64,000 nt of DNA from Sebaldella termitidis ATCC 33386 (GTDB taxonomy: Bacteria; Fusobacteriota; Fusobacteriia; Fusobacteriales; Leptotrichiaceae): NCBI RefSeq assembly GCF_000024405.1, contig NC_013517.1:4309989-4373988 (forward strand), read 5' to 3'. Made by a program: the position numbers and the translations under genes. A model generated the notes under the pieces. It ran no database searches. It was not told the DNA's origin and was given only the letters and a program-made list of their open reading frames with translations. The stretch's first letter is position 1; every line of letters begins with the position of its first letter. Shown one piece after another: positions 1 to 64,000 of this stretch.

Positions 1-15
1 AATTTTATTTTTCAT
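1..15 (-). CDS. 5' end of a leftward gene cut by the window edge
   Basis: An ATG at 15 (read leftward) follows a GAGGCGGAT ribosome-binding site and opens the codons M-K-N-K-I before the sequence ends. The first codons match those of the sugar-binding lipoprotein just upstream (M-K-N-K-I-F-W). A third binding-protein paralog is therefore possible, but a permease or any other gene is equally compatible with five codons. It lies 54 bp downstream of the preceding gene on the same strand, so it is probably the next gene of the operon. Confidence 0.5.
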
Positions 16-69
16 ATCCGCCTCTTTTCATAATTATTCAATGTAATGCTATATTTACAATTAACAGCA

Positions 70-1371
70 CTACCTTGTCATTTGTTCCAATAATTTTGTC
101 AATTCTGTATACATCTGTTCTCCTGCCTGTTCAGGTGTTATTTCGTTGTAATCCAGTTTTTGTGTAATTACCAGACCAAGCTGTCTTGTTCTTTCATCTT
201 CTATATAAGGGCTTTTTTTAGGTCCGGCAAAATTAAGGGCTTTTGTAAGTCCCTCTGCAACAGGTCCTGTAGTAAGACCTTCTTTTTCCAATTCAGCATA
301 AGCACTCTTATTCAAAGGAATTCCCCTTACAGTCCCTAATATTTTGGCTGCCTCAGGATCAGACAGAAGGAAATTCAAAAATTTTGCTGCTTCTTTGGGA
401 TGCTTTGTATTTTTATTTATCGCCAAAGTCATATTTACTTTCAAATAAGCAGATTTATGATCTCCTATTCCTATCAGGAAATCTCCTGCTACCATTGTAT
501 CTCCTTTTTTAAGCATATCACCGTATGCCCCGATCATAGTATTCCAGTTTAGAACACCGCCTAACTCACCATTTATCCATAAAGGATTCTGATCGTCAGG
601 ATAGTTTCCTGCTCCTGCCCTGTCTTTTGCCGATATTACTGCACCGCTGTCTGCAAGCATTTTATAAAACCTAAATGCATCTGCAAGTTCTTCTTTTGTA
701 ACTCCTACTTTATTATCAGTATTTATCAGCGTTTTTCCATATTTTTGCTCCACATAATATTCCACAAAGAACATAGCACCGCTGTCAGAAGTCACTATAT
801 CCAGTGATTTAGTATCCGGACCTATTTTTTGCTTTAATATTTTATCGGCAGCAAGCAGTTCGTCAAATGTTTTAGGTATTTCTATTCCTGCCCTTTCATA
901 CAGAGACTTATTAAAGAAAAATGCTCTTCCATTCATTCCCACAGGTATTGCATTAAGTTTTCCGTTTATTGTAGTATAGCTCAGATCTTCTTTTGTATAG
1001 TTAGCAAGGTTAAATTCATCTTTTAACAGATTAATATCATAAAAGCCGTCCCCGTTTTTTGAAAAATTAAACAGCCATATATAATCTACCTGCATTATAT
1101 CAGGTGCTGTATTTCCTGTTAGCTGTGTCGAAAGCTTCTGGAAATAGCCATCTGTACCGCCGTATTCTGCTTTTATTTTTATTCCCGGATTTTTCTCTTC
1201 AAAAAGCTTTATAGCATCAAGAGTTGCTTTATGACGTGATTCACTTCCCCACCATAAGAATCTCAGTACTATTTCCTTGCTGCCATCTTTACCGGAAGTA
1301 TTATTTTTCTCTCCGCAGCTTACGGTTAAAATCAAAATAAGCATTATTAACCAAAATATTTTATTTTTCAT
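70..1371 (-). CDS. ABC sugar-binding lipoprotein (family 1 extracellular solute-binding protein), copy 1
   Basis: Predicted periplasmic or membrane-anchored receptor of a carbohydrate ABC importer, 433 residues. The start at 1371 is chosen because AAGGAG lies 7 bp upstream; an in-frame ATG 12 codons earlier has no such site. The N-terminus is a lipoprotein signal: basic MKNK, a hydrophobic stretch, then LTVSC with the lipidated Cys at residue 19. The mature part has the family-1 (MalE/UgpB-like) layout, with a G-T-A-P-D segment and a P-K-E-A-A-K-F-L-N-F-L segment near the C-terminus. It is closely similar along its whole length to the next gene, so the two are tandem paralogs. Located at the distal end of the ATPase-oxidoreductase operon. 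No cognate permeases are visible; they may lie beyond the left edge. The substrate cannot be told from sequence. Confidence 0.88.
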   Translation of the reverse strand: MKNKIFWLIMLILILTVSCGEKNNTSGKDGSKEIVLRFLWWGSESRHKATLDAIKLFEEKNPGIKIKAEYGGTDGYFQKLSTQLTGNTAPDIMQVDYIWLFNFSKNGDGFYDINLLKDEFNLANYTKEDLSYTTINGKLNAIPVGMNGRAFFFNKSLYERAGIEIPKTFDELLAADKILKQKIGPDTKSLDIVTSDSGAMFFVEYYVEQKYGKTLINTDNKVGVTKEELADAFRFYKMLADSGAVISAKDRAGAGNYPDDQNPLWINGELGGVLNWNTMIGAYGDMLKKGDTMVAGDFLIGIGDHKSAYLKVNMTLAINKNTKHPKEAAKFLNFLLSDPEAAKILGTVRGIPLNKSAYAELEKEGLTTGPVAEGLTKALNFAGPKKSPYIEDERTRQLGLVITQKLDYNEITPEQAGEQMYTELTKLLEQMTR

Positions 1372-1510
1372 ATTTTTTCTCCTTATTATATTTATTTCGT
1401 TCTCCAAATAAGCAATGAATTCCTGTCTGCATGACCGTATTTTTCATCTGCCTTATACGAAAATAATTTTCATAAGAATATTTAATAACCTATATCGATT
1501 CTTTTTCCGT

Positions 1511-2815
1511 CTATCTTGTCATTTGTTTTAATAATTTTTCCAATTCAGTATATAATCTTTCTCCTGCCTGTTCCGGTGTTAATTCGTTATAATCCACTTT
1601 TTGCGTAATTTCCAGTCCCAGCTTTCTTGTTCTTTCGTCTTCTATATAGGGACTTGTTTTTGGTCCGGCGAAAGCCAGTGCTTTTGTAAGTCCTTCCGCA
1701 AGAGGCCCTTTTGTCTGTCCTTCCTTTTCCAGTTCGGCAAAAGCACTTTTATTCAAAGGAATTCCTCTTACAGTTCCCAGTATTTTTGCTGCTTCAGGAT
1801 CTGACAGCATAAAATTCAGAAATTTTGCAGCTTCTTTCGGATATTTTGTATTTTTATTTATTGCAAAAGCCATATTTACTTTTATGAATGTAGATTTATG
1901 TTCTCCGATTCCTGTCAGAAAATCTCCCGAGACTAATGTATCGCCCTCTTTAAGCATATTCTCATATTGCCCCACCATTGTATTCCATGTTAAAACAGCT
2001 CCCAGCTCGCCGTTTATCCACAAAGGATTCTGATCATCGGGAAAATTTCCCGCTCCCGCTCTGTCTTTTGCCGAAACAACAGCTCCGCTGTCAACCAGCA
2101 TTTTATAAAACTTAAATGCATCCGCAAGCTCTTCTTTTGTGACCCCTATTGTATTTTCAGCAGTTAATATCGGTTTCCCGTATTTTTGCTCTACATAATA
2201 TTCTATAAAAAACAATGCTCCGCTGTCAGTAGAAGTAATATCCAGTGATTTGGCATCCTTACTCACTTTTTCTTTAATTACCTTATCCGTGGCAAGTAAT
2301 TCGTCGAATGTTTTTGGAATTTCCACTCCTGCCTTATCATATAAAGATTTATTAAAGAAAAATGCCCTTCCGTTCATTCCCACAGGTATTGCATTAAGTT
2401 TTCCGTTTATAATAGTATAGCTCAAAGCCTGTTCATCATAGTTATCAAGATTAAAATCATCTTTTAATGTATTAATATCGTAAAAACCATCTCCGTTTTT
2501 TGAAAAGTTATATAACCAGTTGTAGTCTATCTGCATTATATCCGGTGCTGTATTTCCTGTTATCTGTGTAGAGATTTTCTCAAAATGTCCGTCCCATCCG
2601 CTGTATTCTGCTTTTATTTTTACTCCGGGATTTTTTTCCTCATATAGCTTTATTACATCTAAAGTAGCTTTATGACGTGCATCTCCGCCCCACCATGAAA
2701 ATCTCAGCGTAATTTCTTTTTCTGCTCCCGCACCTTTTGAAGATTCTTTTTTCTCACCACAACTTATTGTTAAAACCAAAATAAGCATCATTAACCAAAA
2801 TATTCTTTTTCCCAT
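1511..2815 (-). CDS. ABC sugar-binding lipoprotein, copy 2 (tandem paralog)
   Basis: A 434-residue family-1 extracellular solute-binding protein. The start is supported by AAAAGGAG about 6 bp upstream. The lipoprotein signal ends at LTISC with Cys19. Most of the protein can be aligned without gaps to copy 1 downstream (for example the shared G-M-N-G-R-A-F-F-F-N-K-S-L-Y block), so this is a fairly recent tandem duplication. Differences are spread over the protein, so the two copies may have diverged in ligand preference. It lies 57 bp after the last oxidoreductase gene and 139 bp before copy 1, all on one strand. The expected partner ATPase is the UgpC-like protein at the head of the operon. 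Confidence 0.88.
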   Translation of the reverse strand: MGKRIFWLMMLILVLTISCGEKKESSKGAGAEKEITLRFSWWGGDARHKATLDVIKLYEEKNPGVKIKAEYSGWDGHFEKISTQITGNTAPDIMQIDYNWLYNFSKNGDGFYDINTLKDDFNLDNYDEQALSYTIINGKLNAIPVGMNGRAFFFNKSLYDKAGVEIPKTFDELLATDKVIKEKVSKDAKSLDITSTDSGALFFIEYYVEQKYGKPILTAENTIGVTKEELADAFKFYKMLVDSGAVVSAKDRAGAGNFPDDQNPLWINGELGAVLTWNTMVGQYENMLKEGDTLVSGDFLTGIGEHKSTFIKVNMAFAINKNTKYPKEAAKFLNFMLSDPEAAKILGTVRGIPLNKSAFAELEKEGQTKGPLAEGLTKALAFAGPKTSPYIEDERTRKLGLEITQKVDYNELTPEQAGERLYTELEKLLKQMTR

Positions 2816-2872
2816 ATTTTTTCTCCTTTTATTTTATTTTGACTTTCCAAAAAACATTAACTGCAGATGATT

Positions 2873-4024
2873 TTATTCGTAATCTTTTTCTACTTTATAC
2901 TTTGACTTTCTCACTCTTTCATTTAACTTTTCTAAAAATAAATCCTCGTCTATCGGAAACTCCACCCAGTTATCAATAAATGTAGACAGATATACCGCAT
3001 TTGATATCATTAATTCATTTATTGCATCTGTCCCCGGAGCCAGAAGAGGTGTTCCGTTTATTATTGTATCTATCCAGTCTTTTATTACAAGAACATGCTG
3101 TGATTCATCTGATTTTTCCACAGGAACTTCGCATTTCCAATACTCAGGCATTATAAAATTTCCTGTCTTATCGAATCCCTGTACTTTCAGATTTTTATTA
3201 TATTCTATTTCAGATTCCCGTAATCTGTAGAATTCTATCTGACTGTTTTCTATTATTACTTTTCCTTTATCCCCTGTTATTTCCAGTCTGTTTGAGCCCG
3301 GTACTTCGGACACTGAAGATATAAACACGCCAGTAGCCCCGTTTTCATATTCAAAGTAAGCTGTTACTTCGTCTTCTACCTCTATATTTCTGTTTTTCCC
3401 AAAATATGCAAAGCCTCTCACTCTTTTCGGCATTCCAAATATCCACTGAAACAGATCCAGCTGATGCGGACATTGATTTATCAATACTCCTCCGCCTTCT
3501 CCGCCCCATGTTGCTCTCCATGTCCCGGAATTATAGTAAGCCTGTGTTCTGTACCAGTCTGTTATAATCCAGTTTATTCTCTTTAAAGTTCCCAGTTCGC
3601 CGCTGGAAACCAGATCCTTTACTTTTTGATAAAGCGGATTCGTTCTCTGATTAAATACCACTCCAAAAATTTTATCAGATTCAGCAGCCTTTTTATAAAG
3701 TCTTCTTACGGCCTTTGTATAAACCCCTATCGGTTTTTCTACCAAAACATGGTATCCGTTATCCAGTGCCTTTTCTGCAAGAACCGGATGCGCATAATGC
3801 GGAGTAGCCACTAACACAGCATCAAATTCATGACTTCCAAAAAAGTCCTCTTCTTTTGTAAAGTATTTTAATTTATTCCCATACAGATTTTCTGCTTTTT
3901 TTATTTTTTCAGAATCTATATCAAAAACTGCAGTAAGCTGAACATTTGAAAACACACCGCTTTCAAAATTTCTGACATGCATTGATCCTATGTTTCCATA
4001 GCCAATGACACCTATTTTTACCAA
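2873..4024 (-). CDS. Gfo/Idh/MocA-family NAD(P)-dependent oxidoreductase (first of three by coordinate)
   Basis: A 383-residue predicted sugar dehydrogenase or related enzyme. The N-terminal Rossmann fold carries G-x-G-N-I-G-x-M-H at residues 8-16. The E-K-P-I-G motif contains the family's catalytic Lys, and a G-G-G-V-L-I-N-Q-x-x-H-x-L-D segment follows in the C-terminal domain. The start is a TTG at 4024. It is preceded by AAGGAGG at good spacing and overlaps the end of the upstream gene by 7 bp, which indicates translational coupling. The next in-frame ATG would delete the nucleotide-binding Gly motif. Family members act on inositols, glucose-type sugars, 3-keto-glycosides or glycosylated amines; the exact reaction is not deducible. 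Confidence 0.88.
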   Translation of the reverse strand: MVKIGVIGYGNIGSMHVRNFESGVFSNVQLTAVFDIDSEKIKKAENLYGNKLKYFTKEEDFFGSHEFDAVLVATPHYAHPVLAEKALDNGYHVLVEKPIGVYTKAVRRLYKKAAESDKIFGVVFNQRTNPLYQKVKDLVSSGELGTLKRINWIITDWYRTQAYYNSGTWRATWGGEGGGVLINQCPHQLDLFQWIFGMPKRVRGFAYFGKNRNIEVEDEVTAYFEYENGATGVFISSVSEVPGSNRLEITGDKGKVIIENSQIEFYRLRESEIEYNKNLKVQGFDKTGNFIMPEYWKCEVPVEKSDESQHVLVIKDWIDTIINGTPLLAPGTDAINELMISNAVYLSTFIDNWVEFPIDEDLFLEKLNERVRKSKYKVEKDYE

Positions 4025-5022
4025 GTTTTTTCCTCCTTATCATAAATTTTTTCTATTATTTTCAAAGCTTTTATTCCTTCTTTTATGTTTATATAATTAT
4101 CTGTTTTGTTCAAAATAGATTCATAAAAGTTTTTTATCAGTATTTCATGGGAATTCCCGTAACATTTTTTATTAAATTCATTTTTTGTAAAACTTTCCTC
4201 CTCAAGAAGTACCTCGTCATCCTCCAGAAATAATCTTAATTTATTGTTTTTTATATTTAATATCCCTTTTTCACAATGAACTTCGAGTTCTGCCCCCGAG
4301 TCATACGAATAATTATTTGTAGCATAAAAAACACCTTTTGCCCCGTTTTCAAATATCATATATGCTTCCACAGTGTCTTCGACTTCTATTTCATTTGTTG
4401 TACGGTGCTTGTGTACACTTCCGTTGAGTATTTTTATATCCCCGGCAAACCAGAGCATAAGATCAAGAGTATGGATAGCCTGATTTATCAGCACCCCTCC
4501 GCCTTCTTTTTCTATAGTACCTTTCCAGTCACTGTAAAGATAATATTCCGGTCCTCTGCACCAGGCGAGAAGCCCTTTTACTCCAAGAATTTTCCCGTAT
4601 TTATTTTCATCCAGCAGCTTTTTCATATATACAGATGTTCTGTTTAATCTGTTTTGATAGACTATAGCTGAAAGCACCCCGTTTTTTTCCGACTCTTCCA
4701 CTAAGTTTTCAGCTTCTTTTACACTTAATGCAAGGGGTTTTTCTATGAGAAGATTTTTTCCGTGTTTTATAAAATCCATCGCAATTTCATAGTGATTATA
4801 ATGCGGTGTGGTTATATGAACTGTGTCTATATCTTTCCTGTCCAGTATTTCTTTGTAGTCGCATATCACAGGTATACTATCTCCCCGGGAAAGCTCCTCG
4901 GCCTTTTCGGAATTATTTTCCACGATACATACTATTTCTGCCAGTCCGCTGTTTTTTATTGCTTCTGCATGGACTTTACTTATAGATCCTCCTCCTACTA
5001 TAGCTACTCTTAACTTTTGCAT
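4018..5022 (-). CDS. Gfo/Idh/MocA-family oxidoreductase (second of three)
   Basis: A 334-residue NAD(P)-dependent oxidoreductase. The N-terminal dinucleotide fold has V-G-G-G-S-I-S-K-V-H at residues 9-18. The catalytic-Lys motif appears as I-E-K-P-L-A-L-S, and G-G-G-V-L-I-N-Q-A-I-H-T-L-D follows. AAAGGAG lies upstream of the ATG. The gene starts 17 bp after the third oxidoreductase ends and overlaps the first by 7 bp, so the three enzymes are probably made together. They are clearly different from one another, not recent duplicates. That fits sequential or complementary redox steps on one class of sugar rather than gene-dosage amplification. Confidence 0.88.
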   Translation of the reverse strand: MQKLRVAIVGGGSISKVHAEAIKNSGLAEIVCIVENNSEKAEELSRGDSIPVICDYKEILDRKDIDTVHITTPHYNHYEIAMDFIKHGKNLLIEKPLALSVKEAENLVEESEKNGVLSAIVYQNRLNRTSVYMKKLLDENKYGKILGVKGLLAWCRGPEYYLYSDWKGTIEKEGGGVLINQAIHTLDLMLWFAGDIKILNGSVHKHRTTNEIEVEDTVEAYMIFENGAKGVFYATNNYSYDSGAELEVHCEKGILNIKNNKLRLFLEDDEVLLEEESFTKNEFNKKCYGNSHEILIKNFYESILNKTDNYINIKEGIKALKIIEKIYDKEEKTW

Positions 5023-5039
5023 ACCGTACTCCTTTGAAA

Positions 5040-6113
5040 TTATTTTATCTTAACTGCTTTTTCCTGTGCAATAAGACATAATTCTGCTGCTTTAAATGCA
5101 TGTTCCTGTGTCATAGAATTTTCTGTTCTGTTTATACAGTCCAGTATAAATTCCCCAAAAAAAGGAAATCCTATTTCCCCTGTTACGGAATAACGTTTTT
5201 CACCGTCTTTATTTACCAGATATACGTTATCTCCTTTATTATCCCTTGCTATATCTATATATTTTCTAATTTCTATATATCCCTCTGTTCCGAGGATCAT
5301 TGTTCTTCCATCTCCCCATGTTCCTAAACCGTCAGGCGTAAACCAGTCTATCCTGAAGTAATTCGTTGTTCCGTTATCCCCAAGCAGATTGGCATGACCA
5401 AAATCCTCAAGTTCCGGAGTATCGGGATTTCCATAATTAGCAACCTCACTGGAAACTACCGTGGCATCTTTAGCTCCTGAAAAATATAAATACTGTTCTA
5501 TCTGATGGCTTCCTATATCACATAATATTCCGCCGTATTTATCCTTTTGAAAAAACCATTCCGGTCTGTCTTTTTTATTCAATCTGTGTGGTCCCAGACC
5601 TATTACCTGGAGGACTTTCCCAATTGCACCCTGATTTATCAGTTCTCCCGCAAAAACTGCTCCCTCTACATGCAGTCTCTCGCTATAATACACATAATAT
5701 TTTAATCCTGTTTCAGCTGCTTTTTTCTTTGCTGCCTCCAGCTGTTCCATTGTAGTAAACGGTGATTTATCTGTAAAATAATCTTTTCCATGATCCATTG
5801 CTCTCAGGCCCAGAGCACATCTTTCCGACGGTACTGCTGCTCCTGCTATTAATTTTACTTCAGGATCATTAAAAATTTCTTCTTCTGAAGCTGCTGCCTT
5901 TGCATTAGGATACACCTTCAAAAAATTTTCCACTTTTGCGGGATCCGGATCATATACATATTTCAATGTCGCCCCAGCTTCTGTTAAGCCGTTACACATT
6001 CCGTAAATATGTCCGTGATCCAGTGCTATTGCTGCAAAAACAAATTCCCCCTCTTTACATACCGGCTTCGGTTTTCCCTTTGGTGCATAATTCATTCCGT
6101 CTGTTTTTTGCAT
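5040..6113 (-). CDS. Gfo/Idh/MocA-family oxidoreductase (third of three, divergent)
   Basis: A 357-residue oxidoreductase of the same superfamily but a different subfamily. The N-terminus has a roughly 25-residue leader before the Rossmann strand (V-F-A-A-I-A-L-D-H-G-H-I-Y-G-M), where the usual G-x-G-x-x-G is replaced by D-H-G-H-I-Y-G. The usual E-K-P is D-K-S-P-F, keeping the Lys. The C-terminal domain keeps a C-D-I-G-S-H-Q-I-E-Q-Y motif. AAGGAGG precedes the ATG. It lies 30 bp after the ABC ATPase gene. Whether it binds NAD(H) normally with the altered Gly motif cannot be judged from sequence. Confidence 0.82.
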   Translation of the reverse strand: MQKTDGMNYAPKGKPKPVCKEGEFVFAAIALDHGHIYGMCNGLTEAGATLKYVYDPDPAKVENFLKVYPNAKAAASEEEIFNDPEVKLIAGAAVPSERCALGLRAMDHGKDYFTDKSPFTTMEQLEAAKKKAAETGLKYYVYYSERLHVEGAVFAGELINQGAIGKVLQVIGLGPHRLNKKDRPEWFFQKDKYGGILCDIGSHQIEQYLYFSGAKDATVVSSEVANYGNPDTPELEDFGHANLLGDNGTTNYFRIDWFTPDGLGTWGDGRTMILGTEGYIEIRKYIDIARDNKGDNVYLVNKDGEKRYSVTGEIGFPFFGEFILDCINRTENSMTQEHAFKAAELCLIAQEKAVKIK

Positions 6114-6143
6114 GATTCCTCCTTAATTTTTTGAATAACTTAT

Positions 6144-7238
6144 TCAGATAGCTTCTTCAGTATCTGTATCAAATAAATGACATTTTTCCATATCTATCTT
6201 AAATATTCCGGTCTCCTTCAGGCTCAGACTTTCCTCCTGATTCAGCGTCAGTCTTGCTGTTATCTGGTTTCCTTCACTCTCAAAATACACTATCTCTTCA
6301 TTACCCATCTGTTCTTTTACCAGTATATTCCCTTTCAGTGCATTCTGCTCACCCTCTTTTCCCAGTGAGATATGTTCCGGTCTTATTCCAAATGACACCT
6401 CTTTTCCTGTATGTCCTTTTATCTTCTCTCTCATGCTCTCTGGAAATTCCAGCTCTGTCCCCTTTACCTTCATTAACAGCTTCCCGTCTTTTTCTTCTAT
6501 TACTCCGTTCAAAAAATTCATTGTCGGTGATCCTATAAAGCCTGCTACGAATTTATTCGCTGGATGGTTATACAGATTTAACGGCGTATCCACCTGCATG
6601 ATCTTTCCTTCTCTTAAGACACATATTCTATCTCCCATTGTCATTGCTTCAACCTGATCATGTGTTACATAAATCATTGTAGACCCCAGCTCTTTGTGCA
6701 GCTGGCTTATTCTTACCCTCATGGATACTCTCAGCTTTGCATCAAGATTACTTAAAGGCTCGTCAAAAAGGAATACTTCCGGCTCTCTTACTATTGCTCT
6801 TCCAAGTGCCACCCTTTGTCTTTGCCCTCCTGACATATCCTTTGGTTTTCTGTCCAGCAGGTCTGTTATTTCAAGCTTTTCGGCTGCATCCCTTACTCTT
6901 TTGTCTATTTCCGACTTTGGTGTCTTCTTTAGCTTCAGCCCGAAAGCCATGTTATCATAAACGCTCATATGCGGATAAAGGGCATAGTTCTGAAAAACCA
7001 TTGCTATTCCTCTGTCTTTTGGTGCCACATCATTAACGAGCTTATCACCGATATATATTTCCCCTCCCGTGATCTCTTCAAGACCTGCTACCATTCTAAG
7101 CGTAGTTGATTTAGCACATCCCGAGGGACCGACAAAGACCATAAACTCCCCGTCTTTAATATCAAGATTTATCCCGTGTACTGCTTTAAATCCGTTTGGA
7201 TATTGTTTCTCTACTCCTTTTAATGTTACCTTTGCCAT
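6144..7238 (-). CDS. ugpC: Carbohydrate ABC transporter ATPase (MalK/UgpC/MsmK type)
   Basis: A 364-residue nucleotide-binding subunit that powers sugar importers of the CUT1 class. It has a Walker A region at residues 37-45, signature M-S-G-G-Q-R-Q-R, Walker B F-L-F-D-E-P, the H of the H-loop in V-T-H-D-Q, and a C-terminal TOBE-type regulatory region from about 240. The Walker A is G-P-S-G-C-A-K-S-T: Ala42 takes the place of the Gly before the catalytic Lys (codon GCT). First gene of the leftward operon, 33 bp downstream of a perfect palindrome. MsmK/UgpC ATPases often serve several importers, so it need not be specific to this locus. The symbol reflects family, not proven substrate. Confidence 0.9.
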   Translation of the reverse strand: MAKVTLKGVEKQYPNGFKAVHGINLDIKDGEFMVFVGPSGCAKSTTLRMVAGLEEITGGEIYIGDKLVNDVAPKDRGIAMVFQNYALYPHMSVYDNMAFGLKLKKTPKSEIDKRVRDAAEKLEITDLLDRKPKDMSGGQRQRVALGRAIVREPEVFLFDEPLSNLDAKLRVSMRVRISQLHKELGSTMIYVTHDQVEAMTMGDRICVLREGKIMQVDTPLNLYNHPANKFVAGFIGSPTMNFLNGVIEEKDGKLLMKVKGTELEFPESMREKIKGHTGKEVSFGIRPEHISLGKEGEQNALKGNILVKEQMGNEEIVYFESEGNQITARLTLNQEESLSLKETGIFKIDMEKCHLFDTDTEEAI

Positions 7239-7270
7239 AACTAACCTCCATAAAATTAATAATATAATCT

Positions 7271-7313
7271 TATGTTATATACTAATATATAACATATTTT
7301 TTTTAAAAGTCAA
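7271..7313 (-). promoter_or_regulatory. Promoter and palindromic operator of the ABC/oxidoreductase operon
   Basis: Read leftward, TTGACT (7313-7308) and TATATA (7291-7286) form -35 and -10 boxes with a 16-bp spacer. A perfect palindrome, TATGTTATATA-CTAA-TATATAACATA (7271-7296), covers the -10. A protein bound there should block RNA polymerase. The same TATA-CTAA-TATA core recurs before the divergent GntR gene and before the KDPG aldolase gene. The adjacent GntR/FCD protein is therefore the likely ligand (inference). Confidence 0.7.
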
Positions 7314-7435
7314 CACTGCCTGATATACAGAAAAAAAAATTTGTTTTTTTCCGTCAAACTAATTTTTTTATTTATATTTACACATTCTCCATGTATTATT
7401 TTTATTCTAAAATTCTAAATTAATTTTTCTTTTTG

Positions 7436-7513
7436 TTGTTTTTTTTCTAAAAATGTGTCTATAATTTAAAAAGTAAAATAAGTATAATTTTATAGTTATA
7501 TACTAATATATAA
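7436..7513 (+). promoter_or_regulatory. Promoter and operator of the rightward GntR gene
   Basis: TTGTTT (7436-7441) and TATAAT (7460-7465) are 18 bp apart. A second TATAAT occurs at 7483-7488. The palindrome TTATATA-CTAA-TATATAA (7496-7513) lies downstream of the expected start site and 32 bp before the ATG. This is the position expected for autorepression. The core is identical to the operator on the other side of the divergent intergenic region. Confidence 0.6.
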
Positions 7514-7545
7514 GTTTTGATTGTTAAAAATTATAAGGAGGATCA

Positions 7546-8241
7546 ATGTCGGTAAATATAAATAACCTAAATAAAAATATTGGTGAAAATAACAGTCAGT
7601 ATGCCTACAGAGTCCTGAAAGACAATATTATGAACCTTACTTTGTCTCCGGGACAGGTTATAAATGAAAATGAATTAGTTGATATCTTAAAAATCAGCCG
7701 TACTCCCATAAGAGAAGCCATCTTCAAGCTAAAAGACGAAGCTCTTATAGATGTATATCCCCAAAAGGCCTCTTTTGTATCATTAATTGATCTGAACAGA
7801 GTTGAGGAAGCTTTCTTTTTAAGAAAAATAGTCGAAACCGAAGTATTAAAACTTTGCTGCGAATCCTGTGAAACCGAATATCTGAAAAAACTTGAAAAAA
7901 ATATCTACCTTCAGGAAATTGTTGTTAATATTGAAGAAGATAAAAGTGCTTTTTTTTCACTTGATAATGAATTTCATACTATTATCTACGATTCTGTAAG
8001 TAAGTCCAGAGTCTGGACTACTATTAAGACTTTCAGCACTCATTATGACAGACTGAGATATCTGGATATTATTGAAAAAATAAATCTCATAAATCTCCTG
8101 AACCAGCATAAGGAAATAGTAAAAATCATTAAAGAAAAAGATATTTCCCGGGTAGAATCCATCCTGCTCAGTCATTTGACTAATTTTAGAGGAGAGCTTC
8201 CGTCTTTTATGGAAAAATATGGAAATTTTTTTGAAAAATAA
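7546..8241 (+). CDS. GntR-family regulator, FadR subfamily with FCD ligand domain (A)
   Basis: A 231-residue transcription factor. A winged-helix domain occupies about residues 15-85, with the GntR recognition helix in I-S-R-T-P-I-R-E-A. An all-helical FCD sensor domain follows, with the usual metal or ligand residues in D-N-E-F-H, N-Q-H-K-E and L-S-H-L. AAGGAGG precedes the ATG. It is divergent from the ABC/oxidoreductase operon and has a palindrome in its own leader. FCD proteins typically respond to sugar acids or carboxylates, which agrees with the nearby KDG/KDPG enzymes. Most likely a local repressor with autoregulation (inference from position and operators). Confidence 0.88.
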   Translation: MSVNINNLNKNIGENNSQYAYRVLKDNIMNLTLSPGQVINENELVDILKISRTPIREAIFKLKDEALIDVYPQKASFVSLIDLNRVEEAFFLRKIVETEVLKLCCESCETEYLKKLEKNIYLQEIVVNIEEDKSAFFSLDNEFHTIIYDSVSKSRVWTTIKTFSTHYDRLRYLDIIEKINLINLLNQHKEIVKIIKEKDISRVESILLSHLTNFRGELPSFMEKYGNFFEK

Positions 8242-8252
8242 TACATTATATA

Positions 8253-8286
8253 GATAAAAAGGGGAGGATTTTCCTTCCTTTTTATC
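8253..8286. terminator. Bidirectional terminator between two convergent GntR genes
   Basis: GATAAAAAGG at 8253-8262 pairs with CCTTTTTATC at 8277-8286, with further GGA/TCC pairing toward the loop. A and T runs on both sides suit termination in both directions. It fills the 45-bp gap between the convergent genes. Confidence 0.7.
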
Positions 8287-8970
8287 TTAAAAATATTCGG
8301 CATACTGTTCTTTAATAGTTTTGATATGTGTTTTTCCTCTTTCAAGATGTCTTATTAATATTTCTGACAATCCCTCCTTTTCATGATTTTTTATTTTATT
8401 GAATATTTCCTTATGTTCTGTGTAAACAAGATTCCATATTTCTTCGGAATCCAGCGTTAATCCCATTATTCTTACTCTGTTCAGCTGACCGCTTATATTC
8501 TGTATACTTTCCCAGATTCTCATTTTGTTACTACCTTCATATATTATTCGGTGAAAATCATTATCATACTGAAAAAGTTTTTCATAATTCTTCTGCTTCA
8601 GATATAATTCCTGAGAATGCAGATTTTCTTCCAGTAAAAACAGATATGATTCAGGAAAGACCTCCGCTGCCAGCTTGGTTATCTCCACTTCAAGTATTTC
8701 CCTCATATATCTAGATTCTTCCACGGACTGTTCATTTATCTTGGAGATATATGTACCTTTTTGCGGAATTATCTCTACCAGCTCCTCCTGATGAAGATGT
8801 ATCAAAGCCTCTCTTACTGGTGTTCTGCTTACTTCCAGCTTATCTGCCAGCTCCTGCTCCGAAACCTGGGCTCCGGGTATTAAGCGTGCATTTATAATAC
8901 TGTCCTTTAAAATATTATAAACATAATTTTTTATTGTTTCATTTGTAGTTTTAGTCTTTTTTCCTAACAT
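8287..8970 (-). CDS. GntR-family regulator, FadR subfamily with FCD ligand domain (B)
   Basis: A 227-residue GntR/FCD protein, convergent with regulator A. The winged-helix recognition segment V-S-R-T-P-V-R-E-A is at about residues 48-56. The FCD residues appear in D-N-D-F-H, T-E-H-K-E and I-R-H-L. It is a paralog of A but clearly diverged. No TATA-CTAA-TATA palindrome was seen in its own upstream region; a long imperfect inverted repeat (TGCACTGGT ... ACCAGT, about 9045-9091) lies there instead. It may control the KDG/KDPG genes, or sense a second metabolite of the same pathway. Confidence 0.87.
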   Translation of the reverse strand: MLGKKTKTTNETIKNYVYNILKDSIINARLIPGAQVSEQELADKLEVSRTPVREALIHLHQEELVEIIPQKGTYISKINEQSVEESRYMREILEVEITKLAAEVFPESYLFLLEENLHSQELYLKQKNYEKLFQYDNDFHRIIYEGSNKMRIWESIQNISGQLNRVRIMGLTLDSEEIWNLVYTEHKEIFNKIKNHEKEGLSEILIRHLERGKTHIKTIKEQYAEYF

Positions 8971-9114
8971 TTTTCCCTCACTTATCGTGTACTTTATTTG
9001 ATATCCCGCATCGCCTGTATTGAAAAATTAAACATCCGGCATCATGCACTGGTATTTAAGATCACTAATTTTTCCAAACACCAGTATAGCAGAGCGGTTA
9101 ACATAATTATAAAA

Positions 9115-10131
9115 CTATCTTTTTATATCCATACCTTCTTTTAAATATTTTTCCACTTCATTATGAGTAAATGTTCCTGCATCCCCTCTTATTGTATGCT
9201 TTAATATAGAACATGACAGTGCGAATTCTATTATCTGTTCAGGATCTTCAAAATGGTTTACCGCATAAATCAATCCCGCTGCAAAACTGTCTCCTCCGCC
9301 TACCCTGTCCAGAATATCGAATTCCTCCCAGTCTGTTTCTATTGTCTTCCCGTTTATATATAAAAACCCTTTTAATGCATTTCTGTTTGATGATATACTT
9401 TTTCTTGCTGTCCTTGCTATTATTTTTATGCCGAATTTTTTTTCCATTTCATGAAAAACTCTGTCCATCTCTTCAAGGGACGGATTATTTCTGGAAAGTC
9501 CGTTTTTAATATCTGTCCCGTCTGCTCCCGGAAGATTCAAAGGCTCTATTCCTATACACATATCTGCATATTCTGCCAGCTCTGACAATATATCTCTTGC
9601 TTTTTGAAAATCCCATAATTTTTCTCTATAATTCAGATCCAGACTTATCTTTAATCCGGATTTCTTTGCTGCTTCCATTGCTTTTTTAGTGAGCCTTAGG
9701 GCATTATCCGAAACTGCAGGAGTTATACCGCTTATATGAAACCAGGTATAGTCCTTGAAAATTTCTTCAAAATTAAAAATTTCCGGATCGGCTTTTGCTA
9801 TGGCAGAATCTTTTCTGTCATATATTACTGTGGAATTTCTCTGTGAAAAACCGGTTTCCACAAAATAAAGCCCGAGCCTTCCTTCTGTTTTCACTATATG
9901 ATCTGTCACTACATTATTGCACTTTAAATATCTTATTACGGAATTTCCTAGATCATTATCAGGAAGAGCAGATATAAAAGCTGATTTCTCCACGCCAAGA
10001 TTCGCCATTGTGACGGAAACATTAGCTTCCGCACCTCCGAAATTCATATCAAATCTCTTTGAATGAAGAATTTTTTCATAATCTATTGTTGATAATCTGC
10101 CCATTATTTCTCCTAAAGAAATAAATTTCAA
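9115..10131 (-). CDS. kdgK: 2-keto-3-deoxygluconate kinase (PfkB family)
   Basis: A 338-residue ribokinase-family sugar kinase, predicted to phosphorylate 2-keto-3-deoxygluconate to KDPG in the cytoplasm. It has the N-terminal G-G-A-E-A-N-V-S-V motif at 32-40 and the C-terminal D-R-V-G-G-G-D-S-F-A-A-G motif with the catalytic base Asp281. The start is a TTG at 10131, 2 bp after the aldolase stop, with GGGAG inside the aldolase gene's end. The next ATG would remove the first beta-strand (K-F-I-S-L-G-E), which is conserved in the family. The linked KDPG aldolase makes the KDG assignment stronger than PfkB similarity alone. Confidence 0.86.
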   Translation of the reverse strand: MKFISLGEIMGRLSTIDYEKILHSKRFDMNFGGAEANVSVTMANLGVEKSAFISALPDNDLGNSVIRYLKCNNVVTDHIVKTEGRLGLYFVETGFSQRNSTVIYDRKDSAIAKADPEIFNFEEIFKDYTWFHISGITPAVSDNALRLTKKAMEAAKKSGLKISLDLNYREKLWDFQKARDILSELAEYADMCIGIEPLNLPGADGTDIKNGLSRNNPSLEEMDRVFHEMEKKFGIKIIARTARKSISSNRNALKGFLYINGKTIETDWEEFDILDRVGGGDSFAAGLIYAVNHFEDPEQIIEFALSCSILKHTIRGDAGTFTHNEVEKYLKEGMDIKR

Positions 10132-10133
10132 TT

Positions 10134-10778
10134 TTATCTCCCCTCTCTTGCTTCCTTTACCCTGTCTACAAAAGCCTTTGCATTTTCTACTACTGCGGAT
10201 ATTCCGTTTTCTTTATATCCTTTTGTCAGATCCGAGCCAATTCCTACTGCTACAGCTCCCTTATTTATCCAGTCCTTTACATTATCAAGGCTTACTCCGC
10301 CTGTAGGCATTATATTTACCTGGGGAAGAGGCCCTTTTACTGCTTTTATAAAATCTGCTCCAAATGCGCTTCCCGGGAATAATTTTACGATATCCACCCC
10401 TGCCTCCATAGCTGTTATCATCTCTGTTATTGTAAGGCAGCCGGCCATATAAGGTATACAGTATCTGTTACAAAGCTTTGCAGTATTTTCGTCAAATCCG
10501 GGACTTACTATATATGTCGCTCCTGATAATATGGCGTTTCTGGCAGTTTCGCTATCCAAAACAGTACCTGCTCCTATCTCCAGCGTATCTCCAAACTCAG
10601 CTTTCAGAGTTTCTATTACTTTACTGGTACCGGGAACAGTGTAAGTTACTTCTATGGATCTGATTCCGCCTTCTATACAGGCTCTGGATACTTTTACTGC
10701 TTCTTCTCCGTTTTCAGCTCTTATTACTGCTACTACACCGGAATCCAGTATATTTTTTATTGTTTCATACTTTTTCAT
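10134..10778 (-). CDS. eda: KHG/KDPG aldolase
   Basis: A 214-residue class I aldolase that splits 2-keto-3-deoxy-6-phosphogluconate (or 4-hydroxy-2-ketoglutarate) into pyruvate and an aldehyde product. The Schiff-base lysine is Lys132 in D-I-V-K-L-F-P-G, and the catalytic Glu is Glu43 in S-I-E-V-T-Y. Length and the G-G-V-S-L-D-N phosphate-binding loop fit the family. The ATG at 10778 is chosen because AAGGAGG lies 6 bp upstream; an ATG six codons earlier has none. Translationally coupled to the kinase downstream. The pair gives the end of the hexuronate/KDG route: KDG to KDPG to pyruvate and glyceraldehyde 3-phosphate. Confidence 0.92.
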   Translation of the reverse strand: MKKYETIKNILDSGVVAVIRAENGEEAVKVSRACIEGGIRSIEVTYTVPGTSKVIETLKAEFGDTLEIGAGTVLDSETARNAILSGATYIVSPGFDENTAKLCNRYCIPYMAGCLTITEMITAMEAGVDIVKLFPGSAFGADFIKAVKGPLPQVNIMPTGGVSLDNVKDWINKGAVAVGIGSDLTKGYKENGISAVVENAKAFVDRVKEAREGR

Positions 10779-10798
10779 ATTTTCCTCCTTACACATTT

Positions 10799-10835
10799 TA
10801 TACTAATATACTACCATACTAATTCAAAAATGCAA
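10799..10835 (-). promoter_or_regulatory. Promoter and operator of the aldolase-kinase operon
   Basis: Read leftward, TTGCAT (10835-10830), a 16-bp spacer and TAGTAT (10813-10808) form a promoter. The sequence TATACTAATATA (10799-10810) overlaps the -10, and a partial copy ATACTAAT (10816-10823) lies in the spacer. This is the same core seen at the ABC operon and GntR-A promoters, which ties the KDG/KDPG genes into the same proposed regulon. Confidence 0.6.
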
Positions 10836-11115
10836 TAGTCATCACAAAAAAATATTTTGCTTTTATATATAAAATTTCGCTTTTTCCTGTATATTAAAGC
10901 TTTTTAAAACATTAAAAAATATAGAAAAAAATAATATATTTTTTTATCTTGCATTATTTTGACAAAAATATTGCTTTTTTTGCATAAAATTTGTTACTTC
11001 TATTAATTATTATCTCCCTTTCGGAAAAATAAAAAATTTTACCGTTTATTTTATTTGCATTTATACAATGAATACTGATATTTCTCTGCATATGTTAATT
11101 TAATTTCTAAATAAA

Positions 11116-11147
11116 AATTTGAAATTCAAATTAGAATTTGATATAAT
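11116..11147 (+). promoter_or_regulatory. Strong promoter with palindrome upstream of the efflux operon
   Basis: TTGAAA (11119-11124), a 17-bp spacer and TATAAT (11142-11147) form a near-consensus promoter. The perfect inverted repeat AATTTG-AAATT-CAAATT (11116-11132) covers the -35, a place where a repressor could act. The TetR-family protein at the end of the operon is a candidate ligand (inference). The predicted start site is about 500 bp before the first gene. Confidence 0.55.
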
Positions 11148-11661
11148 CTGATCAGTTAAGATTAATTGGAATAACAGTAAAATTTAGGCAATTTTTGGTT
11201 CTGTAAATCATATGGAAGTAAATGTAATGTATTGAATGTATTTTAATTGTTAAACCAGTGATATAATCTGCTAACTCTTCTTTCAGCAGATTCATTATCA
11301 TATATATTTTTTATTCAAATTTGTTTTTCGGCAAAAATCTCAGCAGTTTGATTATATATATGATTATTGAATTCACTTTTCAAGCTTCAAGAAATCTTTT
11401 TTCTTTTTCAAATTAAATTTTACCGGTAAAGCTCTTACTTCTTTTGTTCTTCGTAATCCGGCCGACGATTAAATACATTTATAAAAAAATAACTCAATTT
11501 ATATTTACATTCCATTCTGACATATATAAGATACCTAAAAAGTCTCTCATTTTTTAAATGTCTGTTTTTTTGCTGTCTTTATCTTTTCAGGTTTATTAAT
11601 TTATCATAGTCCGTTTATAATGCATCAAAAATATAAATTTAAATATCAGGAAGGTGAATTT
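11148..11661 (+). other. Long untranslated leader or intergenic stretch before the efflux operon
   Basis: No convincing gene. It holds one perfect 8-bp hairpin, AATCTGCT (11265-11272) with AGCAGATT (11285-11292), followed by T-rich sequence. A GC-richer patch at 11373-11468 is open leftward for 31 codons without a start; it could be the tail of a decayed gene, or chance. The adjoining stretch from 10836 to 11115, between the aldolase promoter and the efflux promoter, is AT-rich with nothing recognisable. Confidence 0.4.
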
Positions 11662-13140
11662 ATGAAAAAATTATGTGAACGGTTATCTTGTCTTGTACTT
11701 ATGGTTTTATTTATCATTTCCTGCAGCAATACCCAGATCGGTACGACAGAAAAACAATATCTGGAATCAAAGCAGAATAAATGGACTGAGCTCTCTACAG
11801 AATATGACAGTCCTTATTTCAACACTAAAACACAGAATAATCTTTCTCCCGATGCTTTGGCCGACTGGTGGAATATTCTGGATGACGATACCCTTACACA
11901 GCTCATAACACTATCGCTAAACAATAACAAAAATCTCATGGAAGCCAGAGCCAGAGTTAATGAAGCAAGAGCTGCTCTCGGGATTAGTCAGGCTGAGCTC
12001 CTCCCATGGCTTGACAGTAATAATTTCTGGGGAAGAGCAAAAATTTCCGATAACATTACCCCTGAAATCGGTATAACCGATATTTACAGACTCGGGATTG
12101 ATGCTTCATGGGAGATTGATATCTTTGGAGGAAACCGATATAAAGTAAAAGCCGCAGAATCGGATTTACTTGCACAGAATGCTCTTCTTCATTCTACATG
12201 GGTCAGCATTTCTTCTGAAGTAGCCGTTAACTATCTTTCTCTGAGAACATTACAGGAACGTCTTGCAATAGCCGAGAGCAACTTAGCTCTACAGGAAACT
12301 TCAATCAAACTGCTGCAGTCGAAAAATAAAGCCGGATTAACAGACGAACTAAACCTGAATCAGGCAAAATACACCGCGAATCAGACTAAAGCCGCTATTC
12401 CTGCCATTAAGATAAGTATAGAGGAAATACTGAATAATCTGGCAATACTTACCGGACAGGTTCCGGGAAGTCTCGAAAAAACATTGACGGAAAGAAAAGA
12501 ACTTCCTGATGTAAATGAAATGATATATGTAGGAATCCCGGCAGAAGCGCTAAGACAAAGACCAGATATACAGGCTGCGGAATATAAGCTGGAATCCCAA
12601 ATTGCCCGTACCAAATCTGCAAGAACAGATCTACTGCCGAAACTGTCATTATTTGGTTCCATAGGACTGGAAAGTCTGACCAGCGGTTCGCTGCTGTCAG
12701 GAGCAAGTAAGGGATTTTCGCTTCTTCCACAGATTAGCTTTCCTATTTTTCATGCGGGAGCGATTAGAAAAAATATAAATGTCCAGTCTGCGAGGGAAGA
12801 GCAGTATCTTGCCGCTTATGAGAATACAGTTTTAAATGCCGCTGCCGAGGTAAGAAACGCATTAACAGCAGTAGCTCAGGAATCAGAAAAAAATACTTCG
12901 TTAAAAGACGGAGTTTCGAATGCATCAGCAGCCCTGAAAATAGCACAAAATAAATATAACAACGGACTTACGGACTACCAGAGTGTCCTTGATGCCCAAA
13001 GATCATTGCTGTCTTTACAGGATCAGTATGCAATAAGCAAAGGACAGAAGGTTTCTAATTTAGTCGGTTTATTTAAAGCACTGGGCGGCGGCTGGAAACC
13101 TCTTACTCAGGAAGAGCCGGCAGCAGCAGACAAAAAATAA
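11662..13140 (+). CDS. Outer-membrane efflux lipoprotein (OprM/NodT type, TolC superfamily)
   Basis: A 492-residue predicted outer-membrane channel that lets the downstream ABC pump expel substrate across the whole envelope. The start at 11662 has AGGAAGGTG upstream; an ATG 14 codons earlier has no such site. The lipoprotein signal ends at F-I-I-S-C (Cys21). Two OEP repeats follow, with the usual A-R-A-R-V-N-E-A-R-A-A-L-G and Q-A-A-E-Y-K-L-E-S-Q-I-A helical segments and R-Q-R-P-D-I in the second. First gene of a six-gene operon, 27 bp before the adaptor. Having the channel in the operon distinguishes it from the E. coli ybh operon, which relies on a TolC encoded elsewhere. Confidence 0.88.
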   Translation: MKKLCERLSCLVLMVLFIISCSNTQIGTTEKQYLESKQNKWTELSTEYDSPYFNTKTQNNLSPDALADWWNILDDDTLTQLITLSLNNNKNLMEARARVNEARAALGISQAELLPWLDSNNFWGRAKISDNITPEIGITDIYRLGIDASWEIDIFGGNRYKVKAAESDLLAQNALLHSTWVSISSEVAVNYLSLRTLQERLAIAESNLALQETSIKLLQSKNKAGLTDELNLNQAKYTANQTKAAIPAIKISIEEILNNLAILTGQVPGSLEKTLTERKELPDVNEMIYVGIPAEALRQRPDIQAAEYKLESQIARTKSARTDLLPKLSLFGSIGLESLTSGSLLSGASKGFSLLPQISFPIFHAGAIRKNINVQSAREEQYLAAYENTVLNAAAEVRNALTAVAQESEKNTSLKDGVSNASAALKIAQNKYNNGLTDYQSVLDAQRSLLSLQDQYAISKGQKVSNLVGLFKALGGGWKPLTQEEPAAADKK

Positions 13141-13167
13141 TTTCTAGGAATTTTTTAGGAGGAGAAA

Positions 13168-14232
13168 ATGGACAAAAAAGAAATATTCTCAAAAATAAAA
13201 AATAAGAAAAAAATAATTCTTCTGTTAATTGTCTTAATAATAGCTTTCATCGGACTGTATATATATACCAGAGAGGGCGAAAGCAAGGAAGTCGTACTGT
13301 ATGGAAACGTGGATATCAGACAGGTTTCGCTGTCTTTTAATGCCAGTGAAAGAATAGATATAATGTATGTAGAAGAAGGCGATACAGTAAAAAAAGGACA
13401 GCTGCTGGCAAGTCTGGATACAGAAAATTTACTGCTTCAAATAGAAAAAAGCAAGGCTAAAATTGAAGCACAGAAATATGTGGTATTACGTCTGAAAAAC
13501 GGAACAAGACCTAAAGAAATTTCCCAACAGCTGTCAAAACTGAATGCCGCTAAGGCTGAAGCAGAAAATGCAAGAATACTGCTGCAAAGAGTTCAGAGTG
13601 CTCATGCAGCTTCTGACGGTCTGTCAGTGAGCAAACAGGAAATAGATGATGCGAGATCAAGAGTCAAAGTAACTTCAGCCCAAGTAAAAGAGGCTAATGA
13701 TGCTTATCAGCTGTCTGCAGCCGGACCCCGTAAAGAAGATATAGCTGAAGCAGAGGCCGAATTAAAAGCAGCAATGGCTGAATTAGCAATACAGGAATAT
13801 CAGCTGAGCCAGGCTGAATTACGATCGCCTGTCGACGGAGTAGTTCGTTCCCGTTTGCAGGAACCCGGAGATATGGCATCGCCTCAGCGTGCGACTTACC
13901 TTCTCGCTCTGAATGAAAAAAAATGGATACGTGCATATATTCAGGAAACACAGCTGGAAATTGTTAAACCCGGAATGGAAGTCGACATCTATATTGACGG
14001 TTACTCAGACAGCCCTATAAAAGGTCAGGTCGGCTATATATCCTCAGTAGCTGAATTTACGCCTAAAACTGTTCAGACAGAAGAATTAAGAACTTCTCTG
14101 CTCTACGAAATCAGGGTTTATGTAGATGACAATAAAGATGTTCTGCGTATGGGAATGCCGGCTACAATAAAAATTCCGCGTCCGGTTGACCCTGTGACAG
14201 GAAGCCTGAATACTAAGGAGCAGTTTTTATGA
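13168..14232 (+). CDS. HlyD-family periplasmic adaptor (YbhG-like)
   Basis: A 354-residue membrane-fusion protein linking the inner-membrane ABC permeases to the outer-membrane channel. A single N-terminal membrane anchor spans about residues 14-31. It is followed by a biotinyl-lipoyl-like strand segment (E-G-D-T-V-K-K-G-Q-L-L-A), a long coiled-coil hairpin (about 90-205), then the second lipoyl half (L-R-S-P-V-D-G-V-V-R-S-R). AGGAGG precedes the ATG. Its stop overlaps the ATPase start by 4 bp, which indicates coupling. Domain order and gene order match E. coli YbhG. Confidence 0.88.
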   Translation: MDKKEIFSKIKNKKKIILLLIVLIIAFIGLYIYTREGESKEVVLYGNVDIRQVSLSFNASERIDIMYVEEGDTVKKGQLLASLDTENLLLQIEKSKAKIEAQKYVVLRLKNGTRPKEISQQLSKLNAAKAEAENARILLQRVQSAHAASDGLSVSKQEIDDARSRVKVTSAQVKEANDAYQLSAAGPRKEDIAEAEAELKAAMAELAIQEYQLSQAELRSPVDGVVRSRLQEPGDMASPQRATYLLALNEKKWIRAYIQETQLEIVKPGMEVDIYIDGYSDSPIKGQVGYISSVAEFTPKTVQTEELRTSLLYEIRVYVDDNKDVLRMGMPATIKIPRPVDPVTGSLNTKEQFL

Positions 14233-15980
14233 ATGAAGAAAATATAGTTATTGCAGAAAACTTACATAAAAGCTTTTTTTCTAAATCATCAAAAAAGACA
14301 ACAGATGCTCTCACAGATATTAATATTGAAATTCCAAGGGGAAAGCTTACTGCCTTGATAGGTCCTGACGGTGCCGGTAAAACAACTTTCATCCGGCTGG
14401 TCTGCGGACTTATGTTTCCAAGTGACGGAAAGCTCACAGTACTTGGCATGGAAACTAAAGATAATCCTCAGGAAATCCAGAATAAAATAAGCTATATGCC
14501 TCAGCGTTTTGGTCTTTATGAAGATTTGAGCATACAGGAAAATTTGAATCTTTATGCTGATCTGCACGGAGTATCGCAGGAGGAGCGCAAAAAACGTTTC
14601 AGCGAGCTTTTAAAAATGACAGGTTTGGAGCCTTTTACCGAAAGACAGGCCGGAAAACTGTCAGGAGGAATGAAGCAAAAACTGGGATTAGCCTGTACTC
14701 TTGTCCGTTCTCCGGAGCTTTTACTGCTGGATGAACCCACAGTGGGTGTTGATCCTCTTTCAAGAAAAGAATTATGGGAAATTTTACAAAAACTTGTTAA
14801 AGATGAAAAAATCACCATTCTTGTAAGTACTGCTTATATGGATGAAGCAGAGCTGTGCCAGAAAGTAATAGTAATGCATAAAAGCCAGGTATTAGCTGTA
14901 GGAACACCAAAAGAATTATGTCTGAAAGCTGAAAACAGATGTTTTATAGTTCAGCCTCCTGCAGAAATGCCCTCGCGTATTTTACAGACAAAGCTTCTTG
15001 ATTATAAGGAAAGCATTATTGATGCCGTTCCTGAGGGAGGAGAGGTAAGATTTATTGCCCGTTCGGAAGATGCTGTTAACAGCATTAAAAATATAACAAA
15101 TGATCTGCATATTCAGAAGGTTAATGCCGGTCTGGAAGACGGATTCATGCTTTTACTCCATGAATACGAAGACAATCATAGAGAGTATACAGAAGAGATA
15201 CTTCCTGTAAAATTTCCTGATACTTTCGAAATATCAGACCAGATTGACATAGAGGTTAATAACCTTGTCCGTAAATTCGGAGATTTTACAGCTGTGGCAA
15301 ACACCTCCTTTCAGGTACATAAAGGAGAAATCTTCGGACTTCTGGGACCAAACGGTGCCGGTAAAACAACAACTTTCAGAATGCTCTGCGGTCTGCTTCC
15401 GGCGACAAGCGGTTTTCTTTCTGTAGCCGGTGTTAATCTGCGTAAAGCCAGAACTCAGGCCAGAAAAAATATTGGATATGTTGCACAAAAATTTTCCTTA
15501 TATTCTACTTTGACTGTAGATGAAAATCTAAAATTTTTCGGCGGAGTCTACGGCTTGAAAAAAGAAAAACTAAGAAAAAGAATGGAAGATGTAAAGGAAC
15601 AGTTTGATCTGAGAGGACTGGAAGCGAAGCCGAGCGGCGAGCTTCCCGGAGGATTTAAGCAGCGTTTATCAATGGCTGTAGCACTTCTGCATGAACCCAA
15701 AATTCTCTTTCTTGATGAACCTACCAGTGGTATTGATCCTTTAGCACGGCGTTCTTTCTGGCGCCAAATAACAGCTCTTGCTGCAGGAGGTACTACAATA
15801 ATTATTACTACACACTTTATGGAGGAAGCAGAGTACTGTGATCGTATTATGATACAGGATCAGGGTAAAATGCTGATATTGGGAACCCCTCAGGAAGTAA
15901 GAGAAAAAGCCGGTAAGGATATAAAAACAATGAATCAGGCTTTTATCGAAATAATAGGGGAAAGCCGTTCACCCCACTAG
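14229..15980 (+). CDS. Fused tandem ABC ATPase of a drug/cation exporter (YbhF-like)
   Basis: A 583-residue protein with two nucleotide-binding domains in one chain. Domain 1 has Walker A G-P-D-G-A-G-K-T at 45-52, signature L-S-G-G-M-K-Q-K, and Walker B L-L-L-D-E-P. Domain 2 has G-P-N-G-A-G-K-T-T, a changed signature L-P-G-G-F-K-Q-R and Walker B L-F-L-D-E-P. The altered second signature suggests the two ATP sites are not equivalent, as in other fused exporters. It energises the two permeases downstream. Confidence 0.9.
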
Positions 15981-15989
15981 GAGGAAATT

Positions 15990-17117
15990 ATGATTAAGAA
16001 TGATTTTTTAATACGTCTTACCGCAATGACAAATAAAGAATTTCATCAGTTAATGCGGGATAACAGCAGTATTTTAATCGGAATATTTTTACCTATTATT
16101 CTCATATTTATTATAGGATATGGTGTTTCACTTGATGTAAAAAAAGTTCCCATAGCAACGGTTCTTGAAGATACCTCCCCTACAGTTCATGAAGTTTTGA
16201 GCTTCCTTAACGGATCAGAATATTTTGCCCCTATTTATGTGACTTCTATGCATGAAGCAAAAGAACTAATGGATAACCGTGATGTTGATGCTATTATAAG
16301 AATCCCATCTGATTTTTCAAAAAATTTATATACTCGCGGAAGCTCGATGCAGCTGATTTTATATGGTGTGGATTCCACTACGGCTACAACGGTAAAAGGA
16401 TATGTGGAAGGTTCCGTAAAGCAGTGGGAGGCATTAAACAAAGCCAGATTCATAAACGGTTCCACTGCGGGAATCATAACCGTGGAAAACAGAATGTGGT
16501 TTAATGATGCGAATTCAAGCATCTGGTATTTTATTCCGGGACTAATAGTGCTTATAATAACTATTGTAGGAGTGTTTCTGACCTCGCTTGTTATGGCACG
16601 TGAATGGGAACGCGGAACATTGGAATCACTGTTTATTTCACCAGTAAAACCCTTAGAAATATTATTGTCAAAAATGATCCCGTATTTCTGTATTGCCATG
16701 ATCGGGCTTGCTTTTTGTCTTATTGCTGCACGGTTTTTATTCAAAGTACCTATACATGGTTCCCTGACCCTTATTATACTGTCTTCCATGCTTTATCTGC
16801 TCGCCACTTTGGGAATGGGACTGACCATATCATCCATTACCAAAAATCAGTTTTTGGCAAGCCAGATAGCATTGGTAGTGAGCTTTTTGCCTGCAATGAT
16901 GCTGACAGGATTTTTGTTTGATTTACGGAGTGTTCCTTTTTTTATCCGCAGCGTCGGACAGATACTGCCGGCAACATATTATTTACAGCTGCTTAAATCA
17001 CTTTTTCTTGCAGGAAACAACTGGAATCTGATTTTTAAAAACTGCTTCATTCTATTTGCTTATGCTGTATTTTTTGTATCTGCCGCACTTAAAGTAACTA
17101 AAAAAACTGTAGAATAA
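15990..17117 (+). CDS. ABC-2 type permease (YbhS-like)
   Basis: A 375-residue inner-membrane subunit. It has one N-terminal membrane helix (about 28-47), a large external domain with an N-terminal V-P-I-A-T-V segment, then five to six helices from about residue 180. The ABC-2 signature region A-R-E-W-E-R-G-T-L-E-S-L-F-I-S-P is present. AGGAGG precedes the ATG, 9 bp after the ATPase gene. It probably forms a heterodimer with the next gene product. Family members export drugs or ions; the substrate here is unknown. Confidence 0.88.
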   Translation: MIKNDFLIRLTAMTNKEFHQLMRDNSSILIGIFLPIILIFIIGYGVSLDVKKVPIATVLEDTSPTVHEVLSFLNGSEYFAPIYVTSMHEAKELMDNRDVDAIIRIPSDFSKNLYTRGSSMQLILYGVDSTTATTVKGYVEGSVKQWEALNKARFINGSTAGIITVENRMWFNDANSSIWYFIPGLIVLIITIVGVFLTSLVMAREWERGTLESLFISPVKPLEILLSKMIPYFCIAMIGLAFCLIAARFLFKVPIHGSLTLIILSSMLYLLATLGMGLTISSITKNQFLASQIALVVSFLPAMMLTGFLFDLRSVPFFIRSVGQILPATYYLQLLKSLFLAGNNWNLIFKNCFILFAYAVFFVSAALKVTKKTVE

Positions 17118-17131
17118 GAGAGTGATTTTAG

Positions 17132-18247
17132 ATGGATAATATTATGACATTTTTATTAAAATTTAGAAATATGTGCAGAAAAGAACTTTTAACTACTTTG
17201 AAAGATCCTGCCACAAGAATAGTACTTTTTCTTCCGGTTGTTTTACAGGGTATTTTATTCGGGTATGCGGCAACTTATAATCTTGACAGTGTTCCATATG
17301 CCTGTATTGATAACAGCAGAAGTGCAACATCCGTCGAATTTCTTTCCAGACTTGACGGAACAGGTGTTTTTCAGCGTGTCCAGACCCTTATGAATGCCGA
17401 CGGAATCGCACAAAGTATAGATTCTAATAAAGCAATGATGGTAATCAGCATAGACTCTGATTTTGAAAGAAAGCTCGCAGAAGGCGGTTCTGCTGCAATT
17501 CAGGTAATTATAGACGGACGTAATACCATGACAGCCGCTGTAGCTTTAGGATATATTAATGATATTATAGGAGATTTCAATGCTGAAAGAAACGGAAATG
17601 AGCAGCTGATAAATATTGAAACAAGAGCATGGTACAATCCTAACCTTATTACAAGATGGAGCTTTCTGCCGGGAATGATAGCAGCACTCAGCCTGATACA
17701 GATTTTGATGCTTGCAGGCCTGTCTGTTGCCAGAGAAAGAGAACAGGGAACTTTTGACCAGCTTCTTGTTACTCCGCTTTCTTCAACTGAAATTTTAATT
17801 GGTAAGGCTGTTCCGCCATTACTCATTGGCATGATGCAGGTGACTTTTATTATGATTTTATGTGTATTTTGGTTTAAAATACCTCTGAATGGTTCACTGC
17901 TTACACTCTACCTCACAGTTTTTATCTTCATGCTCAGCTGTATCGGTATCGGATTATCTATTTCGGCAGTTTCTACAAGTATGCAGCAGGTAATGGTGTA
18001 CACTTTTGTTCTTATGATGCCGATGGTTCTGTTATCCGGTCTGGCAACACCTATACGTAACATGCCTGAAATTCTTCAGATTGCTACTTATGCTAATCCG
18101 CTGCGTTTTGGAGTGGATGCCATAAGGAGAGTTTATCTTGAAGGCAGCACTCTGGCTCAGGTTGCCCATAATTTTATTCCTATGACGGCAGTCGCAGCAG
18201 TGACTCTTCCGCTGGCAGTCCGTTTATTTAGAAATAAATTAACTTAA
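17132..18247 (+). CDS. ABC-2 type permease (YbhR-like)
   Basis: A 371-residue second permease with the same topology: an N-terminal helix, an external domain, then a helical bundle containing A-R-E-R-E-Q-G-T-F-D-Q-L-L-V-T-P. It is homologous to, but distinct from, the preceding permease. The C-terminal segment Y-A-N-P-L-R-F-G-V-D-A-I-R-R matches the family. It lies 14 bp after the first permease and 19 bp before the TetR gene. Confidence 0.88.
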   Translation: MDNIMTFLLKFRNMCRKELLTTLKDPATRIVLFLPVVLQGILFGYAATYNLDSVPYACIDNSRSATSVEFLSRLDGTGVFQRVQTLMNADGIAQSIDSNKAMMVISIDSDFERKLAEGGSAAIQVIIDGRNTMTAAVALGYINDIIGDFNAERNGNEQLINIETRAWYNPNLITRWSFLPGMIAALSLIQILMLAGLSVAREREQGTFDQLLVTPLSSTEILIGKAVPPLLIGMMQVTFIMILCVFWFKIPLNGSLLTLYLTVFIFMLSCIGIGLSISAVSTSMQQVMVYTFVLMMPMVLLSGLATPIRNMPEILQIATYANPLRFGVDAIRRVYLEGSTLAQVAHNFIPMTAVAAVTLPLAVRLFRNKLT

Positions 18248-18266
18248 TTTGTAAAGTAGGTATTAT

Positions 18267-18893
18267 ATGAAAAAAGAAAAAACAGTTGCTAATAAGGAAA
18301 CAAAGAGTTTAATTATTAACTGCGCTGGTAGACTAATAGCCAAATACGGTTATGCTAATGTAACCAGTAAAAGTATCTGTAAAGAAGCTAAAGTGAATAT
18401 GGCGGCTATCAATTATCATTTTGGAAGCCGGGACGGATTATACAGAGCTGTCCTCAAGGAAACACATGATTTTTTAATCAGCGTCAGCGAACTGAATAAA
18501 CTGCATTTAAGCGACATAACCGCAAAAGAAAAAATCGAAGTTTTTATTGATATTTTTATAGAAAGATTATCCAATAAAAAAAACTGGTATTTAAAGGTAT
18601 GGGCAAGGGAAATTGTCAACCCGTCACCTTTTATAACTCAGATATTATCAAAGAAAACTCTTTTGAAATTAAATATTGTAGCAAAAATATTCAGTGAATA
18701 TACGAAATTACCTATTACGGATCTCAAATTATACAGCTGTATACTCAGTACTGTATCACCTTTTGCCTTAGCTTTTCTGGCACACGATACATTTGAACTT
18801 TTACCTGTAAAATTTTCCGAAAAGGAACTGGCAGCCCATACAAAAGAAGTTGTCCTCGCCGGATTAGATAAATTTCGGGAAGCACAATCCTGA
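18267..18893 (+). CDS. TetR-family regulator (CecR/YbiH-like)
   Basis: A 208-residue regulator. The N-terminal helix-turn-helix has the TetR pattern A-N-V-T-S-K-S-I-C-K-E-A-K-V-N-M-A-A-I at about residues 30-48, then Y-H-F-G-S-R-D-G-L. The C-terminal helical part fits the ligand domain seen in E. coli CecR, which controls the homologous ybhGFSR genes. It is the last gene of the operon, followed by a strong terminator, so it is likely an autoregulatory repressor that is relieved by a pump substrate (inference). The operator candidate is the palindrome over the promoter at 11116. Confidence 0.85.
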   Translation: MKKEKTVANKETKSLIINCAGRLIAKYGYANVTSKSICKEAKVNMAAINYHFGSRDGLYRAVLKETHDFLISVSELNKLHLSDITAKEKIEVFIDIFIERLSNKKNWYLKVWAREIVNPSPFITQILSKKTLLKLNIVAKIFSEYTKLPITDLKLYSCILSTVSPFALAFLAHDTFELLPVKFSEKELAAHTKEVVLAGLDKFREAQS

Positions 18894-18921
18894 CAAAATT
18901 TTTTCAAATAAAATCATCTAA

Positions 18922-18958
18922 AAAATAACCCGGGATCAGATTATTCCCGGGTTATTTT
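18922..18958 (+). terminator. Strong intrinsic terminator after the efflux operon
   Basis: A perfect 14-bp inverted repeat (18922-18935 with 18945-18958, core AACCCGGGA/TCCCGGGTT) with a 9-nt loop, ending in TTTT. It closes the six-gene operon. The rest of 18894-19243 holds only AT-rich sequence and the promoter of the next gene. Confidence 0.9.
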
Positions 18959-19178
18959 ATAAGAATTTTCTGCCACTGCACGATTTAGGCCTTCTTCTTA
19001 CAATTCTGATTATTTCTGTATTCTAAAATATCATAAGCTGAAATAATATTCCGGTTAAATAAGTTATCAGGCTCTGAATCACGATAAAGTAAATACCGGC
19101 AAAAAATAATCAGCTTTGAAAGTGAAATAAGAAAAACATAAACTTATCTATTTCTATAGATTTTCTAAACTTTTGTAC

Positions 19179-19184
19179 TATAAT
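19179..19184 (+). promoter_or_regulatory. -10 element for the GH2 gene
   Basis: TATAAT lies 60 bp before the GH2 start codon. No convincing -35 is present at 16-18 bp spacing, so the gene may need an activator. Short TTTCTA/TAGAAA repeats flank the element. Confidence 0.4.
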
Positions 19185-19243
19185 TCATACTAAATAGAAA
19201 CTGATCAGATAATAAAATCTAAAAAATTTAAAGGAGTCGGAAT

Positions 19244-21016
19244 ATGCATAGAAATGAATATCCCAGACCGGATTTTGTGAGGGAACATTGGGCTTGTCTA
19301 AACGGTATATGGGATTTTGAATTTGATGATAATAATATCGGAATGTCATCAAAATGGTATAAAAAAGATCATAAGCTTACTGAAAAAATCAATGTTCCTT
19401 TTGTTTTTCAATCAAAGCTAAGTAATATCAATATAAATGATTTTCACGATTTTATCTGGTATAAAAGAGAATTTACAATAGATGATTCCTGGAAAAATAA
19501 AGATATTTTACTGCATTTCGGAGCCGTGGATTACAGATGTCATGTTTTTATCAACGGAGAGCTGGCAGGAAGCCACGAAGGCGGACACACTTCCTTTTAT
19601 CTGAATATCACCAATTATCTTACATGGAATAAAGAGGAAATAACTGTATATGTAGAAGATCCTTCTGATGATGAGACTATCCCAAGGGGAAAGCAATACT
19701 GGCTTGAAAATCCCGAGAGTATTTGGTATAAGCGTTCCAGCGGCATCTGGCAGTCTGTCTGGATTGAACCTGTTAATAAAAACTATATCACAGACTTTAG
19801 ATGTACTCCTTTATTTGATCAGGGTTCTGTAGAATTTAACATAAAAACAAAATCTGCCAAAAAAAATACAAAAATCATGATACAAATCTCATTTAGGGAT
19901 ACCCTGATAGCTGAAGATATAATAACTGTCAATAATATTGAAACTAAACGTATCTACGATATTTTTCAAAAGAAAATTTTCAGAGGCTGCACGCATGGTT
20001 CCGGATGGACATGGACTCCTGAAAATCCTAATTTATTTGATGTTACACTTACTCTTCTTACCAATGACAAAGTCTCAGATAAAATAGAAAGTTATTTTGG
20101 AATGAGAAAAATACATACTGAAAACGGAAAAGTATACCTGAATAACAGACCTTATTATCAAAGACTGGTACTGGATCAGGGCTACTGGCCCGACAGCCTT
20201 ATGACAGCCCCTTCTGATGAGGATTTTAAAAAAGATATTATACTGGCAAAACAGATGGGCTTTAACGGATGCAGAAAACATCAAAAGATAGAAGACCGGC
20301 GTTTTCTTTACTGGGCTGATAAACTCGGCTATCTTGTATGGAGCGAGATGCCCAGCACTATCTCATATGATTCGAATTCTGTTTCCAGAATTACAAATGA
20401 ATGGATAGAATCCGTAGACAGAGATTATAATCATCCCTGTATTGTTACATGGGTTGCATTAAATGAAAGCTGGGGTGTTTCGGAAATTAATTATAATAAA
20501 ATGCAGCAAAGCCACTCACTTTCTTTATATTATATGCTTCACTCGCTTGACAATACCAGACCGGTTATTGCAAATGACGGATGGGAAGCTACAAAAACTG
20601 ATATTTGCGCTGTACATAATTACCAACATGGTACAAAAGATGAGAAAGAAAAATATGAGAAATTTATCAAAGATTTGAGTACAAAAGAAGACATACTGGA
20701 CTCTGTACCGGCGGGGCGTAATATTTATGCTGACGAATTCGAATATACCGGCGAGCCTGTTATGCTCACAGAATTCGGCGGGATCGGCTATGATAAAATC
20801 CGTCCTGACGGCTGGGGATACACAGTTGCTTCCAGTGAAGCAGAATTTATTCATGATTTAGAGCGTGTCTTCGATGCCCTGCGAAAATCAAAAGTATTAA
20901 CCGGATTCTGCTATACACAGTTTACTGATGTAGAACAGGAAATAAACGGTCTTCTTACTTATGAGCGTGAACCAAAATGTGATTTGGAAATTATAAAAAA
21001 TATTGTAGAAAAGTAA
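19244..21016 (+). CDS. Glycoside hydrolase family 2 (beta-galactosidase/beta-glucuronidase-like)
   Basis: A 590-residue cytoplasmic glycosidase without signal peptide. Order: GH2 sugar-binding domain (about 10-180, opening with R-P-D-F-V-R-E-H-W), an immunoglobulin-like domain, then the TIM barrel. The acid/base is Glu408 in L-N-E-S-W-G and the nucleophile is Glu510 in L-T-E-F-G-G. It is shorter than LacZ (about 1,000 residues) and near the size of beta-glucuronidase. GGAG lies upstream of the ATG. It is transcribed alone, between two terminators. Substrate could be a beta-galactoside, beta-glucuronide or another beta-linked sugar. A glucuronidase would feed the KDG route to its left, but the sequence does not prove this. 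Confidence 0.87.
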   Translation: MHRNEYPRPDFVREHWACLNGIWDFEFDDNNIGMSSKWYKKDHKLTEKINVPFVFQSKLSNININDFHDFIWYKREFTIDDSWKNKDILLHFGAVDYRCHVFINGELAGSHEGGHTSFYLNITNYLTWNKEEITVYVEDPSDDETIPRGKQYWLENPESIWYKRSSGIWQSVWIEPVNKNYITDFRCTPLFDQGSVEFNIKTKSAKKNTKIMIQISFRDTLIAEDIITVNNIETKRIYDIFQKKIFRGCTHGSGWTWTPENPNLFDVTLTLLTNDKVSDKIESYFGMRKIHTENGKVYLNNRPYYQRLVLDQGYWPDSLMTAPSDEDFKKDIILAKQMGFNGCRKHQKIEDRRFLYWADKLGYLVWSEMPSTISYDSNSVSRITNEWIESVDRDYNHPCIVTWVALNESWGVSEINYNKMQQSHSLSLYYMLHSLDNTRPVIANDGWEATKTDICAVHNYQHGTKDEKEKYEKFIKDLSTKEDILDSVPAGRNIYADEFEYTGEPVMLTEFGGIGYDKIRPDGWGYTVASSEAEFIHDLERVFDALRKSKVLTGFCYTQFTDVEQEINGLLTYEREPKCDLEIIKNIVEK

Positions 21017-21042
21017 TATCTTTAAATAAATTCTTCTAAAAA

Positions 21043-21074
21043 AACAGGACTACATCAAATAATGTAATCCTGTT
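21043..21074. terminator. Bidirectional terminator between GH2 and enolase genes
   Basis: AACAGGA-C-TACAT pairs with ATGTA-A-TCCTGTT, one mismatch in 13 bp, 6-nt loop. An A run on the left and T-rich sequence on the right serve the two convergent genes. Confidence 0.8.
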
Positions 21075-21088
21075 ATTTATTTATTTAA

Positions 21089-22432
<1,344 letters not shown>

Positions 22433-22582
22433 TTACCATATTATACTTCATTTTTCAAAGACTTTTTTGTACAGAAAACTTATTTAATATATCGTCATTT
22501 CTAATCAAAAACAATCATGTCATTAATTTTGTTCTTATTTTTACTGTATTGTATTATTTAATATATTTTCTTTTTTAAAATA

Positions 22583-22610
22583 CCTGCTTTCCCGTTAATG
22601 GAAAAGCAGG
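22583..22610 (-). terminator. Terminator of the foldase gene
   Basis: CCTGCTTTCC and GGAAAAGCAGG form a hairpin just past the leftward stop codon. The leftward RNA then reads into a U-rich stretch. Confidence 0.7.
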
Positions 22611-22616
22611 CCCATT

Positions 22617-24419
22617 TTATAATAATTTATCAAGCTCCTGTGTTGCGTATTTCAATGCCTCTTCATTTCTGATCTGACCCTTTACCTCTTCAAAGGTACG
22701 CTTTTTATATGGAACTTCAGCAGTTTTTACCATTAGGAAATAACCTCCGTTTACTTCATAAGACAAAACTTCATCTACTTTTGAGGCAAATAATTTTTTA
22801 TTGGCTTCTTCTACGAATCCTATTCCCGGCACTGCAGAGTTTTCATATATTTTCTTAAATACTTCTTTTACTTCATATTTATATTTGTCCTGATCTATTA
22901 CATCTGTCCATGTTACTTTCTTTTCCTCCAGCTCTTTTTTCAGTGTATCAAGTCTGTCCACCAGCTCTTTTCTTGAAGCTTCCGAAGGCTTTGGAAGTAA
23001 CAGTATATGACTTACTTTCTTCTTGTCAGGATTAGCTGAATCTACATCCTCCACATAGATAATGTGTGATCCGAATTCTGTCTGAACAGGACCTATTATT
23101 TGTCCTTTTTGTGCAGATTTTATTGCTTCAAGAAATTCCGGCACGAAATTAGTATTGGAATCTACCCATCCCAATTCTCCGCCCTGATCTTTACTTCCGG
23201 GATCCTCACTTACCTTCTTGGCTGTTTCGACAAAATTCTCAGGAGTAAGGGTCTTTTTCAGCTCCTCTGCGCTCTTCTTTGTGTTTTCTTTATCTGCTTC
23301 TGTAGGATCAAAGAAATCCCCTACCACATATCCGCCTACACTATGTCTTATATCATATTTTCCCTGATCTGCATCGTATATTTTCTTTAAGTCCGCATCA
23401 GACGGGTTGTATGAATCTACAAGATATACAAAATATCTCTTTCCAAGATCTCTTAGTTCATCTACGCCCACGAAATCCGGTGATGCCTTAATTCCCTTTT
23501 CCTTAGCGGCCTTACCTACCGCAACAAGATTATCAAGATCTTTCTGTATGCTTTCACGAACTTTTGCAATAAGGTCTTCACTGTATTCTGTTCCGGTAGA
23601 AACTACCATCATAAGAATTCTTGTATCCATCAGTGCTTCTTTGAATGAATACCCTTCTTTTTCCGCGATCGGTCTTACCATTTCTTCGTACAGCTTCTTT
23701 ATTTCATCATCTTTAAAAACTATTTTTGCTTTTTCTCTCTGCTTTTCTATTAATGAATTTCTTATAAGATCAGAATACTCTTTTCCCACATAATCCTCTA
23801 TTGTTGGTTTTGCCTGTTCAAAAGTCTGATCCTGAAAATCAGTATATCTATACATTTCATAATATTTTTTCAGATCTTCTTCGGAAAGCTTATGCGCTTT
23901 TTGCTGTGTTTCAAGAACTCTTGACACTTCGATGCTTTCCTTTATCATTCTTTTCAATTCTTTTTCATTGGCAATTCCCATTGACTGAAGATAGTTAAGA
24001 AAACTCTCCCCTTTGGCAACTCCGGCTTTTATCTCATTTATTTTATCATTAATCTCTTTATCGCTTGCTTTTATTTTCAAATCTTCAGCACTGCTTACCA
24101 GTAAGGCGTTCGATACTAATTCTCCCAAAATGACCTTTTTAATAATATCATCAGGTACTTCGCTGTTATCTTCTATTCCTTGCTGCGCTTTCATTGATTT
24201 TATCTGCATTATTTTATTCTTTACTCCGGCTACACCACGTTCCAGATCCAGTCTATGTATTTTATGCCCGTTCACTTCTGCAATGACTTCATTATTTTGC
24301 TGGATATTTTTTCCTGCTCTGATGCTTTCGCCTATTTTCAAGAAAATGGGTACAAGCATAGCTGCAATGAATAAAACAGACAGTGGTACCATCAGCTTTT
24401 TAAATTTTCTAAGTGCCAT
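22617..24419 (-). CDS. Membrane-anchored peptidyl-prolyl isomerase/chaperone (PpiD/SurA-like)
   Basis: A 600-residue predicted envelope foldase. One N-terminal membrane helix (about residues 10-27) anchors it, so it would face the periplasm. A SurA_N-type chaperone segment (about 40-300) is followed by a parvulin (PPIC) domain around 345-465, with the family's G-G-E-L-G-W and F-G-S-H-I-I-Y motifs, then a C-terminal region with repeats resembling another parvulin half. AGGAGG-type site upstream. It probably assists outer-membrane or exported proteins, such as the autotransporter in this window (inference). It is similar in layout to PpiD but not an assured ortholog. Confidence 0.8.
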   Translation of the reverse strand: MALRKFKKLMVPLSVLFIAAMLVPIFLKIGESIRAGKNIQQNNEVIAEVNGHKIHRLDLERGVAGVKNKIMQIKSMKAQQGIEDNSEVPDDIIKKVILGELVSNALLVSSAEDLKIKASDKEINDKINEIKAGVAKGESFLNYLQSMGIANEKELKRMIKESIEVSRVLETQQKAHKLSEEDLKKYYEMYRYTDFQDQTFEQAKPTIEDYVGKEYSDLIRNSLIEKQREKAKIVFKDDEIKKLYEEMVRPIAEKEGYSFKEALMDTRILMMVVSTGTEYSEDLIAKVRESIQKDLDNLVAVGKAAKEKGIKASPDFVGVDELRDLGKRYFVYLVDSYNPSDADLKKIYDADQGKYDIRHSVGGYVVGDFFDPTEADKENTKKSAEELKKTLTPENFVETAKKVSEDPGSKDQGGELGWVDSNTNFVPEFLEAIKSAQKGQIIGPVQTEFGSHIIYVEDVDSANPDKKKVSHILLLPKPSEASRKELVDRLDTLKKELEEKKVTWTDVIDQDKYKYEVKEVFKKIYENSAVPGIGFVEEANKKLFASKVDEVLSYEVNGGYFLMVKTAEVPYKKRTFEEVKGQIRNEEALKYATQELDKLL

Positions 24420-24487
24420 TTTTCCTCCTATTTTTGATTAACTTCTTACAATTATACCAATTTATTGACTTTCTTTCAAGAAAAAAA

Positions 24488-24505
24488 GCCACGATTTCTC
24501 GTGGC
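24488..24505 (-). terminator. Terminator of the Fur-ferritin-rubredoxin operon
   Basis: A perfect 7-bp GCCACGA/TCGTGGC hairpin with a 4-nt loop. Seven A residues on the left become the U-tract of the leftward transcript. Confidence 0.85.
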
Positions 24506-24516
24506 CCTTATTTTAT

Positions 24517-24678
24517 TTAATCTAAAGCTTCAAATTGATCTTTTCCTACAGCACATAAAGGACATACCCAATCCTCGGGTAAATCTTCAAATGATGTCCC
24601 TGGAGCTATACCGCTGTCAGGATCTCCGATTTCAGGATCATAAACATATCCGCATACTAAACAAACCCATTTTTTCAT
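24517..24678 (-). CDS. Rubredoxin
   Basis: A 53-residue iron protein. Two C-x-x-C-G/C-x-x-C pairs, V-C-L-V-C-G-Y and V-C-P-L-C, give the four cysteines of the Fe(SCys)4 site. The [11 protein letters not shown] spacer is typical. AGGAGG precedes the ATG. It lies 39 bp after the ferritin gene on the same strand. In anaerobes, rubredoxin carries electrons to peroxide- or superoxide-reducing enzymes, so its place after a Fur-family regulator and ferritin suggests an oxidative-stress and iron operon. Confidence 0.96.
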
Positions 24679-24717
24679 ATTCTCATTTCCTCCTGTATTT
24701 TCAAGTATTTTATTTAT

Positions 24718-25209
24718 TTAAGCTCTTGTTCCTAATTCTTTGTCAAGAAGATACATTGATGTAGTATTTGAAACACCTAATAATTTTATTTTATCAATTA
24801 TTTCAGTTACATTTTCCTCTTCTTCTATCTGCTCTGTTATGAACCACTGCAGGAATATTTCCGTAGCATAATCATTTTCTTTTCTTGCTAATGCATAGAT
24901 TTTATCTATAGATTTTGTTACTGCCTGTTCGTGCCCAAGTGAATCCTTAAATACTTCCTCTGCATTTTTCCAAGAAGACTTAGGAGCATCTATGGCTGTG
25001 AGTGTAACAGTTCCTCCCTTTGAAAAAATATAATCATATATTTTTCTGGCATGTTCCTGTTCTTCTGTTGCCTGAAGATCCATCCATTTTGCGAATCCCT
25101 TGAAGTTAGCTCCCTCAAAATATGCTGCCATTGACTGGTATATATATGCTGACTGTAACTCCATATTTAGCTGTTCATTCAGAGCTTTCTCCAATTTTTT
25201 GTTTAACAT
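24718..25209 (-). CDS. ftnA: Bacterial non-heme ferritin
   Basis: A 163-residue iron-storage protein forming a 24-mer shell. Four-helix ferritin fold, with ferroxidase-type ligands visible in L-N-M-E-L-Q-S-A-Y and A-T-E-E-Q-E-H-A-R, and a third-helix Q-W-F-I-T-E-Q-I-E-E-E segment. The ATG at 25209 is preferred over a GTG three codons earlier, because GAGG lies about 9 bp upstream of it and ferritins start M-L-x-x-K. It sits between the Fur-family gene (12 bp upstream) and rubredoxin. Confidence 0.95.
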   Translation of the reverse strand: MLNKKLEKALNEQLNMELQSAYIYQSMAAYFEGANFKGFAKWMDLQATEEQEHARKIYDYIFSKGGTVTLTAIDAPKSSWKNAEEVFKDSLGHEQAVTKSIDKIYALARKENDYATEIFLQWFITEQIEEEENVTEIIDKIKLLGVSNTTSMYLLDKELGTRA

Positions 25210-25221
25210 TTTGATCACCCT

Positions 25222-25638
25222 CTATTTCATTTTTTTATTGCATTCTTCACATATTCCGCGTAAATAAAAATGTGTCTCGGTTATTTCTATATTTCCAAGA
25301 TTTTTTAACTCAAGTTTTGATAAATCTATATCAAAATCCTCTATTTTTCCGCACACCTTACACTTAAAATGTCCGTGCGGCTCCACTACAGCATCATATC
25401 TGGCTTCATGGTCTTCTATTATTATAACATTGGCTACTTCATTGTCTACAAACAGATTTAATGTGTTATATACTGTTGTTTTCGATAGTGTAGGTATCTG
25501 ACTCATCAGGTCTTTATAAATAACATCTACAGTAGGATGCGCATAAGTACCTAACAGATATTCGTATATTTTGATTCTTTGTAATGAAGGCTTTATTCCA
25601 TGGGCTTTTAAATGCTCTGCAATATTTTCTACATGCAT
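25222..25638 (-). CDS. Fur-family metalloregulator, PerR-like
   Basis: A 138-residue DNA-binding metal sensor. An N-terminal winged helix (about 10-80) is followed by a dimerisation domain with H-G-H-F-K-C-K-V-C-G and C-E-E-C near the C-terminus. These two C-x-x-C pairs form the structural Zn site found in PerR and Fur. The H-x-H and D/E ligands of the sensing site are in H-E-A-R-Y-D and E-P-H-G-H. AAGGAGG precedes the ATG. Operon partners (ferritin, rubredoxin) favour a PerR-type peroxide/iron role over Zur. PerR versus Fur cannot be settled from sequence alone. Confidence 0.85.
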   Translation of the reverse strand: MHVENIAEHLKAHGIKPSLQRIKIYEYLLGTYAHPTVDVIYKDLMSQIPTLSKTTVYNTLNLFVDNEVANVIIIEDHEARYDAVVEPHGHFKCKVCGKIEDFDIDLSKLELKNLGNIEITETHFYLRGICEECNKKMK

Positions 25639-25736
25639 TTATCTCACCTCCTTGTTTTTTTACATCAGTAAGTATAGATATCCTTGTAAAATCTGTTATA
25701 TTTTTTTTGTATTTTAAGGTAATACTTTTTGAATTC

Positions 25737-25771
25737 ATTACAATTTTATAATACAAAAGCGAGAATGTCAA
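25737..25771 (-). promoter_or_regulatory. Promoter and PerR-box-like operator of the iron/stress operon
   Basis: Read leftward, TTGACA (25771-25766), a 17-bp spacer and TAAAAT (25748-25743) form a strong promoter. ATTATAA-AA-TTGTAAT (25752-25737) overlaps the -10. It resembles a PerR box (7-1-7) but has 2-bp spacing and one arm mismatch. Autoregulation by the Fur-family protein is the likely use (inference). Confidence 0.6.
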
Positions 25772-25991
25772 CTATTTTTAATACTTTTACTTTCAAAGTA
25801 ATGCATTTTTTCTGGATTAAGTATACTTTTTCCAATAATTATTTTTTTCAAATTTATTTTCATAACAGAAAGATATCTTTTCTATTTTTAATTTTTAAAT
25901 AATAAATATATAAATTTTGAGTTTTTTATATAGTCTGTAGACATAAAAACACATTTATTTATTCTTTTAATAATAGAATCAAGATTTTTTA

Positions 25992-26020
25992 TTGATTATT
26001 TTTTATAAATATTGTAAAAT
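25992..26020 (+). promoter_or_regulatory. Promoter of the DUF3298 gene
   Basis: TTGATT (25992-25997), a 17-bp spacer and TAAAAT (26015-26020) predict a start about 160 bp before the gene. The rest of 25772-26188 is AT-rich, with nothing else I can name. Confidence 0.45.
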
Positions 26021-26188
26021 AGTACTAGTATATTGGCTAATCATAATATTTAGCATAAAGTAACTTTTATGGTCAAAATACTTGTATTTGTTCCTGTATT
26101 CATGCTATCATGTGTAGAAACAAGTTCAGAACACCGGTACTTCAGGTACTAAAATATTGTGTTTAAAAATTTATGAGGTGATAAATAT

Positions 26189-26827
26189 ATGAAGAAACTT
26201 TTGATTTTGGGTATGATGCTTTCAGTTTTCATGCTGACTGTAGGTGCAGAGAAATTTTCATTTCAGGAGTATGATCCTAAGTCTCCGTCTGTTGTCAGAG
26301 TTAGAGATTCAATAAGTAAACTAAATGGAAACAGTATTGATTTTCCCAGAATAAGTGCAAAAAATCCTAAAGCAACAAAGTCTATCCAAAAATCAATGGA
26401 TAAATTCGTTAAAAAAATGACTGGTGATAAAAACGGAAAATATTACGTTACATACGATATCACTACTAATAACAGCAAGCTTGTAAGTATACTTTTTACT
26501 GTAGAGAGAACAGACCGTAAAGACAGAACAGTTGAGAATTACTACAGCGCACTTACTTTTGATGCCGTAACAGGTAAAGAGTTAAAAATCGGCGACCTTC
26601 TGGTAAGCGGATATGAAAAATCTCTTGGTACAGTTTTCGGTGACAAAGTAGTTCAGCTGAGTGTTCCCGTAAATGCATCATTTGACGGTCCTGCAAAAAA
26701 ACAGGAATTTTATGTACAAAATACAGGAATCGTATTTTTCTTTGAACCATATCGATATACTGATTTTGCTGATGGTCAGGTTTTTTTACCTTTTGAATTA
26801 GCTGATTTAAGAGGACTTTTAAGATAA
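26189..26827 (+). CDS. Exported DUF3298-type protein
   Basis: A 212-residue protein with a cleavable signal peptide (M-K-K-L-L-I-L-G-M-M-L-S-V-F-M-L-T-V-G-A, cut near residue 20). The body resembles the DUF4163/DUF3298 pair known from the extracellular part of RsiV-type anti-sigma factors. The C-terminus F-E-P-Y-R-Y-T-D-F-A-D-G matches the end of DUF3298. There is no transmembrane anchor or sigma-binding domain, so it is not an anti-sigma factor itself. GAGGTG precedes the ATG. It is monocistronic, with a terminator before recJ. A role in lysozyme or cell-wall binding is possible by family analogy only. Confidence 0.7.
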   Translation: MKKLLILGMMLSVFMLTVGAEKFSFQEYDPKSPSVVRVRDSISKLNGNSIDFPRISAKNPKATKSIQKSMDKFVKKMTGDKNGKYYVTYDITTNNSKLVSILFTVERTDRKDRTVENYYSALTFDAVTGKELKIGDLLVSGYEKSLGTVFGDKVVQLSVPVNASFDGPAKKQEFYVQNTGIVFFFEPYRYTDFADGQVFLPFELADLRGLLR

Positions 26828-26839
26828 TTTTTATATATT

Positions 26840-26863
26840 CAGGGGCTTCTCAGCTCCTTTTTT
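26840..26863 (+). terminator. Terminator after the DUF3298 gene
   Basis: AGGGGC pairs with GCTCCT (one G-T pair) around a 6-nt loop and runs into seven T residues. It sits 15 bp before recJ, so recJ may be served by readthrough or a promoter inside the previous gene. Confidence 0.65.
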
Positions 26864-26877
26864 TATAGGGGGAATTC

Positions 26878-29472
26878 ATGAAAAACACTAAATGGAATTT
26901 TAAAAAAGTAAACAATGCTGAAATTGCCAAAAACAATGAGCTGCCTCTGGATAAGGATATCTTAAGTATTCTCTATTCCAGAAATATCTCAAACAAAAAA
27001 GATATCATCGAATTTTTGAATCCCAGTCTCTCAAATATTCAGGATCACCATTTGCTGAAAGATTTGAAAAAATCCGTTGATATTATTTTTGATGCAATGA
27101 AAAATAAAAAAAACATCTGGATTTACGGGGATTACGATGTAGATGGAATTACATCCACTTCACTGCTTTATCTTGTTTTCCAAAAACTGGGGTATAACAA
27201 TATTAACTACTACATTCCAATCCGTGATGAAGGTTACGGTCTGAATAAAAATGCAATTGAGCAGATCAAAAATTCAGGCGGAGATCTTATCATTACTGTA
27301 GACTGCGGAATTACTTCTTTTGAAGAGATTGATTTTGCCAATTCTCTGAAGCTTCCGGTTATTATTACCGATCACCATGAAATAAACAAAAAACTGCCGA
27401 AAGCAAGCGCTGTAATAAATCCCAAAAGAGAAGACAATGAATTTTCATTTAAGTATCTTGCCGGGGTTGGAGTAGCTTTTCTTTTGGCTGCCGGCTTATT
27501 TGAAGAGGCAGGACAAAAAGACGAGGTATACAGTCTTCTTGATCTCACAGCGATAGGAACTGTCGCCGATATTGTTCCTTTGGTTCAGGAAAACCGTATT
27601 TTCGTGAAATTCGGTCTGGAGCAGCTTCTTCATACAGAGATTCCCGGTTTGAAATATTTATGTTCACTTATTTTTGATCCCGGTAAAAAAGAATATACCA
27701 CTTATGACGTGGGCTTTATCCTTGCACCGGTTTTTAATGCTGCCGGAAGACTCAAGGATGCTAAAATGGTAGTAAAGCTTCTTACCACTGATAATAAAAG
27801 AGAGATCGAAATTATTTCAAAAGAGCTTATTTCCAAAAATAATGAAAGAAAAGTTCTTCAGGAAAAAATTATTGCAGATGTAGAAGAAAATATACAAAAA
27901 AATTCACTTAATGATAACTATGTAATAGTCGACTATTCTCCGGAATACCATCACGGGGTAATCGGTATCGTGGCTTCCAAGATCATAGATACCTACTATA
28001 AACCTACTGTCATTATGGAAGTAAAGGAAGATGAGGATATTGCAGTAGCTTCAGCAAGAAGCATCGAGGGCTTTAACCTTATAGAAGCTCTCCAGACTAT
28101 GCCGGAGCTTTTCCTGAAATTCGGCGGTCATGCCGGTGCAGCAGGTTTCACAATTCCGGTAAAAAATATCAAAAGCTTTATAAAAAAAATAAATGATTAT
28201 GCTAAGAAAAAGCTTGATGAGAATGACTTTGTAAAATTAATAAATATTGATAAAGAAATACCTATACAGAAAGTTTCTTATGAATTTTATCAGATTATAG
28301 ACTTGCTGAAACCTTTTGGCTTCGGGAATCCCAATCCTACTTTTGCAGTAAAAAATATTATACTTGAAAATATCAAGCATATCGGTCAAAATAAAAACCA
28401 TCTTATGTTTAATATAAAAAAGAACGGATTTGTTTCAAGAAATGCTGTATGGTTTGGTGCCGGCAGTAATTTTAAGGATTTGAACCAGAATATTTTCTAT
28501 GATCTTGCTTTCAAGCTGAAGGTAGAAGATTATATGGATAAATCCTATACTAAAGTCTATGTTGACGATATCAAAAATTCTGAATTAAACGACGATCGAT
28601 ATTCATATTTTTATTCTCTGTATCATACAGTTTTTCCGCTAAAATCTATATTTTATACTAATATCGAGCTTGAGCCGGATATTCCCCTGACACCAAAAAT
28701 GGATTTTGAACAGATTTCTCTTTTTCAGGGCAATAAGTTCGTCGGCAGACTTGACTATAATGTTTCTAATCTGCTTACACAGCTTATGAAGTTTTATAAT
28801 TATACTTTTAAAATTCAGATAGAAGATATTCAAAAAACAGATATCCACTATACAGTTGATATTTTAATCAAAAAAAACTATGATTTTTTATCATATGCCT
28901 ATAATGAAAAAAGACTTTTTATAGATATTAAAAATTTTATTCTGGGAAATATGGAATATGACAGTTTTACCAAAACAGTGCTTGCATCTTTTTTTAAAGG
29001 TGAGAAAAATCTTATTATCCCAAATGATAAAACCTATAATTTTAAAAATGCATTTTTGACCTTTGGTATATATTTTATGAAAAAAAATAACCTGAAATCA
29101 CAGATTGTTACTTCAAGTAAAAGTATGCAGTTTTCTGATTTATTTCTAAAGCATTACTTTGATATAAATAAAGAATATAAAGACGGTTATCCTTTTACCG
29201 TATTCTTTAATTCTGCCCCGGAATCAGAAATTAATGAAAGAAATATCATCATTTCAGATGATTATGAAAATGAAAATTATGAAAAAATTGACTTCAGCTT
29301 TGTTATTCCGGAAAATGTTGTTCTAAAAACTCCAAAAGAAATAATGAAGCTGGAAAATGAGAAAAATATATTTTTTGAGTTTATTCCTGTAAAAGAAAAA
29401 CTAAAAATAAAGAAATTACTTGAAAACGGAGAGAAAATATATTCTGATAAAAGTATCTATGAAATTTTATAA
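26878..29472 (+). CDS. recJ: Single-stranded-DNA-specific exonuclease RecJ
   Basis: An 864-residue 5'-to-3' exonuclease of DNA repair. The DHH domain has D-Y-D-V-D-G (residues 85-90) and T-D-H-H (164-167), both Mn-binding. The DHHA1 domain contains G-G-H-A-G-A-A-G-F-T. The RecJ OB-type domain follows (P-F-G-F-G-N-P-N-P). These domains end near residue 560. About 300 further residues have no motif I recognise, so the protein is much longer than the 550-600 residues of E. coli RecJ. Long RecJ forms with a C-terminal extension exist in Firmicutes. GGGGG-rich site before the ATG. Confidence 0.93.
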   Translation: MKNTKWNFKKVNNAEIAKNNELPLDKDILSILYSRNISNKKDIIEFLNPSLSNIQDHHLLKDLKKSVDIIFDAMKNKKNIWIYGDYDVDGITSTSLLYLVFQKLGYNNINYYIPIRDEGYGLNKNAIEQIKNSGGDLIITVDCGITSFEEIDFANSLKLPVIITDHHEINKKLPKASAVINPKREDNEFSFKYLAGVGVAFLLAAGLFEEAGQKDEVYSLLDLTAIGTVADIVPLVQENRIFVKFGLEQLLHTEIPGLKYLCSLIFDPGKKEYTTYDVGFILAPVFNAAGRLKDAKMVVKLLTTDNKREIEIISKELISKNNERKVLQEKIIADVEENIQKNSLNDNYVIVDYSPEYHHGVIGIVASKIIDTYYKPTVIMEVKEDEDIAVASARSIEGFNLIEALQTMPELFLKFGGHAGAAGFTIPVKNIKSFIKKINDYAKKKLDENDFVKLINIDKEIPIQKVSYEFYQIIDLLKPFGFGNPNPTFAVKNIILENIKHIGQNKNHLMFNIKKNGFVSRNAVWFGAGSNFKDLNQNIFYDLAFKLKVEDYMDKSYTKVYVDDIKNSELNDDRYSYFYSLYHTVFPLKSIFYTNIELEPDIPLTPKMDFEQISLFQGNKFVGRLDYNVSNLLTQLMKFYNYTFKIQIEDIQKTDIHYTVDILIKKNYDFLSYAYNEKRLFIDIKNFILGNMEYDSFTKTVLASFFKGEKNLIIPNDKTYNFKNAFLTFGIYFMKKNNLKSQIVTSSKSMQFSDLFLKHYFDINKEYKDGYPFTVFFNSAPESEINERNIIISDDYENENYEKIDFSFVIPENVVLKTPKEIMKLENEKNIFFEFIPVKEKLKIKKLLENGEKIYSDKSIYEIL

Positions 29473-29492
29473 AAAATTCCGAAATAAAAAAG

Positions 29493-29527
29493 CCTGCCTG
29501 AAATTATAGCATTCAGACAGGTTTTTC
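29493..29527. terminator. Terminator between recJ and the PTS gene
   Basis: CCTGCCTGAA and TTCAGACAGG pair with one mismatch and are followed by TTTTTCTTTT. It lies between convergent genes. Confidence 0.8.
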
Positions 29528-29557
29528 TTTTATATTTGTTTTTTCGGATAAAACTAT

Positions 29558-30970
29558 TTATTTCTTTTCACTTGTGCTAAAAACATTCTGTTTTTTTCTG
29601 AAAAGCTTCAAATTAGAACCATCGTCTATTCCCAGAATCAGCGTCAAAACAAAGGCACCTATGACTGCAATAAGAACTCCCGTGATAATATATACAAAGC
29701 TGTCTGCATTATAGGTAGGCAGCGATAATATCCCGGGAAGTGCAGCAGCAGTACTGTATGCATGAAAAACGCTCATATATGCTGCCGCTGTCCCCGCAGA
29801 AAATAATGCAGCATAAAACGGTTTTTTATATTTCAGATTATATCCGTACATAGCCGGCTCCGTAATCCCGAAAAATGCAGAGAGAGCCGCAGAAAATGCT
29901 CCTGACTTCTCTTTTTTATCTTTAATAAGTACAAATGTAGCAAATGCTGCACCTGACTGTGCAAGGTTTCCTGCAAGAAGAGCCGGAATAATAATTGTTT
30001 TCCCCGTCTCGGATAATTCCTGAACCATAATCGGCGTAATAGCATAGTGCATACCAAACATAACCAGCACAGGCCGAAATGCTCCCAAAAGGAAAGCACC
30101 CACGAAACCAAATGAAGTATATAATATTTTTACTCCCTGAGCGATATACATTCCAAGGTAAGATCCTACAGGCCCGATAACAATCAGCTCAAAAGGAACC
30201 ATTATAAGAAGAGTCAGCATAGATGTAAGAATAATTTTAAACATCTCGGGAACATATTTATCTATAAATCGGTGAACATAACTTAAAACCCATACAGATA
30301 TTATGATAGGAATTACTGTAGATTTATAATTTACAAATAATATAGGCAGTCCCAGAAAATCAAGAAATTTTACTCCTGTAGTCGCCGCCTGTGCTGCTCC
30401 GTTCATAATTGTCGGATACATATAAGCACCTGCCAGTGCAACTGAAAGATAAATACTTGTCTTAAATTTTTGTGCAGCACTTACAGCGAGGAAAAACGGC
30501 ATAAAGTAAAATATCAGATCTCCTGTCATTTTCAATACAAGAAAAAAACCTGAATCCGCCGGTACAAGCTGAAAAGTAGCTATTACAGCTGTAAGGGACT
30601 GAACCATACCGCAGCCTACCAATATTGGAAGAACAGGACTAAAAACACCTGAAATTGTCTCAATCAGTTTATTTAAGCCAAATTTTCTTTTTTCATGAAC
30701 AGATGCTGTTTTTTCTGAATTACTAATTCCTGCTGTCTCTAAAAATTCAGCATATACTCCGGTTACCTTTCCGCCAAGAACGACCTGAAGCTGTCCGCTG
30801 CTCATCTGTACTTTTATTACTCCTTCTGTTTTTTCAAGTTCTTCCATTGATATCTTTTTATCATCAACTAAATTCAGCCTCAGTCTTGTGGCACAATGTG
30901 TGACATTTGAGATATTCCCGCTGCCTCCTATATTTTCTAAAATACTCTTTGCTATTTCTTTATTCGTCAT
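29558..30970 (-). CDS. PTS beta-glucoside-type EIIBC permease
   Basis: A 470-residue sugar transporter and phosphorylating enzyme of the glucose superfamily. The IIB domain (1-90) has the phospho-Cys26 in T-H-C-A-T-R-L-R. The IIC membrane domain has about ten helices from residue 110, with the F-G-I-T-E-P-A-M-Y-G substrate motif. There is no C-terminal IIA domain, unlike the roughly 620-residue BglF, so it must take phosphate from a separate IIA. AGGAG precedes the ATG. It follows a GH1 gene by 43 bp, so imported sugar is likely a 6-phospho-beta-glucoside. Confidence 0.9.
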   Translation of the reverse strand: MTNKEIAKSILENIGGSGNISNVTHCATRLRLNLVDDKKISMEELEKTEGVIKVQMSSGQLQVVLGGKVTGVYAEFLETAGISNSEKTASVHEKRKFGLNKLIETISGVFSPVLPILVGCGMVQSLTAVIATFQLVPADSGFFLVLKMTGDLIFYFMPFFLAVSAAQKFKTSIYLSVALAGAYMYPTIMNGAAQAATTGVKFLDFLGLPILFVNYKSTVIPIIISVWVLSYVHRFIDKYVPEMFKIILTSMLTLLIMVPFELIVIGPVGSYLGMYIAQGVKILYTSFGFVGAFLLGAFRPVLVMFGMHYAITPIMVQELSETGKTIIIPALLAGNLAQSGAAFATFVLIKDKKEKSGAFSAALSAFFGITEPAMYGYNLKYKKPFYAALFSAGTAAAYMSVFHAYSTAAALPGILSLPTYNADSFVYIITGVLIAVIGAFVLTLILGIDDGSNLKLFRKKQNVFSTSEKK

Positions 30971-31013
30971 ATTTACTTCTCCTCCCGTTACCCTTAATCA
31001 GACAGATAAAAAA

Positions 31014-32417
31014 TTACAGATCTTGTCCTCTTTCTGCAATTGTTTTTTTATACCAATAATAACTGTCTTTTTTTATACGGCTCAAATCTTTTAAATCATC
31101 ATTATCCCTGTTTACATAAACAAATCCATAACGCTTATCCATACCTTCTCTGCCGCTGACCAAATCAATAAATGACCATGCATAATATCCAAAAACAGGA
31201 AATCCCAGACTTATACAATCCTTCACCTGGCTTAAATGTCTGCTTATGTAGTCTATACGATAGCTGTCGTGTATCTCTCCGTTTTCCAGCTTATCATAGG
31301 CTCCGAGTCCGTTTTCAGTGATAAGCATGGGCAGCTGATAACGGTTATATATTTCCATTATTGCTATTTTCAGCCCTTCAGGACATATATTCCACCCCCA
31401 GTCTGTCTGCGGAATATATTCATTTTTAGCTATTTTGTAGATTCCCACTTCTTCCGAAACAAAAACCTCTTTCCCTCTAAGGGCGATTTCTTTGATACTG
31501 CTCACGGCTATTGTCTGATTCATATAATAATTTACTGCTATAAAATCCGGAGGATTATCTTTCATCAGCTTCATATCATCATCATTTATCTCCGGAAAAA
31601 TATCCCTGTCTTCCAGATATTTACGATAAACAGGCGAATATTTTCCCCGGCAGTTTAAATCAAGCATATAATATGCAGATAATTCGTTAAATTCCATTGA
31701 GGCTATAAGATCATCAGGAAGATTGCTTGCCGGAATTGCCGGCATAGGATTTATAATAGGAGCAATTTTGGCACCGGGAATCATTTTATGGCATAATTCT
31801 GTTACTTTGGCAGCTGCGACACACATGTTATAATTAGCTGTCTGTGCATTCCGTTCATATTCAAGCCCTGTCATTTCCGCAGGAAACCCTATACGCTCAG
31901 GTATTTTCAAAAGATGATCCTGCTCGTTGATCGTCAGCCAGTATTTAACCCTGTCGCCATAATTGCTAAACAATATTCCGGCAAAATTAACATAATCCTC
32001 TATACTTTCTCTGGATAACCAGCCTTTGTATTTATCCACAAGTGCCTTCGGATATTCAAAGTGATAAATTGTAACAATAGGCTCTATACCTGAATCTGTT
32101 AATTTTTGAATCAGTCTGTTATAAAAATCCAGCCCCTCTTTATTTATATTTTTCCCGTCAGGAAGAATTCTTACCCATGATATTGAAAATCTATAAGAAT
32201 TCAGTCCCAGCTCCTTCATTAACTCAATATCTTCTTCAAATCTGTGATAATGATCGCTGGCAACTGAAAAATCAGTTATTCCTTTTTTCGGTTTTTTCAG
32301 ATCATGCACGGCAATTCCGCGCCCGCCTTCTTTTATTCCGCCCTCTACCTGAAAAGACGATGTTCCTGCTCCAAAAAGAAAGTCATCAGGAAATTTTTCT
32401 ATTCTCTTATGATACAT
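31014..32417 (-). CDS. 6-phospho-beta-glucosidase-like glycoside hydrolase family 1 (with PTS)
   Basis: A 467-residue cytoplasmic GH1 enzyme expected to cleave the phosphorylated beta-glucoside brought in by the adjacent EIIBC. Acid/base Glu165 lies in T-I-N-E-Q, where most family members have N-E-P. Nucleophile Glu368 lies in L-I-T-E-N-G. The C-terminal R-I-K-K-D-S-Y-Y-W-Y segment matches the phosphate-binding side of 6-phospho-glycosidases. GGAG lies upstream of the ATG. It is transcribed leftward with EIIBC; the PRD regulator lies 175 bp upstream on the same strand. Confidence 0.88.
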   Translation of the reverse strand: MYHKRIEKFPDDFLFGAGTSSFQVEGGIKEGGRGIAVHDLKKPKKGITDFSVASDHYHRFEEDIELMKELGLNSYRFSISWVRILPDGKNINKEGLDFYNRLIQKLTDSGIEPIVTIYHFEYPKALVDKYKGWLSRESIEDYVNFAGILFSNYGDRVKYWLTINEQDHLLKIPERIGFPAEMTGLEYERNAQTANYNMCVAAAKVTELCHKMIPGAKIAPIINPMPAIPASNLPDDLIASMEFNELSAYYMLDLNCRGKYSPVYRKYLEDRDIFPEINDDDMKLMKDNPPDFIAVNYYMNQTIAVSSIKEIALRGKEVFVSEEVGIYKIAKNEYIPQTDWGWNICPEGLKIAIMEIYNRYQLPMLITENGLGAYDKLENGEIHDSYRIDYISRHLSQVKDCISLGFPVFGYYAWSFIDLVSGREGMDKRYGFVYVNRDNDDLKDLSRIKKDSYYWYKKTIAERGQDL

Positions 32418-32535
32418 CCTAAAAAGTCTCCAATCTTAATATTTTTATATTATCGGAAAAATCTAAAACTCCGGTTTGTTTTTATTCTCTTCCTTCATAA
32501 ATACATTTACACATTAATTATATTGAAAACATATA

Positions 32536-32584
32536 AAAAAAGCCATTCACTTTTTTTCCCGTTTAAGCGTGAAAAAGAATGAAC
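32536..32584 (-). terminator. Probable terminator of the PRD regulator gene
   Basis: CATTC-AC-TTTTT and AAAAA-GAATG pair into a hairpin. An A run (32536-32542) supplies a U-tract leftward. The arms are weak and AT-rich, so termination may be partial, allowing readthrough into the GH1-EIIBC genes. Confidence 0.5.
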
Positions 32585-32592
32585 AGCTCAAT

Positions 32593-34485
32593 TTATTTTT
32601 TATTATACCTGTACTTTTTTAGTATTTCTTTTACCTCCCCGGGATTAAGAAGTCTGTTTATAACCGAATAAAAATCTTTTATATTGCTGCTTTTTATATT
32701 ATATCCCGAAGCTATTATCATTTTTATATCTCTGCCTTTATATCTCAAAGGATATTTAAGAATAAAGATTTTTATAAAGCTTTTCTCATCATCATATAAA
32801 AATCCGGGAATTAATATAATACCTGAATCTAAAATAAAATCATAGTTATTTTTATTCTGCTTTAATCCTGAAAATTTAAAAAAATCATCTGTGGTTTCCA
32901 GCTTTTGATTAATTTTCATAAACATTGTTTCGTTGATATATGAAAAATAAAATTTCTCAAATCTGCCGGCCTCTATCCTTCTCACAGATACTTCTATCTG
33001 TTCTGCCATTTCATGAATATCCCTGTCGTCCATGACCGCTTTTATCAGCACTAATTCTTTGTTTTGCAGCAGCATTTCTTTTTCAGTAGTTATGACAAGA
33101 GAATAATCTTCATTTCCTCCCCTTGCTTTATACAAATACCGCGGTATTATTTCAAGGGAATAAATCTCATTCTGAAAATATTTATCAACGGCCGTAACCG
33201 CCCTGTATAGCATGCTCATGGGAAGATCGCTTATTAGTACAGCTTTTATTGGTTTCCTGTTACTTTCAAACTCTGCAAAATATGATATTATATATGCTAT
33301 TTCCGAGTCAGCAATCACAAAATCAAATAAAGGTACAAAATATTCATAAATTATATGTGTAATCATAGGATATTTACGAATAATTTCTCTTTTTGAATAA
33401 TTTACATTATCATGCCCGTAATTAGTACGAAGCTTTAATTTATGCATATGAAGCAGAAATATTTCTCTTAGATTTTCACTCATTTCCAGCTCCAAAGACA
33501 GATTCTCCCTGACTATTTTTATAAAAATATCCACTCTGGCATTTATATCTGCATAAACGGCTTCTAATCCCCGATTTTTAGGCAATGCACTGATTACGTT
33601 GCATTCATTTAATTTTTTCTGACAATACACTATTTCCTTATCACTTAGTCTGAATCCTATTCTTTCAGAAATTTTTTCCTTAATTTCCTGCATTAATGAA
33701 GAGACCGGAACCGGTTCTCTATCTTCTTCTATAACAAAATCATAGTAACTCCTGATAATTGTAATCAGCATATAGTTTTGAAATATCTTCATCGAGTCTC
33801 CGGAAATTATATAATGATGTTTTATAAATGCCTCTTCCAGTATTGAAGAGAGATTACTGCTGAGATACATGTAATTTTCCTTAAGTGACAGAACCTCAAA
33901 GATAGAATTATCTGTTTCCAGCGTCTTAGACAGCAAATAGCGCTTTTTTGACTCAGGAGCATTTATCCTCAGACCCTTTGACTGTGATACCTCTATATTT
34001 TTCCCCAGTCTCCATGAATCATCCAGAATTTTTCTCACGGAAGATTTTGAAAAATAAAGTTTATCTGCTATTTTCCCCATACTTATATAATTTTTTTCGA
34101 ACAGAAGAATTGTCAAAATTTTGTTAATACGTCTGAACTCATCAGAGTTCATTCTCTCTTCTTCGATTATCGAAATAAGTTTATTTCTTGTTTTTTCCGT
34201 AAGATTTTTAATAATATATCCCTTTTTAGGAGCATATTCAACTCTTTCCTCATCCGGCAGCTCTTCATTAATATTTTTTATCTCTGCTTTTATTGTTCTT
34301 GTAGACACGCCTAATGTAGCAGATAAAAACGCACTTGTCGTTTCTCCGTGCTTTCCTATTATATAAGACAATATTAACAGTTGTCTGCCTGTAAACACCT
34401 TTATCACTCCATTCGGCTTTATATGATTATTATATATATTTTTTGCCCTGTCTATGCTGCCGACAGTTTTTTTATACTTTAACAT
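32593..34485 (-). CDS. PRD-domain transcriptional regulator (BglG/LicR/MtlR family)
   Basis: A 630-residue multi-domain regulator for PTS sugars. Two N-terminal helix-turn-helix segments (about 30-180) are followed by two PRD domains; the second has H-M-H-K-L-K-L-R. An EIIB-like segment with I-S-D-L-P-M-S instead of a Cys motif follows, then a C-terminal EIIA-like part in which I see no active His. DNA-binding activators of the LicR/MtlR type have this order, unlike the short RNA-binding BglG. The ATG at 34485 has only a weak AAAGGA. A GTG at residue 30 with GGAGTG in front is a reasonable alternative start. Likely controls the GH1-EIIBC pair. Confidence 0.8.
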   Translation of the reverse strand: MLKYKKTVGSIDRAKNIYNNHIKPNGVIKVFTGRQLLILSYIIGKHGETTSAFLSATLGVSTRTIKAEIKNINEELPDEERVEYAPKKGYIIKNLTEKTRNKLISIIEEERMNSDEFRRINKILTILLFEKNYISMGKIADKLYFSKSSVRKILDDSWRLGKNIEVSQSKGLRINAPESKKRYLLSKTLETDNSIFEVLSLKENYMYLSSNLSSILEEAFIKHHYIISGDSMKIFQNYMLITIIRSYYDFVIEEDREPVPVSSLMQEIKEKISERIGFRLSDKEIVYCQKKLNECNVISALPKNRGLEAVYADINARVDIFIKIVRENLSLELEMSENLREIFLLHMHKLKLRTNYGHDNVNYSKREIIRKYPMITHIIYEYFVPLFDFVIADSEIAYIISYFAEFESNRKPIKAVLISDLPMSMLYRAVTAVDKYFQNEIYSLEIIPRYLYKARGGNEDYSLVITTEKEMLLQNKELVLIKAVMDDRDIHEMAEQIEVSVRRIEAGRFEKFYFSYINETMFMKINQKLETTDDFFKFSGLKQNKNNYDFILDSGIILIPGFLYDDEKSFIKIFILKYPLRYKGRDIKMIIASGYNIKSSNIKDFYSVINRLLNPGEVKEILKKYRYNKK

Positions 34486-34602
34486 AATTCCTTTATTTGT
34501 TCAAACTTCTCGGTTTACAGCTATACTACTGTTTTTTCAGCATTATTCCCATTATCCGTTCCATTAATTAACTTTAAATTCATTTATTATAATAATATAA
34601 AA

Positions 34603-34646
34603 AGAGAGAAAAGTCATTTTTTATTTAAAAAACTGCTTTTCTCTCT
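34603..34646. other. Long hairpin in the leader of the PRD regulator
   Basis: Perfect 11-bp arms AGAGAGAAAAG (34603-34613) and CTTTTCTCTCT (34636-34646), with an inner TTTTTT/AAAAAA stem. Leftward RNA would run into TTTTTATATT, which is terminator-like. No leftward gene ends here, so it may be an attenuator about 120 bp before the regulator. The rest of 34486-34852 is AT-rich. Confidence 0.5.
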
Positions 34647-34793
34647 CCTCTAGTAATTTTATCATTAACATTATACCCTCATTTTTCATTTTGTCAACAG
34701 ACAAAATAAATATTTTTTTATACTATTGGTATCTTCTGTTTTATTGTAATGATTATGATTATACTTATCTGCTTTTTTTCTGTTGTTTAATTA

Positions 34794-34802
34794 TGCTATA
34801 AT
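34794..34802 (+). promoter_or_regulatory. Extended -10 promoter for the RibD/DHFR-like gene
   Basis: TG-C-TATAAT is an extended -10 located 51 bp before the start codon. There is no good -35, as is common when the TGn extension is present. Confidence 0.5.
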
Positions 34803-34852
34803 GCATATAAAACATCATCACTAATTAATAAAAAAGAAATGGGGCGAACTGT

Positions 34853-35371
34853 ATGAGTGTATATTTTTACGGTTGTATTACACTGGACGGATATCTCGCT
34901 GACAAAGACCATAATTTAGACTGGCTTTATCAGACAGGCACAATTGAAGAAACAGGCTATGACAATTTTTATGAGAAAATGGATATTACCATCATGGGCA
35001 GAAAGACATTCAATGAAATATTACATATGGAAAACCCTCATCTGGTTTATCATAAAACTGAAAATTATGTTTTTACACATGCAAAAGAACTGGCTGTTAA
35101 TGGATTTAAGCCTGTTTCAGGTAATATTGCAGAGTTTGTAAAAAATATCAGCAGTACAAAAAATATCTGGATTATCGGAGGAACTCAAATATTAGCTCCA
35201 TTACTGGATAATGATATGGTTGACAAAATGATAATACAAATTGCCCCTGTCCTTTTAGGCGCTGGTATACCTTTATTTACACAAAAAGAAGTTTTAAAAC
35301 GGTTTTATCTTGAAGAATTGAATCAATACGGACAGTTTGCAGAATTAGTTTACAGCAAATGCAGAAACTAA
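34853..35371 (+). CDS. RibD C-terminal/dihydrofolate-reductase-like protein
   Basis: A 172-residue protein with the DHFR-like fold of the RibD C-terminal family. The opening Y-G-C-I-T-L-D-G-Y-L-A-D, an I-M-G-R-K-T-F motif near residue 50 and I-W-I-I-G-G-T-Q near 105 fit the NADPH-binding scaffold. Stand-alone members resemble B. subtilis YwjB/YyaP. Their substrates are mostly unknown, and it should not be called a true dihydrofolate reductase. Weak GGGGCG site before the ATG. It is monocistronic, with a terminator shared with pstA. Confidence 0.85.
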   Translation: MSVYFYGCITLDGYLADKDHNLDWLYQTGTIEETGYDNFYEKMDITIMGRKTFNEILHMENPHLVYHKTENYVFTHAKELAVNGFKPVSGNIAEFVKNISSTKNIWIIGGTQILAPLLDNDMVDKMIIQIAPVLLGAGIPLFTQKEVLKRFYLEELNQYGQFAELVYSKCRN

Positions 35372-35444
35372 AATATAAAAAGCTTAAAAAATTTTCATGT
35401 CAGCTTCCGTATATTCTTTTGAAATAACTCCGGCAATAAAACTA

Positions 35445-35484
35445 AAAAATCACAGGCCCGTCTTCAGATAAGCCTGTGATTTTT
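35445..35484. terminator. Bidirectional terminator between the RibD-like gene and pstA
   Basis: A perfect 13-bp repeat, AAAAATCACAGGC (35445-35457) with GCCTGTGATTTTT (35472-35484). It ends both convergent transcripts. On the leftward strand it comes right after... in reverse it immediately follows pstA, so no pstB follows pstA. Confidence 0.9.
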
Positions 35485-35489
35485 ATTAA

Positions 35490-36371
35490 TTATTCTCCTC
35501 TTTCTTTCTGATACTTATTTCTCAAAACTATTGCCAGTGTATTGGCAGAAAGAAGAATAACCAGAAGCACTATTATTCCTGTAGCTGCAAGCTCCTGAAA
35601 TTCTTTTTTCGGCATTCCCGACCATTGGTATATCTGTATCGGAAGTGCTGTATACCTTGACATTATGCCGTTAGGTATTCTCGTTACATATGATGCTGCA
35701 CCGACTACCAGTAAAGGTGCTGCTTCCCCCAGTGCTCTGGAAAGAGAAAGTATTATTCCAGTGAATATTCCCGGTGAAGCATAAGGAAGAACAACTGCTT
35801 TTATCATCTGCCATCTTGTTAACCCGAGACCGTATGCTGCCTCCCTTAATATCCCCGGTACTGCTTTTATGGCTTCTCTTGAAGAAACTATTACTACCGG
35901 AAGAACCATGAGAGATAATGTTACTGCTCCGGCAAGTATGCTTCCGCGAAATCCTTTCAGCCTTGAAAAAAGTGCAAGCCCCAAAAGACCGTAAACTATA
36001 GCAGGTACTCCGGCAAGATTTGATATATTTACTTCCAGAAAATTATAAAGTTTACTTTTTTTATTGGAATACTCTTCCAGATATATTGCTGCTCCTACCC
36101 CTACCGGTATTGTTATCAATCCTACAAGACCTACCAGCCATAAGCTTCCAAGTAATGCGGGATAAACACCTGCACGCTGCGGTCTTATTTTTGAAGGAAA
36201 ATTAGTTAAAAAATCAAAGCTCATCCATCTTATCCCCTGCTTTATTATTCCAAACAGCAGCAGTACCAGAAAAACTATACAGAATATAATACAGCTGAAA
36301 AACAGATACTTAAAGATCTTATCTTTTAGTTTTCTTATTCTTAAATTATCTATAGCCATTTTTTCCATCAT
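35490..36371 (-). CDS. pstA: Phosphate ABC transporter permease PstA
   Basis: A 293-residue inner-membrane subunit of the high-affinity phosphate importer. It has six helices and the permease EAA-like loop (L-R-E-A-A-Y-G-L-G-L-T-R-W) that contacts the ATPase. GGGAGG lies 9 bp upstream of the ATG, which is 1 bp after the pstC stop. It is the last gene of the operon and is followed by a strong terminator, whereas pstB normally follows pstA. Confidence 0.95.
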   Translation of the reverse strand: MMEKMAIDNLRIRKLKDKIFKYLFFSCIIFCIVFLVLLLFGIIKQGIRWMSFDFLTNFPSKIRPQRAGVYPALLGSLWLVGLVGLITIPVGVGAAIYLEEYSNKKSKLYNFLEVNISNLAGVPAIVYGLLGLALFSRLKGFRGSILAGAVTLSLMVLPVVIVSSREAIKAVPGILREAAYGLGLTRWQMIKAVVLPYASPGIFTGIILSLSRALGEAAPLLVVGAASYVTRIPNGIMSRYTALPIQIYQWSGMPKKEFQELAATGIIVLLVILLSANTLAIVLRNKYQKERGE

Positions 36372-36372
36372 A

Positions 36373-37446
36373 TTAATATTCCTCCCTAAATTTCAGAACT
36401 ACCGTTTTAGCTATAACATTAAGCAGAAATGTCATGAAAAACAGAATTAATCCTACTACGAATATTGTCTGAAATTCCAGGCTGCCTACCATTACTTCTC
36501 CAAAACTTTTATTTACCATATAACCGGTCATTGTCTGAACCTGTCCTAGAGGATTGAAATTCAAAACAGGCTTTGCTCCGGCTGCCATTGCAACTACCAT
36601 TGTTTCTCCCACGGCTCTGGAAATCGCCAGAATAAAAGAAGAAACTATTCCCGAAATTGCTGCCGGAATCGTTACATTCCATACCGTTTCAAACTTAGTT
36701 GCCCCTAATCCCAATGAACCTTCCCTCATTGTTTTGGGTACCGCTTTTAGTGCATCTTCACTTATTGACGCTACCAGAGGTGTTATCATTATACCGACGG
36801 CAAAGCTCGAGCTTAAGACATTAAATGTATCCACTCTCAGATTTGATGTTTCTTTAAAAAATCCCACAAAATTAAATGCAAGATACAAAAAAAGGACTAA
36901 AAAAATCAAAAATAATATCCCGAAAATTATTTTTGTTCTGATAAAATCTTTATCAATAAATCCTTTTACACATTTTATCATCATGTATAAGGAGAAAAGT
37001 ACAAGAAAAATAAGTGCTGCTTTTGCCAGCCATGAAATATTTTTCTTTAAAAAAGGCGTTATATAAAACAAAGCAAAAAAGCCATACACTACTGATGGTA
37101 TTCCTGCCAGTATTTCCAATACAGGCTTTAGTATATTTCTTGTTTTTGGGTTGGCATACTCACTCAGATATATTGCACTTCCCAAGCCCAGGGGAATGGC
37201 AAACAAGCATGAAAACACCACTATCATCATTGTTCCCACTACAAGAGGAAGTACATAATATTTTTCTCCTCTCGGATCCCATAGTTCACCATAAGAAAAA
37301 AGCTGCTTTAGTCTCTCTCCGTTAAAAAACGGTACTGACTCCAAAAATAAACTGGCAACAATGGCAGCTGTTGTTATTACGGATATAAAAGCAAAAATAA
37401 ATAATATTACCTTTACTATATTTTCTTTTAAGTATTTATTTTCCAT
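36373..37446 (-). CDS. pstC: Phosphate ABC transporter permease PstC, with a hydrophobic insertion
   Basis: A 357-residue permease partner of PstA. The ATPase-contact loop is M-R-E-G-S-L-G-L-G-A-T-K-F. After the conserved A-G-I-P-S-V-V-Y-G-F segment (about residue 115) there is a roughly 65-residue hydrophobic insertion (about 138-205) that looks like two extra membrane helices, before the usual M-I-T-P-L-V-A-S-I-S-E-D motif. That makes it longer than the 320-residue E. coli protein. Upstream of pstA and 95 bp after pstS. Confidence 0.93.
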   Translation of the reverse strand: MENKYLKENIVKVILFIFAFISVITTAAIVASLFLESVPFFNGERLKQLFSYGELWDPRGEKYYVLPLVVGTMMIVVFSCLFAIPLGLGSAIYLSEYANPKTRNILKPVLEILAGIPSVVYGFFALFYITPFLKKNISWLAKAALIFLVLFSLYMMIKCVKGFIDKDFIRTKIIFGILFLIFLVLFLYLAFNFVGFFKETSNLRVDTFNVLSSSFAVGIMITPLVASISEDALKAVPKTMREGSLGLGATKFETVWNVTIPAAISGIVSSFILAISRAVGETMVVAMAAGAKPVLNFNPLGQVQTMTGYMVNKSFGEVMVGSLEFQTIFVVGLILFFMTFLLNVIAKTVVLKFREEY

Positions 37447-37484
37447 TCCGGCTCCTTCGTTATAATAAATCTAAAATTATCTGT

Positions 37485-37531
37485 AACAGCTAAACAAGGA
37501 AAACCGCTCTTTTAGCGATTTTCCTTCTGTT
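37485..37531. other. Intercistronic hairpin between pstS and pstC
   Basis: AAGGAAAA-C-CGCT (37496-37508) pairs with AGCG-A-TTTTCCTT (37514-37526), and AACAG/CTGTT extends the base. Leftward there is no clear U-tract. It probably stabilises pstS mRNA or reduces readthrough, giving more binding protein than permease (inference). Confidence 0.65.
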
Positions 37532-37541
37532 ATTTATTTTT

Positions 37542-38435
37542 TTATTTCAATTTTGCTTTTTCTGCCGAGTAATCATCCAGCGGTATATATCCTACTTCTC
37601 TGGCAAGATCTGATACCTTATCAAGATAAAACTGTACAAAAGCTTTTACCTGTGGTTTTTCTGCATAAGACTTATTATTTACAAAAATAAATATTGGTCT
37701 TGATAACGGCTTATATGTACCATTCTGTACTGTCTCAGGGGTAGGCTCGATACCGTTTATTTTCAAAGCTGTTAACTTATCTGCATTCTCCTCATAGTAA
37801 GCAAATCCGAAGAACCCGAGTGATCCTTTATCTCCCTCCACGCCCTGTACCAATACATTATCATCAGAGCTTGGTGTATAATCTTTTCTTATTTTATTTT
37901 TTCCAAGTATCGCTTCTATAAAGTAATCATAAGTTCCCGAATCTTCATCTGGAGCATATAATTTTATAGGTGTATCAGGCCATTCAGGTCTTACATCCTT
38001 CCATGTCTTTATTGTGCTTCCTTCAGACCAGATTTTCTTTAACTCATCTGTTGTTAAATCCTGTGCCCAAGTATTTTCTTTATTTACAACCATTGTAATT
38101 CCGTCTTTTCCTACCTGGATTTCTGTGAATTCAATGTTATTCTTTTCAGCCAGTGCTTTTTCTTCCGGCTTCATTTCTCTTGAAGCATTGCTGATATCCA
38201 GTTCCCCGACTGTAAACTTTTTAAATCCTCCGCCGGTACCTGATATTCCTACAGAAACATTTACACCAGATTCTACATTTCTAAACTCTTCCGCTACAGC
38301 CTCTGTAATAGGTGCTACTGTAGATGATCCGTCTATTATTACTTCACCGCCGAGTCCTGATGATTCACCTTCTCCGCCTCCGCAAGAAACTAAAAGACCC
38401 AGTGAAATTAACATTAAAGCAAAAATCTTTTTCAT
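37542..38435 (-). CDS. pstS: Phosphate-binding lipoprotein PstS
   Basis: A 297-residue receptor that delivers phosphate to PstCA. The lipoprotein signal ends L-L-V-S-C (Cys18). The binding fold shows D-G-S-S-T-V-A-P (phosphate loop), G-T-G-G-G-F-K-K and D-E-D-S-G-T-Y-D-Y-F, all in the expected order. GGGAGG precedes the ATG. First gene of the pst operon, behind an array of four Pho-box-like repeats. Confidence 0.96.
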   Translation of the reverse strand: MKKIFALMLISLGLLVSCGGGEGESSGLGGEVIIDGSSTVAPITEAVAEEFRNVESGVNVSVGISGTGGGFKKFTVGELDISNASREMKPEEKALAEKNNIEFTEIQVGKDGITMVVNKENTWAQDLTTDELKKIWSEGSTIKTWKDVRPEWPDTPIKLYAPDEDSGTYDYFIEAILGKNKIRKDYTPSSDDNVLVQGVEGDKGSLGFFGFAYYEENADKLTALKINGIEPTPETVQNGTYKPLSRPIFIFVNNKSYAEKPQVKAFVQFYLDKVSDLAREVGYIPLDDYSAEKAKLK

Positions 38436-38484
38436 TATATATCCTCCCGCTAACTTTTTTTCTATGGTAATTTTACATTATTTA

Positions 38485-38523
38485 TGTAAACAGAGTATAA
38501 ATCTAATGTAAAAAAAATGTAAA
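38485..38523 (-). promoter_or_regulatory. Pho-box-like repeat array and promoter of pstS
   Basis: Read leftward, TTTACA (38523), TTTACA (38512), TTTATA (38501) and TTTACA (38490) start exactly 11 bp apart. This matches the TT(A/T)ACA-N5 direct-repeat pattern bound by PhoP in Bacillus. The first repeat can also act as a -35, 18 bp from TATACT (38499-38494). The fourth repeat also pairs with TTTACAT at 38472 as an inverted repeat. No phoP/phoR gene is in the window. Confidence 0.7.
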
Positions 38524-38604
38524 AATTTTATCGGGATATATCAAAAAACAGCCTCTGTCATAAGACCAAAAGGCTGTTCTATATGTAATCATTTTATTAT
38601 CAAA

Positions 38605-38690
38605 TGGTACCGAAGGCGGGACTTGAACCCGCAAGAGCCTAAGCTCGTCAGATTTTGAGTCTGATGTGTCTACCATTTCACCACTTCGGC
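38605..38690 (-). tRNA. tRNA-Leu (anticodon CAA)
   Basis: Read leftward it folds as a class II tRNA: acceptor GCCGAAG with CTTCGGT, a D-arm with A-A-T-G-G-T-A-G-A-C, anticodon stem CAGA/TCTG around loop C-T-CAA-A-A, a variable arm of leucine-tRNA length, the T-arm G-C-G-G-G-TTCAAGTC-C-C-G-C, discriminator A, and an encoded CCA (38605-38607). It decodes UUG. An overlapping open frame is an artefact. Confidence 0.95.
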
Positions 38691-38701
38691 AATACCTATA
38701 T

Positions 38702-38730
38702 AGTATATAAAATAATTTTAAATTTGTCAA
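38702..38730 (-). promoter_or_regulatory. Promoter of tRNA-Leu
   Basis: Read leftward, TTGACA (38730-38725), a 17-bp spacer and TATACT (38707-38702) form a near-consensus promoter 12 bp before the tRNA. Confidence 0.8.
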
Positions 38731-38866
38731 TTCAGTATTTATAATATATTTCATGTTTTTTATTTTATCTGTAATTTGTAAAAAATTTTACAATCCCTTT
38801 ATTATCGGCAAATCGTCTTTTATAAGCTAAGTATACCAGTGCAGCAGCTCATTCAGCCGTATTTTT

Positions 38867-39406
38867 TTAATCATAATATTTTAGTCTGCTTTCTATTTCT
38901 GTATATCTGTCAGAGCCTATTAATTCTATCAATTCTATATTAGACCTGATTTTCTTCTTTTTTATTACAGGCAGTATTATTTTTATTTCTTTATTTGTAA
39001 AACCTGTAAGCTTCAGGGTATCTTCATCCAATTTATTGATATTGTGTCGGTTTCTTACCTTTTCTTCACGTGAAACATATAAAAGCTTCTCTGCTTTTTC
39101 CATTCCTGCCTTACCAAAACCTTTTATTGCCGACAGCTCGTTAATTGAAAAAACATCACCAGCGAACTCTTTATATACAGATATTTTTTCTGCCTGTGAC
39201 TTGCTGAATCCTGCTGTAATAAGATCTTCATATTCAGACCTGTTTATATCCATTTTATCATAATCCTGACTGTATTCTTTCTGCTTCATAGTCAGTCCCG
39301 ATTCATCTATCTCCACTTTTGTCTTAATATTGTCACTTATGAATATTTTCAGTACATTTCCTGCCAATACAAGGACTATTAAAAAAACTGTAATTTTCAG
39401 TTTCAT
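38867..39406 (-). CDS. Helix-hairpin-helix (ComEA-like) membrane-anchored protein
   Basis: A 179-residue protein with an N-terminal membrane helix or signal anchor (about 4-23) and one clear helix-hairpin-helix pair around residues 55-110 (I-T-A-G-F-S-K-S-Q-A-E-K-I ... I-K-G-F-G-K-A-G-M-E-K-A). A second HHH-like stretch follows. ComEA binds incoming DNA in competence with this layout; here the linker is longer and no comEC is adjacent, so a competence role is only possible. The ATG at 39406 has GGGGGTG upstream. Contains a near-parS sequence at 39062. Confidence 0.75.
   Translation of the reverse strand: MKLKITVFLIVLVLAGNVLKIFISDNIKTKVEIDESGLTMKQKEYSQDYDKMDINRSEYEDLITAGFSKSQAEKISVYKEFAGDVFSINELSAIKGFGKAGMEKAEKLLYVSREEKVRNRHNINKLDEDTLKLTGFTNKEIKIILPVIKKKKIRSNIELIELIGSDRYTEIESRLKYYD
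39062..39077. promoter_or_regulatory. parS-like 16-mer inside the HHH gene
   Basis: TTCTTCACGTGAAACA matches the bacterial parS consensus TGTTNCACGTGAAACA except at two positions near the left end. A second near-match lies at 56961. Both contain the central CACGTG with flanking TT/AA. Confidence 0.4.
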
Positions 39407-39446
39407 ATTCACCCCCGATGAACTTCAAAATATTATTGCTCTGCTT

Positions 39447-39962
39447 TTATTCTGTATTTTGCTTTACTGCCCTATGACTTTTTCTCTTTTTTAGTGTTTT
39501 TTTGCTGAATGAGTCTGACAGCACACTTATATTTCCATCTCTTTCAAGCATAGCCAGATCCACTTCCTTTACTTCTTTCACACCATGCTCTCTCACTGCT
39601 TCATATAACTCTTCAAATGTTATTCTGGTTTTTCTCAGATTTTCCTCATTTACATAACCTTTATATATAAGAAGAATCGGTTTTCCCTGTATTGCATCAT
39701 CCAGCTTCCTAGATCTGTACAGAAGCAATTTCAAAAGATAATTCCATATAAAAAGTGTAATTGCTGCTGTTATACCTCCGCTTAAAGTACTGTTAGGCCC
39801 TACCATTGCATTTTGAACAGCATTGCTTATCAGCAGAATAAAAACCAGATCTACTGTTGTCAGCTGTGCCAGTTCTTTTTTCCCAAAAAGCCTTAAAGCC
39901 AGAATAATAAAAAAATATACTACAGTTGTGCTAAACGCTATTTTCAAATATTCATAAGCCAT
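39447..39962 (-). CDS. DUF421 membrane protein (YetF-like)
   Basis: A 171-residue protein with about three N-terminal membrane helices (starting Y-L-K-I-A-F-S-T-T-V-V-Y-F-F), then a cytoplasmic domain. The L-R-L-F-G-K-K-E-L-A-Q-L-T and D-L-V-F-I-L-L-I-S-N segments are the DUF421 hallmark; K-P-I-L-L-I-Y-K-G begins the soluble part. ATG at 39962 preferred because GGAG lies 8 bp upstream. Members are seen in spore-formers and other anaerobes, with no settled function. About 40 bp beyond the preceding DUF819 gene, same strand. Confidence 0.88.
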   Translation of the reverse strand: MAYEYLKIAFSTTVVYFFIILALRLFGKKELAQLTTVDLVFILLISNAVQNAMVGPNSTLSGGITAAITLFIWNYLLKLLLYRSRKLDDAIQGKPILLIYKGYVNEENLRKTRITFEELYEAVREHGVKEVKEVDLAMLERDGNISVLSDSFSKKTLKKRKSHRAVKQNTE

Positions 39963-40003
39963 TATTACCACTCCTCTTGGTATATTCCCGGATGATACTT
40001 GAT

Positions 40004-41200
40004 TTACCCTACAGTATACTTAAGTATGTTTCCTACAATTACTCCCATATAATTTCCCAGAATATATCCCCATATACCAGAAAGCATAACCGGTATAATA
40101 AGTGTATTCCATCCTTTGGCTATTGCCATAGCCGCAGCTGTGGTCGGACCTCCTATTGCTGCATTGGTAGAAAGTAATATTTCATCCAGTTTGAATTTGA
40201 ACAGTTTTCCCACAAACAGTGAAAATAAAAGATTTACTATTACAATAAGCAGACAGAACGGAAATAACACAGCTCCGTGTTTTAATATTTCCATTATTGA
40301 AGCAGGTATTCCCAGAACTACAAAAAATAAATATATTAAGAAAGTCCCTATTTCATCTGAACCGTTTATTTTATTGAAAAATTTTGAAAATACAGTAGCC
40401 AGAATAAGTGTCAGTGTTGTCATTATCAAATACATATTTCCAAAAATAGTATTTATTATTTCCATGACTGTATTATCTTTTGGTATAACTGTTTTAAAAT
40501 ATCCGGCAGCCATATTGGAAATACATGCTATAAAAAAAGCAACCGCAAGTGATACTGCTATATCTTTCAGGGAAATTTCCTTTCCCTTCCAGTAATCTGC
40601 TGCTCCTGTATTTTCACTGCTGTTTTCTCCGCTTTCCAGTCCGAATTTTTTTATCAGGAATTTTGACGATGCCAGATTCATTACTATAAGAAAATAAAGC
40701 GCCATTACCATGTTATCAGCAACAATTGTGGCATTTGTTATATTTTCAGGTGCATTAAAAGCGGCTGTCATTGCTACGAAATTCACTCCTCCACCAATAT
40801 AGCTTCCCGTTATCATTCCGGCTATTTTATAAAGATGCGGAACAAAGGCCCCAAATACAAATGTTGCTATAAAAGCTCCCAGAACTGTCCCTATTGCGGA
40901 AATATTAAACATTCCAAACATTCTTCCGCTTTCTTTATAAATTTTTCTTATATCTGCTTTGAACAGCAGCAGCGGAATAGCCACAGGAATTACATAATCC
41001 CATACTGTATCATATACCGGACTTGATGTAGGTATTATTTTAAAATTTGCCAGAAGCATCGCTCCCAGCAGTGCTATAATCGCCCCTGTTATTTTAGCGG
41101 CCCATTTATACTTTTGTTCAAGTACTATACTTACTGCTGCCCAGCCTATTATTACAGTCCATAAAACCCAATAGTTACTTTCTCCAATTAAAGAATTCAT
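40004..41200 (-). CDS. DUF819 integral membrane protein (YjcL-like)
   Basis: A 398-residue protein with about ten membrane helices. The opening Y-W-V-L-W-T-V-I-I-G-W-A-A and the glycine-rich S-Y-I-G-G-G-V-N-F-V-A and G-P-T-T-A-A-A-M-A segments are typical of DUF819. These families resemble secondary carriers or carboxylate permeases in topology, but no substrate is known. Its stop is 41 bp before the DUF421 start, so the two may be co-transcribed. Upstream is the ferredoxin gene. Confidence 0.86.
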   Translation of the reverse strand: MNSLIGESNYWVLWTVIIGWAAVSIVLEQKYKWAAKITGAIIALLGAMLLANFKIIPTSSPVYDTVWDYVIPVAIPLLLFKADIRKIYKESGRMFGMFNISAIGTVLGAFIATFVFGAFVPHLYKIAGMITGSYIGGGVNFVAMTAAFNAPENITNATIVADNMVMALYFLIVMNLASSKFLIKKFGLESGENSSENTGAADYWKGKEISLKDIAVSLAVAFFIACISNMAAGYFKTVIPKDNTVMEIINTIFGNMYLIMTTLTLILATVFSKFFNKINGSDEIGTFLIYLFFVVLGIPASIMEILKHGAVLFPFCLLIVIVNLLFSLFVGKLFKFKLDEILLSTNAAIGGPTTAAAMAIAKGWNTLIIPVMLSGIWGYILGNYMGVIVGNILKYTVG

Positions 41201-41219
41201 TTCCTCTCCTTATTATATT

Positions 41220-41471
41220 TTATTTATGATTATGACAATGGCATTCTCCGCCGAAAGCATTCATTATGCTTTCATCAGTTCCGTCATAATATGAAACTGC
41301 ACTATATTCACATATATCTTTACAGTCTTCACACCCGTCAGGACACTCAAATCCATTGTTTATAGTTATCTGATTATTTACCAGCGTCATATTCTGTATA
41401 GGACATTTTTCTATACATTGTTTACATCTTGTACAATTTCCTTTTATTATAGGATACCAATTATCTGCCAT
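41220..41471 (-). CDS. Two-cluster 4Fe-4S ferredoxin-like protein
   Basis: An 83-residue cytoplasmic iron-sulfur protein. The first cluster motif is C-T-R-C-K-Q-C-I-E-K-C-P; the second is C-P-D-G-C-E-D-C-K-D-I-C, with unusual spacing. The C-terminus ends C-H-C-H-N-H, which could bind an extra metal. The start overlaps the end of the hemZ-type gene by 11 bp, so the two are translationally coupled. A likely electron donor for that radical-SAM enzyme (inference from coupling). Confidence 0.85.
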   Translation of the reverse strand: MADNWYPIIKGNCTRCKQCIEKCPIQNMTLVNNQITINNGFECPDGCEDCKDICEYSAVSYYDGTDESIMNAFGGECHCHNHK

Positions 41472-42867
41472 TAACTGCCTCCCTTATTCTCTCTTTTTTC
41501 TTTTTCAGTCTCTCTTCCAGCTCATCTATCCACATCAGCGGATCTTTAGGATTAATAAGTCTTTCTATTGTTCTGTTTCTTATATCGCCGGTTATCAGCT
41601 TAGTTACTGCACCTGCACCTATTCCGATAATTGTCTTATTTTCTTCTATAGTCTCTATATTATAAACAGATTCTTTATCCTGTAATGAATAGCCTATATT
41701 TTCTCCCCATTCAAAGCTGTTTTTCTGTCTATACATATAATAAGGATAAAGTCCTTTTTCTCTGGTTATTTTATATATGTTACCGTAAATTTTTTTGTAA
41801 TTCAGATTTTTTGCAAGCAGATAGTTATCTTTATTTAGTCCGCTTGTTTTCTTTATGGCAAGATTATGTATTGTAAGATTATCCATATTGTAGGTTCCGG
41901 CTTTTTGTAAAGTGTAAAGTATATCATCTGTAGTTTCTCCGGGAAGACCCAATATCAGATCCATATTTACTATAAACCCCATTCTTTTTGCCTCATTAAA
42001 TATACGGTCAAATTTTTCCTGATCATGGTACCGGTTTACCTCTTTCAGAGTTTTCATATTAAAGGTCTGAGGATTTATACTTATTCTGTCTACATTCCAG
42101 TTTTTCAAAACCTCAAGTTTTTCTTCATCTATTGTATCTATTCTTCCCAGCTCATATGAAAACTCTTTCAGTTTGCCTATGTCATAATTCTGATTTATTA
42201 CTCTCAGCATTTTTTCCATTTCTTCCTTTGAGAGTATAGACGGGGTTCCTCCGCCCACATATATGGTATTTACCTCAAGACCCAGTTCTTTTACCAGCTT
42301 TCCTATCTCTCTTATTTCATATAACAGTGTATTATAATATTCCTCAAATCTTTCCAGATACTTTCCTTCTTTAAGATATGAAGGAAACGAGCAGTAAGAG
42401 CATCTGCTCGGACAGTATGCTATCCCTATATAAATCCCTATTGTCCTGTTTTCCATATATTTCAGTTCACGCTTGGCGATTTCTATAAGAAGTTCTGCTT
42501 TTTCCCTGCTCACCTGATAAAAATCCGTCAGTATACTTTCTATATAATGAAGATTAAAACCTGAATCAAAGAATTTATGTACTATTTTGGTAGGACGCAC
42601 TCCTATAAGGGACCCCCATTTATAATCCTTATCATATAATTTCAGCAGTGAAATCCTCGCCATCACATCCAGCTGGTCATCAAAAGAATCGCTTATTTTT
42701 TCATATGAAAACTCCACGGTTTTTTTTCCGTTTGAAGTTATTACTGTGCATTTTTCATCATCCTCCATACCCTCTATCTTTACTGCTTCCTCTTCAGCTT
42801 CAGGTACCAGTATCCTTATGAATTCTGTAAGCTTTCCCGGATTCATTTTTATATTTGATTTTACCAT
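41461..42867 (-). CDS. hemZ: HemZ-type radical SAM coproporphyrinogen dehydrogenase-like enzyme
   Basis: A 468-residue radical-SAM enzyme with the C-x3-C-x2-C cluster at Cys152, Cys156 and Cys159 (Y-C-P-S-R-C-S-Y-C-S-F). An N-terminal region containing G-V-R-P-T-K-I identifies the HemZ branch rather than classic HemN. G-G-G-T-P-S follows the cluster. Family enzymes are related to oxygen-independent coproporphyrinogen III oxidase. Several relatives are not heme-synthesis enzymes but bind or traffic heme, and no other heme genes are in the window, so the exact reaction is open. Confidence 0.85.
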   Translation of the reverse strand: MVKSNIKMNPGKLTEFIRILVPEAEEEAVKIEGMEDDEKCTVITSNGKKTVEFSYEKISDSFDDQLDVMARISLLKLYDKDYKWGSLIGVRPTKIVHKFFDSGFNLHYIESILTDFYQVSREKAELLIEIAKRELKYMENRTIGIYIGIAYCPSRCSYCSFPSYLKEGKYLERFEEYYNTLLYEIREIGKLVKELGLEVNTIYVGGGTPSILSKEEMEKMLRVINQNYDIGKLKEFSYELGRIDTIDEEKLEVLKNWNVDRISINPQTFNMKTLKEVNRYHDQEKFDRIFNEAKRMGFIVNMDLILGLPGETTDDILYTLQKAGTYNMDNLTIHNLAIKKTSGLNKDNYLLAKNLNYKKIYGNIYKITREKGLYPYYMYRQKNSFEWGENIGYSLQDKESVYNIETIEENKTIIGIGAGAVTKLITGDIRNRTIERLINPKDPLMWIDELEERLKKKKERIREAVNGR

Positions 42868-42870
42868 TTT

Positions 42871-43386
42871 TTATTCACCTGTTATTCCGTTATACTTTCT
42901 GACTCTTTCAGCTCTCCTAAGCATTTTTTTATATGATCTGAATGTATATACTTCTACTTCTATATTAATATTATCATTTTTGTCAAAAATTCTTTTAAAG
43001 GCTTCCAGTCTGCCGTTTCCTTCAAAAGCTATATATGTATCATTTTTTCTCTTTATTGCTTTTATCCATGAAATAGAGGGCAGATATTTCCCGAGAAATT
43101 CCCTGTCAATATTCTTTTTTTCCTTTATTTCCGTTTTATTTTCTTCAAGCACTGCTATTCTTTCGTTAAGCTTGGATATTGCATTTTCCCTGTCAATTAT
43201 GTGTATTTTGTCAATCTTGTTCAGCGGAACCATAAGAAACTCAGAGCTTCTCCTGTTTCTCCCGGCATCTATCATAAACTTGGCAAGAAAAATATCTTTT
43301 TTCTCCAGGTCTTTTACTTCTTTCCTTTTAGAAAACAGATAGTTCCACAGTTTTCTTAACATTTTAAACATTCTGTCTGCCCTCAT
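42871..43386 (-). CDS. Uncharacterised basic protein with a possible ParB/sulfiredoxin-like domain
   Basis: A 171-residue, lysine- and arginine-rich cytoplasmic protein. The middle V-P-L-N-K-I-D-K-I-H and the later Y-I-A-F-E-G-N-G-R-L-E-A-F-K recall the ParB/Srx nuclease fold, where a conserved D/E-G-x-x-R follows the first strand. A coiled-coil-like stretch (about 75-105) lies between. The start is uncertain: ATG at 43386 has little Shine-Dalgarno, while the ATG five codons later has GAGG upstream. It is 3 bp before hemZ. I do not recognise a specific family. Confidence 0.55.
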   Translation of the reverse strand: MRADRMFKMLRKLWNYLFSKRKEVKDLEKKDIFLAKFMIDAGRNRRSSEFLMVPLNKIDKIHIIDRENAISKLNERIAVLEENKTEIKEKKNIDREFLGKYLPSISWIKAIKRKNDTYIAFEGNGRLEAFKRIFDKNDNINIEVEVYTFRSYKKMLRRAERVRKYNGITGE

Positions 43387-43411
43387 TCCGTTATCATTTA
43401 GATACTGCTGT

Positions 43412-44224
43412 TTACTTAGTCATAAACATGAATGCCAGCATCACTATTCCCAATATTATTCTATAATATCCGAAAACTTTAAAATCATGCTTTTTTATGT
43501 AATCAAGAAAGAGCTTTATTACTATATAAGATATAATAAATGACAAAACAAATCCAAGAGCTATGAGGAATACCTCATATCCCGAAAGATTAAACCCTGA
43601 TTTCATTATCTTATAGAAGCTTGCCCCGAACATCGTCGGAATTGCAAGAAAAAATGAGAACTCTGTTGCCAAGACTCTTTCCAGTCCCAGAAGAACTCCT
43701 CCTATTATGGTAGCTGCTGATCTTGATGTTCCCGGTATCATCGCCAGACATTGGAAAAATCCTATTCCCACAGCTGTCTTAAAGCTGAGCTCCTGTATAG
43801 TTTTAGTTTTTACCTTTACTTTTTTGCTGCTTTCTATAATTATAAGAATAACACCGTAAATAATAAGCATTAAGGATACAGTAAAAGGATTAAAAAACTT
43901 TTCTTCCAAAATATCATCGAATAACTGTCCGAGAACTACTGCCGGCAATACTGCTACTGCTATTTTTATCCACATATTCCATATGTCCTTGTTTTTTTCC
44001 TTGTCATTTGAAAAGGGCCATAATCTGGGAAAATAATATACAAGTACTGATAATATTGCTCCAAGCTGTATTATTATCAAAAATGAATCAGTAAATTCTT
44101 TATTTGAAGATAACTTTATAAAATGATCCACGATTATCATATGCCCTGTACTGCTTACCGGAATAAATTCCGTAAGACCTTCCACAAGGCTCAGAATAAA
44201 AACTTTTATTATGTCTAAAATCAT
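43412..44224 (-). CDS. uppP: Undecaprenyl-diphosphatase
   Basis: A 270-residue membrane enzyme that removes a phosphate from undecaprenyl diphosphate to recycle the cell-wall lipid carrier; also called BacA. The (E/Q)-x-x-x-E motif region is G-L-T-E-F-I-P-V-S-S-T-G-H-M, and P-G-T-S-R-S-A-A-T forms the second half of the active site. Seven to eight membrane helices. GGAAAT-type site upstream of the ATG. Same strand as the ParB-like gene, 26 bp apart. Confidence 0.96.
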   Translation of the reverse strand: MILDIIKVFILSLVEGLTEFIPVSSTGHMIIVDHFIKLSSNKEFTDSFLIIIQLGAILSVLVYYFPRLWPFSNDKEKNKDIWNMWIKIAVAVLPAVVLGQLFDDILEEKFFNPFTVSLMLIIYGVILIIIESSKKVKVKTKTIQELSFKTAVGIGFFQCLAMIPGTSRSAATIIGGVLLGLERVLATEFSFFLAIPTMFGASFYKIMKSGFNLSGYEVFLIALGFVLSFIISYIVIKLFLDYIKKHDFKVFGYYRIILGIVMLAFMFMTK

Positions 44225-44388
44225 TGTATTTCCTCTTTCTTTTTTTATTTTATGATTATACCATGTTTTATGCTATAAAAACAGAATTTTAATTTAATTC
44301 TGAATCTTTCTGTTGAACACTGAAAAATATTAATTTTTTGAAAAAGCATAAGGATTAATTATCATATCAAATAGAAAGAAATTAAAAA

Positions 44389-44419
44389 ACAGGATCTGAA
44401 TTTATATATCCTTTCCTGT
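44389..44419 (-). terminator. Terminator of the DUF4240 gene
   Basis: ACAGGA pairs with TCCTGT. Leftward the RNA then reads GTTTTTTAATT. The stop codon is 42 bp before. Confidence 0.6.
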
Positions 44420-44460
44420 CTTTTCAATACCTGTGAAATTTTTTATTTCGCAATTCGTTT

Positions 44461-45222
44461 TTAAAACAAATCCAGTTCCAGCCCCAAATCCTTTCTTCTC
44501 TTCAAAAGCTTTGGAACCACATTCTCCAGATCATCCATTGCATCTTCAAACGAGTCGTAATCTCCATATTTGGAATCATCCATAAATACGATATCTTCTT
44601 CTATCTCTTTTATCTGCTCCTTTGACAGCTTCACTTTTTCATCATTATCATCTGTATGAGGAATTCCCGAATCGTAATATTCCCCGCTGTATGCAATCAA
44701 ATCATAATCCTCCTCCAGAAGTCCCATAGAAGCAAGATTTTCAAACTGGGCACCCTCGCCATACGTCTCCCTGCTTAATTCTTCCAGAATATCCGGTGAT
44801 AATTCTCCCAGCATTTCAGATTCAGAGAAATACTCCTCATCTTCCCCGTCAAAAAGCTCCATATTAATATATTTATCCAAATCAGGCAGCCCCATAAAAG
44901 GAATATATTCCAGCTCCGACAGCGAATCAGGGTCTCTCAAAGCATTGAGCAGCACTTCTTTTCCCTGGGCAATCATCCATAGATTAAAATAAAGAGAAGT
45001 ATCATCACTGACATATCCGTTTATTGCTTTACAGGCCATATCCAGCCATACGCATTCATTGATACTTTCCAGATATTTTCCGGTATACAGATAAAACTCT
45101 ATTCTTTCTTTTTGATCAAGCTTTGAAATATGCTCATGTCCGAACTCGTGGAAGAAATTTAAGTCATTACCGCTTTTTTCCCTGAAAAGATCAATTAATT
45201 TCCAATATGATTCCTTTGTCAT
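44461..45222 (-). CDS. DUF4240-domain protein with acidic C-terminal extension
   Basis: A 253-residue soluble protein. Residues 1-110 fit DUF4240: F/Y-W-K-L-I at the start, A-x-x-A-I-N-G-Y-V-S-D-D, then W-M-I-A-Q-G-K-E and R-D-P-D-S-L. The C-terminal half is rich in Asp and Glu and not recognised. The ATG at 45222 is chosen because AAGGAGG lies 6 bp upstream. DUF4240 proteins often occur near polymorphic-toxin or immunity genes, but no toxin is adjacent here. It is divergent from the exported gene at 45500. Confidence 0.75.
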   Translation of the reverse strand: MTKESYWKLIDLFREKSGNDLNFFHEFGHEHISKLDQKERIEFYLYTGKYLESINECVWLDMACKAINGYVSDDTSLYFNLWMIAQGKEVLLNALRDPDSLSELEYIPFMGLPDLDKYINMELFDGEDEEYFSESEMLGELSPDILEELSRETYGEGAQFENLASMGLLEEDYDLIAYSGEYYDSGIPHTDDNDEKVKLSKEQIKEIEEDIVFMDDSKYGDYDSFEDAMDDLENVVPKLLKRRKDLGLELDLF

Positions 45223-45428
45223 CACTATCCTCCTTACTTAAAGTTATTATGCTGTTTACTTTTTGTTCTTAATTAATTATAACGTGATTTTCTGTTTAGT
45301 AAAGACCATCTGATAAACTAATTATAATTTTATACGAAAGTACATAATACTGCACCGGAATAAAATAACCAAATCGTTAATTAGATATATAAAAATCTCA
45401 GGAAACATTATTAAGAAAATAATTATAA

Positions 45429-45458
45429 TTGACAAATACATATAAATATATGTATAAT
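45429..45458 (+). promoter_or_regulatory. Near-consensus promoter containing a perfect palindrome
   Basis: TTGACA (45429-45434) and TATAAT (45453-45458) are 18 bp apart. Between them lies a perfect 20-bp palindrome with 9-bp arms, ATACATATA-AA-TATATGTAT (45436-45455). A strong promoter that would be shut off by a dimeric repressor at this site (inference). No regulator gene is adjacent. Confidence 0.75.
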
Positions 45459-45499
45459 TAATAACATTTAAAAGATAAAATAATAAAGGGTGGTAAATA

Positions 45500-46075
45500 A
45501 TGAAGTTTTTGGTATATTTTTTTATTTCTATTTCTTTGATATCTTCAACTGAAATAGATTTTTTTAGTATTAAAATCGAAAAAGGGAAAAATAAAGAGAG
45601 AGTATACAGCTCAGACGGGAAAATCTTGGATAAAGCAATAAGCATAATAAATTTCCCCGAAGAATTAAGTATAGCATCAAAAGAAGGGTATAATATTTCC
45701 GGTTTATGCGATACAGAAAACATAAATATCACTAAAATATCAAAAATTGACGTGGAATTCAAAAACGGTATTTCTACACAAAATATAAAATGCTATAACA
45801 GAAAGAATATTTTATTTTTTGAAAGTGAAATATTGGAAAATAATTTCCTCAGAATATCAAAATATGATATAAACGGAATATTGGATCAAAAAAAGCTATA
45901 TAATGATAATATTATTGAATTTTATTCATATTATGATAACGGTCAGATATTAAAGGAAGGAAACTTTAAAAACCATAAAAAAGAAGGCACATGGAAGGAA
46001 TATTACAAAGACGGAAGTTTAAAAAGCGTAACAGAGTTTAAAAAAGACAGAATTATAAATATTGTAAAGTATTAA
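45500..46075 (+). CDS. Exported MORN-repeat (YwqK-like) protein
   Basis: A 191-residue protein with an N-terminal signal peptide (M-K-F-L-V-Y-F-F-I-S-I-S-L-I-S-S). The C-terminal third has two MORN_2-like repeats, Y-Y-D-N-G-Q-I-L-K-E-G-N-F and Y-Y-K-D-G-S-L-K-S-V-T-E-F. These are often annotated as YwqK-family antitoxin. With a signal peptide and no toxin next to it, an antitoxin role is doubtful; envelope or surface location is more likely. GGGTGG site before the ATG. It is 21 bp upstream of the next gene. Confidence 0.75.
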   Translation: MKFLVYFFISISLISSTEIDFFSIKIEKGKNKERVYSSDGKILDKAISIINFPEELSIASKEGYNISGLCDTENINITKISKIDVEFKNGISTQNIKCYNRKNILFFESEILENNFLRISKYDINGILDQKKLYNDNIIEFYSYYDNGQILKEGNFKNHKKEGTWKEYYKDGSLKSVTEFKKDRIINIVKY

Positions 46076-46096
46076 ATGAAAGGGTGAGGAAAAATC

Positions 46097-46720
46097 ATGA
46101 AAAAAATTATGATATTATTGGTATTATTAGGAGGATTCACATTTAGTTCGACAGTTTACATTGATATTGCAGGACCGGAATATCTGACAGTAAATGCAGA
46201 TCAAGGTTTTAATCTAAACGGAATTCCATTGCACATGTTTACTAAAAAAGGAAGAGATACCGAAGCAAGAGCATACAAATTAACCGGTTATACAGTATCC
46301 GGAAAAGTGTATGCCGCAGAGAAGCTTTACAGTTATTTTCTGGAAAAAATTGCTAAAAACGAGACTTTTGAAGAGGAATTAAATAAATTATCAGAATTAC
46401 CCTCAGAGGAGAAAGAAAACATACTGAATTCCCTGAGCAAAAGCTTTACCTCAAAATGGAGCGACAACGGAGTAAAGATAATTATCAGCAATTCTTCCAA
46501 TAAAAAACTGTTTAATAAGAAAACAAGAAAAAGTGCTATATTTTATGACGATGTGGAGCATAAATTATATTTCAACGAGGATTTATTTGATTTCACAGAC
46601 AAAGAAAAAATTACAGGCTCTGTAGGATATGCAAACTATGACCATTTTCTGTTTTATAATAATGAAAAATGGAATGAATGGGATTTTTCAGACATAAATG
46701 ATTTTTTTGGCGTTAAGTAA
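46097..46720 (+). CDS. Exported protein of unknown function
   Basis: A 207-residue protein with a signal peptide (M-K-K-I-M-I-L-L-V-L-L-G-G-F-T-F-S-S, cut near residue 19). The mature part contains a small charged helical region (about 85-120, rich in E and K) and many aromatic residues near the C-terminus. I do not recognise a domain. GAGG precedes the ATG. It follows the MORN protein in the same operon and ends at a strong terminator, so both may act together at the envelope. Confidence 0.65.
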   Translation: MKKIMILLVLLGGFTFSSTVYIDIAGPEYLTVNADQGFNLNGIPLHMFTKKGRDTEARAYKLTGYTVSGKVYAAEKLYSYFLEKIAKNETFEEELNKLSELPSEEKENILNSLSKSFTSKWSDNGVKIIISNSSNKKLFNKKTRKSAIFYDDVEHKLYFNEDLFDFTDKEKITGSVGYANYDHFLFYNNEKWNEWDFSDINDFFGVK

Positions 46721-46790
46721 AATGAAGTAAGTAATAATAAATTTTTTTAATAACTTAGCTTGTAACAATCTCTAAATAAATAACACACAG

Positions 46791-46819
46791 GAACGGTATC
46801 TGATCCGATACCGTTCTTT
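46791..46819 (+). terminator. Terminator of the two-gene exported-protein operon
   Basis: A perfect 10-bp GAACGGTATC/GATACCGTTC hairpin with a 6-nt loop, followed by TTTG-TTT. It also lies just past the leftward stop of the 121-residue gene. Confidence 0.85.
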
Positions 46820-46846
46820 GTTTAAAAACAGGCAGATATCTTATCA

Positions 46847-47212
46847 TTAATAAATTTCAAATATTAAAGCAGATATCTCGGCTTGCGAGATTAACTTTTC
46901 AAAATATACGCATAAAACTTTTATTCCATATAAGATATCTTCGACAGCATATCCCCAGTCTCCAGCTAATTCATCAGCTGCGAATTTCCCTTCCTCTAAT
47001 ACCTTCAAAGCCTGCCGGGCTTGCTCAGCCAGAATTTCCATAGCATAGGAATCAGTATTTCCGCTAAAATTCTCCAAAAAATTAAAAACAATATCACATT
47101 CATCTATATAATCAAGAACAGCCATATACACATCTCCGGAAATACTCTGTTCGTCATATATTTCTTTTATTTCTCCGTTTTTCTTTTCCAAAACCCTAAA
47201 TAAAGCTGACAT
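46847..47212 (-). CDS. Small soluble protein of unknown function
   Basis: A 121-residue mostly helical, acidic protein without signal peptide. AGGAG precedes the ATG. It contains E-L-A-G-D-W-G-Y-A-V-E-D and a C-terminal hydrophobic helix. Size, acidity and its place beside DUF4240 and the exported proteins resemble immunity genes of polymorphic-toxin loci, but I cannot name a family. Leftward and monocistronic. Confidence 0.6.
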   Translation of the reverse strand: MSALFRVLEKKNGEIKEIYDEQSISGDVYMAVLDYIDECDIVFNFLENFSGNTDSYAMEILAEQARQALKVLEEGKFAADELAGDWGYAVEDILYGIKVLCVYFEKLISQAEISALIFEIY

Positions 47213-47245
47213 TTTTCACTCCTCCATAAATCATCAATATAAGCA

Positions 47246-47280
47246 AAGGACTGTATCACTTTGGAAATGATACAGCCCTT
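47246..47280. other. Hairpin after the S1-repeat protein gene
   Basis: AAGG-A-CTGTATCA pairs with TGATACAG-C-CCTT, one mismatch in 13 bp. There is no clear U-tract on the leftward strand, so it is either a weak terminator or an mRNA end-stabiliser. Confidence 0.55.
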
Positions 47281-47297
47281 CTATATAAACTATTTTA

Positions 47298-49343
47298 TTA
47301 TTCTTCTTTTTTTACACCATAAATTTCGAGAAGCTCTTTTAATTCTTTTTCTTCCTCCATTTCAGAAATCTTCTTTACAGAAAGGATAACTGACTTTCTT
47401 TTTTCATGCATTTCCGTGATAATTCCTTCTACTGTATCTCCTACAGCCAGTGTTGTATTTTCCGGAAGCTCCTTTTTAGGAATCAAAGCGCTGAATCTGT
47501 CTGTGAGCTTTACTATATAACCGTTTTCTATCTCATTTTCTACAGATACTTTTACTTTATTTCCTATTTTATACATGCTTTCCATTTCTTTCCATGGTGA
47601 TTGAGTAAGCTGTTTTATTCCTCCGCTGATTTTTTTCTCTTTCTCGTCAATTTTCAGAATTCTAAAGTTAACTATATCTCCGAGCTTATATTCTTTATGC
47701 TCTTCCTTTTCCCATGAAAAATCATTACGATGTATGAATACCTCCAAACCGTCTTCCAGTTCGGCAAATATTCCGTATTCCTGAATATTTATCACTTTTC
47801 CGCTTACTTCCTGATTCAGAGTGTATTTATCATGTATATTTGCCCATATATCATCCAGAATAGCTTTCATGCTTAATGATACTCTTCTTTTTTCCTCATT
47901 AAATTCAAGAATCTTAAATTTAATTTTTTCTCCTACAGTAAATTTCTCTTTCAGATTATTTACCCGTCTGTATGAAATTTCAGAAATATGAACCATTCCT
48001 TCCACATTTTCCTCCATTTCAACTAAAAGTGCAAAATCCAGTATTTCTTTTATCTCTCTTTCCAGAATCTGTCCTTTTTGATACTTGTCCTTTACAGTTT
48101 CCCACGGGTCACTGCTCAGACGCTTTATACTCAGCTTAAATATCTTAGCATCTTTATTCAGCTCTATAATCTTTGCTTTTACAGTATCTCCCAGCTTGAA
48201 CTGTTCTATTACTCCAGTATGTGCTCCCCATGATATTTCAGAAATATGTATAAATCCGAGTACATCATCCACACTTGGAAGTATTGCAAAATCCAGTATT
48301 TTTTCTATTACTCCCTCTACTGTATCTCCTACTTTATAGTTTTCGACAAGCTTATCCCAAGGGTTTTCATCCAGCTGCTTTACACTTAATTTATAGTTTC
48401 TTCCCTTTTCGTCTATCTCTATTATTCTTGCTTTCAGCTTTTGCCCCAATGAATAACATTTTGACAATTCCTCTATCGGATGCCAGCTTATTTCAGAAAT
48501 ATGTATAAACCCTCTGTTATGCTCATGCTCTACCACAATACCGAAAGGCATTACTTCACTCACTTCCGCCTCAAGCACATCTCCTGTTTTATACTTTGCT
48601 ATAAATATATTCCACGGATCTTCCTTCATTTGCTTTATACTCATTTTTATTTTCTTGTTTTCTTTATCTAATTCTATTATTTTGGCTTTTATTTTATCAT
48701 TTGCATTAAATAAATGTTTCAGATCTTTTACTGATGACCAGTCTACTTCGGAAATATGTATAAATCCTGTTGTTTTTCCTAAATCTACTATTAATCCGAA
48801 ATCCAGAATTTCCTTTATTGTTCCTTCCAGTACATCTCCCTTTTGGACTGTCTGATAAAAATCTTCCTCTTCTTTTTTTACTAAATCACTTCTTGACAAT
48901 GTCAGATTTTTTGTATCTTTATCTATTATCAAAAACTTAAATTTTTTATTTTTATATTCATCATCACGTCTTAAATTAGAAATCGAAAACGGAAGGAAGC
49001 CAATATTTTTCCCTAATTTTACTTTATATCCGCCTTTTATTTTTTCTATTATTTCTCCCTGAATAATATCCCCTGTTTCATATGAAGCAAATTCTTTTTC
49101 TTTATCCAGCAAAAACTTAGAAACTATGATATTTTCACCATCGTTTCTTATGATTTTCACTTCTACGACTTCACCCACATTAAGATTTTCAATCTCGTTG
49201 GTATAAATTTTACCTTCAAGCTTGTCATTAACATCTAGATAAGAAAAGTCTTTTTCTTTTCTAAGTATTATTCCCTCTATCAGTTCCCCTTTCTTCTTTT
49301 CCTCCGGTAAATACTCATTTAACAGCGTCTCGAATTCATTCAT
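47298..49343 (-). CDS. Multi-repeat S1 RNA-binding protein (ribosomal protein S1 homolog)
   Basis: A 681-residue cytoplasmic RNA-binding protein with eight consecutive S1 domains of roughly 70-85 residues. The third to sixth show F-I-H-I-S-E or close variants (G-F-I-H-I-S-E-V/I and G-M-V-H-I-S-E), and repeats 3-7 end with P-W or I-W. Repeats 1, 2 and 8 are more diverged. E. coli S1 has six repeats. It follows ispH, an arrangement seen in several Firmicutes where S1 is fused or linked to IspH. AGGAG precedes the ATG. It probably helps ribosomes bind mRNA, but could be a paralog with another role. Confidence 0.86.
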   Translation of the reverse strand: MNEFETLLNEYLPEEKKKGELIEGIILRKEKDFSYLDVNDKLEGKIYTNEIENLNVGEVVEVKIIRNDGENIIVSKFLLDKEKEFASYETGDIIQGEIIEKIKGGYKVKLGKNIGFLPFSISNLRRDDEYKNKKFKFLIIDKDTKNLTLSRSDLVKKEEEDFYQTVQKGDVLEGTIKEILDFGLIVDLGKTTGFIHISEVDWSSVKDLKHLFNANDKIKAKIIELDKENKKIKMSIKQMKEDPWNIFIAKYKTGDVLEAEVSEVMPFGIVVEHEHNRGFIHISEISWHPIEELSKCYSLGQKLKARIIEIDEKGRNYKLSVKQLDENPWDKLVENYKVGDTVEGVIEKILDFAILPSVDDVLGFIHISEISWGAHTGVIEQFKLGDTVKAKIIELNKDAKIFKLSIKRLSSDPWETVKDKYQKGQILEREIKEILDFALLVEMEENVEGMVHISEISYRRVNNLKEKFTVGEKIKFKILEFNEEKRRVSLSMKAILDDIWANIHDKYTLNQEVSGKVINIQEYGIFAELEDGLEVFIHRNDFSWEKEEHKEYKLGDIVNFRILKIDEKEKKISGGIKQLTQSPWKEMESMYKIGNKVKVSVENEIENGYIVKLTDRFSALIPKKELPENTTLAVGDTVEGIITEMHEKRKSVILSVKKISEMEEEKELKELLEIYGVKKEE

Positions 49344-49461
49344 ATTATTACTCCTTTTAAACTTAGTGTTTTGTCTAACTATATACTAAATAAACCAATA
49401 TTTATTAACATCAAAACTATTGTTCCCGTTTCTGCTTATTTTTGTCTGTACTGACAGGGTA

Positions 49462-50337
49462 TTAGTCTTCCAGTTCTTTTATTTTATTTTCTATTATTGC
49501 TATTAATTCTTCAGGAGTGGATGCTCCCGCAGATACTCCTAATTTTCTTACTCCGTCTAACATATGTTTCTTTATATCATCGTTATTTTCAATCAGATAA
49601 CTTTTTTCATTAAGATTTTTTGATATCTGATAAAGCTTTTTTGTATTTGAGCTCTGCTCGCTTCCTATTATAAAAACTGCGTCTACTTCCTGTGCCAGCT
49701 TTTCAATCGCCGACTGTCTCTGATGTGTTGCTCCGCAGATAGTCTTTACTACTTTATAATTAATGAATCTGTTTATTATATAGTCATTTATCTCCTGAAA
49801 TATAAATCTGTTATAAGTTGTCTGAAATAAAAATACCCATTTTTCATTTATGTCCAGCTCTGCCTGCTTTAATTCATCAAGGCTTCCAAAAATCAAGGGC
49901 TTTATTCCATAGCTGGTTATTCCCTTTACTTCCGGATGATCTTTATCTCCTATAAATACACTCTTATATCCTCTTTGCTCCCAGATCACTACCTGATCCC
50001 TTGCACTCTTTACATAAATGCATGCCATGTCAATCAGCTTTACACCAATTTCCAGGAGCTTTTTCTGTACATTCTGTGTTGTTCCGTGTGCCCTGATTAT
50101 TACAATATCTCCGCTTTTCAGAGGTGTATTATTATTTAATACATCTTCCTCAGATACAAAAATAACACCTTTTTTAAGTAATTTTTCTATTACGAATTCG
50201 TTATGCACCAGCATACCCAGAACATATATCTGTCCCCTGTTCATATCAACGTATCTGTGTACCTCGTCCACTGCTTCCCTTACACCAAAGCAAAATCCCA
50301 TATGCTCGGCTCTGATAATCTCTATATTAAGTTTCAT
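49462..50337 (-). CDS. ispH: 4-hydroxy-3-methylbut-2-enyl diphosphate reductase
   Basis: A 291-residue iron-sulfur enzyme making isopentenyl and dimethylallyl diphosphate at the end of the MEP pathway. The three cluster cysteines are Cys16 (M-G-F-C-F-G-V), Cys106 and Cys201 (I-C-G-A-T-H-Q-R-Q). His45 and His84 of the diphosphate pocket are present. The middle motif reads M-A-C-I-Y-V rather than the usual A-T-C-P-x-V. The ATG overlaps the HPr gene by 11 bp. Confidence 0.93.
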   Translation of the reverse strand: MKLNIEIIRAEHMGFCFGVREAVDEVHRYVDMNRGQIYVLGMLVHNEFVIEKLLKKGVIFVSEEDVLNNNTPLKSGDIVIIRAHGTTQNVQKKLLEIGVKLIDMACIYVKSARDQVVIWEQRGYKSVFIGDKDHPEVKGITSYGIKPLIFGSLDELKQAELDINEKWVFLFQTTYNRFIFQEINDYIINRFINYKVVKTICGATHQRQSAIEKLAQEVDAVFIIGSEQSSNTKKLYQISKNLNEKSYLIENNDDIKKHMLDGVRKLGVSAGASTPEELIAIIENKIKELED

Positions 50338-50596
50338 TAAATTTCTCCTCTTCGATTAAAATTCTAAGAGCTTCCAAAACTTCCTCCTCATCTTCACCGT
50401 CTGCAGTTATTGCCAGTACTCTGCCTTTTTCAGCAGCCAGAAGCATAAGTCCCATTATACTTCTCCCGTTTACTTCTTCTCCGTTTGTTTTTACAATTAT
50501 TTCCGAATCATACTCACTTACCAGCTCTACAAATTTAGACGACGGCCTCGCATGAAGACCTGCCTCATTTTTTATCTCCACTTTTATTTCCTTCAT
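50327..50596 (-). CDS. ptsH: Phosphocarrier protein HPr
   Basis: An 89-residue PTS phosphoryl carrier. The active His15 lies in G-L-H-A-R-P, and Ser46 lies in G-R-S-I-M-G, the regulatory site used by HPr kinase in Firmicutes. It therefore may take part in catabolite control as well as in transport. It would supply phosphate to the EIIBC and to the orphan EIIA in this window. It sits at the head of a ptsH-ispH-S1 cluster; no ptsI is here. Confidence 0.96.
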   Translation of the reverse strand: MKEIKVEIKNEAGLHARPSSKFVELVSEYDSEIIVKTNGEEVNGRSIMGLMLLAAEKGRVLAITADGEDEEEVLEALRILIEEEKFNET

Positions 50597-50769
50597 GTTT
50601 TGAATCTCCTAAAATTTTTATCTTTAAATAACTTAATTATATCGTATTATCAAAAATTTTTAAAGTGCTTATTTTTGGTTTTATTACAGATTTTGTAAAT
50701 ATTTCAGACAAAAGCCGTTATTTTCAATCTTAATACAAATTATTCCCATTGGTTTTTTTTTGTAAAAAA

Positions 50770-50797
50770 CTGACGGGACTTAGTAAATCCTCATCAG
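50770..50797 (-). terminator. Probable terminator of the GH1 gene at 50815
   Basis: CTGA-CG-GGA pairs with TCC-TCA-TCAG, then the leftward strand reads CAGTTTTTTAC. The internal loop makes it imperfect. Confidence 0.5.
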
Positions 50798-50814
50798 CTT
50801 TTCTTTTGGAAGCT

Positions 50815-52224
50815 TTATTCAAATTCATCTTCAAGCGGTTCAAAGCCATTTTCTTCAATTACTTTTTTTATCCAGTATCCTGATTTTTTTATTGTTCTGT
50901 TTCTTGTTTTCAAATCAAGAGATACATAACCGTATCTGTTTTTATAAGCATTAGTCCATGACCAGTTATCCACAAATGTCCACAGGTGATATCCCTGACA
51001 GTTCGATCCTTCTTCCATTGCTTTATGAAGCCATTCCAAATGTTCCTTTATGAATTCTATTCTGTAATCATCCTCTATCATACCGTCTTTATTTATAAAA
51101 CGCTCTTCATTCTGCACTCCCATGCCATTTTCCGATATAAACCATTTGATATTGCCAAATTCATTTTTTACACGCATTGCTATATCATAAATTGATTTCG
51201 GATATATTTCCCAGCCTCTGTACACATTCATACGTCTGTTAGGCATTTCATAATCATCAAAATACCAGTTAGGTGTAAATGGTGCATTTACATTAGGAGC
51301 ATATTTAGGAGCATTTACACGCTGCGGCTGGTAATAGTTTATCCCTATAAAGTCTACAGTATTTTCTTTTATTAATTCCTTTTCCCCAGGAAGGATATCA
51401 AACATACAGTCATGCTTTTCCAAAATTTCCAGATATTCATCATCGTATTGTCCGTTTACGCACGGATCCATAAATATCATATTAAAAAACAGATCTGCAA
51501 CCCTTGCAGCATACTTATCCGCACTTCTTGCGCTTCTTGGTATCGGCGGAAGAAGATCCAGCACTATTCCTATTTCTCCGCTCAGCTGTAAACTTTTATA
51601 TACTTTACAAGCTCCCGCATGTGCAAGAAGAATGTTATAGCTCGCCTGTGCAAAGGATTTTGTACTTAATTCCGCAGGATATATAAAATTATACAGATAT
51701 GCTCCTTTTGTGTGTGCAACAGGCTCATTAAAAGTTATCCATCTTTTTACTCTGTCACCGAAAAGCTCAAAAGCTGTCTTAGCAAACTTTACATATAGCT
51801 CTGTTACCTTTTTACTTTTAAAGCCTCCATATTTCTGCTCAAGCTCAATGGGAGTATCAAAGTGAAAAAGATTCATTACAGGTTCAATCCCGTTTTCCAG
51901 CATTTCATTGATATAATTATTATAAAATTCCACAGCTTTTGGATCCGGCTCGCCTGTTTCAAGATTTTTTATAAGTCTTGTCCACTGAATAGATGTTCTG
52001 AATGACTTTAAGCCTAATTCCGCCATTATTTTTATGTCTTCCTTATATCTGTTATAGCTGTCGCATGTTATCTTCGGTCCTACATTCTGGTAAAAACGCT
52101 CTTTATCATTTTTATACCAGTAGTCCCATAAAGATTCATGCGGTTTATCCTGTGACCCTTCACTCTGCGGTCCGCTTGACGCTGTACCCCAATCAAAATT
52201 TTCCGGAAATTTAAGCTTTTTCAT
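50815..52224 (-). CDS. Glycoside hydrolase family 1 (beta-glucosidase or 6-phospho-beta-glucosidase)
   Basis: A 469-residue cytoplasmic GH1 enzyme. Acid/base Glu167 lies in F-N-E-P, nucleophile Glu365 in I-S-E-N-G. It is only distantly similar to the GH1 enzyme at 31014, so the two have probably split substrates. It is monocistronic, with no PTS or ABC partner adjacent. AGGAGG precedes the ATG. Whether the substrate is phosphorylated cannot be decided by eye. Confidence 0.86.
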   Translation of the reverse strand: MKKLKFPENFDWGTASSGPQSEGSQDKPHESLWDYWYKNDKERFYQNVGPKITCDSYNRYKEDIKIMAELGLKSFRTSIQWTRLIKNLETGEPDPKAVEFYNNYINEMLENGIEPVMNLFHFDTPIELEQKYGGFKSKKVTELYVKFAKTAFELFGDRVKRWITFNEPVAHTKGAYLYNFIYPAELSTKSFAQASYNILLAHAGACKVYKSLQLSGEIGIVLDLLPPIPRSARSADKYAARVADLFFNMIFMDPCVNGQYDDEYLEILEKHDCMFDILPGEKELIKENTVDFIGINYYQPQRVNAPKYAPNVNAPFTPNWYFDDYEMPNRRMNVYRGWEIYPKSIYDIAMRVKNEFGNIKWFISENGMGVQNEERFINKDGMIEDDYRIEFIKEHLEWLHKAMEEGSNCQGYHLWTFVDNWSWTNAYKNRYGYVSLDLKTRNRTIKKSGYWIKKVIEENGFEPLEDEFE

Positions 52225-52449
52225 ATCTATATCCTCCTAAGGTTAAAATCTATTTTACCAATTGTGCATTTCACACTTTACAAAAAATAAAACTTAATAT
52301 TACAACCATATTTTCATATTATAAACTCTGTGATTTATAAAAAAACTCAAATATTTCACAAATAAAATTAAGAGTATTAAAAGTTTTTTCTAAGATTTCT
52401 AAGCTATACTTAAAATATAAAAATATTTTTCTTCATATACCCCCTTGAG

Positions 52450-52480
52450 ACTGTTGAATTTGATTCAACAGTTTTTTTTC
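52450..52480 (+). terminator. Orphan rightward intrinsic terminator
   Basis: ACTGTTGAAT pairs with ATTCAACAGT around a 3-nt loop and is followed by eight T residues. It is oriented rightward, but both flanking genes are leftward. It may end a short RNA starting near a TATACT at 52406, or act within the 52225-52534 intergenic stretch. Confidence 0.8.
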
Positions 52481-52485
52481 TAATA

Positions 52486-52529
52486 AAAAGATGCTTTCAC
52501 TGCTTTTGCTTCATGTGAAAACATCTTTT
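52486..52529. terminator. Terminator after pheT
   Basis: AAAAGATG-C-TTTCAC pairs with GTGAAA-A-CATCTTTT with one mismatch. Poly-A and poly-T flanks allow it to work both ways; leftward it ends pheST. Confidence 0.8.
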
Positions 52530-52534
52530 CTTTT

Positions 52535-54934
52535 TTATTGTCTTAATTCTGCACCAAAATCTTTCTTTACTTTTTCCAGTATTTTTGATATTACTGAATT
52601 TATTTCATTTTCTTCCAGTGTTTTATTTTTCTCTCTTAAAACAATACTTATTGCTATACTTTTTTTCCCTGCTTCTACTCCTGCTCCCTGGTATACATCA
52701 AACAGCTCTACTTTTTCAATAACAGGCGATAATTTTGCTATACTTTTGATAACATCTCCCACAAGAATATTTTCTTCTATCACAAGTGCAAGATCTCTCG
52801 GTACTGCAGGAAATTTATTTATTCCCTTGAAGAATATATTTTTATCAGAGTACTTTATTAATGCTTCAAGCCTTAATTCTGCTGTAAGAAGCTTCTTTTT
52901 CAGATCAAAGTTTTCCATTACATCAGGATGCAGTTCTCCGAATGTTCCTATATATTCCTTACCGACATAGATATCTGCTGCTCTTCCCGGATGATAGCTT
53001 TCTTTTGTTGTTCTTACCAAAGTATATTTTTCAAATCTGATTTTTGAAAAAATTTCCTCTACTATTCCTTTCAGATCATAAAAATCATAAGGCACCGGCT
53101 TTACATTCCAGATATACTTTTCAGGTTCTCCGCCCAGTATAATACCAAATTTCTGTTCTTCCTCTATTTTTCCTTCTACTCTTTTAAATGTTTTTGTTGT
53201 TTCAAAAAATCTGATATCTGTTATATTTCTGTTAATATTATCCTTTGCATTTTTTATAAGACTATACAGTAAAGTAGGTCTCATAATAACAAAATCTTCC
53301 GTTATCGGCTTTCTTACCTCTATTATCTCATCACCGGCTGCATCATTGTATCTTATTTTTTCCAGTGCATTACGGGGAATAAAGCTGTAGTTTATTACCT
53401 CTCTCAGACCTGTTCCCACCGCAACCGCAGCACTTCTCAGCAAGTCTATTTCTCTTAATGTATCTATACGGATCGGATTTATATCCAACTTGGGCATAAC
53501 AGATTCTATATTGTCAAATCCGTAAATTCTTATTATTTCTTCATAAAAATCCTGTTCCCTCTCGAGATCATTCCTGAAGCTCGGCGGTGTCAGCAGTAAA
53601 ACCTCACCTTTATCATCAACAGTAATTTCCAGATTTTCAAAAATTTCTATTATTCTTTCTTTTTCTATCTCTTTCCCGACAAATTTTTCAAATCTCTTCA
53701 TATTAAATTCGACTATTGTTTCCTCATATTTTACAGGATAAGCCTCGGATATACCGTGAAGAATCTCTCCGCCGGCTGTTTCCTGTATTAACTCGGCTAC
53801 TCTGTCTATTACTCTCACAGCATCTTCCAAATCTATTCCACGCTCGAATCTGTACGAAGCATCACTTGACAGAGTAAGTCTCTTTGAAGTTTTTCTTATA
53901 TTATAAGGATTAAAATGTGCAACTTCTATTAATACATCTTTTGTATTGCTGTCTATTTCAGAATTATATCCTCCCATTACCCCTCCAAGGGCAACAGCTT
54001 TATTTCCGTCTGCTATTACTATATCATCCGGGTTCAGTTTTCTCTCTTTTTCATCCAGAGTGACTACTTTCTCACCGTCTTCCGCTCTTCTGACTATTAT
54101 TTTTTTTCCTTCGATTTTACTAAGGTCAAATGCATGAATCGGATGTCCCATTTCCATAAGAACAAAATTCGTAACATCCACTATATTGTTTATGCTTCTG
54201 ATTCCTATAGAATTAAGACGCTTTTGAAGCCATTCGGGACTTTCTTTTACAGTTACGTTTTTTACTATTTTTGAAGTATATCTTTTTGAAATAGTTTCAT
54301 CTGCTATCTCTATATGTATAAAATTTTCAGTTTTTTCAAAGTGCTTTTCATGCATTTTTGTCTCAGGCAGATGCAGCTCTTTATTATAGTATACCGCCAG
54401 TTCTCTTGCTATTCCTATATGTGACAGACAGTCCGGTCTGTTCGGCGTTATTTCCAGTTCGAATATGGTATCATCAAGACCGAAATAATCTTTTATTTCT
54501 ATTCCTGTCTTTGTATCTTCCGGAAGAATCATTATTCCGTCATGATTATCACTTAGTCCCAGCTCTTTTTCCGAACAAAGCATCCCGAAAGATTCCATTC
54601 CTCTTATTTTTGTCTTTTTTATCTTAAAGTCTCCGCCAAGCACGGCTCCGATACGTGCAAGCACTACCTTATCCCCCTGCTTATGATTAGAGGCACCGCA
54701 CACTATCTGCAGAACTTCATTTCCGTCGTCTACCTTACATACTGTAAGATGGTCTGAATCAGGGTGCATTTCTTTCTCCACTATCTGTGCTGTTACTATA
54801 TTTCCGAGAGATTCCCCCTGTCTTTCTATTTTCTCTACTTCCTGTCCTATCATAGTAAGGGTATTATCTAATTCTTCTATTGATATTCCTTCCAAATCTA
54901 TGTATTGCTTTAACCAGTTTAACGAGATCAGCAT
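52535..54934 (-). CDS. pheT: Phenylalanine-tRNA ligase beta subunit
   Basis: A 799-residue subunit of the alpha2-beta2 phenylalanyl-tRNA synthetase. The N-terminal tRNA-binding (EMAP-II-like) domain is at about 40-150, then B3/B4 editing domain, B5 domain, the core, and the C-terminal FDX-ACB anticodon-binding domain (F-P-A-V-P-R-D-L-A-L). The length is normal for bacterial PheT. GGAGGAG precedes the ATG. It follows pheS by 48 bp. Confidence 0.97.
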   Translation of the reverse strand: MLISLNWLKQYIDLEGISIEELDNTLTMIGQEVEKIERQGESLGNIVTAQIVEKEMHPDSDHLTVCKVDDGNEVLQIVCGASNHKQGDKVVLARIGAVLGGDFKIKKTKIRGMESFGMLCSEKELGLSDNHDGIMILPEDTKTGIEIKDYFGLDDTIFELEITPNRPDCLSHIGIARELAVYYNKELHLPETKMHEKHFEKTENFIHIEIADETISKRYTSKIVKNVTVKESPEWLQKRLNSIGIRSINNIVDVTNFVLMEMGHPIHAFDLSKIEGKKIIVRRAEDGEKVVTLDEKERKLNPDDIVIADGNKAVALGGVMGGYNSEIDSNTKDVLIEVAHFNPYNIRKTSKRLTLSSDASYRFERGIDLEDAVRVIDRVAELIQETAGGEILHGISEAYPVKYEETIVEFNMKRFEKFVGKEIEKERIIEIFENLEITVDDKGEVLLLTPPSFRNDLEREQDFYEEIIRIYGFDNIESVMPKLDINPIRIDTLREIDLLRSAAVAVGTGLREVINYSFIPRNALEKIRYNDAAGDEIIEVRKPITEDFVIMRPTLLYSLIKNAKDNINRNITDIRFFETTKTFKRVEGKIEEEQKFGIILGGEPEKYIWNVKPVPYDFYDLKGIVEEIFSKIRFEKYTLVRTTKESYHPGRAADIYVGKEYIGTFGELHPDVMENFDLKKKLLTAELRLEALIKYSDKNIFFKGINKFPAVPRDLALVIEENILVGDVIKSIAKLSPVIEKVELFDVYQGAGVEAGKKSIAISIVLREKNKTLEENEINSVISKILEKVKKDFGAELRQ

Positions 54935-54982
54935 TTCTCCTCCTTCTAAGGTCTGTAAATCAGCTTTTTCTTTTTTATATTT

Positions 54983-56002
54983 TTATTTAAATTGATCTAA
55001 AAATCTTACGTCATTTTCATAATACGCTCTTATGTCATCTATGCCGAATTTCAGCATTGCTACTCTTTCCATTCCCATTCCAAATGCAAATCCCTGATAC
55101 TTTGTAGGATCTATTCCCACTTCTTTCAAAACATTGGGATCTACCATTCCGCTTCCGAGAATTTCAAGCCACCCTGTATTTTTACAAGATCTGCACCCTT
55201 TACCATGACATACTCCGCATTCTACATCCATCTCAGCTGACGGCTCCGTAAACGGAAAAAAGTGAGGTCTGAATCTTACTGCTCTGTCTTCCCCAAAAAG
55301 TCTTCTTACCATGCTTGTAAGAAGCGCTTTGAAGTTGGCAAATGACACATCTTCTCCTATCATGAGCCCTTCCATCTGGTGAAACATAGGTGTGTGTGTT
55401 ATATCATAATCTGATCTGTAAACCTTTCCCAATGATACCATTCTGAAAGGAGGCTTTTTTTCAAGCATATATCTTATCTGCATTGGTGATGTATGAGTTC
55501 TTAACAGCAGATCATCCTCTATATAAAAAGAATCCTGCAAATCCCTTGAAGGATGGTCTTTCGGAAAATTCAAAGCATCAAAATTATAATAAGTCTGCTC
55601 TATTTCCGGACCGTCCATTACATCAAATCCCATTTCCAGAAAAATCCCCCTTAACATTCCCATTGTCTGAGTAATAGGATGAAGTGTTCCTACATTTTGC
55701 TTTTTTCCGGGCAGAGTAATATCCAATACTTCTGTTTTCATTTTCTCTTCTTTTATTCTGGTCTTCAATGCTGCAAGCTTTATGTCAAAATTTTCCATTA
55801 TTTTTTCTTTGACTTCATTTGCTGCCTTTCCGAATTCTGCTCTTTTTTCAGCGGCTATATTTCCCATTTCCTTCATAATGGAAGTTAGCTCCCCTTTTTT
55901 CCCTAGTATGGCTATTCTCAGCTCATCTAAATTTTCCAGACTATTTATCTGATCTAATTTTTCTGTTACCTGCTCTTTCAGCTTATCTAATTTTTCTCTC
56001 AT
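54983..56002 (-). CDS. pheS: Phenylalanine-tRNA ligase alpha subunit
   Basis: A 339-residue catalytic subunit. An N-terminal coiled coil (1-90) is followed by the class II aminoacylation core with motif 2 (around F-R-M-V-S-L-G-K-V-Y-R-S-D), a C-x2-C-x4-C-x2-C cluster and motif 3 (G-M-G-M-E-R-V-A-M-L). ATG at 56002 is chosen because AGGAGG lies 4-5 bp upstream; the frame is open further upstream without a good site. It heads the pheS-pheT operon. Confidence 0.97.
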   Translation of the reverse strand: MREKLDKLKEQVTEKLDQINSLENLDELRIAILGKKGELTSIMKEMGNIAAEKRAEFGKAANEVKEKIMENFDIKLAALKTRIKEEKMKTEVLDITLPGKKQNVGTLHPITQTMGMLRGIFLEMGFDVMDGPEIEQTYYNFDALNFPKDHPSRDLQDSFYIEDDLLLRTHTSPMQIRYMLEKKPPFRMVSLGKVYRSDYDITHTPMFHQMEGLMIGEDVSFANFKALLTSMVRRLFGEDRAVRFRPHFFPFTEPSAEMDVECGVCHGKGCRSCKNTGWLEILGSGMVDPNVLKEVGIDPTKYQGFAFGMGMERVAMLKFGIDDIRAYYENDVRFLDQFK

Positions 56003-56247
56003 CTGTCCTCCTGAAAAAATATAACTTTTAAAATTATTATAACACAAATCATAAACAAAAAAAAGCTTATAAAATTAGAATTCCCTAAATCTTACAGTGC
56101 TTTTTCCCTGTGTAATGATACTGAATATTTTAGCTTTTTACATGGAAAAAGGCAGGTGCAGCAGGTATATCTTTACAGACAGTAAAATTAAAATGATATT
56201 TTACTTACTACAATCAAGCCATAATTTATTTAAGAAATAATAAAAAA
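56003..56247 (-). other. pheS upstream region
   Basis: AT-rich leader. AGTAAAAT (56181-56188) and ATTTTACT (56198-56205) make a perfect 8-bp hairpin. I searched it for a T-box signature and for a Phe-rich leader peptide and saw neither. Promoter elements are not clear. Confidence 0.4.
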
Positions 56248-56286
56248 CAGACATACCTGAATTAATTAAGATAAAGTCTGCTTTTT
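56248..56286. terminator. Weak bidirectional terminator after the 54-residue gene
   Basis: CAGAC (56248-56252) pairs with GTCTG (56276-56280), flanked by A6 and T6. The loop is long (23 nt). Confidence 0.45.
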
Positions 56287-56309
56287 TAATAAATTTTATT
56301 ATACATATT

Positions 56310-56474
56310 TTATAGTACTTTATTTCCGTCAGCTTCTTTTACTTCCAGTTCTTTTATTTCTCTTACTATTGCAGAATTGTTTTTATGTGCTTCCGCTTTT
56401 TCCAAAAATACTGCAAAAATACCTAAAAAGAAAACCACAGTAAAGAAAAAAATAAAATCAGTGTGTTTTTTCAT
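56310..56474 (-). CDS. 54-residue single-pass membrane protein
   Basis: A short gene of 54 codons with AGGAG 7 bp before its ATG. Residues 6-24 are very hydrophobic (F-I-F-F-F-T-V-V-F-F-L-G-I-F-A-V-F-L) and likely cross the membrane; the rest (E-K-A-E-A-H-K ... V-K-E-A-D-G) is charged. It is followed by a terminator and has no partner. Function unknown. The start site and membrane segment make it better than random. Confidence 0.65.
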   Translation of the reverse strand: MKKHTDFIFFFTVVFFLGIFAVFLEKAEAHKNNSAIVREIKELEVKEADGNKVL

Positions 56475-56583
56475 AAATTTTCTCCTGTTTAGCTTTTCTC
56501 TTTATTATATCTTTTTCTTCTTAAACAGGACTTAGATTTATCCTTACATTTTATTTGACATCTGAAAGCTGTCTGTATTTTTA

Positions 56584-56946
56584 CTATGATTTTATAAATT
56601 TTAATACTGTATTTTCTCCGTTTAACAATATTTCCTTAGCCTCTACATGTATTGTCCCCGGATTTTCAGCTTCAGGGCTTCCGTCAAATTTTATAGTGGC
56701 ATGTCCCAGCTCCTCAATAGTTTTATTCGCCCCTGAACCTACCGCGGTTATTTTATATTCTTCCGTATCTATGCAAAATATATCCCCGGCTTCTATCCCT
56801 TCCTTTAATTCGGTAATTGTATGAAGAAGACAATACTCGTGATACATCTCCGGTGCATTATCATTAAAGAGAATTATCAAATTCTCTTCCATTCCTTCTC
56901 CCACCATTTCTCCTATTTTATTTACAACAGTTTCATATTTTACCAT
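56584..56946 (-). CDS. PTS glucitol/sorbitol-type EIIA
   Basis: A 120-residue cytoplasmic phosphocarrier of the glucitol PTS family. Y-C-L-L-H carries the likely phospho-His, and F-D-G-S-P-E-A-E-N-P-G-T-I-H the C-terminal hallmark. GGAGGAAGG precedes the ATG. It lacks the usual srlA/srlE membrane subunits beside it, so it works with a permease elsewhere or as a regulator. Confidence 0.85.
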   Translation of the reverse strand: MVKYETVVNKIGEMVGEGMEENLIILFNDNAPEMYHEYCLLHTITELKEGIEAGDIFCIDTEEYKITAVGSGANKTIEELGHATIKFDGSPEAENPGTIHVEAKEILLNGENTVLKFIKS

Positions 56947-56960
56947 ATACCTTCCTCCTC

Positions 56961-56976
56961 TGTTTCACGTGAAATT
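56961..56976. promoter_or_regulatory. parS-like 16-mer upstream of the EIIA gene
   Basis: TGTTTCACGTGAAATT matches the parS consensus TGTTNCACGTGAAACA at 14 of 16 positions. The inner 12-bp TTTCACGTGAAA is a perfect palindrome. It lies 15 bp before the EIIA start, so an operator for another regulator is an alternative. Confidence 0.45.
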
Positions 56977-57644
56977 TATTTTATATTTGTTATTTTCTTA
57001 CTGACAGTACACTCTTTATTAGTATCTAAAAACATTTTTGCACTTTTGTGTTATATAAGCACTTTTTAGCTATAATAATATATACTCCGATTTTCTTCTT
57101 TTGTCAATCCTTTTTTACTAAATTTACTGATTTAAAATTTTTCAATTGAAATTTTCAGTTTTATTTATTTTTTATGCTTTTTTTGCCCCTGCAAAACTCT
57201 TTCTTTCTCTGAATTATAATTATTTTATAGATAAAAAATTTATAGGAACAATGTTCTTAAAAATTATAATTATAAAATTTTTTTTATTTTTAAACATATA
57301 AAAATCATTACTTTTAATAGAAGAAAATCATAATTTTATTTATAATTTACGCATATAATTAAACCATTTGACAGTTATAAAAAAAAGGAATATAATAATG
57401 TTAAACATATATATTTAATATCATATCATTTATTAAATTATAAATATTTGAAATAATATTAAACTGTTTGGAAATTTTAAATCAATATCCAAAAATATAA
57501 TAGCAGCAGTGCTGTTTTATATTTAAAATTTCGGAACATCGTTCAAAAAAATGATATAAAAATAAAAAATAATATATGAAGAAAATTCATTTGATAAATT
57601 CAATGACTAATTTTAGAAAGACCCAAAAATCTGAAGGAGTAAAA
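56977..57644. other. Very AT-rich intergenic region before the autotransporter gene
   Basis: No gene, RNA or clear promoter that I can support. It is dominated by A and T runs. GAAGGAG for the autotransporter gene is at the right edge. Such long AT-rich regions suit curved DNA or nucleoid-protein binding, but nothing specific is seen. Confidence 0.5.
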
Positions 57645-60600
57645 ATGAAAACAAGTAAAAAAATGCTTGCTCTACTGGCATTAAACACTTTAGCAGCAGT
57701 TTCGGGAAAAGCGGCAGAAACCAAAACTGACAGATTATACAAAAATATTACAAAAAACATTCAAACAGGAAAATCTAACAGTGCAAACTATAAGCTTATA
57801 GAAAGTATACTTAAAGAAAAAAATAAAGAACTAAAAGATTTGTATCTACAATCTGACTATATTATAAAGCCTGAATATCTTGAGTGGCAGGTTTTCACGA
57901 GCGGAGTATACAGCTATAAAGACAGAGGAGGAGAAAAAGATACAGTAACCAACAAAATAAATTCCGAGGTAAAATCAGTAAATCTGGGTATGGTTATCCC
58001 TGTAACAGGAATGACAAAAAGTCCTCTTTCATTAAATATTACATCCGTAGATGAGCCTGATATAAAAGTAACAACACAATCAGTAACAGCTCCGCAGGTA
58101 ACAGGACAAACGGTAAATTTCAGCGGTATTGAGATTCCTTCTGCTCCTAATTTAATTCTTGTCGCTGATGTCAATGCAAATGAGCTTTCTATAGAAAGTA
58201 TAGGCAGTAATGCTTCCAATGTTGCTTATTATACCAGCGGAGGTATGATTTTTGAAAATTTAAATGTAAATACAAACAATACATCCCTTACTTTGGATAC
58301 TTCTACCCGTAATATAGATATCTCAGGTGAAATGTCTTATGTAAATGGTTTATATTCAGGTGTTTCACAATCTTCTTATACACACACAGGATATACTGAT
58401 AATTTTGCAGTACATAACATAGGTCTGAGCGGGAATTTTGAAATAAAAGGAAACTGGGATATGACTGTAAATGACACCGGCTCTTTATGGAGACCTGTCG
58501 GCTTTATTAATTACAGACCATACTCCATAACAGGTGATTCTAAGACTACTTTTTCCGGAGACCTTAATCTGGGTATAACTTCAGACTATGATACGTCAGA
58601 CACTCCATTAGTCGGGATGAGTCTTAATCTGTCATCACCTGTTTCTGATAACCATAAAGCAGTATTAGAAAATACCGGAACTATAACATTAAAAGATAAT
58701 CCTACAGTCGAAACTATTATCGGGATGCAGCTGGATAAATCAAGTGCTGCCTATATACGGAACGGGGAACTGATAAACTCAGGTCATATAATTGTGGAAA
58801 GCAGTACTGAAGACCCTTCTTATCCCGGCACTTACTGGGGTGGTGATATAGGAACTGCAGGTATGTTAGTCTCTGCCCTGCCATCTTCCAGCTCGGTATT
58901 GGTAAAACCAGGAAATATAACATTAAAAGGTGCCGGAGCCAACGCTCTAGAAATAGCAGGGGATTCTTATAATACAAATGTAAAAATAGACGGTACAGGA
59001 GGACAGTTGGTAATAGAAGGTGTACGAAATACTGCCCTGTTTCTTGGCGGAGATCTTAGCAGCAGCGGAACCAGCTCATTAGAAAATGTAAGTAATTTAA
59101 ATATCTTTTTAAATGGTGATACTACTTTTGCTTTAATTTATGGTCAGTCCAGTTCAAGTAATGTATATTTACCTGTAATTTTAAATGATTCAATAATAAA
59201 CACTATGGAATTTGGTGAAAATTCAAATCAAAGTGCAATAATATATAACTCAGGTGTAGGATCTACAGACTTAATTTTAGAGAGCAGTCTGGCAAATGCT
59301 TTAGGTCAGATAAATTCAGGAACATTAAATGCAATAGCCATAACTAATTCAGGAACATTAAAAAACTATATGCCTATCAATATAGGCTCTGGTGCCATAG
59401 CAATGAAAGGAATAGTATCAAGTAATTCATCCACTGAAAACTATGCCGATATAGTGAATTATTCTACAGATGGTATTTATAAACGATATACATATACTTC
59501 TGATGATGAAGGTAATCCTATTACAGAGATTGAAGAAATCCCTGTCGGAGGTATAGGATTGGCTGCTCCCTATTATGATACTTATTATAATTCATATATA
59601 TCAAATCGTGGAAATATAGAAATGGGAGGAAATTATTCCACAGCAGTCTATAATTTTGATGATAATTTTGTTTCGGAAAGTGATCATATAACGGCAAACG
59701 GAAATATGGCAACAGCTATATATGCTGGTTCAAATAGTTTAAATCAAATTTCAAATACAAATATAAAAGCTGATAAGCTTATGGTAAAAGGAGAAAACGG
59801 AACTGTTTTGAATTCAAACAGTGCTCATATAAATATAGGTTCTTTCACATCAGGACAAGCTATGGAATTAACTGCTGACGGGAACAATACATTTGCTTTC
59901 TATTTTAAAGAATACGTAGACATGTGGGGCAATGCAATTCCTTATTTAGGTAAAGTAACACTAACCAGCAATGTAAATGCAAATCTGAAAAACGGTGCAG
60001 TAGGTTTTTATTACAAAGGAGATGGTACAGCTAATACAGCAGACTTTTATTCATTTCTTGACACTGTTGTAGATACTTCCGGGAATAACCTTACTGTAAA
60101 CGTGGATTCTGATTCATATAAAATAGCTATTGACAATGCTAAAGTAAATTTAAGCGGTCTGTTAAACAGTGCAAATACCTCGGGAATTAACTTTACAGGA
60201 ACAGACAGATCAAAAATTTACAGATCAAAAGTAATAATTGATATTGATTCTAATCTTGATAAAAATAATTCTGTTGGAGATAAAAGCTATTCAAATATGG
60301 AAATAGGAAATTCAGGAATAGATATTAGCAGCGGAATAACAGTAAGCGGTACTGAAGAGGGACTCGGAGGAATAGTACAAAGCTTTGCCCATGATGATGT
60401 AAAAATAGAAAGCAATAACTTTGGAACAATAAACCTCAGCGGGGATAAATCAGCAGGAATATATAATAAAATGGGAGTAAGTAAAAATGAGGGAATTATA
60501 AATATTTCAGGAAATTCAGGAACAGGAATATATGCAGTAACAGGACAGGCGGAAAATTCCGGTGAAATATTTATAGGAAATAAAGGAATCGGAATGTATG

Positions 60601-63600
60601 CTGAAACTCTTCTGAGCCCAGCAGAAAATCCCACAAGCAGTTCTTCTGTTTCTATAAGTAATTCAGGAAAAATAACTGCTTTATCAGGAGAAAAAGCAAT
60701 AGGTATATTTGTTAATCAAAATGCATTAACCGGTACCACAGGAACAGCTTCACTGGATCTAACAGGAGGAAATATAAATGTAAGTGCTTCCGAAAGCGGA
60801 GTCGGTGTATATTCAAACGAAGCAGAAATTTCAGGAACTAATTCGGCAATTACTGTCGGGGAGAATGGCACAGGAGTATATTTAAAAAATGCAGCAGCAA
60901 ATCTGTACAATCTTGAATTAAATCTGTACGGAGATAATTCTGTCGGGGTTTATACAGACGGAACAGCATCATTTAACGGTTCAGGAACTGTAAACGTGGA
61001 CGGAAAAGGAATTACAGTATTTAATATAGCAGGTTCAGGAGGAATCAACCAGAATTTTACAGTTAATTCCACGGCAGGATCACAATATACAGTACAAAAT
61101 ATAAAAGATACTGTCTTTTATTATAATTCTGCGGCAGATATGGGAGAAGGCGGAAATTTCCTTACAGGTACTAATTCTGCGGTACTTTTGGACACTGATT
61201 CCTCTTTGAGCTCATCAGCAGATAATATGACCGGAATAGCTCTGAAAGGCAGCTATGCAGGCGGACTTCCGGTAACCATTAACGGAGAAACTCAGTATTA
61301 CGACGTAGTAAACAAAGGACAGATCAGTTTCAAAAATAATTCTGTGGGTATTTATACAGCAGGCGGAGCCGGAATAAAAAATGACGGCAGTATTTCCATG
61401 GGTGATTATTCTGCGGCTCTATACGGGAATGGTGCAGGAACAAGAATCCTTAATAACGGAACATTAGAAATAGGAAAATATTCCGTAGGGATATATAACA
61501 ATGACGGATCAGAAATTATCAATGACGGAAACATAATCAGTTCTTCTGACGGTGTAACAGCTCTTTACATAGACGGAAGCAGCAATACTGCCGGAGCTAA
61601 CAGCAAGACAATAAAGCTTACGGGTGAAAAATCCGTAGGGGTATATATCTCTGAAAACGGCAGCAAGACATTTGAAAATACAGGAACAATAGAAACGGGA
61701 GATTCAAATTCAGCAACTCCAAATATAGGAATATATAATAACAACAACAATGCCGTAATCACTAATTCAGGTAATATCACTGCCGGAAAAGGCGGTGTGG
61801 GAATTTATAACAGCGGCGGATATATAAACTATATTTCAGGAATAATGAATACAGGTGAGAGCGGCGTGGGTATATACAGTGACTCCGGGACTATGAATAT
61901 AAAAAACGGAATAATAAATGTAAACGGAAAAAATACAGTAGGCTTGTACGGGATTAACGGATCGGCAATTGATAATAACTCTGAGATAAATGTAGACAGT
62001 GAATCTTACGGTATAGTTCTTGAAGGAACCTCAAGCCTTATAAATAGAAATAGTTCTACTGTGGGAGATATGGGAGTTTTTCTTTACTCTGACGGAAATA
62101 CCTCTGTTACAAATGAAGCAGGTGCGGCTGTAACAATGAACGGCTCGGAATCAATAGGCTTCTATATGGAAAACGGAGGAACCGTAACTAACAATGCAGA
62201 CATAACAGCAAATTCAGGAACAGCAAATATAGGAATATATAATGAGTCTGGAAGCCTATATAATACAGGGAATATAAAAATAGGCGATTCAGTGATAACA
62301 GATCCGGAAAACCCGTTTTCCAATAAATATGCAGTGGGTGTATACGGCGAAAATTTAGCAAATATGGTAAATACCGGGAATATAGAAATAGGAGAAAGCA
62401 GTGTTGGTTTTTATTCGACTGGGAACATAAATGAAGCAGTAAATACAGGAAATATTTCATCATCTTCAAGCAGTGCAATAGGAATATATATAGAGCAGGG
62501 AGCAGTCAGAAACAGCGGAAATATAACACTGCTGGGAAATAACAGTATTGGAATCGCATCTCCGCGGAACGGTCAGGTAACTAATGCTGGTATTATAACA
62601 ATGAACGGCGATAATAGCATAGGAATTTATGCTAATGCTAATTCTACAGTAATAAACGAAAGTACGGGAAAAATATATATAAACGGAAATAACAGTACAG
62701 GTGTACAGCTTTCAGACGGATCAACCCTTGAGAATTACGGAACAATAATAGTATCTTCCGGGACAATAGATTCTACACAGGTGATAGAAGGAAAAGCATC
62801 TTATACTGCACCAAGCATCATAAATGCCGGTGTAATAAAAGTAGATGAAAAATTTGAATTAGACGGTTATAATCTAATAATAAAACCTGATCCTTCCAGC
62901 TTTAGAAAACCTACTATGGACGAAGTAACTGCAAACAGCTATGAATTATCAGATGCAAATGCAGGATTCTTACTAAGCAACAGAGTCAGCATAGTAGCGC
63001 CAAGCTTTGATTTCGGAAATAATGCGGCTCAGATAGATCCTTTGTTTACACAGGGAACAAATGCAAGAGTGTATAAATTTGAAAATGTATTTGACCCGAG
63101 TACTCCGGGCGGAGGAACTAATACCGGAGAAGTCTCGGTAAAAAGTAACTCTCTGACATTTGATGCTGTTCCTGTAACGAATGACAAAGGAAAAATAGAC
63201 ATCTGGATGGAAAAAATAAACTATGATAATTTTACTGTTGGTGCATGGTATGACGGCTTTGCAAAGGAGATAGAAGGTAAATATCTGAATGCAGAAGGAG
63301 ATACTCTAAAAGTATATGACAAACTTGATCTGATAACTGATGAAACTGTTTTAAGAAACAGTCTTGAACAGCTTGCAGGAGGCATGTATTCAAATATTAA
63401 CCAAAGAGAACAGGATATTTACGGGATATTGGATAATGCATTATATACATTACAAAATTCAGATAATAATACAAAAGAAAATGTGAAAATAAATATCATT
63501 GGAGGAAAAGGAACTACAAAAGAAAAAACAAGCGGAGTAAATTCATATGATTATGATATAACAGGTGTATTGGCTCTAAGAGAAGTAGAAAGAACATATA

Positions 63601-64000
63601 AACATAAATTCGGCTACTCATTGGGTTATACAAGAACTGATTTTCAAATAGACGGAACAGATAATGAAGATCAGGCAGATACCGTTCAGCTGGGCTTACA
63701 TAATAAATACAGTTCAGACGGATGGAACCTTAAAAATGACCTTCTCGGAAGATTAAGCTTTCATAGCGCGGACAGAAATCTAACATGGTATGACAATACT
63801 GTTTCCAGCTTTAATTCTGATTATCAGGTATACGGGGTAACATTGCTGAATGAAGCTGAAAAAGAAATAAGCGTTAACCGTAATATTAAGCTAAAACCAT
63901 ATATTGGTCTGGAGCTGGGTTATATGACTCACGGAAGCTTTGACGAAAACGGCAGCGGCGAAAAACTCAGTGTAGACAGCAATGACGGATACAGTGTAAA
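57645..64000 (+). CDS. Giant autotransporter adhesin, 3' end missing
   Basis: Open without stop from the ATG at 57645 to the window end, 2,118 complete codons. It opens with M-K-T-S-K-K-M-L-A-L-L-A-L-N-T-L, which looks like the fusobacterial autotransporter N-terminal domain, with a signal cut near residue 24 and a charged helical stretch (about 25-70). The passenger (about 100-1,880) has short repeats, N/G-S-G-x-I and V-G-I-Y, each a likely rung of a beta-helix. The beta-barrel begins near residue 1,905 (L-E-Q-L-A-G-G-M-Y-S-N) and is cut by the edge. GAAGGAG precedes the ATG. It would be secreted through its own barrel and displayed on the surface. Ligand unknown. Confidence 0.9.
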   Translation, partial: MKTSKKMLALLALNTLAAVSGKAAETKTDRLYKNITKNIQTGKSNSANYKLIESILKEKNKELKDLYLQSDYIIKPEYLEWQVFTSGVYSYKDRGGEKDTVTNKINSEVKSVNLGMVIPVTGMTKSPLSLNITSVDEPDIKVTTQSVTAPQVTGQTVNFSGIEIPSAPNLILVADVNANELSIESIGSNASNVAYYTSGGMIFENLNVNTNNTSLTLDTSTRNIDISGEMSYVNGLYSGVSQSSYTHTGYTDNFAVHNIGLSGNFEIKGNWDMTVNDTGSLWRPVGFINYRPYSITGDSKTTFSGDLNLGITSDYDTSDTPLVGMSLNLSSPVSDNHKAVLENTGTITLKDNPTVETIIGMQLDKSSAAYIRNGELINSGHIIVESSTEDPSYPGTYWGGDIGTAGMLVSALPSSSSVLVKPGNITLKGAGANALEIAGDSYNTNVKIDGTGGQLVIEGVRNTALFLGGDLSSSGTSSLENVSNLNIFLNGDTTFALIYGQSSSSNVYLPVILNDSIINTMEFGENSNQSAIIYNSGVGSTDLILESSLANALGQINSGTLNAIAITNSGTLKNYMPINIGSGAIAMKGIVSSNSSTENYADIVNYSTDGIYKRYTYTSDDEGNPITEIEEIPVGGIGLAAPYYDTYYNSYISNRGNIEMGGNYSTAVYNFDDNFVSESDHITANGNMATAIYAGSNSLNQISNTNIKADKLMVKGENGTVLNSNSAHINIGSFTSGQAMELTADGNNTFAFYFKEYVDMWGNAIPYLGKVTLTSNVNANLKNGAVGFYYKGDGTANTADFYSFLDTVVDTSGNNLTVNVDSDSYKIAIDNAKVNLSGLLNSANTSGINFTGTDRSKIYRSKVIIDIDSNLDKNNSVGDKSYSNMEIGNSGIDISSGITVSGTEEGLGGIVQSFAHDDVKIESNNFGTINLSGDKSAGIYNKMGVSKNEGIINISGNSGTGIYAVTGQAENSGEIFIGNKGIGMYAETLLSPAENPTSSSSVSISNSGKITALSGEKAIGIFVNQNALTGTTGTASLDLTGGNINVSASESGVGVYSNEAEISGTNSAITVGENGTGVYLKNAAANLYNLELNLYGDNSVGVYTDGTASFNGSGTVNVDGKGITVFNIAGSGGINQNFTVNSTAGSQYTVQNIKDTVFYYNSAADMGEGGNFLTGTNSAVLLDTDSSLSSSADNMTGIALKGSYAGGLPVTINGETQYYDVVNKGQISFKNNSVGIYTAGGAGIKNDGSISMGDYSAALYGNGAGTRILNNGTLEIGKYSVGIYNNDGSEIINDGNIISSSDGVTALYIDGSSNTAGANSKTIKLTGEKSVGVYISENGSKTFENTGTIETGDSNSATPNIGIYNNNNNAVITNSGNITAGKGGVGIYNSGGYINYISGIMNTGESGVGIYSDSGTMNIKNGIINVNGKNTVGLYGINGSAIDNNSEINVDSESYGIVLEGTSSLINRNSSTVGDMGVFLYSDGNTSVTNEAGAAVTMNGSESIGFYMENGGTVTNNADITANSGTANIGIYNESGSLYNTGNIKIGDSVITDPENPFSNKYAVGVYGENLANMVNTGNIEIGESSVGFYSTGNINEAVNTGNISSSSSSAIGIYIEQGAVRNSGNITLLGNNSIGIASPRNGQVTNAGIITMNGDNSIGIYANANSTVINESTGKIYINGNNSTGVQLSDGSTLENYGTIIVSSGTIDSTQVIEGKASYTAPSIINAGVIKVDEKFELDGYNLIIKPDPSSFRKPTMDEVTANSYELSDANAGFLLSNRVSIVAPSFDFGNNAAQIDPLFTQGTNARVYKFENVFDPSTPGGGTNTGEVSVKSNSLTFDAVPVTNDKGKIDIWMEKINYDNFTVGAWYDGFAKEIEGKYLNAEGDTLKVYDKLDLITDETVLRNSLEQLAGGMYSNINQREQDIYGILDNALYTLQNSDNNTKENVKINIIGGKGTTKEKTSGVNSYDYDITGVLALREVERTYKHKFGYSLGYTRTDFQIDGTDNEDQADTVQLGLHNKYSSDGWNLKNDLLGRLSFHSADRNLTWYDNTVSSFNSDYQVYGVTLLNEAEKEISVNRNIKLKPYIGLELGYMTHGSFDENGSGEKLSVDSNDGYSV

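Follow-up and report, generated by a model that had tools for sequence, protein, structure and literature searches.

Does the row of TTTACA-like hexamers upstream of pstS in Sebaldella termitidis form a Pho box, and which regulator would read it? The window analysed is a stretch of 64,000 nucleotides (C1:4309989-4373988) from a chromosome of 4,418,842 bases in a genome of 4,486,650 bases. A sequence-only reading of this DNA had guessed a fusobacterial host and reported four TTTACA-like repeats at exact 11-bp steps before pstS. The genome is that of S. termitidis, and the repeat coordinates were confirmed on the minus strand.

The array before pstS

Lying between a tRNA-Leu gene and pstS, the array reads TTTACA-N5-TTTACA-N5-TTTATA-N5-TTTACA on the minus strand, from 38523 to 38485. 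Repeats 1 (38518..38523), 2 (38507..38512), and 4 (38485..38490) are TTTACA and are conserved in Fusobacteriales pstS promoters. Repeat 3 (TTTATA, 38496..38501) is a C-less unit typical for its position. General definitions of the Pho box are available (PMC4415409, PMC1906773). At least two direct-repeat units with an 11-bp period were required here, and the array has four units whose hexamers start at exact 11-bp steps. In the 64-kb window it is the sole match to repeats 1, 2, and 4 at ≤2 mismatches; shuffled sequence would give 0.03. The 4.49-Mb genome contains 2 exact matches to the four-repeat pattern, the runners-up carry 2 mismatches, and a reversed control pattern has 1 match at ≤3 mismatches.

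Downstream on the minus strand lie a putative ribosome binding site (GGGAGG, 38443..38448) and the genes pstS, encoding a phosphate-binding lipoprotein (37542..38435; TIGR02136, 301 bits against a cut-off of 206.6), pstC, a permease gene (36373..37446; TIGR02138, 265 bits against 196.45), and pstA, also a permease gene (35490..36371; TIGR00974, 266 bits against 193.45). Between the tRNA-Leu(CAA) gene (38605-38690) and the array, a stable minus-strand hairpin followed by a T run was found at 38536-38580 (-17.3 kcal/mol, z -4.7). It is probably the tRNA terminator, and pstS would then be insulated from the tRNA. The hairpin was overlooked by the terminator scan, perhaps owing to a short loop-length limit.

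Conservation and promoter placement

Upstream regions of 70 pstS-like genes, from 96 Fusobacteriales genomes searched, were scored on repeats 1, 2, and 4 alone, leaving the form of repeat 3 out of the score. The threshold was ≥15/18, which about 0.1% of shuffled sequences reach. Arrays were found in 58 of the 70 regions, representing 53 genomes and 14 genera, at a period of 11 bp only; periods of 8–10 and 12–14 bp yielded none. Repeat 3 has C at position 5 in 0/53 distinct arrays, against 98–100% for repeats 1, 2, and 4.

The hexamer TAnnnT, which played no part in finding or scoring the arrays, lies exactly 9 bp past repeat 4 in 58/58 Fusobacteriales pstS arrays, the background rate being 5.2% per position. 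The array thus occupies the -35 region and keeps a constant spacing to the -10, as a Pho box does. In S. termitidis the likely -10 is TAAAAT (38475-38470, minus strand), with a predicted pstS transcription start near 38463. Counting by the 9-bp rule places repeat 4 at roughly -27 to -22 and repeat 3 at roughly -38 to -33. An ordinary -35 is absent, since TTG stands 17 or 18 bp before the -10 in none of the Fusobacteriales pstS arrays and 16 bp before it in one. Repeat 4 and a TGTAAA over the -10 make up an apparent inverted repeat, which is absent in a same-genus genome (G087) and was treated as incidental.

The sequence-only reading had drawn a promoter whose -35 and -10 overlap the array. 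Such a pair, TTTACA at 38523 and TATACT at 38499-38494, does match the consensus scan at 10/12, yet among distinct arrays in relatives TAnnnT is kept at the internal -10 place in 15/53 and at the downstream 9-bp place in 53/53. A promoter inside the array was rejected because the internal -10 is not conserved, and the overlapping pair is probably not the promoter.

The same pair bears on two other explanations. Were the repeats chance or low-complexity AT-rich sequence, the internal pair could be the promoter, and TTTACA-like hexamers are common in a genome of 33.4% GC (PMC3035275). Against this stand the 0.03 matches expected in the window, zero matches of the reversed control pattern across the 96 Fusobacteriales genomes, conservation of the array in 14 genera, and the poor retention of the internal -10. 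Match counts, shuffles, and reversed controls led us to reject a chance origin, whose probability is practically negligible. Alternatively, the Pho box could repress, or serve as both activator and repressor site, as a bound regulator would cover the internal -35 and -10 that the scan places under the array. This is extremely unlikely: units 3 and 4 sit where activators usually bind, ahead of a -10 that has no -35 partner, and phosphate-uptake genes follow.

When arrays were sought in relatives without regard to gene, divergent pstC genes, a pstB gene, and Na/Pi symporter genes were found downstream, with the -10 in place each time. Pattern matches in L128, L129, and L260 lack the -10 and have no gene close downstream; these are probably chance or something else. 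Several fusobacteria have divergent pstS and pstC genes, each with its own array (intergenic regions in L066, L121, L120, and L050). The pstS and pstC arrays lie back to back, about 6 bp apart, in G015, G018-G021, G023, G027, G030, and G032.

A second array and a PhoB-type regulator

The rest of the S. termitidis genome holds just one other exact copy of the array, at C1:322887-322925, with the same layout including the TTTATA third repeat. It directly precedes pstB, phoU, an OmpR-family response regulator gene, and a histidine kinase gene, a unit located elsewhere on the chromosome than the window (L013, 8828 to 5283). In both copies, repeat 4 is followed after exactly 9 bp by a -10-like hexamer (TAAAAT before pstS, TATAAT before pstB). 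The pst genes are split between pstSCA (window 35490-38435) and the pstB-phoU-regulator-kinase unit, each with its own array, and both arrays precede phosphate-acquisition genes.

PstB of this unit scores above its curated cut-off. The regulator (C1:320580-321275) has TIGR02154 PhoB as its top family, at 204.9 bits against a cut-off of 296.2, and on this sequence match is called PhoB-type, not a PhoB equivalog. The top NCBIfam match of the kinase is PnpS (NF046044), of the PnpR/PnpS phosphate system, at 257 bits, below the cut-off of 400; PhoR comes next, also below its cut-off. Scores under the equivalog cut-offs may be expected because the phylum is distant from the training sets. The regulator is encoded alongside pst and phoU genes and a PhoR-like kinase, and a comparison of recognition helices found the R-T-D core kept. 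The sequence-only reading would have been refuted by the lack of a phoP homologue and had proposed searching the genome for phoPR and for the array before other genes. That refutation did not come about: the genome encodes a PhoB-type regulator together with a PhoR/PnpS-type kinase, and the one further exact array stands before the very unit that contains both genes.

PhoB orthologues were defined by an E of 1e-57 or better. In the 96 Fusobacteriales genomes, counted without regard to relatedness, the array occurs in 57/58 genomes with an orthologue and in 1/38 without. Nine genomes have a pstS-like match and no PhoB orthologue; only one of them (G085) has an array, on a contig other than that of its pstS. 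Within genus g14, G015 has both array and orthologue, and G016 and G017 have neither. The pstS gene, the PhoB orthologue, and the array are all absent from Leptotrichiaceae genus g6 (13 genomes; G068-G080) and from several other genera of this family.

For many OmpR-family regulators the binding site consists of direct repeats spaced by about one turn of the helix. Eight proteins of the S. termitidis genome carry an OmpR-family DNA-binding domain, and the array could be the operator of a different one. This is very unlikely, as only the pstB-phoU-linked regulator stands behind an array, and the array appears and vanishes together with that regulator's orthologues across the 96 genomes.

Four further array matches in the S. 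termitidis genome carry 2–3 mismatches. As Pho boxes these are unsupported: the match in L016 sits within a coding frame, the match in L018 is followed by no suitable gene, and those near phnW (C1:3615609, plus strand; C1:3615709, minus strand) lack TAnnnT at 9 bp as read by eye. The 2-aminoethylphosphonate locus (C1:3608254-3615747; L257 255-7529 and L017 1501-1641) encodes phnW, phnX, a hydroxy-AEP ammonia-lyase, and an ABC transporter. Upstream of it are two imperfect Pho-box-like arrays on opposite strands, within 140 bp and with no -10 at 9 bp; judged by these motifs, weak Pho control of the locus is possible. Two tandem, similar phosphate-binding-like proteins are encoded at L262 4350-6385 (C1 around 3562350-3564385), with other pst genes absent nearby.

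Known Pho systems and a proposed switch

The GTDB genome collection was scanned with the fusobacterial pattern, which returned at least 119 stretches. The matches listed are mostly from Bacillaceae, with some from Fusobacteriales, Apilactobacillus, and Clostridia, and 111/119 of those listed have a -10 at 9 bp past repeat 4. Among the downstream frames of the matches listed (n = 108), the best match was PstS for 85, PstB, PstC, or a PhoB-like regulator for 7, and no query protein for 16. The scan pattern included the third-repeat form and is uninformative on repeat 3 in Bacillaceae.

The sequence-only reading had noted a close likeness to the Bacillus PhoP pattern. This is borne out, in that the fusobacterial pattern retrieves Bacillaceae pstS promoters with equal -10 spacing. 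The S. termitidis array has the TT(A/T)ACA units and the -10 distance of these promoters. Because the common pattern recovers them with the -10 at 9 bp, the fusobacterial and Bacillaceae boxes are the same in sequence and geometry. Bacillaceae sequences were the direct basis of this comparison; no text giving the B. subtilis Pho hexamer was found in citable literature. Shared with the Bacillaceae Pho box (PhoPR) are the TTTACA/TTAACA units, their number of four, the 11-bp period, the -10 at 9 bp, and the position before pstS. The phylum differs, however, and in Sebaldella pstB-phoU-regulator-kinase is one transcription unit apart from pstSCA. The E. coli PhoB Pho box likewise has 11-bp direct-repeat units in place of a -35 before pstS (PMC4415409, PMC1906773), but the E. 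coli pstS units are CTGTCAT, and, counted in the same manner, 11 bp rather than 9 separate the -10 from the corresponding hexamer in the final unit.

The array is very probably a Pho box at which the phosphorylated PhoB/PhoP-type regulator of pstB-phoU-phoB-phoR binds, activating pstSCA and the pstB unit at low phosphate. When phosphate is scarce, the PhoR-type kinase would phosphorylate the response regulator, which would bind the four repeats head to tail on one helix face. Once bound, it would bring in sigma-70-type RNA polymerase at a promoter with a -10 (TAAAAT, 38475-38470) and without a -35 hexamer, switching on pstSCA. Acting at the copy before pstB, the regulator would also activate its own unit, pstB-phoU-phoB-phoR, and so complete a positive loop. 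Observed are a conserved array at constant spacing from a -10, its position ahead of phosphate-transport genes, and the joint presence of array and regulator gene; regulator binding, activation, and the phosphate response are inferred. The evidence supports the earlier Pho box interpretation in substance, with its promoter placement corrected.

Sigma region 4 would sit at repeat 3 (about -38 to -33), and we conjecture that this placement accounts for the missing C in that repeat. More tentatively, and with the balance somewhat against it, a Pho promoter module of TTTACA units, a 9-bp -10 distance, and a C-less unit 3 may be common to Fusobacteriota and Bacillota, either ancient and unaltered since or moved between phyla with the regulator; the C-less unit would then be functional, giving sigma region 4 space to sit.

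Open-access full text, searched for fusobacteria, gave no account of a fusobacterial Pho box or Pho regulon. The fusobacterial Pho box is an addition to known Pho box systems, not a new kind of system. From its sequence and distribution, the array looks like a widely conserved phosphate-starvation switch. Pho regulons of fusobacteria can be predicted from it in a simple way, and its distribution marks out lineages that lack regulator and box alike, such as most Leptotrichiaceae sampled. Since Fusobacteriota and Bacillaceae have almost the same promoter design, tests of the conserved spacing and of the unusual third repeat could be made in either group.
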